NCBI GenBank assembly: GCA_030739735.1
Contig: JASLYQ010000006.1
Span: 16,548-80,547, forward strand
Source of the DNA: Alphaproteobacteria bacterium
GTDB lineage: Bacteria > Pseudomonadota > Alphaproteobacteria > UBA7887
Direction: 5' to 3'
Length of the DNA: 64,000 nt
Position 1 is the first letter of the stretch. Each line of letters starts with the position of its first letter. The translations under genes were made by a program, and so were the position numbers. Below the pieces are notes generated by a model. It was not told the origin of the DNA. It did no database searches and was given only the letters and a program-made list of their open reading frames with translations. Shown in pieces: positions 1 through 64,000 of the stretch.

Positions 1-1323
1 CGCCTGGCGTACGAAATCGTATGCCGTGCGTGCTGCTGAAATCCACTCCGGCTCGTCGAAAACAAAGCCCGCCTTGGCGAGCGCTGCGATCATCAATCCG
101 TTCCAATCGGCCAGCACCTTGTCGTCCCGGCCGGGGCGCACGAGTTTTGCACGCTCAGCCAGGAGACGCTGGCGCAGCTGAGGCAGCTGCGCTTCCTCGG
201 CGGCATCGAGAGGCGGTGCGCGCAGCCTGTTGAGCACATTGCTGCCTTCCCAATTGCCTCCGGCGGAGACGTCGTAGGCTTTCTTGAAGACCTGCGCATC
301 GGTGTCGAGCACAGCCTCGACGTCAGCGTTGGACCAGACGTAGAACTTACCTTCGACGCCATCGCTATCGGCATCCAGGCTGGCCGCGAAGGCGCCATCT
401 TCCGTGCGCATCTCGCGGAGGACCCAGGCCACAGTTTCGCGTACGCGCGCGTGGAACAAGGTGTTGCCAGTACTTTGCCAGACGAGGGTCAGCAGGGCGA
501 TTAGCTGGGCGTTGTCGTAGAGCATTTTTTCGAAATGGGGGACAAGCCATAGCGGGTCTATCGAGTAGCGCGCAAAGCCGCCACCGAGGTGATCGTAGAT
601 ACCCCCCTGGCACATGTGCTCACAGGTAACGAGGGTGGCGCGGGCAGCGTCGTCGTCGCCGTTTCGTAGCGCTGCGCGCCAGATCAACTCGAAGAGTGCG
701 CATTGTGGGAATTTTGTTGCTCCGCGCAAACCTCCGAGGGTGGTGTCGATATGGGGCAGCGCCTGGGCGGCGAGGCGATCGATATCGTTGATGTTGGGTG
801 CTGTTCCCGGGTGGGTGTGTTCGAGTCGCGCAAGCCCGTCGCGCAGGGTGTCGACATTGGCGTTGATGCGTTGCGGGTCAGCGCGGTAGGTTTCTGCGAT
901 GCCGGTCAGCACTTGGGGCAGTCCTGGGCGGCCATAGCGGGGTTCGGGCGGGAAGTAGGTGCCACCCCAGAAGGGCTCGCCGTCGGGCGTCAAGAACATG
1001 GTCAGGGGCCAGCCGCCATGCTCGCCGAGCAGGCCCAGTGCGGTCTGGTAAATGCCATCAATATCAGGGTGTTCCTCGCGGTCCACCTTGACGGTAACGA
1101 ACAGTCGGTTCATGAGGGCGGCGATGTTTTCGTTTTCGAAGCACTCACGCGCCATGACGTGGCACCAGTGGCAGGCGGCATAGCCAACCGAGAGCAGGAT
1201 GGGCTTGTTCTCGTCGCGGGCGCGCGCCAGCGCTTCCGGGCCCCACGGCATCCAGTGAACCGGGTTGTCCTTGTGCTGTAGTAGGTAGGGACTGGTCTCC
1301 GCGGCTAGCAGGTTAGCGGACAT
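1..1323 (-). CDS. YyaL/DUF255 thioredoxin-fold protein, 3' end cut by the window edge
   Basis: The reading frame starts at the ATG whose complement is at 1321-1323, preceded by an AGAGGA ribosome-binding site, and runs open to base 1, giving the first 441 residues. The N-terminus has the family signature: SPYLLQH, NPVHW, then ACHWCHVM with a CxxC pair at Cys51/Cys54 of a thioredoxin-like fold. GGWPLT and FPPEPRYG follow, and then the start of the (alpha/alpha)6 glycosidase-like domain (HLGGGFARYS, PHFEKMLYDNA). Family members are about 670-690 aa, so roughly a third is missing. The cellular role is not established; the fold suggests redox chemistry or disulfide handling. It is divergent from the ferredoxin gene. 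The family call is secure, the function is not. Confidence 0.9.
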   Translation of the reverse strand, partial: MSANLLAAETSPYLLQHKDNPVHWMPWGPEALARARDENKPILLSVGYAACHWCHVMARECFENENIAALMNRLFVTVKVDREEHPDIDGIYQTALGLLGEHGGWPLTMFLTPDGEPFWGGTYFPPEPRYGRPGLPQVLTGIAETYRADPQRINANVDTLRDGLARLEHTHPGTAPNINDIDRLAAQALPHIDTTLGGLRGATKFPQCALFELIWRAALRNGDDDAARATLVTCEHMCQGGIYDHLGGGFARYSIDPLWLVPHFEKMLYDNAQLIALLTLVWQSTGNTLFHARVRETVAWVLREMRTEDGAFAASLDADSDGVEGKFYVWSNADVEAVLDTDAQVFKKAYDVSAGGNWEGSNVLNRLRAPPLDAAEEAQLPQLRQRLLAERAKLVRPGRDDKVLADWNGLMIAALAKAGFVFDEPEWISAARTAYDFVRQA

Positions 1324-1429
1324 AGATCCTCTTTTAACTCGCAGCCGTCGCCGGCTTTGTCTTGACGTTTATGACAGGATGGTGCCGTTGGGGCGCAGCT
1401 TACAAACCCACGTCCGAGAAAGGAATGCT

Positions 1430-1774
1430 ATGGTCGAGACGGAAAGTAAGTGGATCGGCTATTTCCGCGCGCATGTGTTCTGTTGCACCAACCAGCGCGA
1501 TGCGGAGGATCCGCGCGGCTGTTGCCACGATCGGAACGGCACGATCTTGCGTAACTATATGAAAACAAAAATAAAAAAGATGGGAATTTCAGGAATTCGC
1601 ATCAACAGTGCGGGCTGTCTCGGCCGCTGTGAGGAGGGTCCGGCCATGGTTATCTATCCGGACGGCGTCTGGTACCGCTGCGAGAGCCGCGAGGATGTGG
1701 ACGAGGTGTTGCAATCGCACCTGGTCAAGGGGGTTCCGGTAGCGCGACTTCTTCTTTCAGATTGCGATAAGTGA
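1430..1774 (+). CDS. Thioredoxin-like [2Fe-2S] ferredoxin
   Basis: This 114-aa protein has cysteines at 18/19, 31/32, 63 and 67. That reproduces the C-x12-C ... C-x3-C pattern of thioredoxin-like [2Fe-2S] ferredoxins (COG3411, Aquifex Fd4 type); GCLGRCEEGP is the second pair. It is probably a soluble single-electron carrier; no partner is visible. The ATG at 1430 is chosen because AAGGA lies just upstream and the homologous region begins here; an in-frame GTG at 1379 would add 17 unconserved residues. The stop TGA at 1772-1774 overlaps the GTG start of mnmE by 4 nt, so the two are probably translationally coupled. A short lysine-rich AT-rich patch (1558-1585) stands out from the GC-rich surroundings. 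Confidence 0.85.
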   Translation: MVETESKWIGYFRAHVFCCTNQRDAEDPRGCCHDRNGTILRNYMKTKIKKMGISGIRINSAGCLGRCEEGPAMVIYPDGVWYRCESREDVDEVLQSHLVKGVPVARLLLSDCDK

Positions 1775-3105
1775 GTGACGCCACACATCACACAATAATC
1801 GCGCGATCGACCGCTGCAGGGCGAGCGGGGATAGCGGTAATTCGCCTGTCCGGTCCGGCAGTTGGCGCAGTTCTGCGGGGAATGGCTGGGTCCTTGCCAC
1901 CGGCGCGGCAGGCGCAGTTGACGCGGCTTCGCGTGCCAGGCTCCGGCGAGCTCATCGATCAGGGGCTTGTGCTGTGGTTTCCCGGCCCACGCAGCTTCAC
2001 CGGCGAGGATATGGCGGAGCTGCAGGTGCATGGCGGCGAAGCCGTGGTTATGGCCTGCCTCGAGGCGGCGCTTGCGGTCGACGGCGTACGCCTGGCCGAA
2101 CCGGGGGAGTTCAGCCGCCGTGCGTTCCTCGACGGCAAACTGGACCTGACCGAGGCTGAAGGGCTCGCCGACCTGATCGGCGCCGAAACCGAGGCGCAGC
2201 GCCGGCAAGCGCTGCGTCAACTCGATGGTGCTCTTGGCATCCTCTATGGGGACTGGCGCGTCCGCCTGATCAATGCCTTGGCCCATGTAGAGGCGGTGTT
2301 GGATTTTGCCGACGAGGCACTGCCTGACGATCTTCTATTGAGCGCCGCGCCGGTGGTAGCAGAGGTGGCACAAGAGATGGCCGCGCATCTTGATGACGGG
2401 CGCCGGGGCGAGCGCCTGCGCAGTGGTTTATTGGTCGCGGTCGTGGGGCCACCAAATGTAGGAAAATCGAGTATTATCAATATATTAGCAAATCGCAACG
2501 TGGCTATCGTTAGCCCCATGGCGGGGACCACGCGCGATGTCGTGGAGGCCCATCTCGATCTCGGCGGGGTTCCGGTCGTGATGGCAGATACGGCAGGTCT
2601 GCGGGAGGGCGGCGGTGCGATCGAAGCGGAAGGGGTGCGCCGGGCCAGGGCGCGTGCCGAGGCCGCGGACCTCGTGTTGGCGGTTTTCGAGGCGACGACA
2701 GCGGGCAACCTTGACGCAAATACCCTGTCAGTGGTCGGCGAGGAAGCCATGATCGTTCTGAACAAGTCCGACTTGGTAGCGGGGGCGCTGCCTTCGGAAA
2801 TAGCCGGCCGAGCAACCATCGCCACTTCGTGCCGAACCGGACAGGGCATCGATGCGCTGACCGCGGCAATCGCCGGGGCCGGTCAAACAGTGGGCGGTGA
2901 AGGCGCGCCACTGACCCGCGCCCGGCACCGCGATGCCGTGACCGCCTGTTCGGTGTCGTTGGTGCGCTTTGCCGAGGCCGAGGCGCCCGAACTCGCGGCA
3001 GAGAATTTACGCCAGGCGGTTCGGAGTCTCGGGCGAATTACCGGTCGGGTCGACGTGGAAGATATTCTCGACGCCATCTTCGCCGAGTTCTGTATCGGCA
3101 AGTGA
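1771..3105 (+). CDS. mnmE: tRNA-5-carboxymethylaminomethyluridine modification GTPase MnmE
   Basis: A 444-aa protein of normal family length. MnmE works with MnmG to install the (carboxymethyl)aminomethyl group on U34 of certain tRNAs. An N-terminal tetrahydrofolate-binding domain covers about residues 1-115 (SFTGEDMAELQVHGG). The inserted G domain has G1 GPPNVGKSS near residues 226-234, DTAG near 273 and NKSD at 331-334. The protein ends in CIGK, the conserved C-terminal motif whose Cys is needed for modification. The start is GTG, coupled to the ferredoxin stop (4-nt overlap). The DNA around the G1 motif (about 2453-2505) is conspicuously AT-rich for this genome. Confidence 0.97.
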   Translation: MSDATHHTIIARSTAAGRAGIAVIRLSGPAVGAVLRGMAGSLPPARQAQLTRLRVPGSGELIDQGLVLWFPGPRSFTGEDMAELQVHGGEAVVMACLEAALAVDGVRLAEPGEFSRRAFLDGKLDLTEAEGLADLIGAETEAQRRQALRQLDGALGILYGDWRVRLINALAHVEAVLDFADEALPDDLLLSAAPVVAEVAQEMAAHLDDGRRGERLRSGLLVAVVGPPNVGKSSIINILANRNVAIVSPMAGTTRDVVEAHLDLGGVPVVMADTAGLREGGGAIEAEGVRRARARAEAADLVLAVFEATTAGNLDANTLSVVGEEAMIVLNKSDLVAGALPSEIAGRATIATSCRTGQGIDALTAAIAGAGQTVGGEGAPLTRARHRDAVTACSVSLVRFAEAEAPELAAENLRQAVRSLGRITGRVDVEDILDAIFAEFCIGK

Positions 3106-3106
3106 G

Positions 3107-3122
3107 TGTTTCACGTGGAACA
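3107..3122. other. parS-like site, one mismatch
   Basis: TGTTTCACGTGGAACA lies immediately after the mnmE stop codon. It differs from the perfect 16-bp parS palindrome at one base (G for A at 3118). ParB binds such sites to nucleate the partition complex; parA and parB lie about 3 kb downstream. The near match and position make it a plausible second parS. Confidence 0.7.
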
Positions 3123-3171
3123 TAGATGGACGTGCCACGCTGGGAGCGCCATTTGACGATGGTGAGCGAAA

Positions 3172-3253
3172 GGCCTATGTGTCCCGGCTCTCAAGGGCGT
3201 GAAGCGCCGGTCTTCGCCCGGTCAAAACCCTTGAGAGCCGGGACACATAGGCC
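3172..3253. repeat. 26-bp perfect inverted repeat, hairpin between mnmE and mnmG
   Basis: The arm at 3172-3197 is the exact reverse complement of the arm at 3228-3253, separated by a 30-nt loop. Eight more bases pair further out (3156-3163 with 3261-3268) across a short mismatched bulge. Both arms contain GAGAGCCGGGACACATAG or its complement. There is no T tract, so it is not a standard intrinsic terminator. It could be a mobile palindromic element, a processing or attenuation hairpin, or part of the origin-proximal partition region. Confidence 0.9.
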
Positions 3254-3331
3254 AGATGCAACCATCGTTATCTGGGGTAGGTTGCCTACGCGCTAGTGTT
3301 CGGTGGTCAAGGAGGCATTGGAGTGCGCGGC

Positions 3332-5191
3332 ATGTTAGGCTTGGATGTCATTGTTGTTGGCGGGGGCCATGCGGGCTGCGAAGCCGCGTCGGCTGCGGCG
3401 CGTCTTGGCGCGCGCACGCTGCTGATCACGCACGATCTCGCAACCATAGGCGCTATGTCGTGCAACCCAGCTATCGGCGGCATCGGCAAGGGAACTTTGG
3501 TGCGCGAGGTCGATGCACTGGGCGGGATGATGGGTCTGGTGGCGGACCGTGCCGGTATCCAGTTCCGCGTGCTCAACGCCAGCAAGGGCCCCGCAGTGCG
3601 GGGTCCGCGCGCCCAAATCGACCGCGACCGCTATCGCCTGGCCATGCGTGCCGCGCTCGACGCCCAGGCGGGTATAACCTTGCTGGCTGGGGCTGTGGAG
3701 GATCTTATCGTTGATAGGGGGGGCGCCGTCGCCGGCGTCGTTCTTGGGTCGGGGGAGCGCATTACTGCCAAGGCCGTGGTGATCACCACGGGCACCTTCT
3801 TACGCGGCATGATCCATATCGGCGAGTCGCAGATTCCTGCTGGTCGGGTGGGCGAAAGTCCGGCAATCGGCCTATCCCGAACGTTTGAGGGTCTAGATTT
3901 TCGGCTTGGCAGGCTGAAGACGGGCACGCCGCCGAGACTTGCCCGCGACAGCATCGCTTGGCAGCGGCTAGAAATTCAGCGCGGCGACGATACTCCGCAA
4001 CCCTTTTCGTTCCTTGGTGGCGGGATCGGGTCCGAGCAGGTGGTCTGCCATATTACAGGCACCACGCCGGAGGGCCACGCACTGATCCGTGCTAATCTCG
4101 ACCGCTCGCCGGTCTATAGCGGTGCGGTTGAGGGTCTGGGTCCGCGCTATTGTCCGTCTATTGAGGACAAGGTGGTGCGCTTCGCTGACCGCAACAGCCA
4201 TCAAATCTTCCTAGAGCCCGAAGGCATCGATAGCGAACTGATCTATCCCAACGGCATCTCCACGGCCCTGCCGAAAGAAGTTCAGGAGGCGCTAATCACC
4301 AGCATTCCCGGGCTCGAAAGCGCTGAGATTCGCCAGCTGGGTTATGCCATCGAGTACGATTTCATCGATCCGCGCGAGCTTTCGCCGAGTCTTGAAACCG
4401 GCCGTATGCCGGGACTTTTTCTCGCTGGGCAAATTAACGGTACGACCGGTTACGAAGAAGCCGCGGGGCAGGGGCTGATAGCGGGGCTCAATGCGGCGCT
4501 GTCTGCCGCGGGCCGGCCCGCCTTTACGTTGGACCGCGCCGAAGCGCTGATCGGCGTGATGATCGACGACCTTGTGACCCTCGGTGCGGTTGAGCCGTAT
4601 CGTATGCTTACCTCGCGAGCCGAATATCGCCTCAGCCTGCGCCCTGACAATGCTGATCTGCGCCTGACTGGGCGCGGCATTGAAGTGGGGTGCATCGACG
4701 ACGCCCGACGGGACCGCCATGCGGCAAAAACACAAGCCATCGCCGAGGGTAAGACGCAACTTTCGGCGCTCACCCTGACGCCGGGTGAGGCGGAAAAGCA
4801 CGGACTGCGCCTGCGCCAGGACGGCGTTCGCCGCGACGGCATTGCACTGCTCGCCCATCCCGAGATCGATATCGCGCGCCTTGCCGCCATCTGGCCGGAA
4901 CTTGCCGGATTTCCAGGAGATGCGGGGCGCCAAATCGAGATCGACGCGCATTATGCCGCTTATCTCAAGCGCCAGGCGCGCGAGATCGCCGATTTTCGCC
5001 GCGAAGCGACGCTCGCCATTCCCGCTGACCTCGATATAGCCGCGATCGGCGGCTTGTCGACCGAAGCGTGCCAGGCCCTCGCCGTGGCACGGCCGGCAAC
5101 CCTTGCTGCTGCAGCGCGCCTGCCGGGGCTGACGCCGGCGGCGCTAACGGCGCTTCTCGTGTATCTGCGGGGGTCGCCCAATGCCGCCTGA
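3332..5191 (+). CDS. mnmG: tRNA uridine 5-carboxymethylaminomethyl modification enzyme MnmG (GidA)
   Basis: A 619-aa FAD enzyme, partner of MnmE in wobble-uridine modification. The N-terminal Rossmann motif [12 protein letters not shown] binds FAD. Family motifs follow: [29 protein letters not shown] and [19 protein letters not shown]-terminal MnmE/tRNA-interaction region includes [14 protein letters not shown]. The ATG at 3332 is chosen because homologs start close to the FAD motif and GGAG lies 8 nt upstream; an in-frame GTG at 3296 would add 12 residues. It overlaps rsmG by 11 nt. Together with mnmE, rsmG and parAB this is the classic origin-proximal alphaproteobacterial cluster. Confidence 0.97.
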
Positions 5192-5807
5192 GATGTCGGC
5201 GGCGAAATTCGCCGTGGAAGCCGGTGTTTCACGTGAAACATTGGACCGTTTTGAGGCCTATCTGGCGCTGCTTCGCCATTGGCAGAAGCGTATCAACTTG
5301 GTCGCGGCCTCAACCCTCGCCGACCCCTGGCGCCGGCACATGCTTGACAGTGCCCAGCTGGTGCCGCTTTTGTCTGCGGGCACGCGGACCGTCGTCGATC
5401 TCGGGGCCGGGGCCGGATTTCCGGGACTGCCCATCGCCTTGGTAGCGCCAAAGCCCATAGAAGTACTGCTGATCGAGAGCGATGTGCGCAAGTGCGCCTT
5501 CCTGGCGGAGGCGATTCGCGAGTGCGGGGCGCCGGCACGGGTGATTCCAGCCCGAATCGAGGACATCCCGGTGCGCGATATCGATGTTGTGGTGGCACGT
5601 GCCTGCGCGCCTTTGGCTAAATTGCTGGGCTTGGCACGACCGCTGCTATGTCCCGGCGGCCGCGCCCTGTTTCTCAAGGGGCGCCGCGCCGAAGAGGAAT
5701 TGACCGTGGCGGGGCAAGCCTGGACAATGACCCTGGTGCGGCACGCGAGCCGCACCGACCCCGATTCCACCATTATCGAGGCGAGCGACATCACGCCGTG
5801 TCCGTGA
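5181..5807 (+). CDS. rsmG: 16S rRNA m7G527 methyltransferase RsmG (GidB)
   Basis: A 208-aa SAM-dependent methyltransferase that modifies G527 of 16S rRNA. The SAM motif is [16 protein letters not shown], preceded by [19 protein letters not shown] lies near the C-terminus. The ATG at 5181 overlaps the mnmG stop; an alternative ATG at 5193 is also possible. The N-terminal VSRET peptide is encoded by a perfect parS palindrome, so the codons there serve two purposes. The stop overlaps the parA GTG by 4 nt. Confidence 0.96.
5225..5240. other. parS centromere site (perfect palindrome) inside rsmG
   Basis: TGTTTCACGTGAAACA is the full 16-bp parS consensus, a perfect palindrome. It sits in the first codons of rsmG, where it encodes V-S-R-E-T. 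ParB, encoded at 6616, is expected to bind and spread from here. Confidence 0.93.
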
Positions 5808-6619
5808 CTGCAGAAGACAGCGCCCCCGGGGGCACAGCGAAAGTTATCGCCGTTGCCAACCAGAAAGGCGGCGTGGGCAAGACCACCACCGCCATCAACT
5901 TGGCGACCGCCTTCGCGGCTATCAATAAGCGCGCGCTAGTGGTTGATCTCGACCCCCAGGGCAATGCCAGCACCGGACTCGGCATTGCGGCAGCCCAGCG
6001 TGAGCGCACCAGCTACGACGTCATCATGGGCGAGACGAGCCTGGCCGAGGCCGTGCTTGCGACGGAGGTGCCGGGGCTTTTCCTGCTCCCCGCCGACGAG
6101 GATCTGGCGGGTGTTGAGATTGAGCTGGTGGCGGCCGAGGACCGCGTGTTCCGCCTGCGCCGGGCCATCGAGACGCTGGTGCAGGATTACGATTACGTGC
6201 TTATAGACTGCCCGCCGGGCCTGGGACTGCTCAATCTCAACGGCCTGGTCGCGGCGCATACGGTGCTGGTGCCACTGCAATGCGAGTTCTTTGCGCTCGA
6301 AGGCCTCAGCCAACTCATCCGCACCATCGAGCGCGTGCGACAGAGCTTCAATCCCGAGCTGACAATAGAGGGTGTGGTGCTGACCATGTTTGATCGCCGC
6401 AACAATCTCTCCGAGCAAGTCGCCAACGATGTGCGCCATTATCTCGGTGCAAAGGTCTTCGAGACTGTGATCCCGCGTAACGTGCGCATTTCCGAGGCGC
6501 CCTCCCACGGCAAGCCAGTACTGCTCTATGATTTCCGCTCGGCCGGTGCCCGCGCCTACATGTATTTGGTCAGCGAAATGTTGCGGCGCGACAAAAATGC
6601 CGCGATGGTGAGGGCATGA
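5804..6619 (+). CDS. parA: Chromosome-partitioning ATPase ParA
   Basis: A 271-aa Walker-type ParA ATPase that drives segregation of ParB-parS complexes. The deviant Walker A KGGVGKTTT lies at residues 21-29, VVDLDPQGNAS follows, and IDCPPGLGLLNLN is the Walker B region. The frame is open upstream to 5648, but the GTG at 5804 is chosen because it overlaps the rsmG stop as GTGA and leaves a short tail before the Walker A. The stop overlaps parB by 4 nt (ATGA). Confidence 0.96.
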   Translation: MTAEDSAPGGTAKVIAVANQKGGVGKTTTAINLATAFAAINKRALVVDLDPQGNASTGLGIAAAQRERTSYDVIMGETSLAEAVLATEVPGLFLLPADEDLAGVEIELVAAEDRVFRLRRAIETLVQDYDYVLIDCPPGLGLLNLNGLVAAHTVLVPLQCEFFALEGLSQLIRTIERVRQSFNPELTIEGVVLTMFDRRNNLSEQVANDVRHYLGAKVFETVIPRNVRISEAPSHGKPVLLYDFRSAGARAYMYLVSEMLRRDKNAAMVRA

Positions 6620-7470
6620 GTGCGGCGCGCGAGCGAGGGCTCGGCCGCGGCCTCGGCGCTTTGCTGGGTGAGGCGGGGGCCGCTGTGCCGGGCCATGAGC
6701 CGGCCACGCTGGCGACAGCCGATTTGGCGCCCGGGCCATTCCAGCCACGGCGAAATTTCGATGAGAATGAACTCGAGTCACTGTGCGCCTCGATCCGCGA
6801 GCGCGGCATTATGCAGCCAATCCTGGTGCGCCCCGATCCCAAGACCGAAGGTCGCTATGAGATTGTCGCCGGCGAGCGCCGTTGGCGCGCTGCGCAGCGC
6901 GCCCAGCTGCACGAAGTTCCGGTCATCATCCGTGAACTCGACGATCGCGACAGCCTCGAGGTAGCACTCATCGAGAACGTCCAGCGCCAGGACCTCGGTG
7001 CACTCGAGGAGGCCGAGGGCTACCGCCGCCTGATCGAGGAGTTCGACCTCACCCAGGAGACCCTCGCCCGCCAGGTTGGCAAGAGCCGCAGCCATGTCGC
7101 CAACATGTTGCGCCTGCTCGGCCTACCGGAGGCGGTGCGCGAGATGGTCGATACGCGCGAACTCAGTCCCGGCCATGCCCGCGCGCTCTTGATGGCACAG
7201 GATCCGGAGGCGCTGGCCAAGACCGTCCAGGCTAAGGGCCTCAACGTGCGCCAGACCGAGGCGTTGGTGAGGCGAGCGGCGGCCGGCTTGGTCAAGGCAC
7301 TCAAGGCCAAGGTGCTACGCAGCCCGGATACCGTAAAGCTCGAAAAGGACCTCACGGCGGCACTCGGTATGCGTGTACAGATCGTGGAGCGCGGTGAGGC
7401 AGGTGAACTGCGTATCACCTATCGCAGTCTCGAACAGCTCGACGATTTCATCAAACGAGTGCGGGACTAA
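6616..7470 (+). CDS. parB: Chromosome-partitioning protein ParB
   Basis: A 284-aa parS-binding CTPase clamp. The N-terminal RGLGRGLGALLG segment contacts ParA. The CTP-binding domain includes PFQPRRNF and GERRWRAAQ. The central helix-turn-helix (LARQVGKSRSHVANMLRLL) reads parS, and the C-terminal dimerisation domain ends LDDFIKRVRD. The start is ATGA-coupled to parA. Its last 4 bases overlap the convergent holA stop. Confidence 0.96.
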   Translation: MSAARERGLGRGLGALLGEAGAAVPGHEPATLATADLAPGPFQPRRNFDENELESLCASIRERGIMQPILVRPDPKTEGRYEIVAGERRWRAAQRAQLHEVPVIIRELDDRDSLEVALIENVQRQDLGALEEAEGYRRLIEEFDLTQETLARQVGKSRSHVANMLRLLGLPEAVREMVDTRELSPGHARALLMAQDPEALAKTVQAKGLNVRQTEALVRRAAAGLVKALKAKVLRSPDTVKLEKDLTAALGMRVQIVERGEAGELRITYRSLEQLDDFIKRVRD

Positions 7471-8477
7471 CGATTAGCTGCAGCGGTAAGACGCGTAAGC
7501 GTCTGGCCACATATCGCGGCAGCCGGCAGACCCGTGGTCTTGCAGTCGATCTCCGCTTGCAGCAGAAGATCAAGTGCTGCGGCCAGGGTTTGAGTTCGCC
7601 AGCGCCTCAATTGTTCCATGAAGGAGGCTTTGCGCTTGAAGAATAGGGGTGGGCGCAGCCCGGCGAGCGCGCTTTCGGCGTCGGTGCTGGCGGCAACCCG
7701 ATGCAGGCGCTGAAAATGCCGCTCTACCGCACGTAGCACGCCGACCGGATGGACGCCATCGAGGTGCAGGCGTAGGAGCGCTCGCCCGACTACGGCGTGG
7801 TCACCGCCCGCCACCGCGTCGGCGAGGTCGTCAAGGGTAACCGTAGCCGAATCGCCAATCACGGCCTCGACAGCCGCTTCGTCCACTTCCGTCTCGCCTT
7901 CGCCCACATAGAGCGCGAGCTTGTCGATCTCGCGCCGGGTCAGCTTGCGATCGCCACCAAGGCGGGTAATAAGCGCGTGACGGGCGCCAGGCGTCGCGCG
8001 CAACTGATGGCTGGCCAAGCTTTCGTCTATGACGCTTTCCAGGCTCGTCGCGTCGTCGGCGTAACAGGGAACGGCGGCTGCGTTGTCGGCACCTTCGCAA
8101 AGTTTACGCAGCCGTGAACTCGCCGCAAGCTCGCCCGCTTCAAGCACAACGAGGGTGTCGCCCGCAGCCGTTTCAAGCCAGGAGGCGACTGCCTCCGCCG
8201 TGTCGTTGCCGGCTTCGCGCAGGCGCACGACGCGGCGTCCGCCGGTGAGCGCTAGGGCTGCAGCCTCGTCGGCAAGCGAGGCTGGGTCGGCCACGATCGC
8301 CTTGCCGCTCAGCTCGGAGACGCGGAAGGGATCACGTAGATCGTCTACGATGCTGCGGACAAGGGTTTCTGCACGCTCCTGCGCCAGCCCACGGTCCGGG
8401 CCGTAGACTAGTACTGCTACGACCTTGGCCGGGGGGCTTCGGCAAAAGCCGTCCGCGCGTCCGGCGCCTATCTTCAT
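7467..8477 (-). CDS. holA: DNA polymerase III delta subunit HolA
   Basis: A 336-aa clamp-loader subunit that opens the beta sliding clamp. AVLVYGPDRGLAQERAE at the N-terminus matches the delta fold, with LTRREIDKLALYVGEGE in the middle and a C-terminal helical collar region rich in RAVERHFQRLHRV-type sequence. Length fits the family. It overlaps lptE by 4 nt (ATGA), following the common alphaproteobacterial order leuS-lptE-holA with parB convergent. Confidence 0.93.
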   Translation of the reverse strand: MKIGAGRADGFCRSPPAKVVAVLVYGPDRGLAQERAETLVRSIVDDLRDPFRVSELSGKAIVADPASLADEAAALALTGGRRVVRLREAGNDTAEAVASWLETAAGDTLVVLEAGELAASSRLRKLCEGADNAAAVPCYADDATSLESVIDESLASHQLRATPGARHALITRLGGDRKLTRREIDKLALYVGEGETEVDEAAVEAVIGDSATVTLDDLADAVAGGDHAVVGRALLRLHLDGVHPVGVLRAVERHFQRLHRVAASTDAESALAGLRPPLFFKRKASFMEQLRRWRTQTLAAALDLLLQAEIDCKTTGLPAAAICGQTLTRLTAAANR

Positions 8478-8983
8478 TGGCCACGCCTGCGGTCAAAATA
8501 AAGCGTCAGGCGCTCAAGAATCTTGTGCCCAATCTGGCGTGTAGCGCGGCGGCCCGCGCGCTGCTCGGCAATGAGTGTAGCGTATTCCGCCGACTCGACG
8601 ATGTTGTAGCTGGTTACGGTGCGCAAATCGCCCTGGTCCAGCACCGTACCGCTGCCGCTCTCGCTCAGAACGTAGCGGACACTGAGGTTGAAGTCATAGC
8701 GCCGCACCAGGGTGTTATCCTCGATCACCAGCGCCTCCTTGCCCTCGGTCAGTGACACGCTAAGGCGGTAACGCGACTTCTCGGCCGTTCCCCGCGGGGC
8801 AAGCTCTTGATCCAGCAAATCCGCGAGAGTCGGACCCAGGTTGCCGATAATCGGTGCTACTTTGACATGTGCGAGATGAGTAGCGATCTCTACACTGGCG
8901 CGCTCGCCGTGCAACGGGTGGAAGCCGCAGCCCGCAAGCGCTGCGGCAACAAGCACTATGACTATATGCCTAGACCACAACAT
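8474..8983 (-). CDS. lptE: LPS-assembly lipoprotein LptE
   Basis: A 169-aa outer-membrane lipoprotein that plugs and helps fold LptD during lipopolysaccharide export. A short hydrophobic signal leads to the lipobox LAGC with Cys19, followed by the family start CGFHPL. The ATG at 8983 is preferred because it sits directly before the signal peptide and overlaps the leuS stop by 14 nt; an in-frame start at 9007 would add eight residues lying wholly within leuS. Sequence conservation in LptE is low, so the call rests on CGFxPL plus neighbours. Confidence 0.9.
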
Positions 8984-11534
8984 TGACGATTCGGTTTGGC
9001 ACGACAATCACCTTGCGTACATCCTTACCGGCGATCGCCGCTGCCACCTTGGGCTCGGCCAGGGCCTCGGCTTCGACAGAGGCGCGGTCCGCGTTGGGCG
9101 CGAGTTCGAGCGTGGCGCGCTTCTTGCCGTTAACCTGCACTGCGACCACCACGCGCTCTGCGGCAACCAGCGCCGGGTCGGCTTCAGGCCAGGGCTCGCG
9201 GCAGATATAGCCGTCATGGCCGAGACGGCGCCAGGCTTCCTCAGCGAAATGAGGCATCATAGGCGCCACTAGCAGGACCAGCGTCTCTAGCGATTCGCGC
9301 AGCACGGCGCCAGCCTGTGGGCCGGCCGGCTCGTAAGCCGCGATGGCGTTGGAAAGTGCGCGAATATGCGCGACCGCACGGTTAAAGTGGAAGCGCTCGA
9401 TGTCGTCGCTCACTGCGGCGATGGTGAAGTGGATGACACGCCTAAGCTTAAACTCGGGGCCCGCCGCATCGAGGTTGTCCGGCATAGCGCTTCCCGCAAC
9501 GGACAGGGCGGTAGCCGGCTCAGTGACCATGCGCCAAAGTCGTTGCACGTAGCGCCAGACGCCCTCGATGCCTGCTTCCGTCCATTCAAGGTCGCGCTCG
9601 GGAGGGCTATCCGAGAGCATGAATAGCCGTGCCGAATCGGCGCCGTAGCGCGCGATCATATTCTCCGGATCGATGACGTTGCGCCGCGACTTACTCATCT
9701 TCTCCGAGCGCCCGACGCTGACCGGCGCGCCGTCGCTGCACCGCGTCGCCCCGTCCTCGCTGCGCGTCACCTCCTCAGGATAAAGCCAGCTGCCATCCTC
9801 AGCGCGATAGGTCTCGTGGCAGACCATGCCTTGTGCAAGCAGGCCGGAGAACGGCTCGTCGAACTCGACATAGCCGCAGCGCCTTAGCGCGCGCATGAAG
9901 AAGCGCGAATAGAGCAGATGCAGGATGGCATGCTCGATGCCGCCAATATATTGGTCGACCGGCATCCAGCGCTGCATCGCCTCGGGCTCCAGCGGCACCT
10001 CCGCGTGGGCACAGGCGAAGCGGGCAAAATACCAAGAGGAATCGACAAAGGTATCGAAGGTATCGGTGTCGCGCTCGGCTTCGGCCCCGCATGACGGGCA
10101 AGTGACGGTCTTCCACGCCGCATGCCGGTCGAGTGGATTCCCCGGCTGGTCGAAGCTGACATCGTCAGGCAGGATCACCGGCAAGTCTTCCTCCGGCACC
10201 GGCACGATACCGCAACTCGCGCAGTGCACGACGGGGATCGGACAGCCCCAATAGCGCTGGCGCGAGGCGATCCAGTCGCGCAGGCGATAGGTGGTCTCGC
10301 CTTCGCCATCGCCGCTCTCGGCAAGCCGGGCGATGACTGCCGCCTTGGCCTCCTCGACGTCGAGGCCGTCGAGAAAATCCGAGTTGACCAGCACACCGTC
10401 TTCCATGAAGGCCTCGCCGGATACAGTAAAGCTCTTCTCGGCGTTGCGTGGGCGCACCACGGTAAGGATCGGTAATTCGTACTTGGTGGCAAAATCGAAG
10501 TCGCGCTGATCGTGCGCCGGCACGCCGAAAATGGCACCTGTGCCATATGCCATGAGTACGAAGTTGGCGACATAGATTGGCAGGGTTACGCCCTCGGCGA
10601 GCGGATGGATCGCCTCCAGCTCCGTGCAATAACCCATCTTCTCGGCCGTCTCGAGGTCGGCTTCGGAGGTGCCGATGCGGTTGCACTCGGCGATGAAATC
10701 GGCCAGTGCTGAATCCGATTCGGCAAGCTCCACCGCCAGCGGGTGATTTGCGGCAATAGCGCAGAAGCTGGCACCGAACAGCGTGTCCGGCCGGGTAGTG
10801 AAGACCTCCAGGCGATCATCGCGGCCCCCCAGGCGGAAGCGCAGCCGTGCGCCCTCGGAGCGGCCAATCCAGTTGGCCTGCATGGTCCGGACGGAATCGG
10901 GCCAGCGCTCCAGCTCGTCGAGCGCATCGAGCAGGGAATCGGCAAAATCGGTAATGCGGAACATCCATTGCGGCAGCAGGCGTCGCTCGACTAGTGCGCC
11001 CGAGCGCCAGCCACGCCCCTCAATGACCTGCTCGTTGGCAAGCACGGTATGATCGGCGGGGTCCCAATTGACCCAGGCCTCCTTGCGGTAGACCAAGTCT
11101 TCGGTGAGCATGTCGAGGAACATCTTCTGCTCGTGCCGGTAATAGTCAGGTGAGCAGGTTGTGACCTCGCGGCTCCAGTCGTAGGACAGGCCCATAGACT
11201 TGAGCTGCTCGCGCATGGTGGTGATGTTGCTCCAGGTCCACTCGGCGGGATGGACGCCCTGTTCCATGGCCGCGTTCTCGGCCGGCATGCCGAAGGCGTC
11301 CCAGCCCATGGGGTGCAATACGTTGAAGCCGCGCGCGCGCTTGTAGCGCGCCAGCAGATCGCCGAGCGTATAAACGCGCACATGGCCCATATGGATGCGA
11401 CCGGAGGGATAGGGAAACATCTCGAGAACGTAGTAGGGCGGCCGCTCATCGTCGTCATCGGTGGCAAAACTCGAATCCGCCTCCCAGGCCTTTTGCCATT
11501 TGGGCTCGGTCGTTTGCGGATCGTATCGCGCCAT
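8970..11534 (-). CDS. leuS: Leucyl-tRNA synthetase
   Basis: An 854-aa class I aminoacyl-tRNA synthetase. The HIGH-type motif is [13 protein letters not shown] near residue 40; the KMSKS motif is [14 protein letters not shown]. The CP1 editing domain (about residues 220-415) carries the conserved TRPDTLFGA. The paired Cys of CASCG and CPSCG indicate a zinc ribbon. The ATG at 11534 (MARYDP) is chosen by homology; the open frame extends 22 codons upstream without conservation. It is followed by lptE and holA. Confidence 0.97.
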
Positions 11535-11631
11535 CGGGAGTCCGTTCTTGGCTTCAGAGAATGTTCGATAAATCTCACCAGCGCTGCGCCTCATCAGCAC
11601 CAGCCCAACGGCCGCGTCTGGCCCGCCCGGA

Positions 11632-12204
11632 CTACTCTTGGTTGGCGAGGGTGCGAATTCTGAGTAGGCGAGCGCGCCTCAGAATGGCGTTCTCCAGATC
11701 TGTTGACATGGAATCGGCGACAGCCGCATCGACCCAGCCGTTGGCGCCCTGCTCCTGACGGAACACCGCAACCCGGACACCGTCGGCTCGCATGGCCCGA
11801 TCGAGAATGAAGGCCGAGATCTTAAAGCGCTCGTTCGGCGTTTGCGGTGGGGTATACCAGTCGGTGATGATGACGCCGCCAAAAGGATCGGCTGAGGTCA
11901 GCGGCAGGAAGGCAAGGGTGTCGATCGAAGCCCGCCAGAGGAAGCTGTTGACACCGATGCCGGCGCCACCGCCGCCGTCGTCCGGCCGGTAGTCGGGTTC
12001 GCCCAGCAAGACGATGCCGCCGTCCCCAAAAAGGGACCCGCTGCTGTCGATGCCGGGCCTGTTCGGATGGGTGCCATAGGTGGAACTATCGTCGGAAGGA
12101 TAGGCCGTCTCGATGTCTAAATCGTCGCCGCAGCCCGACAGGGTGGGCAACAGCAATGCTACGGCCATCGCCAAGCCCAGCGAGCGCTGCGAGTAGAGTG
12201 CCAC
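11632..12204 (-). CDS. DUF3576 lipoprotein
   Basis: A protein of about 190 aa with a signal peptide ending in lipobox LSGC (Cys25 from this start). It continues into a Gly/Asp-rich linker and a globular domain with [28 protein letters not shown], the hallmark of DUF3576. It lies directly upstream of leuS on the same strand, as in many alphaproteobacteria, and is presumably a periplasm-facing envelope lipoprotein of unknown function. The start is uncertain: GTG 12204 gives a good signal peptide, TTG 12225 and ATG 12168 are alternatives, and none has a strong ribosome-binding site. Confidence 0.85.
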
Positions 12205-12261
12205 AGATGAAGCGGTCAAAAGCAAGCGTAGCCTCAGTCAGCGGCCATGCCGCAGCCAACG

Positions 12262-12293
12262 AAAAAGGGGCGACAGCATAGCTGTCGCCCCTT
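12262..12293 (-). terminator. Rho-independent terminator after the porin gene
   Basis: An 11-bp perfect stem (12267-12277 with 12281-12291) has a 3-nt loop. On the minus strand a run of five T follows the stem. It lies 28 nt beyond the porin stop and insulates the DUF3576-leuS operon. Confidence 0.9.
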
Positions 12294-12320
12294 CTCAAGT
12301 CGAGAACCAAAGCTTCCTGA

Positions 12321-13619
12321 TCAGAAGCTCATCTGCAAACCGCTAAAGACCGCTATAGCGTCGTTATCCAGGTTGGCCGCACCGTTGACGGCGAAGTCGG
12401 TCGCGTTTTGAGTGTGGTCGATGTCAACACCCTGTATGCCAGTATGCCAACTGAGGCCTGGAGCGACCTGATAATTCGAGCCGATTGTCCAGATATCAAC
12501 CTCGTACGTCTCGCCCAGCGCTGACGGCGCGACCGTGAAGCCAGTCGTAACGCCAGTGGTGGCATGGGCGAGCGCCGCAGCCGCGGTAACCACCCGGTTC
12601 GAGGATACGACTTCAGTGGAAACGTACTGCACCTCGAAACTTAACGGTCCAGCCCAGTAGGCCGCATCTAGACCCCAGCCGTCGCTCTTGAAGCCGTAGT
12701 CGCGGCCCTTGATGGCACCTGAGGTGCCTTCATCATAGTATTGGCCGCCCACCTGGAAGCTACCCCAACCGATCTGAGCGCTGAGCATGTACATGCCCAA
12801 ACCGCTCACGTCCTTGTGGGTGTTCAGACCAGTTGTGCCGGTGGCAGCCGAGAGATAGCCATCGGAAATGGCGCCGACAGCCGATAATCCGACATTGACA
12901 TCGCCAAAGTCGCCCTTCCACTGGCCACCGAAACCGATCTTGTCCTTGTAAACGCCGGCGGCATTGTCAACAGCGTTGACGGCATTGTCAGACGTATTGG
13001 GGGCGTAAGTGATTCCAGCCTGGAAGCCCGATACGATCGGAGTGTAATAGGTGACACCGATCCCCTTAGAGAACCATTGGCGGTATGGCGCGCCAGCGCG
13101 AGACCTGATGCCAGACACGGCTGCACCGCCACCATCGGCTGCGCCCGCGGGCATGGCAATGTAGCGCAGCCCAGCGTCAATACCGCCGTTAGCGCCGGCA
13201 TAGGTTCTACACGTCGGACAGAGGGCCATGCCTGAGTCGGCGTGGAAGTTGTTGCCAAACTCAAGCGAGCCCCAGCCACCATTCATAAAAATGTACTCAC
13301 GGCCAGGCCAACCGTTCGTATTTACGCCGCCGGTGGCCATGTGTATCGTCGCGCCATAGGCGAGGCCGTTATCAGCCGTCAACTCGCCGTTCATCCAGAT
13401 CTCGGCAAAACGGCCATTTATCATACCATGATCTGAGGTATTGGCGCTGCCTGCGTAGTTGTCGTTAGAGGCTGTGCCTACTTCCCACTGCGACACCATT
13501 CCCGCGGTTAGAACTTGCGTGCCGTCCTCATCTTGCGACTGGAGGGGTACGGCAAGCGCGCTACCAGCGACCACCGATGCCCCAACCAGTGCGGTAGTTC
13601 CAAGAAGAAGTTTCTTCAT
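12321..13619 (-). CDS. Gram-negative porin (outer-membrane beta-barrel)
   Basis: A 432-aa protein with a cleavable signal peptide (MKKLLLGTTALVGASVVAGSALA). The mature part is rich in alternating Gly/aromatic beta strands and ends in Phe (LQMSF), the usual beta-barrel assembly signal. FNGGWGSLEFGN-type and SGFQAGITYAP-type strands fit general porins of the porin_4 type. The ATG at 13619 starts the signal peptide; an in-frame start 18 nt upstream is less likely. A strong terminator follows and a region of about 290 nt without genes precedes it, so it is probably monocistronic and highly expressed. Substrate specificity cannot be read. Confidence 0.9.
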   Translation of the reverse strand: MKKLLLGTTALVGASVVAGSALAVPLQSQDEDGTQVLTAGMVSQWEVGTASNDNYAGSANTSDHGMINGRFAEIWMNGELTADNGLAYGATIHMATGGVNTNGWPGREYIFMNGGWGSLEFGNNFHADSGMALCPTCRTYAGANGGIDAGLRYIAMPAGAADGGGAAVSGIRSRAGAPYRQWFSKGIGVTYYTPIVSGFQAGITYAPNTSDNAVNAVDNAAGVYKDKIGFGGQWKGDFGDVNVGLSAVGAISDGYLSAATGTTGLNTHKDVSGLGMYMLSAQIGWGSFQVGGQYYDEGTSGAIKGRDYGFKSDGWGLDAAYWAGPLSFEVQYVSTEVVSSNRVVTAAAALAHATTGVTTGFTVAPSALGETYEVDIWTIGSNYQVAPGLSWHTGIQGVDIDHTQNATDFAVNGAANLDNDAIAVFSGLQMSF

Positions 13620-13908
13620 AAGGTTTTCGACCTCCACACTGTGGGTCCATGGGTCCGCGGCTGCATGAACCCCGTGACCCGGCTCTTAACAATCGCCTGG
13701 GCAACCAACACAACAAGTCGCCAGGCCCAAAATGGTCGCTCTCAAGGTCGCTTGCCAATCCTCGGCACATCCCTCGAAACCGGCGCGCGCAACATAAGCT
13801 ACGCACGTCGTCCAGTTTAACTATTTTATGGGCATGCAAATCAACCTTTTCCGACGTCGGACTGCGTTCTTCATGTTACGTTGTGGCAAAAAAGCAACAA
13901 ATGGCGCC

Positions 13909-16900
13909 TCAACTAGTGTCCCGGGTGGGTTCTGGCTCAGCTAGGGCGGCCGCCAGCGGCGCGAGCGCTTCCCCCAGACGTTGTGCCCCTTCGTGACACA
14001 TCGCGCGTTGCCGGTCCACGATGGCAGCGCAAGCGGCCTCTTCGGCAAGGTCGAGGAAGCGCAGCAACGCTGCTGCTGCTTCTGTCGGCCTGTCGAGGAG
14101 GTCCGCGAAGGCGATCTCATGCACGGGCAGCGCCAGGACTTGCCGCCAATGGTCGAGCAGGCGCGCCACATTGCGGGCATGGCCGCCGATATCGCCGAGA
14201 TCGTAGGCATAGGGGCTGGCGCCGGCGAAATCCTCAAAATAGCAGGCGAGGCCGGCATCCAGCGGGTCGCGGTGGCAGATCACCACGCGGGCATCCGGGA
14301 ACAAGCTTTGCGCCAGGCCGAGGTGGAAGACGTTGCCGGGGACCGCTTCGACGGCCCAGACTACGCTGGGCGCGCGCTCGGCCAGGCGCGTGCGGTGCGC
14401 TGTCGCCACGGTCGCACCGCCCTCACCGGCCAGCGCAGCCATATCATCGAGATAGCCGAAGCCCTGGCCACCGAGGCTCCGCGCGCTGGCGTGCAGCAGG
14501 CCGGCCGGGCCGAGGCCTTTGATGCGCGAATGGGAGGCAAGCATGCGTTCGACTAGGCGCATCCCTGAGCGCTGCATGCCGACCACGAAGAGCGGGCGCG
14601 GTTCGTTGGGTGCCAGCGCTACGAGGGGGCCGGCGGGAAAGGCAGCGATGAGGCGTTCGACCAGGGCCGTCTCTGCTGCCAGGTCCAAGCGCACGCCTTT
14701 GAGGCGATTGGCCTCGTGCGCGGTCTCCAATGCGGCTTTCGCCTCGCCCAGGCGGTAGCGGGCGCGGGCCAGGGCGAAGAGCAGCTGGCTGCGCAGCACC
14801 CCAGGCAGGTCGTCGCGCGCGAGGGCTGCCTCCAGGCCATCTCTTGCCGATGCCAGCTCGGCCGGACCGGCGGTTTCGGCACGCGCCAGGGCGAGCTCGG
14901 GTTCATCGCCCGAGAGGCCCGCGAGCAACACCCTAGCGCCCGCTTGGTCGTCGAGCGCGGCGAGGCCGCATGCCGCGGCCGCCGCCGCGCCGCGCCTGGC
15001 GGCTGTACGGAAGGTCGCCGCGGCGGCCTCATCTCTGCCGGCAAACGCGTAGGCGTTGGCCAGTTCGCAGAGCAAGACGCCCGAGGTCGGGGCCTTGTCA
15101 CGCGTCCGCTCCAGCACCGCCACTGCCTGCTCGACTTCGCCGGTCTGCTGCAGGGCCGTGGCCAGGCGCCGGGCGCCTGCGGGCTCGCCCGGAACCAGGG
15201 CGTGGAGTTCGCGATAGGCTGCGAGCGCCGCGTCCAACTTGCCCGCTTGCATTAGGACGTCGCCGAGGGCGAGGCGAATCTGCGGCACCGTCGGCTGTAA
15301 CTGGGCGGCCCGCGCCAGGACCAGCTCAGCGCCCGGCAGGTCGCCAGTCTCGGCCAGGGCCTGACCGAGATGGGTCAGCCCACGGGCATCGTCGGGCTCG
15401 TGCTCTAAGCCCTTGCGGAAATGCCCCAGCGCCTCGTCAAAACGGCCCTGGGCTGCGACTGCCAGTCCGAGATTGTGGTGGCCTCCGGCGAAGGCGGGGT
15501 CGGCGGCAGTGGCGGCGCGGAACTCTTGCTCGCCTTCCTTGGCCTCGCCTCGTTTCAGGAGCGCCTGGCCTAAGGCATTGCGAACGCTGGCATTTTTTGG
15601 CTCGACGCGGGCCGCCATGCGAAAATGCTCCAGCGCCTCCTGCCCCTTGCCCTTGCCTTGTTCCAACAAACCCAGCTGCATCAGTGTCGGCGCATGCCGC
15701 GGAGCGCGCGCGAGGATGTTGCGATAGAGGGTTTCGGCTGTGGTGAGGTCGCCGTTACGGTGCGCTTCTGCCGCCGTTTCGAACAACCGCGCCGCAGCGT
15801 TGGCATCCTCCCAGGCCGGGTCGTCGACAGCCGGCGAGGCGAGCGCCTCGACGAGCGGTGCGAGATGCGCAGCATAGTGTTCGTGGCGTTTGACCGAGCC
15901 GCGGTAGATGGGTTGGCGCACCTGATCGTAGCTCGCCGTCAGGGTGCGGCGGGAGGAGCTGTGAAAGGCGAGACAGGCGTCGTCCCAAGGCAGGCCGAGG
16001 AAGGCGATCATCTGCCGGCTCACGCGCTCCTGATCGGCGACCAGCTCTTCGTAAGAAACCTCAAGCAGCTCGATGCCGCCGTCGCCCTGCCAATGGGCCA
16101 TGAGGCGCTCGTAAAGCCGATGCTGTGCGCCGAGGCTCGCCAGGTCGTGTGCAAAGCCGAGACCGTAAAAGAAATTCTGGAAATAGCACGACAGGCAGGT
16201 GTCGATCGGGTCGCGGGTGCAATGGATGATGCGCGCGCGAGGGAACAGCTGGGCGATCAGGCCCAGGTGGCGATGATTGTGTGGCAGCTTGTCGGTGGTC
16301 CGCTCGGCATTGCTCGAGAGCGCCGCAAGGCGCTCCAGGTGGGCCTCGGCGAAGCGGTCGAGCAATGCCTGATCGGCATCCGCCATGCAGTCCGGGAAGC
16401 GCGCGTCGCCGCCCATCTCGATGGCCATGGCCTTGCTGAGGTTGGGGATATCGGAAAGTTCGCCGGCGCCGTGCACGGCGGGATGGCTGGCCAGGATGGC
16501 TTCGACCAGGCTGGTGCCCGAGCGCGGCATGCCGACGATAAACACCGGCACTTCGCTGGTGTTGCTCGCCTGCGCCAGGCCTTCGCGCCAGCCCGCGTTA
16601 TAGACGCGCTCGTTGGCCGCGGCGTCGCGCACCTGGTTGGCATGGTCATAGGGCCGCGAGTCTAGCGCGTTGCCGCGAGCGTAGGCATCGAAGGCGTCGT
16701 CGTAAAGGCCGAGCGAATCGTTGAGGTCGCCGAGGCGGAAATACAGCACCTGTCGGGTCTCGTCATCGAGCTCGTGGTCGTCCAGCAATGCGACGATTCT
16801 GTCTCGCGCCTCCTGGCGCCGGTCGAGGCGCTTGGCCAGGACGGCGAACTCGGTGACCACGGAGGGGTCCTCGGGCGCGCTGTCGAGCAGCGGCTCGAAT

Positions 16901-17598
16901 CGCCGCCAGGCTTCGTCAAACCTTCCCTGACGCTCGAGATTATTGACCTGATCGACGGTAATTATGGTGCCATCTTCGCCGCTGGTGCCGGCGCGCTCGA
17001 ACAGCGTCAGGGCCTCCTCGTAGCGGTCGGCATGTTCGAGTGCCCGGCCCAGATACCTCTGAATCACCGAGTTTTCCGGTTTCAGTGCCAAGGCCCTTTC
17101 AAGGCACGGCACCGCTTTGTCGGGCTTGCGCTCCTTCATCAAGATGATGCCGAGATTGGCCAGCGTCTCGGGATTTTCGGGCCTGAGCTCGAGAGCGGCG
17201 GCAAAATGCGGTGCTGCCTCCTCGCCGCGGTGCAACTCACCCAGAGCGACGCCGAGATTGTTGTGCGCCGCGCCGTGCTGGGGCTCGAGCCTGAGCGCAG
17301 TCTCGAAATGGGGCACTGATTCCTCCGTGCGCTCGCTCTGGCGCAACGCCTCGCCGAGGTTGTTGTGGAAATCGGCGGCGTCGGGTGCCAGTGCCACGGC
17401 TTTTTCGAAATGGGGAATGGCGCGCTCAGGCTTGCCCAACTCGGAGGCAACGATCCCCGCCATGTTCCAGACTAGCGGGTGCTGTGGAATGCCCTTGGTC
17501 AGCTCACCGACCAGCGGGCGCGCCTCGGCAAAGCGCTGCTCGCGCATCAGGCGCACGGCCTTATCCAGCTTTTTCTGATGTTTCTCGCGGGGCGTCAT
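13909..17598 (-). CDS. Duplicated TPR-sulfotransferase protein
   Basis: A 1229-aa protein with two copies of a TPR array followed by a sulfotransferase domain. TPR array 1 covers about residues 10-330 (repeated LGEALRQ, NNLGVAL, NLGIIL patterns). Sulfotransferase 1 begins near 350 with VFIVGMPRSGTSLVEAIL, the PAPS-binding loop, and contains IHCTRDPIDTCLSCYFQNF. TPR array 2 covers about 610-980. Sulfotransferase 2 begins near 1000 with LFVVGMQRSGMRLVERML and contains VICHRDPLDAGLACYFEDF. The second PAPS loop has lost the usual Pro and Thr-Ser. The ATG at 17598 is chosen because upstream codons overlap the thiE end and are unconserved. The acceptor is unknown. Confidence 0.88.
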   Translation of the reverse strand: MTPREKHQKKLDKAVRLMREQRFAEARPLVGELTKGIPQHPLVWNMAGIVASELGKPERAIPHFEKAVALAPDAADFHNNLGEALRQSERTEESVPHFETALRLEPQHGAAHNNLGVALGELHRGEEAAPHFAAALELRPENPETLANLGIILMKERKPDKAVPCLERALALKPENSVIQRYLGRALEHADRYEEALTLFERAGTSGEDGTIITVDQVNNLERQGRFDEAWRRFEPLLDSAPEDPSVVTEFAVLAKRLDRRQEARDRIVALLDDHELDDETRQVLYFRLGDLNDSLGLYDDAFDAYARGNALDSRPYDHANQVRDAAANERVYNAGWREGLAQASNTSEVPVFIVGMPRSGTSLVEAILASHPAVHGAGELSDIPNLSKAMAIEMGGDARFPDCMADADQALLDRFAEAHLERLAALSSNAERTTDKLPHNHRHLGLIAQLFPRARIIHCTRDPIDTCLSCYFQNFFYGLGFAHDLASLGAQHRLYERLMAHWQGDGGIELLEVSYEELVADQERVSRQMIAFLGLPWDDACLAFHSSSRRTLTASYDQVRQPIYRGSVKRHEHYAAHLAPLVEALASPAVDDPAWEDANAAARLFETAAEAHRNGDLTTAETLYRNILARAPRHAPTLMQLGLLEQGKGKGQEALEHFRMAARVEPKNASVRNALGQALLKRGEAKEGEQEFRAATAADPAFAGGHHNLGLAVAAQGRFDEALGHFRKGLEHEPDDARGLTHLGQALAETGDLPGAELVLARAAQLQPTVPQIRLALGDVLMQAGKLDAALAAYRELHALVPGEPAGARRLATALQQTGEVEQAVAVLERTRDKAPTSGVLLCELANAYAFAGRDEAAAATFRTAARRGAAAAAACGLAALDDQAGARVLLAGLSGDEPELALARAETAGPAELASARDGLEAALARDDLPGVLRSQLLFALARARYRLGEAKAALETAHEANRLKGVRLDLAAETALVERLIAAFPAGPLVALAPNEPRPLFVVGMQRSGMRLVERMLASHSRIKGLGPAGLLHASARSLGGQGFGYLDDMAALAGEGGATVATAHRTRLAERAPSVVWAVEAVPGNVFHLGLAQSLFPDARVVICHRDPLDAGLACYFEDFAGASPYAYDLGDIGGHARNVARLLDHWRQVLALPVHEIAFADLLDRPTEAAAALLRFLDLAEEAACAAIVDRQRAMCHEGAQRLGEALAPLAAALAEPEPTRDTS

Positions 17599-17656
17599 TG
17601 CGGCGCCGGTATAGCACCGATCGGGATGGCCGAGAAGTCGTGGACTTGTTCCCGAA

Positions 17657-18313
17657 TTAGCCCTTTTTGCTAGCGCGTCCCGCGGGATGAGTTGATTGGC
17701 AGCCATCGACCCACGCTGCTCCTTGCGTGGTCTCTGGGCGATCTGCCAGCGCCCCGAGCGCCGCGATACCGCAGGCGCCGCTGCCCCATAGACGGGTGGC
17801 GGTGCGGTCACTGATTCCGCCAAGCGCATAGACTGGCAATCGGGCCTGACGGACGAGGTTGGCGAAGCGCACAGGACCGAGCGCGTGGGCGCCGGGATGG
17901 CTGGCGGTGGCGAAGACCGGTGAGATCAGGCAGGCAGTGGCGCCCGCGCGCGCCGCGCGCACCAGCGCGGCCCGATCATGGGCCGCTGCGGTTACCATGT
18001 CGCGCTGGCGCCGGGCCCGCGCGACCAGGCCTTGTGGCAGGTGCACCCCGGCGCCGAGCGAAGCTGCCAGCCGGGCATCGTCGCCGATCAACAAGGTGAG
18101 ACGCTGGCGCCGGCAAAGCCGGGCGAGGGCCTTGGCAAGGTGCGCCCTGTCCGGTGCATCGTAGTCGCGTAGCAGCACGGCCGAGCCCGCCGGCAGGTGC
18201 GCCGCGGCGGTGAGTGGATCGGCCAGGCGCTTGCGATCTACGATGAGGATCAACGGCGGCAGGCCGCTGCCGTGTCGCGAATTGAGTCGCCGAGCCCAGT
18301 TTGCTACGGTCAT
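17657..18313 (-). CDS. Thiamine-phosphate synthase family protein (ThiE/TenI)
   Basis: A 218-aa TIM-barrel protein of the ThiE/TenI family. Seen: LLRDYDAPDR (phosphate/pyrimidine region), LLIGDDARLAASLGAGVHLPQ, LISPVFATASHPGAHALGP and VYALGGISD ... GACGIAALGAL. ThiE couples HMP-PP and thiazole phosphate to thiamine phosphate; TenI relatives aromatise thiazole tautomers. The motif set leans to ThiE, but TenI is not excluded. The open frame continues 169 codons upstream, but that part is antisense to yggS, so the ATG at 18313 is taken. Divergent from yggS with 27 nt between starts. Confidence 0.8.
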   Translation of the reverse strand: MTVANWARRLNSRHGSGLPPLILIVDRKRLADPLTAAAHLPAGSAVLLRDYDAPDRAHLAKALARLCRRQRLTLLIGDDARLAASLGAGVHLPQGLVARARRQRDMVTAAAHDRAALVRAARAGATACLISPVFATASHPGAHALGPVRFANLVRQARLPVYALGGISDRTATRLWGSGACGIAALGALADRPETTQGAAWVDGCQSTHPAGRASKKG

Positions 18314-18340
18314 GCGCAGCACACTAGAGCATGACCGCCC

Positions 18341-19033
18341 ATGGACGATACGCCCACCGTCGACATTGTCGCCAATCTCGCCGCCGTGCGCGCCCACATT
18401 GCTGACGCGGCAGAGGCTGTGGGCCGCGCGCGCGACGCCGTGACCCTGGTCGCAGTTTCGAAGAACTTTCCGGCCGAAAGTATCGTTCCCGTCCTCGAGG
18501 CCGGACAACGCGTGCTCGGGGAAAACCGCGTGCAGGAGGCGCAGGGCAAGTGGCCGGGTCTGCGCGAGCGGTTCGCCGATGTCACGCTGCATCTCATCGG
18601 CCCCCTGCAAACCAACAAGGCGCGCGAGGCGGTCGCCCTGTTTGATGTCATCGAGACCGTCGATCGGGCCAAGCTGGCGAAAGCCTTGCGTCAAGAGATG
18701 GACCGGCAGGGCTGCGAGCCCGTCTGTTACGTGCAGGTCAACACCGGCGCCGAGCCGCAGAAGGCGGGTGTGCTGCCCGGTGCCGCCGCCGCCCTCATAG
18801 AGACCTGCCGCGAGAGCCACCAGTTACCCCTGCAGGGGCTCATGTGCTTGCCCCCCATCGGAGACGACCCGGCGCGCCATTTTGACCTGCTCGCACGCAT
18901 CGCCGAAAACAACGCTCTGCCAATCCTTAGCATGGGTATGACCGCGGACTTCGAAACCGCCATCACGCACGGCGCCACTCATGTGCGCGTCGGCACCGCA
19001 ATCTTCGGGCCACGGCCGCCTCGGCAGCTCTAG
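18341..19033 (+). CDS. Pyridoxal phosphate homeostasis protein (YggS/PLPBP family)
   Basis: A 230-aa PLP-binding TIM-barrel protein of the YggS family. AVSKNFPAE carries the PLP Lys. GENRVQEAQGKW, HLIGPLQTNKAREAVALFD, SMGMTADFETAI and THVRVGTAIFG are all family hallmarks. It buffers intracellular PLP rather than catalysing a known reaction. It starts with ATG and shares a very short promoter region with the divergent thiE gene; both concern B-vitamin cofactors. Confidence 0.93.
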   Translation: MDDTPTVDIVANLAAVRAHIADAAEAVGRARDAVTLVAVSKNFPAESIVPVLEAGQRVLGENRVQEAQGKWPGLRERFADVTLHLIGPLQTNKAREAVALFDVIETVDRAKLAKALRQEMDRQGCEPVCYVQVNTGAEPQKAGVLPGAAAALIETCRESHQLPLQGLMCLPPIGDDPARHFDLLARIAENNALPILSMGMTADFETAITHGATHVRVGTAIFGPRPPRQL

Positions 19034-19199
19034 GAAAGAGATGGGCCGCACCTGCGGGTGTGTACCGACCGGTTGTCCAGCTAATCTTTCTTACCGCCTT
19101 GACGGTCACTTGAAAACGAGCTTTTGCGTCTACTTCATTAATCTTGTGCTATCGCCAATTTTTTACAGCCGTCTGCAACGCCATTAGCCAGTGCAGTTA

Positions 19200-19682
19200 T
19201 CAGCGCCCCCCCGTATTGGTCACCACGGGTAGCATGCCGTCTTCCTTGAGCCATTCCAGAACCACATGGGATTGCACGTGCGAGACCGCGGGATGCGGCA
19301 AGAGGACTTCGCTGATCAGGTGGTTCATCTGGTCGAGATCGGCGGTGGCAACGCGCAGCAGAAAATCGGTCGGGCCGGTCAGTTTGCAGGCCTCCAGGAT
19401 CAACGGATTGAGTTCCAGCAGACGCAGGAAGGCATTGATGTCGTCATGTTGATGGTTGGCAAGGGAGACCTGAATAAAGGCGGAGATGCCGAGCCCCACT
19501 TTGCGCCGCGACAGGCGGGCACGGTACGACTTGATGATGCCGAACTCTTCGAGCCGGCGGCGCCGGCGGGCGCATTGTGATGGCGATAGTGCTGTTGCCT
19601 CTGCTAGGTCATGGCTCGTCATGCGGCCATCGCGCTGCAGGGCCTGCAAAATCTTGCGGTCGAAATTGTCGAGTGCATCCAT
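19200..19682 (-). CDS. Lrp/AsnC family transcriptional regulator
   Basis: A 160-aa protein with an N-terminal winged helix (FDRKILQALQRDGRMTSHDL, then SPSQCARRRRRLEEFGII) and a C-terminal RAM domain (GLGISAFIQVSL ... GPTDFLLRV). The RAM domain normally binds an amino acid effector. The ATG at 19682 has GGAG 9 nt upstream; an in-frame GTG at 19703 would add seven residues. It is divergent from the aminomutase-like and aminotransferase genes, so it is the likely local regulator, sensing an amino acid substrate or product. A perfect palindrome sits just upstream. Confidence 0.93.
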   Translation of the reverse strand: MDALDNFDRKILQALQRDGRMTSHDLAEATALSPSQCARRRRRLEEFGIIKSYRARLSRRKVGLGISAFIQVSLANHQHDDINAFLRLLELNPLILEACKLTGPTDFLLRVATADLDQMNHLISEVLLPHPAVSHVQSHVVLEWLKEDGMLPVVTNTGGR

Positions 19683-19709
19683 GGTGTCTGTCTCCGCATT
19701 CACCTAAGT

Positions 19710-19726
19710 ATGCCATATTATGGCAT
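19710..19726. promoter_or_regulatory. Candidate operator for the AsnC-type regulator
   Basis: ATGCCATATTATGGCAT is a perfect 8-bp inverted repeat around one base. It lies 28 nt upstream of the regulator ATG in the divergent intergenic region. AT-rich dyads of this size are typical Lrp/AsnC half-site arrangements; binding is inferred. Confidence 0.55.
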
Positions 19727-19895
19727 GAAATGATGTTTTGTGCGCTTATTCTCGACTATATCTCATAGATCATCGTGAAATCGCGCATTAAAGGCAGCGC
19801 ACCCGCTTCATAGTCATGGTTGGCATTGGCCATGGTCGACCTTTGCGGCTGACCGACTGATCACTTTTCATGTGTCTCAGGCAGAGGATTCGACG

Positions 19896-21494
19896 ATGTT
19901 GCAGAAGGTGCCGACCATTCCCGACGGCCATGATATGTGTCTCGAAACCATCGTTGCGGCGGCGCGCGATGCCAACAACCAGGTAATGATCACTGATGCA
20001 ATCTGGGACCGCGTGAGCGCCTCGCGGGCGCTCCTCGACGAGTTTGTTGATAGCGGCCGTATCATCTACGGGGTGACCACCAGCGTCGGTGGCTTCGTCA
20101 ACTGGCTGGTGCCGCCGCATCTGGCCGAGCAGGTGCAAAACAACATCCTACGCAACGTGCAGTCCAATGTTGGTGATGATCTCGACGACGTCTATGTGCG
20201 CGCCGCCATGCTGGCGCGCATCAATTCGCTCGCGCGCGGTAATTCGGCGATCTCGCTCGAGAATCTCGAAAAATATGTCGCCATGTACAATCGCGGCATC
20301 GTTCCCTGCATCCCGGAAAAAGGCTCGCTCGGCACCAGCGGCGATCTCGGCCCCTTGGCCTGCATCGCTTTAGTCGGCACCGGGCAATGGCGGGCGCGTT
20401 ACCAGGGGCAGGCCATGCCCGGTGCCGAGGCATTGCGGCGCGCCAACATCGAGCCCATGACCCTATCCTACAAGGAAGGCCTGGCGCTGATCAACGGCAC
20501 CTCGGTGATGACCGCGCTGGCCGCCTGCCACGTGGTCGCCGCCAAAAATTTGATCAAGGCGCATACCCTCGCTGCCTGCCTGACGCTGGAGGTGCTGAAG
20601 GCCAAGATCATGCCCTTCCATCCCGCGGCCCACAGGCAAAAGCCCCATCCTGGCCAGATCCGCATCGCCGACGCCATCTACACGACCTTAGCCGACAGTA
20701 AGATGATCGTTCAGGATCGTCAGGTGGAGGCTTGGTTGCGCAAGATGGCGAGTGACGAGCCGCGCGGCCTCGACGAGCAGATCGAGGACGCCTATTCGAT
20801 ACGCGCCACGCCGCAAGTGCTGGGTCCGGTGCTCGATACCACCCTGTTCGTCGAGCAGACCGTGACCACCGAACTCAATTCGTCGAACGACAATCCGCTG
20901 ATCGTTGTCGAGGAGGGTGAGGCCATCCATAACGCCAATTTCCACGGCCAGTACATTTCCAATGCCATGGACCAGCTGGCAATCGTGCTCGTCACCCTGT
21001 GCAATCTGTCAGAGCGGCGCAACAACCGGCTACTGCATCCCAGCCTCAACGGCGATTTGCCACCCTTCCTCTGCGCCAGCAATCCGGGCATGAGCCAAGG
21101 CCTCATGGGCGGCCAGTTCATGGCTACCTCGCTGACCGCAGAACTGCGTCATACCGCGGCGCCGATCTCGATCCAGTCATTGCCGTCGACCGGCGATTTC
21201 CAGGACCACGTGTCGTTCGGTCTGGTCGCCGCGCGGCGCACGCGCGATACTCTCGCCGATGCCCGCCGCATCGTTGCCTATGAGTTGATCTGCGCCGCCC
21301 AGGCAGCCGATATCCGCGGCATCGACGGGCTCAGCTCGTCGACGCGGATGCTATACGGGATGGTGCGTGAGCACGTCCCCTATCTCGATCACGATGAGCC
21401 GCTAACCGACTACATCGAGGCTGTGGCAGCGTTGTTCGAGAGCGGTGCGCTGCTCGATGCGCTGCCCGAAGAGTGCGATGGCTACGACTGGTAG
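19896..21494 (+). CDS. MIO-dependent aromatic amino acid lyase/aminomutase, phenylalanine 2,3-aminomutase-like
   Basis: A 532-aa member of the HAL/PAL family. The catalytic Tyr is in IIYGVTTSVGGFVN (Tyr58). The MIO tripeptide is Thr147-Ser148-Gly149 in GSLGTSGDLGPLA. NSSNDNPLIV and STGDFQDHVSFGLVAARR are further active-site motifs. TSG in place of ASG, VGGFVNWLVP and IVPCIPEKGSLGTSG recall the Pantoea AdmH phenylalanine 2,3-aminomutase, which also uses TSG; that comparison is from memory. No hutU, hutI or hutG genes adjoin, arguing against histidine degradation. The ATG at 19896 has GAGG upstream; GTG 19872 is an alternative. It is followed 12 nt later by the aminotransferase. Confidence 0.85.
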   Translation: MLQKVPTIPDGHDMCLETIVAAARDANNQVMITDAIWDRVSASRALLDEFVDSGRIIYGVTTSVGGFVNWLVPPHLAEQVQNNILRNVQSNVGDDLDDVYVRAAMLARINSLARGNSAISLENLEKYVAMYNRGIVPCIPEKGSLGTSGDLGPLACIALVGTGQWRARYQGQAMPGAEALRRANIEPMTLSYKEGLALINGTSVMTALAACHVVAAKNLIKAHTLAACLTLEVLKAKIMPFHPAAHRQKPHPGQIRIADAIYTTLADSKMIVQDRQVEAWLRKMASDEPRGLDEQIEDAYSIRATPQVLGPVLDTTLFVEQTVTTELNSSNDNPLIVVEEGEAIHNANFHGQYISNAMDQLAIVLVTLCNLSERRNNRLLHPSLNGDLPPFLCASNPGMSQGLMGGQFMATSLTAELRHTAAPISIQSLPSTGDFQDHVSFGLVAARRTRDTLADARRIVAYELICAAQAADIRGIDGLSSSTRMLYGMVREHVPYLDHDEPLTDYIEAVAALFESGALLDALPEECDGYDW

Positions 21495-21506
21495 GAGCGC
21501 GCAGCC

Positions 21507-22796
21507 ATGAGCAGCCAAGCGGCACGGGCAGTGGTGCTCGACACTGAGCAGTCGCTGCGGACCTATTCGCGCAAGACCCGCAAGAGCGCTGCGGCCCATG
21601 TTCGTGCCGATAAGTTACTGCCCGGCGGCACCTCGCGCCAGGCTGGCTATTGGGCGCCCTATCCGCTGACCTTCAAGCGCGCAGAGGGCCCCTTTCTCTG
21701 GGATATCGACGGTAACCGCTACTTCGATCTGATCAACAATTACACCGCCATGGTGCACGGCCATAGCTATCCGCCGATCGTCGAAGCGGCACGGCGCCAT
21801 GCCGGGCGAGGCACCGGCTGGGTCGGCGGCAATCTCGAACAGCTCGAACTCGCCGAGGAAATCGTCGGGCGGGTGGCCGCGGTGGAACAGGTGCGCTTCA
21901 CCAATTCAGGCACCGAAGCAGGCGCGCTGGCCTTCAATATAGCGCGAAAGTTGACCGGGCGGGAGAAGCTGCTGATGGCGCGCTACGGCTATCACGGCTC
22001 GCTGCTGGAATTTGAAACGGGCTCGTTTGGCCGTGAAGGGTCAGTGACGTTGTTGGCCGACTACAATGACTTGGCCGCATTCGAGCGCGTTATCGAGGAG
22101 CACGGTAATGAGATCGCGGCCGTTTTTCTCGAGCCGGTGCTGGGGTCGGGTGGTGTGGTGAGCGGTGATGCGCTGTTCCTGCACGGCGTGCAGGCGGCGG
22201 CACGCCAAGTCGGGGCGCTGCTCGTGCTTGATGAGGTGCTGACGTTGCGCTTCGCCCTTGGTGGCGTTCAAGGGCAGGTCGGGCTCACCCCCGATCTCAC
22301 CATGTTCGGCAAGCTGATCGGCGGCGGCTATCCGGTCGGCGCCATCGGCGGGGCGCGGGATCTGCTAAAGATTTTCGCCCCCTCGGACCTGAAGCTGTTC
22401 CATACCGGCACCTTCAATGCCAATCCGGTAACCATGGCCGCCGGTTTTGTCTCACTCAACCACCTGACCGGCGAGCGCATCGACGCTATGGCGGGCGCTG
22501 CCAAGACATTGAAGTCCGGGCTTGCGCGCGCGGCGACAAAGGCCGGCCTGCCGCTCTCGATCAACCATCACGGCTCTTGCCTGAACCTTTATTTCAGCGA
22601 GCGCGCGCCGCGATCGTCGGTCGTCCGCGAGGATGGGCAGCTGCTTGGCGCCTTCCACATCGTGGCGATGAACCACGGCTTGTTCCTGGCGCCGCGCGGC
22701 ATGATCGCACTGTCAACGGTCATGACTTCCGCTTACTTGGCCGAAATCCTGGAGCGGGCCGAGGCGGCGATGGCCGAGTTGGGGCAAACGGCGTAG
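21507..22796 (+). CDS. Class III PLP aminotransferase, beta-amino acid aminotransferase-like
   Basis: A 429-aa fold-type I PLP enzyme related to glutamate-1-semialdehyde aminomutase. FTNSGTEAG binds the PLP phosphate, DEVLTLR contains the ring Asp, and the Schiff-base Lys is K269 in MFGKLIGGGYPVGA. LPGGTSRQAGYWAPYPLTF and FLAPRGMIALS place arginines at 44 and 397. As recalled, these match Arg41 and Arg398 of the Variovorax beta-phenylalanine aminotransferase. Preceded by a GGAG site and coupled to the MIO enzyme in one operon, it would move the beta-amino group to 2-oxoglutarate or pyruvate. A semialdehyde aminomutase for tetrapyrrole synthesis is less likely given the context. Confidence 0.85.
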   Translation: MSSQAARAVVLDTEQSLRTYSRKTRKSAAAHVRADKLLPGGTSRQAGYWAPYPLTFKRAEGPFLWDIDGNRYFDLINNYTAMVHGHSYPPIVEAARRHAGRGTGWVGGNLEQLELAEEIVGRVAAVEQVRFTNSGTEAGALAFNIARKLTGREKLLMARYGYHGSLLEFETGSFGREGSVTLLADYNDLAAFERVIEEHGNEIAAVFLEPVLGSGGVVSGDALFLHGVQAAARQVGALLVLDEVLTLRFALGGVQGQVGLTPDLTMFGKLIGGGYPVGAIGGARDLLKIFAPSDLKLFHTGTFNANPVTMAAGFVSLNHLTGERIDAMAGAAKTLKSGLARAATKAGLPLSINHHGSCLNLYFSERAPRSSVVREDGQLLGAFHIVAMNHGLFLAPRGMIALSTVMTSAYLAEILERAEAAMAELGQTA

Positions 22797-22837
22797 CGCG
22801 GCCCCGCGCGCATCGCCACCATCAGGATCGCACCGCC

Positions 22838-23962
22838 CTAGAGCATATGACCGCCGCGTTTTGCCTTGGTCGCCAGATAACGGGAATTGTGGGCGTTGGC
22901 AGGAAAGCTGTGCGGCACGCGTTTTGCCACAGTCACGCCGCAGCGCTCCAGGCCCGCGATCTTGTCGGGATTGTTGGTCAGCAGACGCACCCGCTCGATA
23001 CCGAGCTGGCCTAGCATCTCGGCCGCCACCCGGTAGTGGCGCTCGTCGGCGTCGAAGCCGAGTTGTTCGTTGGCCTCGAAGGTATCCAGGCCGTCGTCCT
23101 GCAGTTCGTAAGCGCGCAGCTTGTTGACTAGGCCGATGCCGCGGCCTTCCTGGGTCAGATAAAGCAGCACGCCGCCGCCGTTCTCGGCAATGAAGCTGAT
23201 GGCGCCGCGCAACTGGTCACCGCAGTCGCAGCGCAGGCTGCCTACCAGATCACCGGTAAAGCACTGGGAGTGGATGCGCACCAGCACCGGGGTGTCCGGC
23301 GCCGGTGCGCCGATCATCATAGCCAGGTGCTCGCTGCCGCCATCGGCCGGGCGGAAGGCGACGATGGTGGTGTCCGGGGCATCGGCCAGGGGCACCTTGG
23401 CGGCGCTGACGCGGTTGAGCATGCCTGAGGCAGTGCTGCCGTAACGCTGGATATCCGCGGCGCTCACCGCCAGCAGACGCTTGGTGGCGCTGGCCTCGGC
23501 GGCATCGAGATGCCCGGTCAGGATCGCCGGCAGCAGGCTTGCGAGCTTAGCGAGGCGGATCGCGGCTAAATCGCGTGGCCCGGCTGTGGCGAGGGCAAGT
23601 CCAACGGCGCGCGCGCCGCTGGGATCGCCCGGCGCGGTGGTTGGGTCAGAAAGGTCGTGCACCTGCGCCGGGTCAACGGCGTCCGGCAGGGTCAGCGCCA
23701 CGCCGGGCTCGTCATCCCGGGCCAATCCGAGAACTCTGGCGCGCTGTGCCGTCAGCACTAGTCTCACCGGACCTTGCGAGGCCTTGGCGAGACGGCGCAG
23801 GCGGGCAGCGTTGGCATATTCGCTCGACAGCACCAGCGAGGTGCCATCAGCGTCCTGCAATAGCACCATGCCACCGCGGCGCAGGTCGCCGATGGCGCGG
23901 TCCACGGCGATCACCGCGTGCGGCGTCTCGGCTTCGATCGGTTCGAAGGATGTCTCGTCCAC
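22838..23962 (-). CDS. ribA: GTP cyclohydrolase II with degenerate DHBP-synthase-like N-terminal domain
   Basis: A 374-aa protein. The C-terminal 200 residues are GTP cyclohydrolase II, the first step of riboflavin synthesis: zinc ligands in HSQCFTGDLVGSLRCDCGDQL, then LLYLTQEGRGIGLVNKLRAY and LLTNNPDKI. The N-terminal half resembles the RibB fold but lacks the DDxxRENEGD catalytic motif (here SSEYANAAR), so it is probably structural, as in other alphaproteobacterial RibA. It is convergent with the aminotransferase operon across a 41-nt gap and is alone on its strand. Confidence 0.93.
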   Translation of the reverse strand: MDETSFEPIEAETPHAVIAVDRAIGDLRRGGMVLLQDADGTSLVLSSEYANAARLRRLAKASQGPVRLVLTAQRARVLGLARDDEPGVALTLPDAVDPAQVHDLSDPTTAPGDPSGARAVGLALATAGPRDLAAIRLAKLASLLPAILTGHLDAAEASATKRLLAVSAADIQRYGSTASGMLNRVSAAKVPLADAPDTTIVAFRPADGGSEHLAMMIGAPAPDTPVLVRIHSQCFTGDLVGSLRCDCGDQLRGAISFIAENGGGVLLYLTQEGRGIGLVNKLRAYELQDDGLDTFEANEQLGFDADERHYRVAAEMLGQLGIERVRLLTNNPDKIAGLERCGVTVAKRVPHSFPANAHNSRYLATKAKRGGHML

Positions 23963-24118
23963 GTCGTTCCCCTAGGATAGCATCATGCCGCCGCCGCGCT
24001 TTCATATATAGGCGTCCCGGACGCGGCACCAGTCCCGGCTACCGCAGGGCTCATTGACGCGGCCTGTACCGCGGCTAAACTTGCGGCAAAGACGGGGGCG
24101 AAACGTCCGGAGCATGCC

Positions 24119-24404
24119 ATGGCTAAGGCTATGTGGAACGGTACGGTGTTGGCCGAGAGCGATCGCTTCGAGATCGTCGAGGGGAATTGTCTATTGCCCA
24201 CCCGAGACCATCATGCGGGAGTTTTTCGTGGACAGCGACCACACCAGTTGATGTCCCTGGAAGGGCGAGGAGCCCTATTATTATGTGCGTGCAAACGGTG
24301 AAGAGAACCGAGGCGACGCCTATTACTATCTCGAAACCAAGACGGTGGCGGACAATATCGGCGGCCATATCGCCTTTTGGCACGGCGTGACGGTCGAGCA
24401 ATAG
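24119..24404 (+). pseudogene. DUF427 protein gene with a frameshift and an in-frame stop
   Basis: A DUF427 sequence is recognisable across two frames. ATG 24119 opens MAKAMWNGTVLAESD and FEIVEGN. The family sequence then continues one base out of frame as VYCPPETIMREFFVDSDHTS, from about 24188. Next comes TGA (24250-24252) where a codon is expected, then CPWKGEEPYYYV, GDAYYYLETK and HIAFWHGVTVEQ to the stop at 24404. All family motifs are present in order, so decay is recent or these are two assembly errors. DUF427 function is unknown. Confidence 0.8.
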
Positions 24405-24458
24405 ACCGCGCCAAGAAATCTGACTAGGGAGCGGGCCCGTGGCGGAGCCTGAGCGTTG

Positions 24459-25157
24459 ATGGAGCCGACCGGGGCGGAAAAGCGCATCTTGCTTGTCGAG
24501 GACGATGAACCCTTACGAGAGTCGCTGGCAGAGCAGCTGCACTTGCATCAGGAGTTTGAGGCTGTCGAGGCAAAAACCGCGGCCGAGGCGCTGGAGCTGA
24601 CCGAGGCGCAGCGCTTCGATCTTATTCTGCTCGACATCGGCCTGCCGGACATGGATGGGCGCGAGGCCTGCCGCCTGATACGCCGGGCCGGGCACAAGAC
24701 ACCGATCATCATGCTGACGGGTGCAGATTCGGAGGCCGACACGATCCTCGGCCTCGATGCCGGTGCCAACGACTACATCACCAAGCCGCTCCGCCTCGGC
24801 GTTCTGCTGGCGCGTATCCGTGCCCAGTTGCGCCGTCACGAGCTGACCGATGACACGGCTTTCACCGTCGGCCCCTATGACTTCCAGCCCGGCAACAAGA
24901 TGCTGGTAAAGGCCAACGGCAAGTGCAAGGTCCGCCTGACCGAGAAGGAGACGGCGATCCTTAAGTTTCTCCACCGCGCCGGCGACAAGGTGATTGGTCG
25001 CGACGTACTATTGGACGAGGTCTGGGGCTATAACGCGGCGGTCGCCACTCATACGCTGGAGACCCACATCTACCGTCTGCGCCAGAAGATCGAGACCGAC
25101 CCGTCGAATGCGCAGATTCTGCTGACCGAAACCGGGGGCTATCGGCTGGCGCGCTGA
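24459..25157 (+). CDS. OmpR-family response regulator without an adjacent kinase
   Basis: A 232-aa protein. The receiver domain has ILLVEDDEPLRE, the phosphoacceptor Asp in LILLDIGLPDMDG, Thr in MLTGADS and Lys in YITKPL. The C-terminal winged helix has VRLTEKETAILKFL, VWGYNAAVATHTLETHIYRLRQKIE and LLTETGGYRLAR. No histidine kinase is encoded nearby, so its partner is unknown. The ATG at 24459 is used. Its 3' end overlaps the convergent MFS gene by 19 nt. Confidence 0.92.
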   Translation: MEPTGAEKRILLVEDDEPLRESLAEQLHLHQEFEAVEAKTAAEALELTEAQRFDLILLDIGLPDMDGREACRLIRRAGHKTPIIMLTGADSEADTILGLDAGANDYITKPLRLGVLLARIRAQLRRHELTDDTAFTVGPYDFQPGNKMLVKANGKCKVRLTEKETAILKFLHRAGDKVIGRDVLLDEVWGYNAAVATHTLETHIYRLRQKIETDPSNAQILLTETGGYRLAR

Positions 25158-26314
25158 GCCGCGCCCATCAGCCAGACGGCTAGGGCGAGCGCCGCCAGGG
25201 TTACAGCGCCAAATACAGGGCCGACGGCGCTCCAGTCATCGCCCATCAGCAGCAACGGCGGCAGCGCCAGCGGGCCGGCGAGCACGCCGAGATTGCGCCC
25301 AGCCATGAGAACGCCAAAGCTGCGCGCCATATCGAGTCCGGGTCCGGCGAGGCGGGCCGGCAGCGCGAACAGGCAGACCGTGACGAGACCGGTGCTGGCG
25401 CCATAGGAGAATAGCGACAGCAGACCGGTCCAGTCGGTGCCGGTGATCGGCACCAGCAGCCAGGTTGCCGCCTGTACTGCCAGCGCCGGCAGTAGCAACC
25501 GGGCGATTGCTACGCCGCGCCCTAGCAGGGCGCCGCCGAGCTGGTTGAACACGAGCACAATGGCAGGAGAGACCCCATAGCCCAGCACCACGGCGCCGAT
25601 CGCCAGCTCGTGCGCCTCGACCAAAAACGACGGCAGCCATGTCATGTATGCCATGTACTGTATCGACCAGAGCGTAAAGAGCAGGGCGGCGGCGCGGATT
25701 GCCAGCCGGCGCGCGGGCGACGCGGGCGCCTCGTCCCGCGCCGCCGCGGCGGCCGTCTCAGGCGCGATTCGGCCGAGCCGCCGGGCCCAAACCGCAAGCA
25801 GCACGGCGGCGCCGAGCGAAAGCGCCCACAAGGCCTGCCAGTCGGCCTCCGTCGGCAGCGCCACGGCAACGGCGGTCAGCTGCCCGACCGGCATCCAGGC
25901 GGCGTAGAGTGCCATGACCGTAGCACGCTGGCCTGGTGCGGCGTGGCCGTTGGCGATCACCGCACCCGCCACGGCCAAGATGGCATAGCCAATCCCTTCG
26001 AGGGCACGGGCGAAAAGCATCGTGGCGCCGGTTTCAGGCCAGGCTAGGCCGAGTAGGCTGCCGGCCACAATCGTGCCGAAGGCTGTCATCACCAGCGTTC
26101 CGCCGTGGCCATGCGAGAGGCCACGGCCGACCGCGGCTGAGAGTACCAGGCCCGCCAGCGCGAAGACTGACATCAAAGCGCCGCCGAGCAGCTTGCTGTA
26201 GCCGAAGCTCTCGGTTATCGCTGGGAGTGCTAGCGGCAGCTTGAAATGGCAATAGGCAGCCAGCCAACCGATGGCTAGGCCGAAAATAACGCCTTCCCAG
26301 CGTGTTCGACTCAC
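25139..26314 (-). CDS. MFS transporter
   Basis: A 391-aa membrane protein with about twelve predicted hydrophobic segments in two halves, separated by a cytoplasmic loop (RRLGRIAPETAAAAARDEAP). The amino-terminal half has GYSKLLGGALMSVFALAGL and RALEGIGYAILAVAGAVIAN, typical of major facilitator permeases of the YbfB/cyanate-permease-like group. The substrate cannot be inferred. It overlaps the xth stop by 4 nt (ATGA arrangement), so it is co-transcribed downstream of xth. Confidence 0.85.
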   Translation of the reverse strand: MSRTRWEGVIFGLAIGWLAAYCHFKLPLALPAITESFGYSKLLGGALMSVFALAGLVLSAAVGRGLSHGHGGTLVMTAFGTIVAGSLLGLAWPETGATMLFARALEGIGYAILAVAGAVIANGHAAPGQRATVMALYAAWMPVGQLTAVAVALPTEADWQALWALSLGAAVLLAVWARRLGRIAPETAAAAARDEAPASPARRLAIRAAALLFTLWSIQYMAYMTWLPSFLVEAHELAIGAVVLGYGVSPAIVLVFNQLGGALLGRGVAIARLLLPALAVQAATWLLVPITGTDWTGLLSLFSYGASTGLVTVCLFALPARLAGPGLDMARSFGVLMAGRNLGVLAGPLALPPLLLMGDDWSAVGPVFGAVTLAALALAVWLMGAAQRASR

Positions 26315-27099
26315 GGGTCTAGGTCGACGATGACCGGGGCGTGGTCAGACGGTCTCGGCCAGCCGCGGACGCGTCTAAGAATATAGCCGCCGGTGAGCGT
26401 CGGCGCTAGCTTCGGGCTCACCCAGATATGGTCGAGCCGACGGCCGCGGTCGGCCGCCTCCCAGTCACGCGCACGATAGCTCCACCAGCTGTAGAGTTTT
26501 TCCTCGGGTGGTACGAAGCGGCGCACCGCATCGACCCATTTGCGCGACGCGCCCAATGCATCTAGCCTCTCGATCTCGACCGGCGTGTGGCTGATGGTGC
26601 GCAGTAACTGCTTGTGCGACCAGACATCGGTTTTCAGCGGCGCAATATTTAGATCACCGAGCAGGATCTGCCGCGCCGGCTGGCGCGTGTCACGGAACCA
26701 GGTGCTCACTTCGTCGAGAAAGCCAAGTTTGTGCGCAAATTTCGGGTTCTTCTCTGTGTCCGGAATGTCGCCGCCCGCGGGAATATAAAAATTGTGTAGG
26801 ACAATATTGCCGAGCAAACGAATCGAGAGGTGTCGCGATTCCGCCTTGCCCCACCATTCGCGTCGCGTCGGCCTGTCGAATGGTAAGCGGGAGAGAATGG
26901 CGACGCCGTGATAGCCCTTCTGTCCGTAGATGGCACGGTGTTCGTAGCCGAGATCGGCCAGATCATCATGTGGGAACAGTTCGTCGGCGACCTTTATCTC
27001 CTGCAGACAGAGCACGTCTGGCGCCGTTTCCTCGGTCAGCTGCACGACACCGTTAAGGCGCAGGCGTACGGAATTGACGTTCCAACTCACGATCCTCAC
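26311..27099 (-). CDS. xth: Exodeoxyribonuclease III
   Basis: A 262-aa AP endonuclease/3'-5' exonuclease of the ExoIII family, acting in base-excision repair. Motifs: IVSWNVNSVRLR, LCLQEIKVAD (metal Glu), YGQKGYHGVAILSR, LLGDLNIAP (catalytic Asp and Asn), and RRLDHIWVS with SDHAPVIVDL (catalytic Asp-His). The open frame extends 40 codons upstream. GTG 27099 is chosen because homologs start here, GGGAG lies 7 nt upstream, and it follows the amidotransferase stop by one base. Confidence 0.95.
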   Translation of the reverse strand: MRIVSWNVNSVRLRLNGVVQLTEETAPDVLCLQEIKVADELFPHDDLADLGYEHRAIYGQKGYHGVAILSRLPFDRPTRREWWGKAESRHLSIRLLGNIVLHNFYIPAGGDIPDTEKNPKFAHKLGFLDEVSTWFRDTRQPARQILLGDLNIAPLKTDVWSHKQLLRTISHTPVEIERLDALGASRKWVDAVRRFVPPEEKLYSWWSYRARDWEAADRGRRLDHIWVSPKLAPTLTGGYILRRVRGWPRPSDHAPVIVDLDP

Positions 27100-27100
27100 G

Positions 27101-27844
27101 TCAACGCTCCCGGCACGCGGCACCAAAGGCCGTGAACAGAGCTTGCGACGCAGCGCTTTCCCAATAGCGCCATTCGGGATGCCATTGTACTGCGAGTGCC
27201 ATCGTCTCGGCGTCTTCAATGCGCACGGCCTCGATCAGTCCGTCAAGCGCTATCGCTTCTATCACGAGGCCATTGCCGAGGCGATCGATGCCTTGCGAAT
27301 GGACCGAATTGACGATGATCGTCTCTTCTCCGATGAGCCCATGGAGATGCCCGTCCTTGACCAGGCGAACGGGATGGGCAGGGCCGTACTGGATGTCGAG
27401 CGGCTGGCTCTCGTCGGCCCGGTGATCGTCGCGCCCTGGCATGTCGTGTACGGATTGGTGCAACGTGCCTCCGAGGGCGACGTTGAGTTCCTGGCAGCCG
27501 CGGCAGACGGCGAGTATGGGCAGGCCGGCGTCAAGCGCGGCGCGGATCAGAGGCAAGGTGGTGGCGTCGCGGCGCGCATCGTGCAGCGTTCCGGCGGCAC
27601 TCGCTGGGCCGTCATAGTGGTGTGGCTCGACATTCGAGGCGCTGCCCGTGACGAACAGGCCATCGAGGCGGTCACAAAGCTCGGCGAAATCGGTATTGGG
27701 GCCAAAGGCGGGCAGCACCACCGGAATCGTGCCGGCTGCGCCGGCCACGGCAGCGAGATAGTTGTCGCCGGCGACATGGAAATTGTGCGGGCTCACATGC
27801 TTGACGCAGGCGGTTATGCCGACCAGGGGGGAAGGATCGCTCAT
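27101..27844 (-). CDS. Class I glutamine amidotransferase-like protein (PuuD family)
   Basis: A 247-aa peptidase C26 family protein. The nucleophile Cys is in LAVCRGCQELNVALGG; the His/Glu pair is in VQWHPEWRY. FVTGSASNVEPHHY and VNSVHSQGIDRL are also family-typical. Relatives hydrolyse gamma-glutamyl-GABA in polyamine catabolism, but no other putrescine genes are here, so the substrate is open. The gene ends one base before the xth start, so the two are probably co-transcribed. Confidence 0.88.
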   Translation of the reverse strand: MSDPSPLVGITACVKHVSPHNFHVAGDNYLAAVAGAAGTIPVVLPAFGPNTDFAELCDRLDGLFVTGSASNVEPHHYDGPASAAGTLHDARRDATTLPLIRAALDAGLPILAVCRGCQELNVALGGTLHQSVHDMPGRDDHRADESQPLDIQYGPAHPVRLVKDGHLHGLIGEETIIVNSVHSQGIDRLGNGLVIEAIALDGLIEAVRIEDAETMALAVQWHPEWRYWESAASQALFTAFGAACRER

Positions 27845-27871
27845 GCGGCCTCGCTATCACGCCCACGCGGG

Positions 27872-28024
27872 CTACGGCAACAGCCCGCGCTCGCGATAAG
27901 CTGCCTCGGTCCCTGGATGGGTCGCCACGCCGCTCCGCCGATGCGGCGCGGTGACGCTCAATACTAGGGTCTCGGCAGTAGCGGGAAAGCTCAGCAGCAG
28001 CGCGGTCAGCGCCGCCGCCCTCAC
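27872..28024 (-). CDS. Small secreted protein of unknown function (50 aa)
   Basis: A 50-aa frame starts at GTG 28024, overlapping the lolA stop as GTGA, and ends TAG at 27872. It begins MRAAALTALLLSFPATAE, a plausible signal peptide, followed by about 30 mostly polar residues ending AYRERGLLP. No family is recognised. Translational coupling to lolA and the signal sequence support it; the short length leaves real doubt. It could be the remnant of a longer secreted protein. Confidence 0.35.
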   Translation of the reverse strand: MRAAALTALLLSFPATAETLVLSVTAPHRRSGVATHPGTEAAYRERGLLP

Positions 28025-28668
28025 GGCAGCTGGCCGATGCGGAAATCTGGTTTGCGGGCGCTGGCGGGGAAATAGAACCAGTCGCGATCGAAGTTTTCGC
28101 CAACCACGGCATCGGTCAGGGTGACGATAGTGAGGAAGCCCTGAGCGTCGCGCACCTCCCATTGGCGCAGCGTCATCGGCGTTTCGTCGAACACCAACGT
28201 GACCGAGCCGGCGCCGGGGTCCTCGGCGTCCGCCAGCGTGAGCTTGAGCAGGCCGCTGCCGCGCGCCAGTTCGCGCACCTCGACGCCTTCGCCGAAGCGT
28301 ACCTCTTCATCCAACAAGAATCGGAACGGCCCGGAATCCGCTGGAATATGGCTCACCTGGTCAAGCTCGGCGTCAAAATAGACTAGCCAGTTGCCCGTCG
28401 CCACCATCAGCACCTCGGTCGGTGCCGCATATTCAATGCGCACCAGACCCGGGCGCCAGAGCCACATGATGCCGCTGTCGAGAGTGCCGTCGGCGTTCGC
28501 CTGCAGAAAATTGGCGCGCAGAGTGGTCATCGATTCGAGATAGGCTTCGATGCGCTCGACCTCTTCACGGTCGCCAGCCGGCCAGATCTCGGGCGCCGCG
28601 GCCTCTCCCGCGCCAGCGGCGAGTACGACCAAGATGGCGGTGAGAAAGCGCGTAACCATAGACATCAT
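28021..28668 (-). CDS. lolA: Outer-membrane lipoprotein carrier protein LolA
   Basis: A 215-aa periplasmic chaperone that carries lipoproteins from LolCDE to the outer membrane. The signal peptide runs to about residue 24. The mature part has IEAYLESMTTLRANFLQ, SGIMWLWRPGLVRIEY and WLVYFDAELDQVSHIP, all fitting the LolA beta-sheet half-barrel. It continues to FRIGQLP at the end. It sits downstream of pyrE on the same strand with 30 nt between them. Confidence 0.92.
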   Translation of the reverse strand: MMSMVTRFLTAILVVLAAGAGEAAAPEIWPAGDREEVERIEAYLESMTTLRANFLQANADGTLDSGIMWLWRPGLVRIEYAAPTEVLMVATGNWLVYFDAELDQVSHIPADSGPFRFLLDEEVRFGEGVEVRELARGSGLLKLTLADAEDPGAGSVTLVFDETPMTLRQWEVRDAQGFLTIVTLTDAVVGENFDRDWFYFPASARKPDFRIGQLP

Positions 28669-28698
28669 GTGTGCCCCGTCAGTGCACCGCGCAAGACC

Positions 28699-29253
28699 TT
28701 ACGAAGATGTGTCGAAGTCGCTTGCCTCGATCAGCGCGATCAGCTCGAGGCCATGTTCTGAGAGCGTGGCGCGAGCGCCCTCCAGGCGATCAACCACGGT
28801 GACGGCGAGCGAAACCTCGCCACCAACCTCGCGCACAGCCTCGGCGGCCTTGAGCGCCGAACCGCCGGTGGTGGTCACGTCCTCGACCACGACGACCTTG
28901 GCGCCGGGCTCAAGCTCGCGCTCGACCAAACGCCGCGTGCCATGGCCTTTCGGCTCCTTGCGCACGCAAAAGCCGTCGAGCGCGTGCCCGCGCTCGCGCG
29001 CTCGCAGGACCGCTGCCATGACCACCGGCAGGGCCCCCATCTCAAGGCCGGCCACATAATCCACCTCGCGGTTCTCGATGGCGTCGAGCAGCACATCGCC
29101 GATGATCGTCGCGCCCTCGCCATCGAAGGTGGTTGGCTTCATGTCGAAATAGAACCGGCTAGTGGCGCCCGAGGTGAGCGTCATCTCCTTGCCCGTGATC
29201 AGAGACCGCTCCCCCACGATCTCGATCAGTCGCGCCTTCACATCCATCTTCAT
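28699..29253 (-). CDS. pyrE: Orotate phosphoribosyltransferase
   Basis: A 184-aa enzyme converting orotate and PRPP to OMP in pyrimidine synthesis. The PRPP-binding signature is VVVVEDVTTTGGSALKA. Family features SGATSRFYFDMKP and VAGLEMGALPVVMA are intact. The start is uncertain: ATG 29253 is chosen; ATG 29247 and 29268 are also possible, and the frame is open to 29388 without conservation. Confidence 0.95.
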   Translation of the reverse strand: MKMDVKARLIEIVGERSLITGKEMTLTSGATSRFYFDMKPTTFDGEGATIIGDVLLDAIENREVDYVAGLEMGALPVVMAAVLRARERGHALDGFCVRKEPKGHGTRRLVERELEPGAKVVVVEDVTTTGGSALKAAEAVREVGGEVSLAVTVVDRLEGARATLSEHGLELIALIEASDFDTSS

Positions 29254-29428
29254 GTTGTTTCCGTCCATTTGCGCCACACTGCGCGCTGTGTAGCACAGTG
29301 ACAGCAGCCTACGCATCGGCGGATAGGCTAGCCTGGACCGCAGCTTTGAGCAGAACAAGATCGCCGTTAGAGGCGAACCAGACGTCAATCCACGGGTGTC
29401 GCCTGATTTCGGCTCACGAATGTGATCC

Positions 29429-30379
29429 CTATGTCCCTGTCAGTGCTTTGCTTTCGATGGCGTCCCAGATGGCAGCGGCAAGGTCGTTGCCGTCGAAGCG
29501 CGAGATCTCTTGGATGCCGGTGGGCGAAGTAACATTGAGCTCGGTCAGCCAATCGCCGATCACGTCGATGCCGGTGAAGATCAGGCCGCGTTTTTTCAGC
29601 GCCGGGCCGATGGCAGCGCATATTTCCTGCTCGCGGGGCGTCAGCGCTGTTGCTTCCGCTCTGCCGCCCACATGCAGGTTGGAGCGTGCCTCACCCTCCG
29701 GCGGCACCCGGTTCACCGCGCCCACGGCCTCGCCGTCGACAAGAATGATGCGTTTGTCCCCAGCGCGCACCTCCGGCAAGTAGAGCTGCACCACGACGGG
29801 CTCCCGGTAGAGATCGGTGAGCAGCTCCAGAAGCGCGTTCAGGTTCTCGTCGCCCTTGCTGATATGGAAGACACCGGTGCCGCCGTTGCCGTAAAGCGGC
29901 TTGATGACAATGTCCTCGTGGCGGGCGCGAAAAGCGTCGATCTCACTGCGGTCCAAGGTGATGAGCGTTGGTGGCATCAGGCCTTCGAACTCTGTTACGA
30001 AAAGCTTTTCCGGTGCATTTCGCACATGCGCCGGATCGTTCACCACGAGCGTGTTGGGGTGTATGCGCTCAAGTAGATGGGTGGCTGTAATGTAGGCCAT
30101 GTCGAAGGGCGGGTCTTGGCGCATTAGCACCACGTCGACGTCAATGAGGTCGATGGTGCGCGCCTCGCCGAGTGTAAAATGGTTGTTGTAGGCGCGGCGC
30201 ACATCAAGTGGATGTGTCTGAGCCACCACGCGGCCTTCGCGCAGGCTGAGAGCGCGCGGAAGATAATGTAGCAGGCTGTGGCCGCGCGCTGTTGCCTCGA
30301 GCGCCAAGGCGAAGGTCGAATCGGCATCGATATCGATCCCCTCAAGGGGATCCATCTGGATAGCGACCGTGAGGCTCAT
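29429..30379 (-). CDS. gshB: Glutathione synthetase
   Basis: A 316-aa ATP-grasp ligase that adds glycine to gamma-glutamylcysteine. [25 protein letters not shown] opens the N-terminal domain, followed by [12 protein letters not shown], the ATP-grasp segment [15 protein letters not shown] and [15 protein letters not shown]. The start overlaps the BON-gene stop by 4 nt, so the two are coupled in one operon with rsmI upstream. Confidence 0.95.
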
Positions 30380-31011
30380 TCGGTAGCGGCGGCGGAGCGC
30401 GAGGGATCGTCCTTCATCACCACATGCGCGACCACCCTTCGCACATAAGGCATGTCGCGGGCATGCGCGAGCACCTGCTCGAGCTCGTCCTGGCTCTGGC
30501 CGATGCCGAGCAGGTAGATGCTGCCGCCGACGGTGACGATGGTGTAGTTGACGTCATAGATCTCAGTATCGCCTAGCATACGGACGCGCAGGCGCATGCT
30601 AATCCAGCGATCACGCACGATCTCCAGCGCGTCGAGCTCGCCGACGCGGACCTCGTTGATCACCGTGGCTACGCCGTCGACTTTCCAGGCGATCAACGCC
30701 GCCTGGTCAACAAGCTGCTGGGTCTTCACTTGGCCGGTCAACAACACTCGAGCTTCCATCACATCGACGTTGACCTTGCGATAAAGGTCATCGATATGGG
30801 CCTGGAACAGTGCTTCCGAGATTTGCAAGTTGATGCCCGCATCGTCAACTGCGTCGCCGGCTGAGCGCTCCTGGGCGATAACCACGCCGGTGGCGGTGGT
30901 GGCACTAATGCCCACGCCGAGCGGACTACAAGCACCTTGCATGAGCGCCGCCAGCAGCACCAAGAACAGGCCGACGCGATACGCCGGGCGTTGGGAAGGT
31001 ATAGGGGCCAT
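30376..31011 (-). CDS. BON-domain lipoprotein
   Basis: A 211-aa protein with a signal peptide and lipobox QGAC near residue 28. Two BON domains follow: one begins [13 protein letters not shown] ... [16 protein letters not shown], the second [24 protein letters not shown] domains bind phospholipid or envelope surfaces; OsmY and DolP are relatives, and DolP also lies in the rsmI-yraN neighbourhood. A role in envelope integrity is inferred. Coupled to gshB. Confidence 0.88.
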
Positions 31012-31028
31012 AGAAATTACACGCTCAG

Positions 31029-31214
31029 CTAAGGTTCAACCAACATCACGTCGAAGCGGCCACAGAGTGCCGCGAAGCGTGGGTGCCGCGCAAGGAACAT
31101 TTCCGCCGCGGGTACAATGCGGTGGTGCCAACCCTTGACCGCACCGCGGTAGGGCACAAAATCGATCTCGCCAACCAGCGTGGCTAAAGCGCAACGCCCG
31201 ACGGCGTGCTTCAC
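31029..31214 (-). pseudogene. Truncated YraN (UPF0102) relic
   Basis: A 61-codon frame between rsmI and the BON gene, exactly where yraN sits in relatives. It keeps VGEIDFV from the nuclease core and AAEMFLARHPRFAALCGRFDVMLVEP from the C-terminal half. The catalytic VEVK segment is missing, and the N-terminal and C-terminal ends are short (YraN is about 115-125 aa). The GTG start still overlaps the rsmI stop as GTGA. Loss of the core motif suggests a nonfunctional deletion derivative. Confidence 0.7.
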
Positions 31215-32113
31215 GGCTCCGCGCTATCGCCTTGCCGGCGCAGCGTCACGGCGCGGGCATAGAGTTGGCGCCGCGGCAAGCCTGTCGTTGCCGCCACTTT
31301 CGCTGCCGCGTCCGAGGCTGAGGCGTTAGTCAGCGCCTTGCGTAGGCGGGCATCTACTTCGCCGGCATCCGTGGTGACGCCGGCGTTCTCGGGCGGGGCA
31401 ATCACAAGTACTGTCTCGCCTTTGGGTGGGGCGTCGGCGAAGCGGGAGGCGAGCTTGGACAAAGGCTCGCGCAGCATAGTTTCATGGAGTTTGGTCAATT
31501 CCCGCGCCAAGGCCGCCTGCCTATCGCCGAGCGCCTCGACAAGTGCCGTGCAGGTCGCGGCGAGGCGGCGCGGCGATTCGAGTAGCACCAGCGTTGCCGA
31601 CACCTCGGCGAGCCCGGCGAAGAAAGCCCGGCGTGCCCCGGCTTTCGCTGGTGGAAAGCCGGCATAGAAAAAGCGGTCCGTTGGCAGGCCCGAAGCAGTC
31701 AACGCCGCCAGCACCGACGAGGGGCCTGGGATTGGGATCACGGACACGCCTGCCGCTGCGGCCTCGGCGACCAGGCGGTAGCCGGGATCGGAGATCAACG
31801 GCGTACCGGCATCGCTGATCAGCGCCACGGCCTCACCGCCGGCAAGTCTGGCAAGCAGGCTGGGCAGGGCACGCCGGGCATTATGCTCGTGATAGGGCGT
31901 CAGGTGGGTCGAGATTCCGTGGGCCTGCAGCAGGCGCCCGCTGCGGCGCGTATCCTCGCAGGCCACCACATCGGCGTCCGCTAGCACATCGAGGGCACGC
32001 AAGGTAATGTCACGCAGGTTGCCGATCGGTGTTGCTACGAGATAGAGACCCGGCGGCAGTTTACTTGGCCGGCCAGCGGAGCTACCGTCATTTGATGAGG
32101 CAGTTTCAGACAC
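31211..32113 (-). CDS. rsmI: 16S rRNA 2'-O-ribose C1402 methyltransferase RsmI
   Basis: A 300-aa SAM-dependent methyltransferase of the tetrapyrrole-methylase fold. Signature motifs are LYLVATPIGNLRDITLRAL, ACEDTRRSGRLL, ALISDAGTPLISDPGYRLV and IPIPGPSSVLAALTASGLP. It modifies the ribose of C1402 in 16S rRNA. GTG 32113 is chosen because GGGGAG lies 5-6 nt upstream. The first codons overlap head-to-head with the divergent LpoA-like gene. Confidence 0.95.
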   Translation of the reverse strand: MSETASSNDGSSAGRPSKLPPGLYLVATPIGNLRDITLRALDVLADADVVACEDTRRSGRLLQAHGISTHLTPYHEHNARRALPSLLARLAGGEAVALISDAGTPLISDPGYRLVAEAAAAGVSVIPIPGPSSVLAALTASGLPTDRFFYAGFPPAKAGARRAFFAGLAEVSATLVLLESPRRLAATCTALVEALGDRQAALARELTKLHETMLREPLSKLASRFADAPPKGETVLVIAPPENAGVTTDAGEVDARLRKALTNASASDAAAKVAATTGLPRRQLYARAVTLRRQGDSAEP

Positions 32114-33444
32114 TGTGGCTCCCCGCCCTCGTCGCGGCTGCATCGTTGAGCTTGCTCGCCGCCTGTGCTGACACCGTAACGCCGCTGCTTGAGATCATGC
32201 AAGGTGAGCCGCCGTCGACCGAAGATGAGGTCGTTCCCGTGGTGCCGGCTACTCAGGTTGATCTCGAGCCCCTCAACCTGCCAGCACCAGAGACGCCGTT
32301 GACCGAAGACGAGATCCTGCCCGTGGTGCCGGCTATCGAGGTTGATCTCGAGCCCCTCAACCTGCTGGCGCCTGAGATGCAGCCACCGCAGGTCGTGGAT
32401 CGAGAGCCGGGCGCAGTGCGCGTCGCCATTCTGCTCCCTTTGAGCGGGCCGGGAGCAGGCGTTGGCCTGGCGTTTCTCAAAGCGGCGCAGCTGGCGCTGT
32501 TTGACCATGCGGGCGACGACTTTGTGCTCATGCCCAAGGATACCGCCGGTACCAACTTCGGTGCCGAGCAGGCCATGCGCGAGGCGCTTGTCGACAGTGC
32601 CGATATCGTGCTCGGGCCGCTGACCGCCTCCTCGGTGCGCGCAGTCAGCCAATTGGCACAAAGCCGCAGCGTGCCTATTCTCGCCTTCACTAATGATAGC
32701 TCGGTGGCACGCGCGAACGTCTATGTACTTGGCATCACCCCGGCACAGGAGGTCGAACGCATCGTCGGCTATGCCGCCAGCAATGGCTATGCGCGTATCG
32801 CGGCCCTGGTGTCAGAAGACGAATATGGCACGGCAGTGCAACAGAGCCTGATACAGTCGGCTGCGCGGCACGTCGCAGACGTGGGCCAGGTGGAGTATTT
32901 CGTGCCCGGCCAGGTCAGCGCCGGCGAAAGTGTGCCAGTGCGCAGCCTGGTCTCGAGCGGCGGTTTCGATACGTTGCTGATTGCAGCGGGTGGGCGCGAG
33001 TTGCGTCTATTGGCGCCGCTCTTCCCCTATTATGACCTTGACCCGGACGAGGTGCGCTTTCTCGGCACGAGCTTGTGGGGGATTGACCAGGCGGTGATCG
33101 GCGAACCGGCCCTGATTGACGGCTGGTTCGCGGCGGCGCCCGATGACGATTTTGCGGGCTTTGCCGCGCGCTACCACCGCGCTTATGGGCGCAAGCCGCC
33201 GCGCCGGGCCTCGCTCGCCTACGACGCGCTGGCGCTCACCGCGCTGCTCGCCAATGCGCCAGGCGGGGCTGATTTCAGCCGCGAGACTCTGACCAACGAC
33301 GAAGGCTTCGTCGGCATCGACGGCCTCTTCCGCCTGCGCGAAGATGGCTATGGTGAGCGTGCGCTGGCGGTTTACCGCGTTACCGCGCGAGGCTTTGAGG
33401 TCATCGACCCCGCGCCGACGGCGCTGGGCGGAGCAGTGTTTTAA
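32095..33444 (+). CDS. Penicillin-binding protein activator, LpoA-like lipoprotein
   Basis: A 449-aa lipoprotein: hydrophobic signal, lipobox LAAC with Cys24, a Pro/Glu-rich linker and a periplasmic-binding-protein-like domain. That domain has VRVAILLPLSGPGAGVG, IVLGPLTASSVRAVSQLA and VPILAFTND. The family (LpoA/YraM) stimulates PBP1A; here it pairs with rsmI as in many proteobacteria. The linker contains a 28-residue tandem duplication. The ATG at 32095 is chosen as the first residue of the signal peptide. Its start overlaps the rsmI start region by 19 nt. Confidence 0.88.
   Translation: MRQFQTLWLPALVAAASLSLLAACADTVTPLLEIMQGEPPSTEDEVVPVVPATQVDLEPLNLPAPETPLTEDEILPVVPAIEVDLEPLNLLAPEMQPPQVVDREPGAVRVAILLPLSGPGAGVGLAFLKAAQLALFDHAGDDFVLMPKDTAGTNFGAEQAMREALVDSADIVLGPLTASSVRAVSQLAQSRSVPILAFTNDSSVARANVYVLGITPAQEVERIVGYAASNGYARIAALVSEDEYGTAVQQSLIQSAARHVADVGQVEYFVPGQVSAGESVPVRSLVSSGGFDTLLIAAGGRELRLLAPLFPYYDLDPDEVRFLGTSLWGIDQAVIGEPALIDGWFAAAPDDDFAGFAARYHRAYGRKPPRRASLAYDALALTALLANAPGGADFSRETLTNDEGFVGIDGLFRLREDGYGERALAVYRVTARGFEVIDPAPTALGGAVF
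32218..32385 (+). repeat. 84-nt in-frame tandem duplication in the LpoA-like linker
   Basis: Two adjacent 84-nt units (32218-32301 and 32302-32385) encode near-identical 28-residue Pro/Glu-rich segments. Each starts TEDE and contains VDLEPLNL. Several stretches are identical at the nucleotide level, for example GTTGATCTCGAGCCCCTCAA, so the duplication is fairly recent. Confidence 0.9.
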
Positions 33445-33639
33445 GAAATTACAAAGGTAACTACTTCCATGTGGGTGGCCTGCGCTTTGGATCGATGATT
33501 GCCATTCACGTAACCACTGGTGAGGCAACGGGTTGCTGACTGCCACAGGGTGGCCCTCTGCGGCCTCGGTCTCACCAGCGGATGTGTTGTTCGCTCACCA
33601 TCAATCCAAGGTGCTTTCGGCAGGTCTCTTTCGGCGGCG

Positions 33640-34269
33640 TTATGTTTTCTCCTGCCATGCGCACAAATTCCGGATCGGGCAGTTGGGGCAATTCGGCTTA
33701 CGCGCCTTGCAGCGATAGCGGCCGTGCAGGATAAGCCAGTGGTGGGCGTGCTGCTGAAAGCGCTTCGGCACCGCCTTCATCAGCTTCTCTTCGACCGCCA
33801 GTGGCGTTTTCCCCGGTGCCAGCCCGGTGCGATTGGCGACGCGGAAGACGTGGGTGTCGACGGCGATGGTAGGCTCGCCGAAGGCGGTGTTGAGCACCAC
33901 GTTCGCTGTCTTGCGCCCGACACCGGGTAGCGCTTCGAGGGCGGTCCGGTCGCGTGGCACCCGACCGTCGTGCTCAGCGATCAGTTTTTGGCTCAATGCG
34001 ATCATGTTCTTCGCCTTGTTGCGGAAGAGGCCGATGGTCTTGATCATCTCGCGCGCCTTGGCCTCGCCGAGCGCCACCATGGCTGTGGGCGTGTCGGCGA
34101 CGGCGAATAATGGCCCGGTCACTTTGTTGACCCCGACATCAGTCGCCTGGGCTGACAGCATCACGGCTACCAGCAGCGTATACGGATTTGTCGAGACCAA
34201 TTCTGTCTGCGGCGCCGGGTCTAGGGCGGACAAACGCTCGAACATCTCCTCGCGCTGGGTGGGTCGCAT
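33640..34269 (-). CDS. nth: Endonuclease III
   Basis: A 209-aa DNA glycosylase/AP lyase for oxidised pyrimidines. The helix-hairpin-helix is LPGVGRKTANVVLNTAFG and contains the catalytic Lys; VDTHVFRVANR contains the catalytic Asp. The C-terminal iron-sulfur cluster ligands are C-x6-C-x2-C-x5-C in CKARKPNCPNCPIRNLC. ATG 34269 is chosen because GGAGG precedes it by about 8 nt; the open frame continues to 34371. Confidence 0.96.
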   Translation of the reverse strand: MRPTQREEMFERLSALDPAPQTELVSTNPYTLLVAVMLSAQATDVGVNKVTGPLFAVADTPTAMVALGEAKAREMIKTIGLFRNKAKNMIALSQKLIAEHDGRVPRDRTALEALPGVGRKTANVVLNTAFGEPTIAVDTHVFRVANRTGLAPGKTPLAVEEKLMKAVPKRFQQHAHHWLILHGRYRCKARKPNCPNCPIRNLCAWQEKT

Positions 34270-34328
34270 TAGCGTGACCTCCTGGACGGGTTTTTGATAA
34301 GACATGGCCGCGGTTCTATCATCGAGCA

Positions 34329-34577
34329 ATGGAAGCACGCCGCAATCCTGATGCTCAGCCAGCAAATGCAACGCAGCCCGTGCTGTTTGACGCTGTGGTG
34401 CGCCCGCACCGCTGGCTGAGCGGGCTCGGCTTCGCCGTGCTCATGGCGACGGTCGGGGTGGTTATCTTCGATGAGCACCCTGGCGTTGCCGAGTTTGTTG
34501 TTCTTGCGACGATGCTGGGCGTCTTGGTGCTGATAGGCGGTCAGTCCAATAAACCGAGGACCTCCGCCATTCCGTAA
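34329..34577 (+). CDS. Small membrane protein, possibly a shortened DUF2244 protein
   Basis: An 82-aa frame with FDAVVRPHRWLSGLGFAVLM near the N-terminus. That resembles the start of DUF2244 proteins, which often lie beside nth in alphaproteobacteria. Two hydrophobic segments follow (about 30-46 and 55-70). The rest does not obviously match DUF2244, and the frame ends inside the 3' end of convergent dapB (37-nt overlap). It could be a truncated DUF2244 gene or an unrelated small inner-membrane protein. Confidence 0.45.
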   Translation: MEARRNPDAQPANATQPVLFDAVVRPHRWLSGLGFAVLMATVGVVIFDEHPGVAEFVVLATMLGVLVLIGGQSNKPRTSAIP

Positions 34578-35353
34578 AGACCCGGCGCCCGGTCGCGTGT
34601 CCAGAGCGCGGCGCGGACAGCGCCATTGGCGAAGATATCGCGGGAGCCCGCGCGGTGGCCAAGCTCCACACGCTCGCCTTCGGCGGCGAAGATCGCGCAG
34701 TGGTCACCCACCACGTCGCCGCCGCGTAAGGCCGCAAAGCCAATATCGCCGGATCGCCTGGCGCCCGTGATGCCATTGCGCCCGCGCGCCGAAACTGCGT
34801 TGAGATCGACGCCACGCCCCGCCGCGGCGGCACGGCCGAGGCCCAGCGCTGTACCCGACGGCGCATCAACCTTGTGGCGGTGATGCATCTCGACGATCTC
34901 GATGTCGTAGTCGTCACCTAGCACGGCCGCGGCGCGCCGGGTCAGGGCAAAAAGTAGATTGACACCCACACTCATATTCGGCGCCCAGACGAGGCAAGCT
35001 GTCTCTGCTGCTACTTGCAATGCGGCGGTCTCGGCGTCGTCAAGCCCAGTGGTGCCGATGACATGCGCAGTACCGCTCTCCGCCGCTAGCGCTACATGCG
35101 CCGCCGTTGCCGCCGGGCTGGAAAACTCGATCACCACGTCGGACGCGACGAACATGGCAGCGGCATCCTCGCCGATCGCCACGCCCCTTTCGCCGATCCC
35201 GGCCAAGCTGCCCGTATCTTGCCCGATCGCGGCGTGCCCGCTCCGCTCAATCGCCGTCACCAGTCGACAGCCCTCGCACGCGTCGATGCGCCGCACCAAA
35301 GCCCGCCCCATCCGCCCCGCCGCGCCGACCAGACCGACCGATAACTCACTCAT
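34541..35353 (-). CDS. dapB: 4-hydroxy-tetrahydrodipicolinate reductase
   Basis: A 270-aa NAD(P)H enzyme of lysine and diaminopimelate synthesis. VGLVGAAGRMGRALV is the nucleotide-binding motif. VIGTTGLDDAE, WAPNMSVGVNLLF and EMHHRHKVDAPSGTA contain the catalytic His-Lys region. ATG 35353 is preferred over an in-frame start at 35368. It lies 28 nt after dnaJ on the same strand, so it probably belongs to the dnaK-dnaJ transcript. Confidence 0.95.
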   Translation of the reverse strand: MSELSVGLVGAAGRMGRALVRRIDACEGCRLVTAIERSGHAAIGQDTGSLAGIGERGVAIGEDAAAMFVASDVVIEFSSPAATAAHVALAAESGTAHVIGTTGLDDAETAALQVAAETACLVWAPNMSVGVNLLFALTRRAAAVLGDDYDIEIVEMHHRHKVDAPSGTALGLGRAAAAGRGVDLNAVSARGRNGITGARRSGDIGFAALRGGDVVGDHCAIFAAEGERVELGHRAGSRDIFANGAVRAALWTRDRAPGLYGMAEVLGLLD

Positions 35354-35381
35354 GGCGTCCCCCGTCACTTCGATTCCAACC

Positions 35382-36509
35382 CTACTCCCGAATATCGTCC
35401 CACAGCTCCTTCACCTTACTGAAGAAGCCTGCGGTCTCGGGGTGGGTGTGCTCGTTGGCGGTGTCTTCGAATTGACGTAGCAGTGCGCGTTGCTCTTCGT
35501 TGAGGTTGACCGGGGTCTCGGTCATGGTCTGTACGAAGAGGTCGCCTGTGCTCTGGCCGCGCATGGCCGGCATGCCTTTGCCGCGCAGGCGGAACTGGTG
35601 ACCGGTCTGGGTGCCCTCGGGCACGGTAATGCGGGCGTTGCCGCCGTCGACTGTCGGCACCTCTATGGAGCCGCCGAGCGCGGCCCGGGTCATGGGCAGG
35701 GGCACGCGGCAATAGAGGTTGCCGCCTTCGCGCTGGAATAGGGAGTGCGCGGCGATGGCGATAAAGATATAAAGATCGCCAGGCGGGCTCCCGCGCACGC
35801 CAGCCTCGCCCTCGCCGGCCAGGCGGATACGTGTGCCGTCTTCGACGCCGGCCGGAATGTTGACCTGCAGCTCCTTGTCGCGGCTGGTGCGGCCGCTGCC
35901 GCGGCAGGTCACGCAGGGACTCTCGATCACGCGGCCTACGCCCTGGCATCTCGGGCAGGCGCGCTCGATGGTGAAAAAGCCCTGCTGGGCACGCACCTTG
36001 CCGTCGCCGCCGCAGCCCGAACAGGTAACCGGTTGGGTACCAGCGGCGGCACCACCGCCAGAACAGTCCTCGCAGGTCACGGATGTGGTGGTGCGGATGT
36101 TGGTCTGGCGGCCGTGGAAGGCGTCTTCCAGCGAGATCTCGAGGTTGTAGCGCAGATCAGCACCGCGCTGCCCACTGGTGCCGCCGCTGCGCCGGCCGCC
36201 CATGAAGTCGCCGAACAGGTCGTCGAAGACATCGGAGAAGCTCGAGCCGCCAAAACCGAAGCCGCCGCCCTGCCCGTTGCCGCCTTCGAACGCGGCGTGG
36301 CCGAAGCGGTCGTAGGCGGCGCGCTTGTCGGCGTCCTTCAGGACCTCATAAGCCTCCGAGACTTCCTTGAAAGCGCGCTCGGCTTCCGGATCGGCGGGAT
36401 TGCGATCCGGGTGGTATTTCATGGCGAGCTTGCGGTACGCTTTCTTGAGCTCGGCTTCGCCCGCCTGGCGGTCAACGCTGAGCGTCTCGTAGTAATCGCG
36501 CTTGTCCAT
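35382..36509 (-). CDS. dnaJ: Chaperone DnaJ
   Basis: A 375-aa type I Hsp40. The J domain has the HPD motif in MKYHPDRNP, then a Gly/Phe-rich linker ([12 protein letters not shown]). The zinc domain carries four CxxCxGxG repeats ([32 protein letters not shown]), and client-binding domains follow. It stimulates the DnaK ATPase. It is 31 nt downstream of dnaK on the same strand. Confidence 0.97.
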
Positions 36510-36540
36510 GACAGCCTCGGATCACGCTCCAAGGCGTCGC

Positions 36541-38454
36541 TTAGCCATCGCTCTTCTTGTCGTCCTCGACTTCCTCGAAGTCGGCATCGACCACAGTCTC
36601 GTCGCTGTCGCTGTCGCCGCCACCGGGCCCCCCGCCTGCAGCCGCCTCAGCCTGGGAGGCTTGGTACATGGCTTCGCCGAGCTTCATGGAGACCTGCTGC
36701 AAGGTATCGGTTTTGGATTTGATGTCTTCGACATCCTCGCTTTCGAGAACCCCGCGCAAGTCGGCGACAGCGCTCTCAATCGCGGTCTTGTCTTCGTCGG
36801 ACACCTTGTCACCATGGTCGCCCAGCGTCTTCTCGGTGGCGTGGATCACGGCATCGGCCTGGTTGCGCGTGTCGATCAGCTCGCGGCGCTCCTTGTCCTC
36901 TCCGGCATGCTCCTCCGCCTCGTGCACCATGCGGTCGATGTCGTCATCCGAAAGACCGCCCGAGGCCTCGATACGAATTTGCTGCTCCTTGCCAGTGCCC
37001 TTGTCCTTGGCCGAGACATTGACAATGCCGTTGGCGTCAATGTCGAAGGTGACTTCGATCTGCGGCACACCGCGTGGCGCTGGGGGAATGCCGACCAGGT
37101 CAAACTGGCCGAGCAGCTTGTTGTCGGCCGCGATCTGGCGCTCGCCCTGAAAGACGCGGATGGTGACCGCGCCTTGGTTGTCCTCGGCGGTTGAGAAGGT
37201 CTGCCCCTTCTTGGTCGGAATAGTGGTGTTGCGGTCGATCAACGGCGTGAAGACACCGCCAAGGGTCTCGATACCGAGTGACAGCGGCGTGACGTCGAGC
37301 AGCAGCACGTCCGTGACATCACCAGCCAGCACCGCGCCCTGGATGGCGGCACCGGTGGCAACCACCTCGTCCGGGTTGACACCCTGGTGGGGCTCGCGTC
37401 CGAAGAAGGTCTGCACGGTCTCGATCACTTTTGGCATGCGCGTCATGCCGCCAACCAGCACCACATCATCGATCTCGGCCGCCGTCAGGCCGGCGTCATC
37501 GAGTGCCGCCTTGCAGGGGCTGATGGTGCGCTGGATGAAGCTATCGACCAGCGCCTCCAACTTGGCCCGGGTGAGCTTCATGGTGAGATGCTTCGGTCCG
37601 GAGGCGTCCGCCGTGATGAAGGGGAGGTTGATCTCGGTTTGTGTAGTACTGGAAAGCTCGATCTTGGCCTTCTCGGCGGCCTCGCGCAGGCGTTGCACCG
37701 CGAGCTTGTCGCCGCGCAGGTCGATGCCGGCCTCCTTTTTGAACTCGTCCGCCAAGTAGTCGACAATACGCAGGTCGAAGTCCTCCCCGCCGAGGAAGGT
37801 GTCGCCGTTGGTCGACTTCACCTCAAAGACGCCGTCGCCGATCTCGAGGATGGAGACGTCGAAGGTGCCGCCGCCCAGGTCATAGACCGCGATCACGCCC
37901 GCGCCGCGCTTCTCGAGCCCGTAAGCGAGCGAGGCAGCGGTAGGCTCGTTGATAATGCGCAGCACCTCGAGCCCGGCGATCTGGCCGGCGTCCTTAGTCG
38001 CCTGGCGCTGGGCATCGTTGAAATAGGCGGGAACCGTGATTACCGCTTTGCTGACCGTCTCGCCGAGATAGCGCTCGGCGGTCTCCTTCATCTTCTGCAG
38101 CACCATGGCGCTGATCTGGCTCGGGGCGTAGCCCTTGCCGCGCGCCTCGACCCAGGCATCGCCGTTGTCCGCCTTGATAATCTTGTAGGGGACCATGTCG
38201 GCGTCCTTTTTCGCCATCGGGTCTTCGAAGTTGCGCCCGATAAGGCGCTTGATGGCGAAAAGGGTGTTTTCCGGGTTGGTCACGCCTTGGCGTTTGGCCG
38301 ACTGGCCGACCAGACGCTCGTCCTCGGTGAAGGCTACCATCGACGGTGTGGTCCGGGTGCCTTCGGCGTTCTCGATCACCTTGGCTTCCTTGCCTTCCAT
38401 GATGGCAACGCAGGAGTTCGTGGTGCCAAGGTCGATACCGATGATCTTGCTCAT
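36541..38454 (-). CDS. dnaK: Chaperone DnaK (Hsp70)
   Basis: A 637-aa Hsp70. The ATPase domain starts [18 protein letters not shown] and has [15 protein letters not shown] and [13 protein letters not shown]. The substrate domain includes [17 protein letters not shown], and the acidic lid tail ends [18 protein letters not shown] 38454 is the conserved start; upstream codons in frame are not conserved. A heat-shock-like promoter lies about 120 nt upstream. Transcribed with dnaJ and probably dapB. Confidence 0.98.
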
Positions 38455-38574
38455 ATTTTTTCTCTTTCGAAAAGCAGGCGGATCTGCTCCGGCCTCGTCG
38501 AGCACCGGACGGCCCGATCGTATTGATACTGCACCGTGCGTCTCACTTGCGCACTAGCAGGCGGCGACGGAAGG

Positions 38575-38604
38575 TATATGGGAGTGTCAGGGGGGCACTG
38601 CAAG
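38575..38604 (-). promoter_or_regulatory. Possible sigma-32 (RpoH) heat-shock promoter for dnaK
   Basis: On the minus strand CTTGCA (38604-38599) is followed after 16 nt by CCCATATA (38582-38575). This fits the RpoH pattern CTTGAAA - CCCCATnT and is placed about 120 nt before the dnaK ATG. No CIRCE element was seen here. Confidence 0.55.
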
Positions 38605-38613
38605 CGTTTGCGA

Positions 38614-39177
38614 TCAAGCTTCCGTATCGATGCTGCCGTCGGCCGGTCGCTTGGCCACGCCGACCCGTGCGGGGCGTAGCAGGCGGTCATGAATGCGATA
38701 GCCGCGCTGGACCACCTGAACCACCGTTCCCGGCTCCCTGTCGGGCGATTCCACCTCGAACATGGCTTCGTGAAAATTGGGGTCGAATTTATCGTCCTGG
38801 GGATCGATACAGGTGATGCCGTATCGCTCCAGCGCCGTGTCCAGACTGCGCAGCGTCAACTCGATACCTTCGAACACTGACGTCGGGTCGCTGTCGCCGG
38901 CACTGCCCACGGCGCGGTTTAGGTCATCGGCGATGGCGACGATGTCGCGGGCAAAGGCGGTGATGGCATATTTGCTGGCATCCTCGCGCTCGCGCTCCGC
39001 TCGCCGGCGCACGTTCTCGGTCTCGGCCAGCGCGCGCATCAGGCGGTCTTCGAGCGCCGCCGTCTCGCCGCGCAGCGTCTCCAGCTCGCTGACCTCGTCT
39101 GCTTCCTCGGCAACGGGCGTCTCTGCTCCGGTCTCCTCGGGCGTTTCGTCTTCGGGCTGGGTCGGTGTTTCTGGCAT
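38614..39177 (-). CDS. grpE: Nucleotide exchange factor GrpE
   Basis: A 187-aa cofactor that releases ADP from DnaK. The N-terminal third is acidic and disordered-looking (ETPEETGAETPVAEEADE). A long coiled coil follows (LEDRLMRALAETENVRRRAERE), then the beta domain (FDPNFHEAMFEVES ... VVQVVQRGYRIHDRLLRPARVGVAK). Downstream of hrcA with a 33-nt gap; hrcA-grpE is the usual alphaproteobacterial operon. Confidence 0.96.
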   Translation of the reverse strand: MPETPTQPEDETPEETGAETPVAEEADEVSELETLRGETAALEDRLMRALAETENVRRRAEREREDASKYAITAFARDIVAIADDLNRAVGSAGDSDPTSVFEGIELTLRSLDTALERYGITCIDPQDDKFDPNFHEAMFEVESPDREPGTVVQVVQRGYRIHDRLLRPARVGVAKRPADGSIDTEA

Positions 39178-39210
39178 GTTGGCAAGTCCGTTTCGCTTGG
39201 GTGTGTTGGT

Positions 39211-40254
39211 TCAACCCATCAGGCGGCTGATCGCGCGGGCGGTGTAGTCCACCATGGGAATGATGCGGGCGTAATTAATGCGCGTCGGCCCGATGACGCC
39301 GATGGCTCCGAGGCACCCGGGCTCGCTACCGCCTCCACGGTGCAGGGGTGCGATCACCATCGAACAGCCGGCAAGATTGAAAAGCTCGTTCTCGGAGCCG
39401 ATGAAAACGTGCACAGCTTGGCCGCTCAAGGTCGAATCGATGACCTGCAGCATGCCTTCGTGGCGCTCCAGGTCCCCGAATAATTTGCTGATGCGCTCAA
39501 GGTCAGCAATGGCCTGCGCGTCCTCGAACAGCTTGGCGCGCCCGCGCAGGATCAGCGTTGGCGCGCCCGCCTGCTCGGTAAGCGTGCCGAGTCCGGCTGC
39601 GACGATACGCTCGCCGAGGCTGTCGAGCGCGGCCCGATGCTCGGCGAGTTCCGCCTCTATAACGCCACGCGCTGCGCTAAACGTGCGCCCGTCCAGCCGC
39701 ATATTGATGTAATTCGCAGCCTCGGTCAGCGATGACGGTGTGAAACCGCCGGGCACCTCGATGATGCGGTTCTCCACCAGGCCGTTGGCGAGCACGATGA
39801 TGGCAAGCGCCTGGCCCTCGGCAAGGCGGATGAACTCCATATGCTTGACCGGCGCCTCGCTTTTTGGTGCCAGAACTAGGCCGGTGGCGCTGGAAAGTCC
39901 GGATAGCATCTCGGTGGCCTGTCCCAGCACCTCGGACAGCTTGCGTCCCGCGCCCGCGCATTGAGCGTCGATGCTGATGCGCTCTTCGGAGGTGAGGTCG
40001 CCGATCTGCAGTAGCCCGTCGACATAAAGCCTTAGACCCTGGTCGGTCGGCATGCGCCCGGCGGAAGTATGCGGTGCATACAGCAGGCCGAGATTCTCTA
40101 GGTCCGCCATGACATTACGGATTGTCGCCGGTGACAGGCGCAAGGGCAGGCGCCGAGAGAGCGTGCGCGAGCCGACGGGCTCGCCGCCTTCGAAGAAGGC
40201 TTCGACAATTTCGGCGAAAATGAGACGCGAGCGCTCGTTGAGCTCGGTGATCAT
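39211..40254 (-). CDS. hrcA: Heat-inducible transcription repressor HrcA
   Basis: A 347-aa repressor that binds CIRCE operators. The N-terminal winged helix is ERSRLIFAEIVEAFFEGGEPVGSRTLSRR with LSPATIRNVMADLENLGLL. GAF-like and inserted dimerisation domains follow, ending GVIGPTRINYARIIPMVDYTA. The ATG at 40254 is chosen by homology; its ribosome-binding site is weak. It is divergent from rph. Its target here is not apparent because no CIRCE sequence was found in this window. Confidence 0.95.
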   Translation of the reverse strand: MITELNERSRLIFAEIVEAFFEGGEPVGSRTLSRRLPLRLSPATIRNVMADLENLGLLYAPHTSAGRMPTDQGLRLYVDGLLQIGDLTSEERISIDAQCAGAGRKLSEVLGQATEMLSGLSSATGLVLAPKSEAPVKHMEFIRLAEGQALAIIVLANGLVENRIIEVPGGFTPSSLTEAANYINMRLDGRTFSAARGVIEAELAEHRAALDSLGERIVAAGLGTLTEQAGAPTLILRGRAKLFEDAQAIADLERISKLFGDLERHEGMLQVIDSTLSGQAVHVFIGSENELFNLAGCSMVIAPLHRGGGSEPGCLGAIGVIGPTRINYARIIPMVDYTARAISRLMG

Positions 40255-40311
40255 GGGTTGACTAGACCTGAAAGTCCCCGTTGCCGTAGCGTTGGCGGAG
40301 AATGTAGTAAG

Positions 40312-40325
40312 CGCTCCCGGGAGCG
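40312..40325. promoter_or_regulatory. 14-bp palindrome in the hrcA-rph divergent promoter region
   Basis: CGCTCCCGGGAGCG is a perfect palindrome in the 115-nt gap between the divergent hrcA and rph starts. It could be an operator. It is not a CIRCE element (TTAGCACTC-N9-GAGTGCTAA). Palindromes of this length can arise by chance in GC-rich DNA. Confidence 0.3.
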
Positions 40326-40369
40326 TCAACGCGGTGGACGGAAATAGCCCCTGTCAGTAGATTGCTTCT

Positions 40370-41128
40370 ATGTCCGAAAACATCCCTCAAGACCCCGTCA
40401 CGCGGCCTTCCGGCCGCGCCGTCGATGCTCTTCGCGCGGTGACGCTCGAGCCCGGATTCAGCAAGCATGCCGAAGGCTCTTGCCTGATCCGCTTTGGCGA
40501 CACGCATGTGCTCTGCGCCGCCACGGTCGAGGACCGGGTGCCTCCTTTCTTGCGCAATACGGGGCGCGGCTGGGTGACGGCGGAATACGGTATGCTGCCG
40601 CGCTCTACCAATACTCGCACTGATCGCGAGGCGGCGCGCGGCAAGCAGTCGGGCCGCACTTTGGAGATCCAACGCCTGATTGGGCGCAGCCTGCGCGCCG
40701 TCACTAGGCTCGACGGCTTCGGTGAACGCCAGGTGCGGGTCGATTGCGACGTCATCCAGGCCGACGGCGGCACGCGCACAGCGGCGATCACAGGTGCCTG
40801 GGTGGCGCTGCATCTCGCCTTCGACTATCTCGCCGGTCACAGCCTGATCGAGGCCAACCCACTCAGTGATCAGGTGGCGGCGATCTCGGCCGGGCTGTAC
40901 GGTGGCATAGCGGTGGTCGATCTCGACTATGCCGAGGACTCGACGGCCGACGCCGACGCTAATTTTGTGCTTACAGCCGGTGGCGGTATCGTCGAAGTGC
41001 AGGCGACCGCAGAGTCGGAACCGTTCCGCCAAGAACAACTTGATGCTTTGCTTGGTCTCTCCCGTAACGCCACTAAAACGCTGTTCGATTTGCAGCAAAA
41101 AGCGTTAGAGGATGCCGCGTCGGCTTGA
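40370..41128 (+). CDS. rph: Ribonuclease PH
   Basis: A 252-aa phosphorolytic 3'-5' exoribonuclease that trims tRNA 3' ends. Motifs: [54 protein letters not shown] and [20 protein letters not shown]. Full length with no damage. Overlaps rdgB by 17 nt. Confidence 0.97.
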
Positions 41129-41711
41129 GGCTGAGCGGTTGGTTGTGGCCAGCCATAACCCAGGTAAGGTCAAAGAGATCAATGCCTTGCTGGAGCCCTT
41201 CGCGATCTCGGCCGTTTCGGCCGGTGACCTGGGTCTGCCAGAGCCAGAGGAGACTGGCGACAGCTTCCTCGCCAATGCCGAGCTCAAGGCGCGGGCGGCG
41301 GCTGCAGCCTCGGGCCTGCCGGCCTTGGCCGATGATTCCGGCCTGGCCGTGGCCGTGCTCGGTGGTGCGCCGGGAATCTTCTCTGCCCGCTGGGGCGGGC
41401 CGTCGAAGGACTTTGCGGCCGCCATGGCACGACTGGAACGGGCGCTCGGCGGCATCAGCGGCGGCCGCGCGCGGTTCGTCTGCGTCTTGGCACTCTGTTG
41501 GCCGGACGGCCATTGTATGAGTTTTACCGGCATGGTGACCGGTTCTCTGACCTTCCCACCCCGTGGACACGGCGGCTTCGGCTACGACCCAGTTTTCATC
41601 GCTGACGGTCGCGACATCACCTTCGGCGAGATGGACCCGGCCGAAAAGGACCGTATTAGCCACCGCGCCGACGCCTTCGCCAAGCTCACCTCAGCCTGCC
41701 TGAGGGGCTGA
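41112..41711 (+). CDS. rdgB: dITP/XTP pyrophosphatase RdgB (HAM1 family)
   Basis: A 199-aa nucleotide-pool sanitising enzyme that hydrolyses non-canonical purine NTPs. [17 protein letters not shown] is the N-terminal signature. [10 protein letters not shown] and [11 protein letters not shown] contain the catalytic acidic residues. [19 protein letters not shown] is the C-terminal signature. It starts inside rph and ends one base before hemW, in the common order rph-rdgB-hemW. Confidence 0.96.
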
Positions 41712-41712
41712 C

Positions 41713-42864
41713 ATGGCAGATACGCTGGCGGTCTATGTCCACTGGCCGTTCTGCCTCACCAAATGCCCCTATTGCGACTTCAACAGCCACGTCGGCGATG
41801 TCATCGACCAGGTGCGCTGGCGCGAGGCCTATCTGACCGAGATTGCTGAGATCTCCGCGCGCACGCCGGGACGCGTGGTCGAGAGCATCTTCTTCGGTGG
41901 CGGCACGCCATCGCTGATGTCAACGGAGACGGTGGCTGCAGTGATCGCGGCCGTGGCGTCGAACTGGCGACTTGCAAGGGATGCTGAGATTACCCTGGAG
42001 GCTAATCCCAGCTCTGTCGAGACCGCACGCCTCGCGGCGGTGGCCGCTGCTGGGGTCAACCGTATATCGCTCGGGGTGCAGGCGCTCGACGATGCGGCCC
42101 TGGCTTTTCTGGGACGTCTGCACTCTACCGGGGAGGCGCTCGCGGCGGTGCAGGTGGCAAAATTGCACTTCAAGCGTGTATCGATCGATCTGATCTATGG
42201 CCGACCGGGCCAGACCGTCGCAGCATGGGTGGGCGAGTTGCGCCAAGCGCTGGAGCATGCGGGCGGGCATATCTCGGCATATCAGCTCACTGTCGAGAAA
42301 GGCACACCCTTCTTCATCGCCGAGCGTGATGGCGCCTTAACCATGCCCAATGAGGCAACTCAGGAAACGCTCTACGCGGTTACCGGCGAGACGTTGGGCG
42401 ATGCCGGTTACCAGGCGTACGAGATATCTAACTACGCCCTTGCCGGAGAGGCCTGTCGGCACAATCTTTGCATCTGGCGGTATGGCGACTATGTGGGCAT
42501 TGGTCCCGGCGCCCATGGCCGGCTGACCATCGGCGGCAGGACCTACGCCAGCGAGGCAACATCAAACCCGGCCGGCTGGTTGGACGCCGTAGAAACCAAA
42601 GGTCATGGCCGTCGGCGCTGCGCTGCGCTGTCAGCCAAGACCGTGGCCGAGGAGATACTTTTGATGGGCTTGCGGATCGACGACGGCATCTCTCAAAAGA
42701 CCATGTGGGAACGCACCGGACAGGATCTCGCTGCCTGGGTTGATGGGGACACGGCGCGGCAGTTGCGTGACGGTGGCTTGTTGGTTTGGGATTCTGACGG
42801 TTTACGTCTGACTGCCGCAGGCCGGCCTTTGTTAGATGGTATTCTGGCGCGCCTTCTGGCTTAG
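41713..42864 (+). CDS. hemW: Radical SAM heme chaperone HemW
   Basis: A 383-aa radical SAM protein. The cluster motif is CLTKCPYCDF near residues 15-24. FFGGGTPSLM, LEANPSSVE and NRISLGVQALDD are HemN-family motifs. It lacks the N-terminal extension of true HemN coproporphyrinogen dehydrogenases, supporting HemW, which delivers heme to respiratory proteins. Its 3' end overlaps the convergent EI24 gene by 33 nt. Confidence 0.93.
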   Translation: MADTLAVYVHWPFCLTKCPYCDFNSHVGDVIDQVRWREAYLTEIAEISARTPGRVVESIFFGGGTPSLMSTETVAAVIAAVASNWRLARDAEITLEANPSSVETARLAAVAAAGVNRISLGVQALDDAALAFLGRLHSTGEALAAVQVAKLHFKRVSIDLIYGRPGQTVAAWVGELRQALEHAGGHISAYQLTVEKGTPFFIAERDGALTMPNEATQETLYAVTGETLGDAGYQAYEISNYALAGEACRHNLCIWRYGDYVGIGPGAHGRLTIGGRTYASEATSNPAGWLDAVETKGHGRRRCAALSAKTVAEEILLMGLRIDDGISQKTMWERTGQDLAAWVDGDTARQLRDGGLLVWDSDGLRLTAAGRPLLDGILARLLA

Positions 42865-43512
42865 GCCCTGTACTACATGCACCATCATGGCGGTGCCGAT
42901 GATCGGAGCCAGCAGATTGAGCAGCGGAATCCAGAACAGAAGGGCGACCGTGATGCCTGCGGTCCACAAGGGCATGCGGTGGCGGCGGCGGAAATCCGCT
43001 GCCTCGAGCCGTGGCATGCGGCGCAGCGCGACCACCTCGAAATACTCACGCGACAATAAATAGCCGCTGACCGCGAAGAAAATCAGCAGATTGAGTCCAG
43101 GCAAAAAGGCATAGAGAGGTAGACAAACCAAATTCACCACCATGGTCCAGATCACTAGACGGACGGCTGCCCAAATGGACTGCCCGAGCGAAGCACCGGG
43201 TGCCGTACCGAGGCCGGGATAGTGTTGGGCCTCAACAGCATTCGCCGCCTCCTCTTGGAAGAGCGAGGCGACGAGCGTCGCGATGGGGGCGAACAGCACC
43301 AGGGTAATTACGATGCCGACCGTGCTCCCGAGGATGCCGATCAACCAGTTGATCCAAGCTTCCCCGACCGTCAACCAGGTATCGATAGCGAAGCCGACGG
43401 CAAACCAGAGCACGGCAAAGACCGTCACCGTGCAGGCGAAGGTTTTGGCCACGACCCAGCGCAGACTGCGGTCCGGCAGTTGGGCGATGGCCTTGCTCAA
43501 TGCGCCAATCAT
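42832..43512 (-). CDS. EI24-domain membrane protein (CysZ-like)
   Basis: A 226-aa inner-membrane protein with four or more long hydrophobic segments. LPLYAFLPGLNLLIFFAVSG and the following REYFEVVALRRM are typical of EI24/CysZ proteins. CysZ is a sulfate permease, but no cysteine genes adjoin, so transport specificity is unproven. ATG 43512 (MIGALSKA) is chosen; the frame is open upstream to 43578. Convergent with hemW. Confidence 0.8.
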   Translation of the reverse strand: MIGALSKAIAQLPDRSLRWVVAKTFACTVTVFAVLWFAVGFAIDTWLTVGEAWINWLIGILGSTVGIVITLVLFAPIATLVASLFQEEAANAVEAQHYPGLGTAPGASLGQSIWAAVRLVIWTMVVNLVCLPLYAFLPGLNLLIFFAVSGYLLSREYFEVVALRRMPRLEAADFRRRHRMPLWTAGITVALLFWIPLLNLLAPIIGTAMMVHVVQGLSQKARQNTI

Positions 43513-43591
43513 GCCCGCCGGTATACGGCTCTCGGGCTTAGCCGGGCAAGTGAGACTCGGATTCCCAGTGCCGGACACCTATAGTTCGGCT

Positions 43592-44099
43592 ATGGCCGAT
43601 CGGTCGGAACGAAAAGAGCGACTGGTAGCCGCGCTGAGTGACATGTTTTGTACCCACGGTTACGGTGGTGCCAGTGTGGCCGTGCTAGTGCGCGCAGCCG
43701 GTTTGAGCAAGGCGAGCCTTTACCACCACTTTCCCGGGGGTAAGGAAGCTAGGCTTGAAGTCGGAATGCTCGCCCCTCTGGCCGGTGAAAGCCCTTTGCC
43801 TGAGCGTGTGGATGCCATGATGGTGGCGGTTGCGAGCTGAGCATTTTCGGCCAGTTCAGCCAAGTCGGTACCGACCACCCCTAGCGGCGCCGGTGGTTGC
43901 GTTCTATGGACGCTGGATCGCTTCGCTCGCAGATGCCCTGAGCGAAAACGGAGTCGAGAGCGAGGAGGCGGTGCGTCGGGCCGCCGATGCGGTGATGATG
44001 GTCGAGGGCGCGGTGCTACTTTCGCGCGCACTCGCTGACCCGGGTCCGCTGCACCGCGTGCGGCGGCATCTGCCGAGCGCCACCGCCGAGGGTGGCTAG
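43592..44099 (+). pseudogene. Frameshifted TetR-family regulator (LmrA/YxaF type)
   Basis: ATG 43592 opens an intact TetR helix-turn-helix (DMFCTHGYGGASVAVLV, LSKASLYHHFPGGKE), then MLAPLAGE and ERVDAMMVAVAS, and stops at 43840. The family's C-terminal half resumes in another frame: VVAFYGRWIASLADALSENG, EEAVRRAADAVMM and LLSRALADPG, ending 44099. About 30 residues between the halves are garbled, and some 15 residues before MLAPLAGE appear deleted. The lesions suggest a decayed repressor, although the short N-terminal protein could still be made. Confidence 0.75.
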
Positions 44100-44161
44100 G
44101 CAGGCGCGCCTGGGTATACTGCGAGGCCAGTCCGATTCTTCCCATCTCCAAGAGGCCCCGT

Positions 44162-45139
44162 ATGGTGCAAACCGAAATCGATGTGCTCGGCATCGGTAAC
44201 GCGATCGTCGATGTTCTCAGCCACGCCGAGGACAGCTTTCTCGATAGCCACGGTCTGACCAAAGGCGCTATGGCGCTGATCGATCCAGACCAAGTCAAGA
44301 TGCTTTACGATGCCATGGGTTCCGGTGTCGAGATATCGGGCGGCTCGGCCGCCAACACCATTGCTGGGCTCGCCTCTTTCGGCGGTCGCGGGGCCTTCAT
44401 TGGTAAGGTGCGCGACGACCAGCTCGGCGAGGTTTTCGCGCACGACATCCGCGCTCTCGGCGTGCGTTTTGATACCAGGCCGACCAGTGACGGGGCGAGC
44501 ACCGCGCGCTGCCTGATCCTGGTCACGCCAGATGCCCAGCGTACTCTCAACACCTTCCTAGGCGCCTGCGTCGAACTGAGGCCGGAGGATATCGACGCGG
44601 ACCTCGTCGAGGCCTCGGCCGTGACCTACCTCGAAGGCTATCTCTGGGATCCGCCGCGGGCCAAGAACGCCTTCCGCAAGGCCGTCGAGATCGCCCATAA
44701 TGCGGGACGCAAAGTGGCGCTGACGCTTTCGGATTCGTTCTGCGTCGACCGCTATCGCGACGAGTTCTGCGCTTTGGTTGCTGGTGGCGCTGATATTGTT
44801 TTTGCCAACGAGACCGAGCTGCTCTCGCTTTACGGGGTGGACACGTTCGACGAGGGCCTACGGGCGATCCGCGAGAATTGTGAGGTGGCGGTGCTGACGC
44901 GCAGCGAGAAAGGCTCGGTGATTGTCGACCACGAGGAGGTGCACGTGATCGACGCTACGCCGGTCGAGCACGTGGTTGACACCACAGGCGCCGGCGACCT
45001 CTTTGCCGCCGGCTTCCTCTACGGCTACACCCGCGGCGACGGGCTCGCCGAATGCGGACGCCTGGGCTCGCTCGCTGCGGCCGAGATCATCAGCCACTTC
45101 GGTGCCCGCCCAGACGTCGCGCTCTCGACATTGGTGTGA
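44162..45139 (+). CDS. PfkB-family carbohydrate/adenosine kinase
   Basis: A 325-aa ribokinase-fold protein. IDVLGIGNAIVDVL opens it. SGGSAANTIAGLASFGG and GKVRDDQLGE follow. The anion-hole and catalytic Asp motif is DTTGAGDLFAAGFLYG. FANETELLSLYG also fits the PfkB adenosine-kinase-like subgroup common in alphaproteobacteria. Adenosine salvage is the likeliest role, but another nucleoside or sugar is possible. Its stop is followed two bases later by the AmpG-like start. Confidence 0.85.
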   Translation: MVQTEIDVLGIGNAIVDVLSHAEDSFLDSHGLTKGAMALIDPDQVKMLYDAMGSGVEISGGSAANTIAGLASFGGRGAFIGKVRDDQLGEVFAHDIRALGVRFDTRPTSDGASTARCLILVTPDAQRTLNTFLGACVELRPEDIDADLVEASAVTYLEGYLWDPPRAKNAFRKAVEIAHNAGRKVALTLSDSFCVDRYRDEFCALVAGGADIVFANETELLSLYGVDTFDEGLRAIRENCEVAVLTRSEKGSVIVDHEEVHVIDATPVEHVVDTTGAGDLFAAGFLYGYTRGDGLAECGRLGSLAAAEIISHFGARPDVALSTLV

Positions 45140-45141
45140 CG

Positions 45142-46593
45142 ATGATGGCGCCGACTTGGCGGGAGACGCTTGCGTCTTTCAAAGAGCGACCCGTCGTCAC
45201 CATGCTCTTCCTCGGCTACGCTGCCGGCGTGCCGTTGATCATCGTGCTCTCGACGACCGGCTATTGGCTGCGCGAGATGGGCGTCAGCCGCACCTCGATC
45301 GGTTTCCTAGTCTGGGCGAGTCTTCCCTGGGCTCTGAAGGTCTTTTGGGCGCCGTTGGTCGATCGTATACCGCTCCCGTTTCTAACTGCTTGGCTCGGCA
45401 AACGACGGTCCTACATGCTTCTGTCGCAAATAGGTATCGTTTGCGGCATGATTGGCATTGTTCTGCTCGACCCCCAAGCATCGACCGCCTTCAAAGCTGG
45501 GGTGCTGCCGGTCTTCGGCGGCATGTCGAACGCCGAGGTCACTCCACCGGGAACCAATGTTGTTCTGGCAATGGCAATCTTGCTCTTTGTTATCGCTGTC
45601 TCATCGGCCACACAGGACATCGTTGTCGACGCGTTCCGCATAGAATCCGCACCGGACGATCGGCAGGGTGTTATGGCCGCCGCTTATCAATACGGTTACC
45701 GGATCGCCATGTTCGCGGCCGGGGCGGGCGCCCTGTACATCGCTTATGCCGCAGATTGGGTGACGGCTTATTTTGTGATCGCGATTTCAATGGGGATCGG
45801 CATGGCGACGGTGCTGGCGATTCGGGAGCCACCACATGAGGCCGTTGAGCGCGAGCACGACCATGAGACCGCCCTTAGTGAACGAGTTGCCGCTTTGGGA
45901 CATCTGCATGGGCGCAGGAAGCACATGGCCGCGTGGTTCTCGTCCGCCGTGATCAGCCCGCTAGCAGAGTTTTTTCGCCGCAACGGCTGGATGGCGATCG
46001 TTGTGCTGGCGCTTATCGGATCGTTTCGGCTGTCGGACTTGACGCTCGGCGCGATGGCCAACCCGTTTTACGTCGATATTGGGTTCTCTAAGCTCGATAT
46101 TGCGAATATTGGCAAGACCTTCGGCCTGTTCGTGACGCTGGTCGGCATTGCCCTTGGCGGTGTCACGGTGGTGCGTTTCGGTATCATGCCAATGTTGTTG
46201 CTTACTGCCGTCCTGCTGACGATCACCAATCTCCTTTTCGCAGCTATGGCAATGGTCGGGCCGGAGCTGTGGATGCTCGCCATCACCATCAGTGCTGACA
46301 ATCTTGCTGGCGGCATGTCAGGCACGGTTTTCATCGCCTATCTTTCGGCACTCACCAATCGCGCTTATACGGCGACACAATATGCGCTCTTTACCTCGCT
46401 GATGAGCCTTTTCGGCAAGTTTGTGGCGGGGTTCTCCGGTGTCGTAGTCGATGCTACCGATTATGTGACGTTCTTCATCTACGCATCCATTCTTGGTGTT
46501 CCCTCAATCCTGCTGATCATTTTTATTCGCATCCGCGGGCGTGAAGGCATGCCGGCGTTTGAGCGCCTACCGACTGGAGCTATGGTGCCCTAG
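45142..46593 (+). CDS. AmpG-like muropeptide/MFS permease
   Basis: A 483-aa membrane protein with 12-14 hydrophobic segments. LFLGYAAGVPLIIVLSTTGYWLRE, LPWALKVFWAPLVDR and SSATQDIVVDAFRIE are AmpG-family motifs. AmpG imports anhydro-muropeptides for cell-wall recycling. The ATG at 45142 (MMAPTW) begins just after the kinase stop; the frame is open to 45052 but overlaps kinase coding sequence. No ampD or nagZ is adjacent, so the substrate is inferred from family only. Confidence 0.85.
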   Translation: MMAPTWRETLASFKERPVVTMLFLGYAAGVPLIIVLSTTGYWLREMGVSRTSIGFLVWASLPWALKVFWAPLVDRIPLPFLTAWLGKRRSYMLLSQIGIVCGMIGIVLLDPQASTAFKAGVLPVFGGMSNAEVTPPGTNVVLAMAILLFVIAVSSATQDIVVDAFRIESAPDDRQGVMAAAYQYGYRIAMFAAGAGALYIAYAADWVTAYFVIAISMGIGMATVLAIREPPHEAVEREHDHETALSERVAALGHLHGRRKHMAAWFSSAVISPLAEFFRRNGWMAIVVLALIGSFRLSDLTLGAMANPFYVDIGFSKLDIANIGKTFGLFVTLVGIALGGVTVVRFGIMPMLLLTAVLLTITNLLFAAMAMVGPELWMLAITISADNLAGGMSGTVFIAYLSALTNRAYTATQYALFTSLMSLFGKFVAGFSGVVVDATDYVTFFIYASILGVPSILLIIFIRIRGREGMPAFERLPTGAMVP

Positions 46594-46680
46594 CTAAAAA
46601 TAGGATACTGCCACGCTTATCAGTGTGCTGAAGAAGATTAAGGATTAGGAATCGCGCGACGGGCTAATTCTGCCGAGTGT

Positions 46681-46995
46681 GTGGGTAGTGCATCAAGATA
46701 CCAGTTATTGCTAACAAGCAATGCTACGCACACCATTGAGTTCGACGACTATATCTCCCAGGCGGCCTTGTCGTATGTGCTGTCGCTTACCGAGCAGGGA
46801 TGCTTGGCCGCCGATGGCGGCTTCGCCGAAGACCTCAACGTGCACACTGGCAAGGTCACCCCTTCTACCGTGGCCGCGAATATCTCTTACGACTATGTGG
46901 TCCTGAGACAGTGCTTGGCTAAGCGTCTTCGTATTCTAACGCATATCCGGCCGAGCGCACGGTACGGATCAGGTCGCGCTCGTTCTCGCTGTTGA
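46681..46995 (+). pseudogene. Possible dehydrogenase C-terminal fragment
   Basis: The 325 nt between the permease and phoB contain an open frame from GTG 46681, with LSYVLSLTEQGCLAADGGF and LNVHTGKVTPSTVAAN. The spacing resembles the tail of alanine dehydrogenase (NATLPYAL ... GLN ... GKVT ... VA). No start-proximal domain or ribosome-binding site exists, and the frame runs on into antisense phoB. The rest of the gap (46594-46680) holds nothing recognisable. It is probably a relic, with low confidence in its identity. Confidence 0.35.
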
Positions 46996-47611
46996 GTGCC
47001 TTGCGCAGACGCCGGATATGGACATCTACGGTGCGCGGCTCAACCGAGATGTCAGGTCCCCAGACCGCATCCAGTAGGCGCTCGCGCGAGAACACCCGGC
47101 GCGGCTTTTCGAGAAAATGCCTGAGCAGACGAAATTCGGTGGGGCCTAAATGGATGGTGCGGCCGGCACGACGCACGCGGTAGGTGTCGAGCTCCATCTC
47201 TATGTCGGCGTAAGTCAGCCTGTCCTGCGACAATGCTGGGCGTGTGCGGCGTAGCACGGCACGCACGCGGGCGATGACTTCGGACGGCGAGAACGGCTTG
47301 GTGACATAGTCGTCGGCGCCACTGTCGAGGGCGCGTACGCGATCGTCCTCTTCGGCGCGCGCGGTCAGCATGATGATCGGCAGCTGCTGGAGGTTGGGAT
47401 CGCGGCGCAGCTGGCGGCAAACCTCAAGGCCCGAGACCGAGGGCAGCATCCAGTCGAGGATGACCAGATCGGGAGGCCGCTCCCTGATCATCAACAGCGC
47501 CTCCTCGCCATCGCCCGTCTCGCGCACCTCGAAGCCTTCGCGCTTAAGGTTGTAGCTGAGCAATTCGACGATTGAGGGCTCGTCTTCGACCAGAAGAATG
47601 CTGGGCCGCAT
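46919..47611 (-). CDS. phoB: Phosphate regulon response regulator PhoB
   Basis: A 230-aa OmpR-family regulator. The receiver has ILLVEDEPSIVELL, Asp in LVILDWMLPSVSG, MLTARAEEDD and YVTKPFSPSEV. The DNA-binding winged helix has GPTEFRLLRHFL, WGPDISVEPRTVDVHIRRLRKALN and RTVRSAGYALE. ATG 47611 is preferred because GGAAG lies about 8 nt upstream; ATG 47626 is an alternative. It is the last gene of the phoR-pst-phoU-phoB array. Confidence 0.95.
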   Translation of the reverse strand: MRPSILLVEDEPSIVELLSYNLKREGFEVRETGDGEEALLMIRERPPDLVILDWMLPSVSGLEVCRQLRRDPNLQQLPIIMLTARAEEDDRVRALDSGADDYVTKPFSPSEVIARVRAVLRRTRPALSQDRLTYADIEMELDTYRVRRAGRTIHLGPTEFRLLRHFLEKPRRVFSRERLLDAVWGPDISVEPRTVDVHIRRLRKALNSENERDLIRTVRSAGYALEYEDA

Positions 47612-47626
47612 TGATTTGCTTCCCAT

Positions 47627-48361
47627 CTATTCCAAGGTGCCGTCCAACTCCACCGGCGCGCAGGCGACGAATGTCGCGGTGGTGTCTGCCTTGGGGCGAT
47701 CGCCGAATCTGTGGTCGCCGGTCAGGCGGTAGTTGATCATTTCGGCAATATTGGTCGCGTGGTCGCCAATGCGCTCGAGGTTCTTAGCCGCAAACAGCAT
47801 ATGTGTGCATGGCGTGATGTTGCGCGCATCCTCCATCATGTAGGTCAGTAGCTGGCGGAACAGGCCATTGTACATTTCGTCCACGTCCTGGTCATTGCGC
47901 CAGACTCGCTCGGCCCCTTCCAGGTCCTGGTCGACATATGCGTCGAGCACCTGCCCGACCATGGCTCTGACTTTTTCGGCCATGTTGGGGATCATCCAAG
48001 CCGACGGTATCTCGCGCGCCTGTGAGAGAGCAATACCGCGCTTGGCTATATTCTTGGCGAGATCGCCCATGCGCTCGAGGTCGCTGGCCACCCGCAACGC
48101 ACCGATGACTGAGCGCAAGTCCACCGCCATGGGCTGGCGCAGCGCCAGCATCTTGGTGACTTGGCGCTCCACAGCGAGCTCGAACTCGTCGATGCTATCG
48201 TCGGTTTCGATAATGCGGCCGAGGCGCTCACTATCACGCTCCATCATGGCGGCGACCGTGTCGCCGATCTGGCGCTCGACCATGCCCCCCATCTGCAGCA
48301 CTGTATCGGTCAGCTGCCGCAGCTCGTCGTCATAGGCATGGACCGTATGTTCGCCGTTCAT
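47627..48361 (-). CDS. phoU: Phosphate signalling protein PhoU
   Basis: A 244-aa all-helical protein that links the Pst transporter to PhoR. Both PhoU repeats carry metal-binding patterns: RVASDLERMGDLAKNIAKR in the first and AKNLERIGDHATNIAEM in the second. ATG 48361 has GAGGAG upstream. Located between pstB and phoB. Confidence 0.95.
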   Translation of the reverse strand: MNGEHTVHAYDDELRQLTDTVLQMGGMVERQIGDTVAAMMERDSERLGRIIETDDSIDEFELAVERQVTKMLALRQPMAVDLRSVIGALRVASDLERMGDLAKNIAKRGIALSQAREIPSAWMIPNMAEKVRAMVGQVLDAYVDQDLEGAERVWRNDQDVDEMYNGLFRQLLTYMMEDARNITPCTHMLFAAKNLERIGDHATNIAEMINYRLTGDHRFGDRPKADTTATFVACAPVELDGTLE

Positions 48362-48377
48362 GTCTTTCTCCTCACCC

Positions 48378-49187
48378 TCAGCCGAAGCGGCCCGTGATGT
48401 AGTCCTGGGTGCGCTGCTCGGCCGGATTGGTGTAGACCTGCTCGGTGTCGCCGAACTCCACCAGCTTGCCAAGATGAAAGAAGGCGGTGCGCTGGGAGAC
48501 GCGCGCGGCCTGCTGCATGTTGTGGGTCACGATGACAATGCTGTACTGGGAGCGCAAGTCGTCGATCAGTTCCTCGATCTTGGCAGTGGCGATAGGATCG
48601 AGTGCTGAGCAGGGTTCATCCATCAGGATCACCTCCGGATTGATGGCGATGGCGCGGGCGATGCAGAGGCGCTGCTGCTGGCCGCCTGAGATCCCGGTGC
48701 CGCTTTGGCTCAGACGATCCTTAACCTCGTCCCACAGCCCGGCGCGGTACAGGCTCGATTCGACGATCTCGTCGAGCGCTGTGCGTGACGAGGCCATGCC
48801 ATGAATGCGTGGGCCATAGGCCACATTCTCGTAAATCGATTTGGGAAACGGATTGGGTTTCTGAAAGACCATGCCGACACGAGTGCGCAGACGTGCCACG
48901 TCGATGCTCGGCGCATAGATATCTTGTCCGTCGATGGTGACGCTGCCGCTAACACGACAGGATGGGATAGTGTCGTTGGTGCGGTTGAAACAGCGCAGAA
49001 AGGTGGATTTGCCGCACCCCGAGGGGCCGATGAAGGCGGTGACCTCGTGGTTGTTGATAGTGATATCGACATGGTTCAGCGCCAGTTTGTCGCCGTAAAA
49101 TACATCAACGCCTTGCGCTACGATCTTTACAGCCGGCGTGGCGGCGCCGTGCAGGGGCGCATCTGTGGTGACTGACATGGCTACCAT
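48378..49187 (-). CDS. pstB: Phosphate ABC transporter ATPase PstB
   Basis: A 269-aa ABC ATPase. Walker A is [16 protein letters not shown], the signature is [21 protein letters not shown], and Walker B is [35 protein letters not shown] contains the switch His. It powers Pst phosphate import. ATG 49187 overlaps the pstA end by 7 nt; ATG 49178 is an alternative. Confidence 0.97.
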
Positions 49188-50500
49188 CGCTTCTCGAATC
49201 TCTGGCGGATCAGGACCGCACTGGTATTCATCAGGATGAGGAAGGCGAGCAGTACCATGATGGCAGCCGAGGTTTTCTCGACGAAACCGCGTTCGGGGCT
49301 ATCGGCCCAGATATAAATCTGCACGGGCAGCGCGGTAGCGGGGTCGAGCGGTCCGTCGGGCACGTCGACGATGAAGGCAACCATGCCGATCATCAACAGC
49401 GGTGCCGTCTCTCCGAGCGCACGCGCCATGCCGATAATGGTGCCCGTCATAATGCCCGGCATTGCCAACGGCAGCACATGGTGCAGCACGACTTGCATCG
49501 GCGAGGCACCAACGCTCAGCGCCGCGTCGCGCGTCGAGGGCGGCACGGACATTAGGGCAGCGCGGGAGGCGATGATCACTGTCGGAAGGGTCATCAAGGC
49601 GAGAACCATGCCGCCGACCAATGGCGCCGAGCGCGGCATGCCAAAAACATTGAGGAATACCGCCAGGCCGAGTAGGCCGAAAACGATTGATGGCACCGCG
49701 GCGAGGTTGTTGATGTTGACCTCGATCAGATCGGTCCATCGATTGCGCGCCGCGAATTCCTCCAGATAGACGGCAGTCATGACGCCGAGTGGCACCGATA
49801 ACAGCAGGCAGGTCAGGATTGTCCACAGCGAGCCCATGGTCGCGCTGCCAATACCCGCCAGCTCAGGCTCGCGCGAATCGCCCGACGTAAAGAAGCCGAG
49901 TGCGAAGCTGCTTTTCAGGCGCCCCTCCTCGGCAAGGGCGTCGAGCCAGGCAAGCTGTTTGTCCGACAGCGCGCGTTGCGTCTCGGGTATATCGCGCGAG
50001 ATATGCCCTTTGCGCAGCATGTCGACATCATCCGAGACGAGCAGCGACCGCGTTTGGCTGCTGCCGATCAGACCTGGGTTCGTGATCACCATTCCGCGCA
50101 GCTCGCGCGCCGCTCCATCGCTCAGCAGGCGGGTCAGAGCGCGCTTATCGCGGCGCCCAGAGACTTCGGGGAAAAGCGCGCTCAGGGAGCGCTTAGCAAT
50201 AGCGCCGTAGTTGCCCTTGGCCAGAATTTTGGGATCGCCGCTCGCCTCGGGATCGATCAGGGCCGGATCGAAAAACACGTCAACCACGACGCGGCTTTGG
50301 AAGAAGGCGGTGTGGCCCTTCGCGACAATCGTGACCAACAGCACTCCGAGCGCCAGCACGGCTAAGGCGATGCCGAGCAGGCCGTAAAAGCGAAACCGCG
50401 TCTCGGCCGCATGTCGGTGGCGCAGGCGCCTTTCGTCGAGCTTAAAGGTCACCCTAACCTCCTGTCCGAGAGTTTCGATCTGGTCTCCGCCCTGGGCCAC
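49181..50500 (-). CDS. pstA: Phosphate ABC transporter permease PstA
   Basis: A 439-aa inner-membrane permease. An N-terminal DUF3333-type extension (about residues 1-210) is typical of alphaproteobacterial PstA. The six-helix core follows, with [21 protein letters not shown] and the coupling region [23 protein letters not shown] (EAA-like loop). The GTG start shares a base with the pstC stop. Confidence 0.95.
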
Positions 50501-51882
50501 TATTCATAGATCTCCCGATAGCGACGCACCACTCTCAGCGCAACGACATTGAGCGCCAGGGTCACTAGCAGAAGCACTAGCCCGAGGGCGAAGGCCGCGA
50601 GGGTCTTGGCACTGTCGAATTCCTGGTCCCCGACCAGCAGGGTAACAATCTGTACTGTCACCGTGGTCACTGCCTGTAGGGGGTTCGCGGTCATATTGGC
50701 GGCTAGGCCCGCAGCCATCACTACGATCATGGTCTCGCCGATGGCGCGCGATATGGCGAGTAGGATGGCTGCGACCACACCCGGGAGGGCAGCCGGCAGC
50801 ACCACGCGCTTGATGGTCTCAGACGGCGTCGCACCGAGGGCCAAGGAGCCGTCACGCATGGTCTGTGGCACCGCGTTTATGACATCATCTGATAGTGATG
50901 AGACGAAAGGGATGATCATGATTCCCATCACTAGACCGGCTGCCAGCGCGCTTTCCGAGGCGACGTCAAGACCGATACCGGCTCCTACCTCGCGTAGCAT
51001 CGGGGTTACGGTGATGGCGGCAAAGAAGCCGTAGACCACGGTCGGCACGCCCGCCAGCACCTCAAGCACGGGCTTGGTGATGGCGCGCAAGCGCGGGCTG
51101 GCATATTCGGAGAGATAGATTGCCGACATGAGGCCTATGGGCGCGGCAACCAGCATAGCTATCACCGTAACCAGAAGCGTGCCGACGAAGAGCGGGATGG
51201 CGCCAAAGCTCCCCGTAGCCCCGACCTGATCGGCCCGGATTGCGGTCTGCGGGCTCCATTGCAGACCGAATAGGAAGTCGTAGATCGGCACTTTGGCGAA
51301 AAAACGTATCGATTCGAAGAGAAGGGACAAGACGATGCCGATGGTCGTAAAAATGGCGACTGTCGAGCTGATGATGAGCAGGATCGAGAGGGCGCGCTCG
51401 ACGGCGTCACGGGCGTGAAACGCACTCGTGATGCGACGACGGGCATAAAGCAGGCCTAGGAATGCCACCGCCAGAGCTACGATGGTGAGCGCGGCCGTAG
51501 CGATGGCCCGGTAGCGCACCAGATTGTCGGCGGCCGCTTGAACTGCCGGCTTGATGTTGCCGCCAGTGTTGAGCCCATTGGCCAGATTGTGAATGTCGTT
51601 GAGCAGTAGCCCCTTTGCGTCGGCCGGCATTCCCGTATAGCTCTCTGGCAGGTCGCCGACCACGAGGAAGTCTGCCACATGGCTTTCCAGCACGGCCCAC
51701 ACCACGATCGTGAGCAGCGCCGGAACGCTACACCAGATCGCGACATAGGCCCCGTGATAGCTGGGTAGCGAATGCAGCCGACGTAATTCGCCGCCCACTG
51801 CCATCACGGCGCGCTGCCTGCCCAGGTAAAAGGCCAGGGCGCTGAGGCCCAGCAAGACGAAGAGCAGTATCGTCAGCGACAT
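50500..51882 (-). CDS. pstC: Phosphate ABC transporter permease PstC
   Basis: A 460-aa permease. The first about 230 residues are the long N-terminal extension seen in alphaproteobacterial PstC (two membrane segments and a periplasmic loop). The transport core contains AAPIGLMSAIYLSEYASPR, LEVLAGVPTVVYGFFA and the EAA-like LGATPSETIKRVVLPAALPGV. Overlaps pstA by one base, so translation is coupled. Confidence 0.95.
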   Translation of the reverse strand: MSLTILLFVLLGLSALAFYLGRQRAVMAVGGELRRLHSLPSYHGAYVAIWCSVPALLTIVVWAVLESHVADFLVVGDLPESYTGMPADAKGLLLNDIHNLANGLNTGGNIKPAVQAAADNLVRYRAIATAALTIVALAVAFLGLLYARRRITSAFHARDAVERALSILLIISSTVAIFTTIGIVLSLLFESIRFFAKVPIYDFLFGLQWSPQTAIRADQVGATGSFGAIPLFVGTLLVTVIAMLVAAPIGLMSAIYLSEYASPRLRAITKPVLEVLAGVPTVVYGFFAAITVTPMLREVGAGIGLDVASESALAAGLVMGIMIIPFVSSLSDDVINAVPQTMRDGSLALGATPSETIKRVVLPAALPGVVAAILLAISRAIGETMIVVMAAGLAANMTANPLQAVTTVTVQIVTLLVGDQEFDSAKTLAAFALGLVLLLVTLALNVVALRVVRRYREIYE

Positions 51883-51907
51883 CTCGGCGACACTTTCGAC
51901 AGCGGTC

Positions 51908-52945
51908 TTAGAGGCTCAGCGGTGCTAGGGCCAAGGCCTTCTCGCGGGCCCGTTGGCGGTCCTTGTTCGACAACGGGATCAAGCCCTTGTCGGCCAGGTA
52001 GCCGTCCTCGCTCCAAGCCCGCTCCGCGGTGAACTCCTCGACATATTCGACGATGCCCGGGATGACGCCAACATGGGCATCCTTGACGTAAAAGAACAGT
52101 GATCGCGATATAGGATAGTAGCCGTCGGAGATTGCCTTGAAGGTGGGCTCAATATTGCCGACAAGGCTGCCTTGCACTCGATCGGTATTCTGATGGAGAA
52201 AGCTGAAGCCGAACAAACCGAAGATATCCGGATTAGCGATTAGCTTCTGAATGATGAGCATATCATTCTCACCGGCCTCGACATAGGCACCGTCCTCGCG
52301 GATGCCGTGGCAGATCCCTTTGTAGCGGTTCTTGTCTTTCGCCCTAAGTATCTTGATCCCCGCAAATGTCTTACAGCCGCGTTCCAGAGCCAGTTCGGCA
52401 AAGGCGTCGCGCGTGCCAGAGGTTGGTGGCGGACCGAGCACCTCGATGGCGACGTTTGGCAGGGACGGGTCAATCTCACTCCAGGTCTGGTGTGGGTTCG
52501 CTATGAGTTCGCTACCGTCCTTGTTCGCTGGGACATCTTTGGCCAGGGCAAGAAACAGTTGTCGCAAGGTGATCGACATCAGCGCCGACTCCTTGGAGTT
52601 TGCCAGCACGATGCCATCATAGCCGATCATCACTTCGGTAATATCGGCCACGCCGTTTTTGGCGCAAAGATCCACCTCAGACTGTTTGATACGTCGCGAG
52701 GCGTTGGTGAGGTCCGGGTGCTCTACGCCGAGGCCGGCGCAAAACAGCTTCAAGCCGGCGCCCGAGCCTGTGCTCTCGACCACTGGTGTCTTGAAATTGC
52801 TGCTGTTGCCGAACCGCTCGGCTACCGTAGTCGCAAAGGGGAACACGGTCGAGGAGCCGACAATACGGATCTGGTAGCGGGCGTCGGCGGCAGTGGACGC
52901 AACCATGGTTGCAACAGCCACGAGAGCGAAAAACTTGAGGGACAC
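51908..52945 (-). CDS. pstS: Phosphate-binding protein PstS
   Basis: A 345-aa periplasmic binding protein with a signal peptide of about 22 residues. RIVGSSTVFPF, VVESTGSGAGLKLFC and PPPTSGTRDAFAELAL form the phosphate cleft. GTG 52945 has AGGAG about 9 nt upstream. First gene of pstSCAB-phoU-phoB and preceded by a Pho box. Confidence 0.95.
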   Translation of the reverse strand: MSLKFFALVAVATMVASTAADARYQIRIVGSSTVFPFATTVAERFGNSSNFKTPVVESTGSGAGLKLFCAGLGVEHPDLTNASRRIKQSEVDLCAKNGVADITEVMIGYDGIVLANSKESALMSITLRQLFLALAKDVPANKDGSELIANPHQTWSEIDPSLPNVAIEVLGPPPTSGTRDAFAELALERGCKTFAGIKILRAKDKNRYKGICHGIREDGAYVEAGENDMLIIQKLIANPDIFGLFGFSFLHQNTDRVQGSLVGNIEPTFKAISDGYYPISRSLFFYVKDAHVGVIPGIVEYVEEFTAERAWSEDGYLADKGLIPLSNKDRQRAREKALALAPLSL

Positions 52946-53029
52946 CGTCCAATCTCCTTTAGGTGGTACGCCCGTTTTCGGAGTCTGCGAATTCGGGACG
53001 AAGCGCGCACCTCACCTTATGGATGCCAA

Positions 53030-53058
53030 GCACCAGACGTATGACAGAAAGATGATAG
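53030..53058 (-). promoter_or_regulatory. Pho box upstream of pstS
   Basis: On the minus strand three 7-mers occur at 11-nt spacing: CTATCAT, CTGTCAT and CTGGTGC, against the PhoB half-site CTGTCAT. The site lies 85-113 nt before the pstS GTG and a few bases after the phoR stop. It should drive phosphate-starvation expression of pstSCAB-phoU-phoB. Confidence 0.75.
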
Positions 53059-53065
53059 TTTTATT

Positions 53066-54448
53066 TCAGTCGCCGGGAGAATCGTCGCTACTGCAATCGA
53101 GGCAGACTGAGAAGCGACTGCCGACTCCTGGCGTGCTCTCGATTCGCAAGGCGCCGCGGTGGCGGGCGACGATATGTTTGACAATCGCGAGACCCAGGCC
53201 TGTGCCGCCCAACTGGCGCGAGCGCGCCTTGTCAACACGGTAGAATCGTTCGGTCAGGCGCGAAATATGTTCCGCGGGAATTCCCTGGCCACTGTCACTC
53301 ACGCTGATCACCACTGCGCTGTCGCGTGGGCGCCAATCCTCCCCGGCATCGGTGGCCTTGGCGTGCCTTGCTTCGATGCACACCGTAGTATTTTCGCTGC
53401 CGTATTTGATCGCGTTGTCGATAAGGTTCTCGAAGACCTGCTGCAATTCTTCCTCGTCGGCGGCAACTTGCACCAACCCGTCGGCGATCCGCAGATCGAG
53501 TGTTACGCCTCTGCTATGCGCCTTCAGGGTCAGCGCCGATGACGCTAGTTTGAGTATCTCGCCGACGTCTGTCCGGTCCTGCGGCAGGCGATGCTCGGCC
53601 ATCTCGATTCGTGACAGGCCCAGGAGATCGTCGACCAGACCGCGGATACGATCAGAGTGCTCGCGGATCATGACTAGAAACTGATGGCGGTCGCCCTCGG
53701 GAATCGGCTCAAACAGGGTATTAACGGAACCGATGATGGTGGTGAGCGGTGTGCGGATCTCGTGGCTGGCATTGGCCACAAAATCCGCGCGTAGGCGATG
53801 CACGCGCTCAAGCTCGCTGACGTCGTGCAGGGCGAGCGCCACGGCACTGCCGCGAGGTACCGCCCTTTCCATGATTTGCAGGTGGCCGAGGAAGTGGCGC
53901 GGCGGATCATTCCCGAACTCAAACGAGAATTCCGCCACCGGCTCGCCGGCGAAGACGCGGTCGGCAGCAGCCATCACTGCCGGCACGCGCAGGATCGCGG
54001 CAAGGCTGCGTCCGTTTAGGTCTTCGCCCAATAGGGCCTCCGCCGCGGCATTGGCGTGGACCACGGTGCGACCGGCATCGAGCAGCACGAGCGGGTCCGC
54101 GACCGCATCGAGCATACCGATCGCGCCGCGTTCCGACTCGGCTGTGCGTGCGTCCAGCGCCTCCCAGGTGCGTGCTAGCTGCGCAAGTGCCGTAGACAGA
54201 CGGTCCCCCGCTCCGGTCCACCAGAGCTGTGGTGGCTTCCCTACCTCGCCGCGCACAAGTCGCTCCAGATGTTTCGCGAGGGCGTTAGTGCCGCGTAGCG
54301 CCGGCATGGCCACCAGACCAAGGCCTATAGTGCTGGCCGCGAACATGATAAAAGCCTGGTGCATCACCAAGGCGCCGGCGGCGGTAGCCAGCATTAGAAC
54401 CAGCGCGGTCGGGAAAGCGAGTACGGCAAGCAGCGTTAGGGTGCGCAC
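53066..54448 (-). CDS. phoR: Phosphate regulon sensor histidine kinase PhoR
   Basis: A 460-aa membrane kinase. Two N-terminal membrane segments (about 5-48) are followed by a PAS-like domain (AVADPLVLLDAGRTVVHANAAAEALLG). The H box is FVANASHEIRTPLTTIIGS. ATP-binding motifs are FENLIDNAIKYGS, VSDSGQGIP and LGGTGLGLAIVKHIVARH. It phosphorylates PhoB and is inhibited through PhoU and Pst. It lies upstream of pstS with the Pho box between, so it may have its own promoter. Confidence 0.93.
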   Translation of the reverse strand: MRTLTLLAVLAFPTALVLMLATAAGALVMHQAFIMFAASTIGLGLVAMPALRGTNALAKHLERLVRGEVGKPPQLWWTGAGDRLSTALAQLARTWEALDARTAESERGAIGMLDAVADPLVLLDAGRTVVHANAAAEALLGEDLNGRSLAAILRVPAVMAAADRVFAGEPVAEFSFEFGNDPPRHFLGHLQIMERAVPRGSAVALALHDVSELERVHRLRADFVANASHEIRTPLTTIIGSVNTLFEPIPEGDRHQFLVMIREHSDRIRGLVDDLLGLSRIEMAEHRLPQDRTDVGEILKLASSALTLKAHSRGVTLDLRIADGLVQVAADEEELQQVFENLIDNAIKYGSENTTVCIEARHAKATDAGEDWRPRDSAVVISVSDSGQGIPAEHISRLTERFYRVDKARSRQLGGTGLGLAIVKHIVARHRGALRIESTPGVGSRFSVCLDCSSDDSPGD

Positions 54449-54475
54449 CGAAATTCCTTTCCTTGTTGACCCCTC

Positions 54476-56767
54476 TTACGGTGCCGAGCGGGCCTGTTCG
54501 CGGACGGAGTCATGAGCGGCGAACTTCGTCATGTTGACTATATCGGCGACCGTGGCCCCGATTTGTACGATTTGCGCCGGCTTTTCCAAGCCCATCAACA
54601 GTGGGCCGACCAGCGTCGCTCCGCCCAGTTCCTGGAGCAGTTTCGATGCAATATTGGCGCTGTGCAAGTCAGGCATTACCAACACGTTTGCCGGCTCGGA
54701 TAGGCGGCAGAACGGATAAAGTGCGCGCAGGTTCTCGTTTAGGGCAACATCCGCGGAGACCTCGCCTTCGTACTCAAAATCGACGTTGCGCGAATTGAGA
54801 ATCTCGATGGCTTCGCGCACACGTACCGCCGCATCGAGTGGGGGATTACCGAAATTGGAGCATGACAGCAACGCAACTCGAGGCTCGTGGCCCATGGCGC
54901 GAGCCTCTACTGCACCTTGGCAGGCGATGTTGGCAAGCATCTCGGAGCTTGGTAGCTCATGTACTGTCGAATCGGCGATGAAGACCGTGCGCTTCGGCGC
55001 GACCACGATGGACAGTCCAAACAGCACCTGTCCGGGTCGGGGATCAAGCACGCGGCGAATGTCCGCATAGGCGACGTGGTAGTTGCGCGTGACACCGGTG
55101 ATCATGGCGTCGCTATGGCCATGGGCGATCATGCATGCAGCGAAGACGTTGCGGTCCTGGTTGACCATGCGCTGGCAATCGCGAAACAGAAAGCCCTGCC
55201 GCTGCAGCCGCTTGTACAGGGATTCGGCGTAGAGTTTGTTGTGCTGGCTGAAACGTGCGTTGTGGATCTCCATCTCTTTCGGCTGGCTCAGCCCGATACG
55301 CGCCATGGTCTCGTTGACCTGGTCCTCGTGACCGATCAGCACCGGTGTGCCGAAACCGCTCGCATGCCATTGTAGGGCGGCGCGGATCACCTGCTCCTCC
55401 TCACCCTCGGCGAAGACCACGCGCTGCGGTGAGGCCTTTACCCGCTCCTGGACCATGTGAATGTGCGTCGCCGTGGGGTCGAGCCGCGCCTCGAGGGCGC
55501 GAGCGTAGCCGTCGAAATCGGTAATCGGTCGGTTGGCCACGCCGCTTTCCACCGCAGCCTTCGCCACGGCCAGGGGCACCGCCACGATGAGACGCGGGTC
55601 GAAAGGCTTCGGTATGACATATTCGGGCCCGTAGCGTAGGCCCTCGGCGGCATATGCAGCCGCCACTTCGTCAGGGACGTCTTCGCGGGCAAGTTCCGCC
55701 AGTGCCTGGGCTGCGGCGCTCTTCATCGCTTCGTTGATGGTGGTTGCGCGGACATCGAGTGCGCCGCGGAAGAGATAGGGAAAGCCAAGCACGTTGTTGA
55801 TCTGGTTCGGGTAGTCCGAGCGGCCCGTGGCCATGATCGCATCGTTGCGAATCTCGGCCACTTCCTCAGGCGTGATCTCGGGATCCGGGTTGGCCATGGC
55901 GAAGATGATGGGCTTGTCCGCCATCGAGCGTACCATGTCGGCCGTCATCGCCCCCTTAGCCGACAGGCCAAAGAAAGCGTCGGCTCCTTCCAGGGTTTCG
56001 GCCAGCGTGCGCATCGGCGTATCGATCGCGTGCGCTGATTTCCACTGGTTCATGCCCGTCTCGCGTCCCTTGTAGATCACGCCACGAGTGTCGCAGATAA
56101 AGGCGTTCTCGTGGGGCAGGCCCATAGCCTTGAGAAGTTCGACGCAGGCAATTCCAGCGGCGCCGGCTCCATTGATCACGAGGCGGGTATTCTTCATGTC
56201 GCGCCCGGTCAGGTGCAAGGCGTTGATCAGACCAGCGGCGGCGATGATCGCCGTGCCGTGCTGGTCGTCATGGAAGACCGGAATGTCCATGCATTCGCGT
56301 AGGCGCTGCTCGATGATGAAACATTCTGGCGCCTTGATGTCCTCGAGGTTTATGCCACCCCACGACTTACCGAGGAAACGCACGCAGTTGACGAATTCGT
56401 CGACGTCCTCGGTATCCACCTCCACGTCGACACCGTCGATGTCAGCAAAGCGCTTGAACAGAACGGCCTTGCCTTCCATCACCGGCTTCGATGCCAGGGC
56501 GCCAATATTGCCCAACCCCAGGACCGCGGTGCCGTTGGAGATCACCGCGACCATGTTGCCGCGTGCCGTGTAGTCATAGGAGACTGCGGGATCCTTTTCT
56601 ATTTCCAGACAAGGCACCGCCACGCCCGGCGAATAGGCCAGAGATAGTTCGCGCGCCGTAGTCAGCGGCTTGGTCGCCGTGATCTCCAGTTTTCCCGGTT
56701 TGCCTTTAGCGTGAAAAGCCAGCGCCTCGGCATCGCTGGCGTGGAAAGGTGAGGTGGGTTCCGGCAT
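54476..56767 (-). CDS. maeB: NADP-dependent malic enzyme with C-terminal phosphotransacetylase-like domain
   Basis: A 763-aa MaeB-type enzyme decarboxylating malate to pyruvate. The malic domain (about 1-420) has LAYSPGVAVPCLEIEKDP, VLGLGNIGALASKPVMEGKA, HDDQHGTAII and INGAGAAGIACVELL. The C-terminal 330 residues are phosphotransacetylase-like (VFAEGEEEQVIRAALQW ... GLSIVVAPKRTVFIADSTV), usually regulatory by acetyl-CoA. The start ATG at 56767 matches homologs. It is divergent from mutS, a common alphaproteobacterial pairing. Confidence 0.95.
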   Translation of the reverse strand: MPEPTSPFHASDAEALAFHAKGKPGKLEITATKPLTTARELSLAYSPGVAVPCLEIEKDPAVSYDYTARGNMVAVISNGTAVLGLGNIGALASKPVMEGKAVLFKRFADIDGVDVEVDTEDVDEFVNCVRFLGKSWGGINLEDIKAPECFIIEQRLRECMDIPVFHDDQHGTAIIAAAGLINALHLTGRDMKNTRLVINGAGAAGIACVELLKAMGLPHENAFICDTRGVIYKGRETGMNQWKSAHAIDTPMRTLAETLEGADAFFGLSAKGAMTADMVRSMADKPIIFAMANPDPEITPEEVAEIRNDAIMATGRSDYPNQINNVLGFPYLFRGALDVRATTINEAMKSAAAQALAELAREDVPDEVAAAYAAEGLRYGPEYVIPKPFDPRLIVAVPLAVAKAAVESGVANRPITDFDGYARALEARLDPTATHIHMVQERVKASPQRVVFAEGEEEQVIRAALQWHASGFGTPVLIGHEDQVNETMARIGLSQPKEMEIHNARFSQHNKLYAESLYKRLQRQGFLFRDCQRMVNQDRNVFAACMIAHGHSDAMITGVTRNYHVAYADIRRVLDPRPGQVLFGLSIVVAPKRTVFIADSTVHELPSSEMLANIACQGAVEARAMGHEPRVALLSCSNFGNPPLDAAVRVREAIEILNSRNVDFEYEGEVSADVALNENLRALYPFCRLSEPANVLVMPDLHSANIASKLLQELGGATLVGPLLMGLEKPAQIVQIGATVADIVNMTKFAAHDSVREQARSAP

Positions 56768-56908
56768 GAGAGGCTTAGTCCCTGACTGGACAGTGAGAAT
56801 ATCTGCGCGCTCAATTTAGAGCCCTTTCCCGGCTATTGGAACCGGTTCCTTATGCGCGAAAGGCGCTCTAGAGTGCACCCCGGGCGACAACGGTACGGGC
56901 GATATCTC

Positions 56909-59563
56909 ATGGCGGCGAAAACGGAGACGAGCGGCAAGGTTGCCAAGCCGACGCCGATGATGGCGCAGTATTTGGAGATCAAGCGCCAGCACCCTGGCGC
57001 CTTGCTGTTCTACCGCATGGGCGACTTCTACGAGATGTTCTTCGACGACGCGGTGGCAGCCGCCACGGCGCTCGACATCACACTGACGCGGCGCGGTAAG
57101 CACGATGGCGCCGATATCCCCATGTGCGGCGTTCCAGTGCATAGCCACGAGGGCTATCTCGAACGGCTCATCCGGGCCGGCTTCAAGGTCGCCATCTGCG
57201 AGCAGACCGAAGACCCGGCTGTTGCGCGCAAGCGCGGCGGCAAGGCTCTGGTGGCTCGCGACGTGGTGCGTCTGGTGACGCCGGGCACGCTGACCGAGGA
57301 CAGCTTGCTCAAAGCCCGGGCCCACAACCATCTAGCTGCGGTGGCGCGGGCCGGCGGCAATCTCGGCTTGGCTTGGCTCGACATGTCGACTGGCGATTTC
57401 ACCGTAGCGCAACCTGGCTTGGGTGAGTTGCCGGCGTTGCTTGTGCAAGTGGACCCGGGCGAACTATTGGTTCCTGAGCCGCTCGTGGAGGAGCCGTATC
57501 TCGCCGAGTATGGATCGCTGCTCACGCCACTCGTCGCCTCGAGCTTCGCGTCGACTGCCGGCGAACGTCGGCTGTGCGAGACCTATGGCGTGGCATCGCT
57601 GGAAGCGTTCGGCAGCTTCAGCCGTGCCGAGATCGGTGCTGCCGGCGCTGTCATCGACTATGTGCTGTTGACCCAGAAGGGACGCTTGCCAAGGCTGGCC
57701 CGGCCAAAGTGCCAGGAGGCCCAGGCCGTGATGGCGATTGATGGTGCCACGCGGCGGAATCTCGAAGTGCTGGAAGCGAGTGGTGGCGGTCGGCGCGGCT
57801 CGCTGCTCGGCGTGGTCGACCGCACTGCCACAGGCGCCGGCGGCCGCTTGCTGGCAGCACGGTTGGCGGCACCGCTCACCGACATTGCCGGGATCGGCCG
57901 CCGGCTCGACATGGTGCAGGCCTTGGTCGAGGCTTCGGGATTGCGCGGTAAGTTGGGTGGGGCACTGGCCAGCTGCCCGGATATTGAGCGTCCGCTCGGC
58001 CGTCTCTCCCTTGAGCGCGGCGGGCCACGCGATCTCGCCGCCATACGCGATGGCTTGGAATGCGCCATCGCCTTGCGCCACTTGCTTCATGAGGACGTGG
58101 GCGACCTTACTCCGCTACCGGAGGACCTAGTGGCGGCTGCAACGGCACTTGGCGAGCATAATTTGCTGATCGGTCGCCTGGGCCAGGCCCTTGCCGCGGA
58201 CCTGCCACTGCTAACACGAGACGGCAACTTTATTGCCGCAGGCTATACCGCTGTTCTCGATGAGCAGCGCACTCTGCGAGATGAAAGCCGGCGCCTGATC
58301 ACGGCCCTACAGGCGCGCTATCGCGACGAGACAGGTATTGGCACACTCAAGATACGTCACAATAATGTGCTCGGCTATTTTATCGAGGTGGGGACCAATC
58401 ACAGAGAGCCCTTGCTCGGCGATGAGCGTTTTGTGCATCGCCAGAGCATGGCGAGCGCCGTGCGCTTCACCTCCGGAGAGCTTGCCGATCTCGATGACAA
58501 AATCGCCCGCGCCGGCGAACGCGCGCTGGCCCTTGAGCTGGAGTTATTCGAGGACTTGCGCCATGAAGTGAGCTCGCAGGCGAACCAGATTGCTGCTGCG
58601 GCACGCGCTATCGCCGAAATCGATGTTGCAACCGCGTTGGCGGAGGTGGCCGTGGCACGAGACTACTGCCGGCCCCACGTCGATGACAGCCTTGCCTTCC
58701 ATATCGACAACGGTCGCCACTCGGTGGTGGAGGCGATCTTGGGCGAGGGAGATACGGCAACTTTTATCGCGAACGATTGTGATCTAGGGGAAGATGGTCG
58801 ACTGTGGCTTTTGAGCGGACCAAACATGGCCGGAAAGAGCACGTTTCTGCGTCAAAATGCGCTTATCGCTCTTCTTGCTCAGGCTGGCTCGTTCGTTCCG
58901 GCTTCCGCGGCGCATATCGGTGTCGTCGATCGGCTCTTCAGCCGGGTCGGTGCATCGGACGACCTGGCGCGCGGCCGCTCTACCTTCATGGTCGAGATGA
59001 TAGAGACCGCAGCCATCCTCAACCAGGCGGGCGAGCGAGCGTTGGTCATCCTCGATGAGATTGGCCGCGGCACCGCGACCTATGATGGCTTGTCTATCGC
59101 CTGGGCCACCATCGAGCATCTGCATGATAACAATGCCTGCCGCGGCCTCTTCGCGACCCATTACCACGAGCTGACTAATCTTTCGGTTCGTCTTGACTGG
59201 CTTTCCTGCCACACCATGCGGGCGCGCGAATGGGAAGGCGAGGTTGTCTTCCTCTACGAAGTCGGTCCAGGTGCGGCCGATCGCTCCTACGGCATTCACG
59301 TTGCTCGCTTGGCCGGGCTGCCCGAGCCTGTGGTGGCACGGGCGCGCGACGTGCTGGCGCTTCTGGAAAGCGATGAAACCCGAAGCGCCGCGGCTAGGCT
59401 GGCGGATGAGCTCCCACTATTTGCTGCGAACCGGCCGCCCACGACAGCGCCACGATCGCCAGTGATGGAGGCGCTTGCCGGGCTCGAACTCGATGATCTC
59501 AGCCCGCGCCAGGCGTTGGAACTGCTCTACCACCTCAAGTCCCTGGTGGATGGCGAGGATTAG
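56909..59563 (+). CDS. mutS: DNA mismatch repair protein MutS
   Basis: An 884-aa mismatch sensor. The mismatch-contacting motif is [18 protein letters not shown] near residue 30 (Phe-x-Glu type). The ATPase has Walker [48 protein letters not shown] and FATHYHEL. The ATG at 56909 (MAAKTE) is chosen; the frame extends 19 codons upstream without conservation. Upstream of glnD and murJ in the typical alphaproteobacterial order. Confidence 0.97.
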
Positions 59564-59586
59564 TCTCGACTGGTATAAGGGGGCAG

Positions 59587-62343
59587 ATGCCGAGGCTTCG
59601 AAACAAGCGCGAAATTATCGATCATCAGGCCCTGGGCGCTGCGCTCAAGGCTGCGGCCGAGCGCGCCGATGTGCTAGCGCTGCTCAAACAGGCGCTGGAA
59701 GCGGGCCGCGCGGAGATCCGGCGCCGCTTCGAGGCGAGAGCCGACGGGCCGCTGGCCGCGACAGCCACGGCCTTTCTGGTCGACCAACTCATCGCCGACA
59801 TTCACACCCATGTCGCCGATATTGTCTACCCGGAGCCCAACCCGACGGCAGCGGACCGCTTGGCGCTGGTCGCCGTGGGCGGTTACGGCCGCGGCGAGAT
59901 GGCGCCCTATTCCGATATCGATCTGCTTTTTCTGCTGCCCTACAAGCAGACTCCGCGCGGGGAGCAGGTCGTAGAATACATGCTCTATCTGCTCTGGGAC
60001 CTCGGGCTCAAGGTGGGTCAAGCCACCCGCTCGATCGACGAGTGCATCGCGCGCGCTAATACTGATCTCACCATTCGGACAGCGATGCTCGAATCCCACT
60101 TCATCCACGGCGACCAACCGCTTTATCTTGAGCTACGTAAGCGCTTTGCCGAAGATGTCGTAAAAGGTTCCGGCCCCGCTTTCGTTGCTGCCAAGCTTGC
60201 GGAGCGCGACGAGCGCCATCAGCGCATGGGTGATTCCCGCTACGTAGTCGAGCCCAATATCAAGGAGGGCAAGGGGGGGCTGCGCGATCTGCACACGCTT
60301 TTCTGGATTGCCAAATATCTCTATGGCGTCGCCGATGTTGACGAGCTTGTGACGCGCGGCGTCCTCACCGCGGCCGAGCTACGCATGTTCCAGCGGGCGC
60401 ACCGCTTTCTCTGGACCGTGCGCTGCTACATGCACTACCTAATGAAACGGCCTGAGGAGCGCCTTACCTTTGACCTGCAGCCGGAACTGGCGGCGGTTAT
60501 GCGCTACAGTCGTCGCGAAGGCAGCGAGACGGTCGAGCGCTTCATGAAGCACTACTATCTGCTCGCCAAGACCGTCGGCGACCTCACACGGATATTCTGC
60601 GCCGCCTTCGAAGCGGAGAATGCGCCGAAGCCACGGCAATGGTTGTCGCACTTCGCGAGTCGCGCGCGCGATCTCGAAGGTTTTAGACTTGAGAATGGGC
60701 GTCTGTCGGTGCTCTCGAATGATGTTTTCGAGGTCGAGCCAGCGCGCATGATACGCCTCTTTCATCTCGCGCAGGCCCGCGATTTGGACATCCACCCACA
60801 CGCCTTGATGCTGATCACCCGTAGCCTCTCGCGCATCGATGCGAAGCTTCGTGCGAACAAAGAGACGAACCGGCTTTTTGTCGAGATTCTAACCTCCGAA
60901 AAGGATCCAGAGATCACGCTGAGGCGCATGAACGAGGCAGGCGTGCTGGGCCGTTTCATTCCTGCCTTCCGCCGCGTCGTGGCGCAAACACAGCATGACA
61001 TGTACCATGTCTATACGGTCGACGAGCACACTATTTTTGCCATTGGCATTCTCTCTCGTATAGAGCTCGGAGAGCTTGGTGATGAGCTGCCGCTTGCCAC
61101 CGAGATCGTGCATAAGGTGCTATCTCGCAAGGTTCTATATCTTGCTATCTTCCTGCACGATATTGGTAAGGGACGCGGCGGGAATCATTCTGAGATCGGT
61201 GCGCGGGTCGCACGAAAACTAGCACCGCGCCTTGGATATACGGCAGAAGAGACGGAATCTGTAGCGTGGTTAGTTGAACATCATCTACTCTGCTCTATAT
61301 CTGCATTCAACCGTGACATTTCAGATCCGAAGACGGTGGCTGACTTCATTGAGATCGTGCGCTCACCGGAACGATTGCGTATGCTTTTGGTGTTGACCGT
61401 GGCAGATATCCGTGCTGTCGGACCCAATGTCTGGAACGGCTGGAAGGGCCAATTGTTGCGTGGGCTCTACTACCGAGCCGAAGCTGCGATGACCGGCGGC
61501 GACTCTTTGGCCGACCAGGCTGATCGCCTGTCTATGGCACAAGATGCTTTCCGAGATGCGGTCTCCGATTGGGCGCAAGAGGACGTACAGTCCTTCGTAG
61601 ATCGCGCCTACCCCTCCTATTGGCTCAACTTCAATACCGAGGTGCACAAGCGCCACGCGGAGATGATTCGTGATGCCGATCGGGATGGTCAAACATTGGC
61701 GGTGAATACCCGGGTCGACAAGTTCCGCTCGGTCACTGAGGTCACGATATACGCGCCGGACCATCCTGGGCTGTTCGCGGGTGTAGCCGGTGCCATGACC
61801 GTTACCGGAGCATCGATCGTCGATGCGCGTATTTTCACCACCACCGACGGCATGGTGCTCGACACGCTGTGGGTGCAAAGCGAGGCGGGCAAGGCCGTCG
61901 ACCAGCCGGAACGGCTGTTGAAACTGGCGGGAACGGTCGAGATGACCTTGGCGGCCGACTTCAAGCCAGCCATCCGCCTCGAAGAGCGCGAGCGCAGTGA
62001 TCGCGCTCATCGCACCGCCATCTTCAAGGTCCAACCTCGTGTTTTGGTCGACAACTCGGCCTCCGTGACGCACACCTTGCTGGAGGTCAATGCTCGCGAT
62101 CGGGTTGGCCTGCTCTACGACATCAGCCGAGCCCTGACTGAACTGCGCCTCTCGATCGGCAGTGCGCGCATCAACACCTATGGCGAGGTCGCGGTCGACG
62201 TTTTCTACGTCAAGGACGTCTTCGGCATGAAGATCCACGACGAAGCGCGTATCGAGGCAATCCGGACTGGCCTGATCGAGGCCATCGACAGTGGCGAAGC
62301 GGTGGCGTGCGACGGCGGTTCCGCGGGCGTGGCCGCGGAATAG
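59587..62343 (+). CDS. glnD: Bifunctional uridylyltransferase/uridylyl-removing enzyme GlnD
   Basis: A 918-aa nitrogen sensor that uridylylates and deuridylylates PII proteins. The nucleotidyltransferase domain has VGGYGRGEMAPYSDIDLLFLL. The HD hydrolase domain has LAIFLHDIGKGRGGNHSEIGA. Two C-terminal ACT domains (VTIYAPDHPGLFAGVAGAMT and EVNARDRVGLLYDISRALTE) sense glutamine. Codon usage around the HD motif (61110-61330) is less GC-rich than the rest. Confidence 0.97.
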   Translation: MPRLRNKREIIDHQALGAALKAAAERADVLALLKQALEAGRAEIRRRFEARADGPLAATATAFLVDQLIADIHTHVADIVYPEPNPTAADRLALVAVGGYGRGEMAPYSDIDLLFLLPYKQTPRGEQVVEYMLYLLWDLGLKVGQATRSIDECIARANTDLTIRTAMLESHFIHGDQPLYLELRKRFAEDVVKGSGPAFVAAKLAERDERHQRMGDSRYVVEPNIKEGKGGLRDLHTLFWIAKYLYGVADVDELVTRGVLTAAELRMFQRAHRFLWTVRCYMHYLMKRPEERLTFDLQPELAAVMRYSRREGSETVERFMKHYYLLAKTVGDLTRIFCAAFEAENAPKPRQWLSHFASRARDLEGFRLENGRLSVLSNDVFEVEPARMIRLFHLAQARDLDIHPHALMLITRSLSRIDAKLRANKETNRLFVEILTSEKDPEITLRRMNEAGVLGRFIPAFRRVVAQTQHDMYHVYTVDEHTIFAIGILSRIELGELGDELPLATEIVHKVLSRKVLYLAIFLHDIGKGRGGNHSEIGARVARKLAPRLGYTAEETESVAWLVEHHLLCSISAFNRDISDPKTVADFIEIVRSPERLRMLLVLTVADIRAVGPNVWNGWKGQLLRGLYYRAEAAMTGGDSLADQADRLSMAQDAFRDAVSDWAQEDVQSFVDRAYPSYWLNFNTEVHKRHAEMIRDADRDGQTLAVNTRVDKFRSVTEVTIYAPDHPGLFAGVAGAMTVTGASIVDARIFTTTDGMVLDTLWVQSEAGKAVDQPERLLKLAGTVEMTLAADFKPAIRLEERERSDRAHRTAIFKVQPRVLVDNSASVTHTLLEVNARDRVGLLYDISRALTELRLSIGSARINTYGEVAVDVFYVKDVFGMKIHDEARIEAIRTGLIEAIDSGEAVACDGGSAGVAAE

Positions 62344-62354
62344 CCCGATAGATC

Positions 62355-63896
62355 ATGGCGCTGCTTCGTTTTGCTGCGACGGTCGGCGGGTACACCTTGA
62401 TTTCGCGCGTCCTAGGATTTCTGCGCGATATTCTAATCGCCCGGTACATTGGCGTCGGCCTTGTCGCGGACGCATTTTTTGTCGCCTTCAAACTGCCCAA
62501 CCTGTTTCGCCGACTGTTCGCCGAGGGAGCCTTCAATCTCGCCTTCGTGCCTTTGTTCGCAGGCCGCATGGAAGCAGACGGCAAGCGGGCGGCACTCCGT
62601 TTCGCCGAGCAAGCTTTGGCAGTACTGTTTTGGGTCTTGGTGCTGTTTACGGTTGCGGCCGAGATCGCCATGCCATGGTTGTTACAGCTTTTTGCGCCCG
62701 GCTTTGTTGATGAGCCGGATAAGTATGCGCTAACCGTTCAGCTGGCGCGTCTGACCTTCCCCTATCTGTTGCTTATCTCTCTGGTTTCGCTACTCGGCGC
62801 TATGCTCAACAGCGTCGAGCGGTTCGCCGCCGCCGCGGCGGCGCCGATTCTACTAAATTTGTGTCTAATCGCCAGCTTGCTGTTTTTTGCCGAGCGCCTT
62901 GAGACGCCCGGGCACGCGTTGGCCTGGGCGGTCTCGGTCGCGGGCATGGCGCAGCTTTTATGGATGGCCTGGAACTGCCAGCGCGCCGGTCTCTTGCCAG
63001 CGCTGCGTATGCCGCGCCTCAGTCCAGATGTGCGGCGACTGCTGGTGTTGATCGCGCCGGCGGCGCTTGGCGCCGGCGTGCAGCAGCTTAATCTGATTGT
63101 CGACATCATCATCGCCTCTCTTTTGCCGACAGGCTCGGTCTCCTACCTCTATTACGCCGACCGCATCGTGCAGCTACCGCTCGGGGTCGTCGGCGTGGCG
63201 ATGGGAACTGTGCTGCTGCCGACCTTAAGTAGAGCTGTCGGCGCGGGCGATGAGGGTGTCGCCCACGAGCGCCAGAACCGGGCGCTGGAGTTTGCCCTGC
63301 TGCTGACCTTGCCGGCTGCCGCGGCGCTCGCGGTGATTGCGATGCCGGTGATCAGCGTCTTGTTCGAGCGCGGCGCCTTCACGGTGGCGGCAACCTCGGC
63401 GACGGCTGGAGCGCTTGCGGCCTACGCCTTGGGGCTACCTGCCTTCGTGCTGGTGAAGGTGCTAGTGCCCGGCTACTTCGCCCGCCAGGACACGCGCACG
63501 CCGCTTGCCGTTGCCGCTGTTTGCCTGGTGGTGAATGTGGTGCTCAATCTGTTGCTCATGGGCCCGTTTGCCCATGTCGGCATCGCGCTCGCCAGCTCGC
63601 TCTCCTCCTGGCTCAACGCCGGGCTGCTTGCGGTCGGATTATTTTTGCGCGGCCATTTGCGCTTTGATGCCCGCCTGCGTGCTCGCCTGCCCCGCATGTT
63701 GCTTGCAGCGGTGGCGATGGCGGCCCTGCTCTGGGTGGCCGCGACGGTACTGACACCCTGGTTGCAGATGGGGCTGGCCGTGGAGGTTGCGGTACTTGCC
63801 GCTCTGGTGGCGCTGGGGTTGGCTTGTTTCGGTCTTCTCGCGCATCTGCTCGGTGCCGCTCGCGCTGGCGAGCTGCGCGCTGCACTCAAGCGCTGA
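62355..63896 (+). CDS. murJ: Lipid II flippase MurJ (MviN)
   Basis: A 513-aa polytopic membrane protein with about 14 segments. SRVLGFLRDILIARYIG, ADAFFVAFKLPNLFRRLFAEGAF and YYADRIVQLPLGVVGVAMGTVLLPTLSR are the MurJ hallmarks. It moves lipid II across the inner membrane for peptidoglycan synthesis. It starts 11 nt after glnD and its last bases overlap a convergent small frame. Confidence 0.96.
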   Translation: MALLRFAATVGGYTLISRVLGFLRDILIARYIGVGLVADAFFVAFKLPNLFRRLFAEGAFNLAFVPLFAGRMEADGKRAALRFAEQALAVLFWVLVLFTVAAEIAMPWLLQLFAPGFVDEPDKYALTVQLARLTFPYLLLISLVSLLGAMLNSVERFAAAAAAPILLNLCLIASLLFFAERLETPGHALAWAVSVAGMAQLLWMAWNCQRAGLLPALRMPRLSPDVRRLLVLIAPAALGAGVQQLNLIVDIIIASLLPTGSVSYLYYADRIVQLPLGVVGVAMGTVLLPTLSRAVGAGDEGVAHERQNRALEFALLLTLPAAAALAVIAMPVISVLFERGAFTVAATSATAGALAAYALGLPAFVLVKVLVPGYFARQDTRTPLAVAAVCLVVNVVLNLLLMGPFAHVGIALASSLSSWLNAGLLAVGLFLRGHLRFDARLRARLPRMLLAAVAMAALLWVAATVLTPWLQMGLAVEVAVLAALVALGLACFGLLAHLLGAARAGELRAALKR

Positions 63897-63999
63897 TGCG
63901 GTTGCGCCTGGCCTGCTCGTAGACCGCAGCGAAAGTCGCTCCGGCGACGATGATGACGACGATATTCACAGCCAGGTTCAGGGCTAGAATCAAAACCAT
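63886..63999 (-). CDS. Small single-pass membrane protein or C-terminal end of a larger one
   Basis: A minus-strand frame ends TGA at 63886-63888 and reads ATG at 63997-63999 at the very edge of the window. The 37 residues are a hydrophobic helix (LILALNLAVNIVVIIVAGAT) and a basic tail, YEQARRNRISA. It may be complete or the tail of a longer membrane protein whose gene lies outside. No family recognised. Confidence 0.35.
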   Translation of the reverse strand: MVLILALNLAVNIVVIIVAGATFAAVYEQARRNRISA

Positions 64000-64000
64000 C

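Follow-up and report, generated by a model that had tools for sequence, protein, structure and literature searches.

The single gene at 13909..17598 (-) of the window, by which we mean the whole stretch of 64,000 nucleotides analysed here, arose in evolution by the joining of two neighbouring TPR-sulfotransferase genes, as a second genus has an ortholog in which they stand apart. Its first unit has the features of a canonical sulfotransferase, and its second is predicted, from sequence and a modelled fold, to be an inactive one, which we call a TPR-pseudosulfotransferase. Taken as a whole, with the mechanism proposed below, we regard this explanation as the probable one. The fused pair of active and dead units, seen beside the split ortholog, offers a clear example of a pseudoenzyme taken over by its partner, one whose history is still readable.

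The open reading frame encodes 1229 residues with no internal stop, and its start codon at 17598 is backed by the start of the split ortholog. Pfam places two Sulfotransfer_3 stretches and many TPR matches on the translation (E 1.4e-72 for the whole protein), thus bearing out the preliminary description, which had reported a whole TPR-sulfotransferase unit doubled within these residues; among the NCBIfam matches listed there are TPR-type families alone. Throughout the genome, PF13469 matches both domains of this gene and nothing else, while APS kinase gives two matches, pointing to a supply of PAPS. No signal peptide was seen by eye in the fused protein. The two units are 27% identical over 583 aligned columns (E 1e-42), and an origin of the two by local duplication is possible, with an AU p value of 0.227.

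Unit 1 follows the usual architecture of bacterial TPR-sulfotransferases, with a TPR array (about residues 8-335, 16594..17577 (-)) matched by Pfam TPR families and 47.8% identical to the separate first gene of the ortholog, and then a sulfotransferase domain (residues 351-588, 15835..16548 (-)) with Sulfotransfer_3 at 351-540. The P-loop reads GMPRSGTS (residues 356-363, 16510..16533 (-)), canonical as first described, and the unit is complete for PRSGTS, the Glu of GAGE (Glu380), the Lys of TDKxP (Lys437), RDPxD and QVRQP. From these residues we infer that unit 1 is canonical and active, a sulfotransferase that depends on PAPS and belongs to the Sulfotransfer_3 type resembling tyrosylprotein sulfotransferases.

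Unit 2 has the same layout, namely a TPR array (about residues 600-965, 14704..15801 (-); Pfam, 47.8% identity to gene 2 of the ortholog) and a Sulfotransfer_3 domain (residues 1000-1229, 13912..14601 (-)), and here the degeneration noticed in the preliminary description was borne out and proved to have been understated. Besides the altered P-loop, GMQRSGMR (residues 1007-1014, 14557..14580 (-)), Pro1031 (14506..14508 (-)) replaces the catalytic-type Glu of GAGE, Ala1085 (14344..14346 (-)) stands where TDKxP has its Lys, and the QVRQP segment on the C-terminal side is gone. That Glu stands in 47/47 other domains compared and the Lys in 46/47 (85/86 and 84/86, respectively, in a larger comparison), whereas both unit-2 domains, that of the window and that of its ortholog, have Pro and Ala at these places. 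The losses of the P-loop Thr/Ser, Glu, Lys and QVRQP are common to the two unit-2 domains, neither of which keeps the catalytic-type pair expected of an active sulfotransferase. The Arg, Ser and Gly of the P-loop and the Arg of RDP persist in both, and the later RDPLDAGLACYF region is retained in the window's unit 2, as had been stated.

Such a domain might be nothing more than a decaying passenger, a redundant duplicate retained through fusion or linkage alone. It has indeed evolved faster than its neighbour, with 40.8% identity between the orthologous sulfotransferase domains vs 59.8% for unit 1, and in the tree, where the unit-2 pair has support of 100/100, its stem is long (1.92 vs 0.56 for the unit-1 pair). 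Nevertheless, the frame is open in both genera, the new motifs QRSG[ML]R, GLGPAG and VEAVPGN are common to the two, and the differences between the orthologous unit-2 domains at codon positions 1/2/3 amount to 0.458/0.375/0.675, far fewer at position 2 than at position 3. The unit-2 domain is thus evolving under constraint, and we consider simple decay quite improbable. As for the fold, the structure prediction that the preliminary description had called for gave for the unit-2 domain an AlphaFold2 model with a pLDDT of 76.8, from an input alignment whose active relatives draw the model towards their fold, and its top matches were the tyrosylprotein sulfotransferases TPST1 and TPST2 (Z 18; for TPST1, Z 18.3 and rmsd 3.5 over 214 residues); an earlier model from two alignment rows had reached a pLDDT of 55.3. 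Because unit 2 is modelled with this fold and is under constraint, the name TPR-pseudosulfotransferase seems appropriate, its catalytic residues being gone while the modelled fold and the sequence remain under selection. A second pocket fully competent for PAPS, which would have spoken against the original reading, is not what we found, the catalytic residues being missing in the sequence; the model shows the fold only.

Alternatively, unit 2 may be re-purposed and not dead, binding PAPS, PAP or another ligand and regulating unit 1, or, its active site having shifted, catalysing a different reaction. The residues kept in both unit-2 domains, together with the intact RDPLD of the window, would fit such a role, but the catalytic-type Glu, the Lys and the P-loop Thr/Ser have disappeared from both, and residues of the 3'-phosphate site were lost differently (LACYF in the window, RLAAD in the relative). 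As the remaining PAPS-binding region likewise diverges between the orthologs (RDPLDAGLA vs RLAADRCLS), PAPS binding does not seem to be what unit 2 is conserved for. Binding without catalysis, suggested at the outset, is only one option among others, and on the whole we think re-purposing unlikely.

The history of the gene can be read from the ortholog, found in a coral-skeleton MAG of another genus, in which the two units are separate neighbouring genes, in frame and divided by TGA, ACG and GTG, i.e., one stop and one codon before the start. Its second gene shows the same losses of Glu, Lys and P-loop residues as the window's unit 2, and therefore the loss of the active site predates the fusion; the direction was presumably from split to fused. 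The fusion point (residues 587-592, ASPAVD, 15823..15840 (-)) coincides with the residues, SPAVD, at which the second protein of the ortholog begins. Known orthologs number two, both from draft genomes, and the junction in the window comes from a single assembly. It is conceivable, then, that the single reading frame reflects an assembly or sequencing error and that the organism in fact carries two genes, like the relative with its very short spacer. We regard this as highly improbable, since the junction shows no frameshift, the length differs by about 12 codons, SPAVD stays in frame, and the halves are too divergent to collapse. The collapse of two adjacent genes in assembly, named in the preliminary description as an outcome that would undo its claim, was rejected, with halves just 27% identical. 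A profile scan of genome contigs with the unit-2 domain, through two peptide patterns that reach close relatives only, returned the known relative alone (1 locus).

Doubling of the unit is not peculiar to this gene. One array and one catalytic domain had been taken as the usual state, and the doubling in the window is real, but the search for the two-unit architecture elsewhere revealed a 1241 aa double TPR-sulfotransferase in another family (G310, L069) with both sites canonical (GMPRSGTT, GAGE). Because this double exists with its sites intact, doubling alone does not set the window gene apart, and doubling and degeneration are separate matters. The halves of the G310 protein are placed elsewhere in the tree, their origin by local duplication being likewise possible (AU p 0.174), and its gene adjoins an autotransporter gene. 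Other long Sulfotransfer_3 reading frames (1035, 1064, 1135, 937 and 926 aa) have a single domain each, which in those of 1135 and 937 aa is matched in two pieces.

Downstream of the fused gene, at a distance of 271 bases, lies a porin gene (Porin_4 by Pfam, 12321..13637 (-)), which may have its own promoter and is co-inherited with the sulfotransferase pair: within the family it was found in exactly the 2/9 genomes that carry the pair. The flanks are alike in the window and in the split ortholog (thiE-like gene upstream, porin downstream), and in both genera this cassette of pair and porin sits between the thiE-like gene and a DUF3576 gene (Pfam).

Such proximity extends beyond the window. 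In a survey of 60 fragments, reduced to 57 loci after L117, L127 and L157, with no sulfotransferase gene called, were dropped, TPR-sulfotransferase genes are enriched beside outer-membrane beta-barrel genes. An adjoining barrel gene occurred at 19 of the 57 loci and none at the other 38; barrel genes made up 19/118 of the genes at the ±1 positions vs 6/627 further out, and none of the 40 TPR-only control loci had one adjoining. Among the fragments fetched after the idea arose, 13 of 39 loci had such a neighbour, and Pfam confirmed all the scanned barrel calls (10/10). It is possible, then, that the neighbouring outer-membrane proteins are targets of the sulfotransferases.

On this basis, the following scenario may be proposed. 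An ancestral pair, one active and one dead, would have stood with the porin between the thiE-like and DUF3576 genes in two genera, and the lineage of the window would then have lost the brief stretch between the two, some 12 codons with the stop and the start among them, giving one chain. The fused protein, judging by its apparent lack of a signal peptide, would remain in the cytosol, where PAPS is made; its TPR arrays may bind an unfolded exported protein, with the neighbouring porin as the leading candidate, and unit 1 would sulfate the bound protein ahead of export. If the enzyme is cytosolic and its target lies in the outer membrane, modification would have to precede export. Unit 2 could then act as a docking or an allosteric, regulatory partner; the activity of unit 1, the substrate and this role are all our inferences. 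What the fusion itself means is a different matter. If active and dead partners already formed a complex, two products would be equivalent to one and fusion would change nothing, a view compatible with our main explanation, consistent with the conserved gene order and with the way the relative's two genes directly follow one another in frame, and to our mind a real but lesser possibility. In a wider reading, bacterial TPR-sulfotransferases might constitute a system for modifying surface proteins, each beside the barrel (TonB-dependent receptor, porin or autotransporter) that it sulfates before export, to which the window's lineage added a dead second subunit for docking or control, first as a separate gene and then fused; we consider this somewhat less likely than not. 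Barrel adjacency in any case names testable substrates for these enzymes, and if alphaproteobacterial surface receptors and porins truly carry sulfate, this would be an extra protein modification at the cell surface.

Among known systems, bacterial TPR-sulfotransferases (TPR with Sulfotransfer_3, PF13469) have the architecture of each half, and unit 1 has all their conserved residues; the window gene differs in carrying two units per chain and in having lost the catalytic residues from the second of them. TPST1 and TPST2 are also the closest solved structures to unit 1 by sequence (about 1e-11), and share with it the Glu and Lys absent in unit 2. These are animal enzymes, no TPR array was aligned in the solved chains, and the likeness to tyrosylprotein sulfotransferases is one of sequence and modelled fold only. 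A comparable working mode, an active enzyme with a catalytically dead paralog, appears in trypanosomatid deoxyhypusine synthase, an unrelated enzyme with separate chains, for which activation has been measured (PMC3663545). RaxST of Xanthomonas may be mentioned as a sulfotransferase of bacteria that is treated in connection with a secretion system (PMC4216712). Our literature search turned up no account of TPR-sulfotransferases that are fused or dead, none of a link between these enzymes and barrel genes, and no substrate for them. In viral contigs the unit-2 profile had no match and further viral searches added no relatives, while the unit-1 profile found 4 canonical relatives. Within the sampled class, Sulfotransfer_3 genes occur in 146 of 385 genomes.

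The ORF at 13909-17598 on the (-) strand translates into a 1229-aa protein bearing two TPR arrays and two Sulfotransfer_3 domains (Pfam), in line with the preliminary description, which had the entire TPR-sulfotransferase unit doubled. According to the whole-genome search, these are the only two Sulfotransfer_3 domains of the host genome (draft, 2.64 Mb, 98.8% complete). Units 1 and 2, as we call the first and second halves, are only 27% identical over 583 aligned columns and are therefore old paralogs; a duplicated assembly is thereby ruled out as the source of the doubling, as is the assembly collapse that had been named as the alternative.

The nine genomes sampled from the order cover five genera of a single family; besides the window's own genome, G002 alone among them has a full-length relative of unit 2 (contig JANQOH010000002.1 of MAG IP29b_bin.128; IP29b is a colony of the coral Isopora palifera, sampled at its skeleton, PMC9868349), the remaining matches being canonical domains or TPR stretches. 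In G002 each unit has its own ORF (592 and 638 aa), the two sharing a reading frame and having TGA ACG alone between the first and the GTG start codon of its successor, and a thiE-like gene immediately precedes the first, matching the flank in the window, where its counterpart is TMP-TENI by Pfam. The window junction is about 12 codons shorter than the G002 stretch and reads ...EALASPAVDD..., SPAVD being the start of the second G002 protein. Since the ORFs examined as a rule carry one unit, as had been expected of this protein type, the more economical reading is that the units fused in the lineage of the window, and the two orthologs suggest that this is what happened.

The second active site had been described as degenerate, and comparison with 47 other sulfotransferase domains, drawn from the loci collected up to that point (49 different domains in all), bears this out. 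In the P-loop of unit 2, Pro is replaced by Gln, Thr by Met or Leu, and Thr/Ser by Arg; the Glu of GAGE (47/47 other domains) has become Pro, the Lys of TDKxP (46/47) Ala, and the Asp before that Lys Glu, while QVRQP is missing. The P-loop Arg, Ser and Gly and the Arg of RDP are retained. With 39 domains added (88 in all), Glu was present in 85 and Lys in 84 of the 86 non-unit-2 domains, and the sole other Glu loss, in L151, is accompanied by loss of the Lys. As the unfused G002 relative shares the degeneration, it preceded the fusion. A review (PMC11625862) gives the sulfotransferase catalytic base as glutamate or histidine, with NST, 3-OST and TPST alike in this respect, and lists the P-loop Lys/Arg and the RxxxDxxxS motif as further marks. 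The GAGE Glu and TDK Lys of unit 1 align opposite a Glu and a Lys of TPST. At the RxxxDxxxS motif, unit 2 of the window has lost the Ser (RDPLDAGLA), that of G002 has retained it and lost DP (RLAADRCLS), and the two orthologs thus differ there. The gene in L151 (7867-9528, (-) strand; genome G105, another family), with GGGA at the Glu site, is a second candidate pseudosulfotransferase.

Between the window's genus and that of G002, sulfotransferase-domain identity is 59.8% for unit 1 and 40.8% for unit 2, and the two domains differ by 0.297/0.269/0.566 and 0.458/0.375/0.675, respectively, at codon positions 1/2/3; therefore unit 2 is faster but constrained. Both orthologs share the unit-2-specific stretches QRSG[ML]R, GLGPAG, VEAVPGN and DFAGASPYAYDL. 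In the tree of 49 domains the unit-1 and unit-2 pairs were each supported 100/100 (stems 0.56 and 1.92), the bootstrap being unsettled and the position of unit 2 not fixed; a sister relation of the units was not rejected (p 0.227). Structure prediction, which had been proposed as a check, gave a TPST-like predicted fold for the unit-2 sulfotransferase domain (AlphaFold2, 7 alignment rows, pLDDT 76.8, pTM 0.76), although the model leans to the fold of active relatives because these were included in the input alignment. Its best 13 Foldseek matches were TPST chains (E 9e-9 to 4e-7), and realignment with PAP-bound TPST1 gave Z 18.3 (rmsd 3.5, 214 residues, 13% identity) versus 15.7 and below for other sulfotransferases.

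The pair and a downstream porin occupy the gap between the thiE-like and DUF3576 genes in both the window (12321-13637, the Porin_4 gene, (-) strand, and 17657-18820) and G002, the two porins being 56-58% identical. Elsewhere in the family, five genomes have the thiE-like gene at most ~0.4 kb from DUF3576-leuS, too close for pair or porin to fit between, and neither was found in the stretches fetched from those genomes (L104-L108). Because the porin itself is limited to the same two of nine genomes, it was gained or lost along with the pair. In L155, from another family, the porin beside the sulfotransferase gene is related to that of the window (27%, E 2e-18).

The link between TPR-sulfotransferases and surface barrels is, to our mind, a more interesting lead than the fused pseudoenzyme. 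We surveyed 60 fragments around high-scoring TPR-sulfotransferase genes, hand-selected from search lists, one per genome, and counted the 57 with a called sulfotransferase gene, leaving out the window and G002; a barrel gene had to encode a signal peptide, at least 250 aa and a C-terminal beta signature. Such a gene stood at +-1 in 19 of 57 fragments (19/118 genes), versus 1/109 at +-2 and 5/518 further out (Fisher p 1e-11), spread over 13 of 35 families and in 13 of 19 cases upstream on the same strand. The initial 20 fragments, of which 18 were usable and 6 positive, had suggested the idea and the scoring rule; among the 40 fetched afterwards the pattern holds in 13 of 39. Ten of the 19 were scanned with Pfam, and all ten match barrels or plugs (five TonB-dependent receptors, three autotransporters, two porins). 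Around TPR genes without sulfotransferase, no barrel gene occurred at +-1 in 78 genes of 40 hand-selected control loci, whose genomes differ from the test set. The literature searched yielded no such link. By locus, TonB-dependent receptors, porins or autotransporters adjoin TPR-sulfotransferases in L122, L123, L126, L129, L130, L135, L137, L138, L140 and others, mostly upstream on the same strand. On the opposite side, several loci share a gene starting tDYE.G.DNI.f.GLD (L129 10797-12434, L130 6452-8059, L135 6206-7900, L137 8881-10491). Genes judged flagellin-like by eye also neighbour TPR-sulfotransferases in two genomes of one genus (L124 7982-9154, L128 7611-8741).

Judged by its sequence and modelled fold, the window gene would be a TPR-sulfotransferase whose second half is a pseudoenzyme. 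Unit 1 would most likely use PAPS in the cytosol, the host genome having two APS kinase matches; the TPR arrays would hold unfolded exported protein, and unit 2 would dock or tune. Dead paralogs activating a live partner are known from deoxyhypusine synthase (PMC3663545), and a review treats pseudoenzymes as scaffolds or modulators and names sulfotransferases as enzymes whose properties extend past catalysis (PMC5106787).

Sulfotransfer_3 matches at 1e-15 occur in 146 of 385 genomes of the class; among the matches listed, five ORFs reach at least 1000 aa and two carry two domains, that of the window and that of G310, so that double ORFs number at least two in the 385 genomes. The G310 gene (L069 1393-5115, (-) strand, 1241 aa) has the same two-unit layout, but with canonical halves and both active sites intact. 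It is divergent from an autotransporter gene (L110 11685-14330, Pfam Autotransporter). Adjoining TPR-sulfotransferase genes are common, and neighbours such as the L070 pair, in one frame with a single stop codon between, provide the starting point for fusions of this type. Comparable sulfotransferase domains whose motifs are canonical also occur on four IMG/VR contigs (L088-L091).
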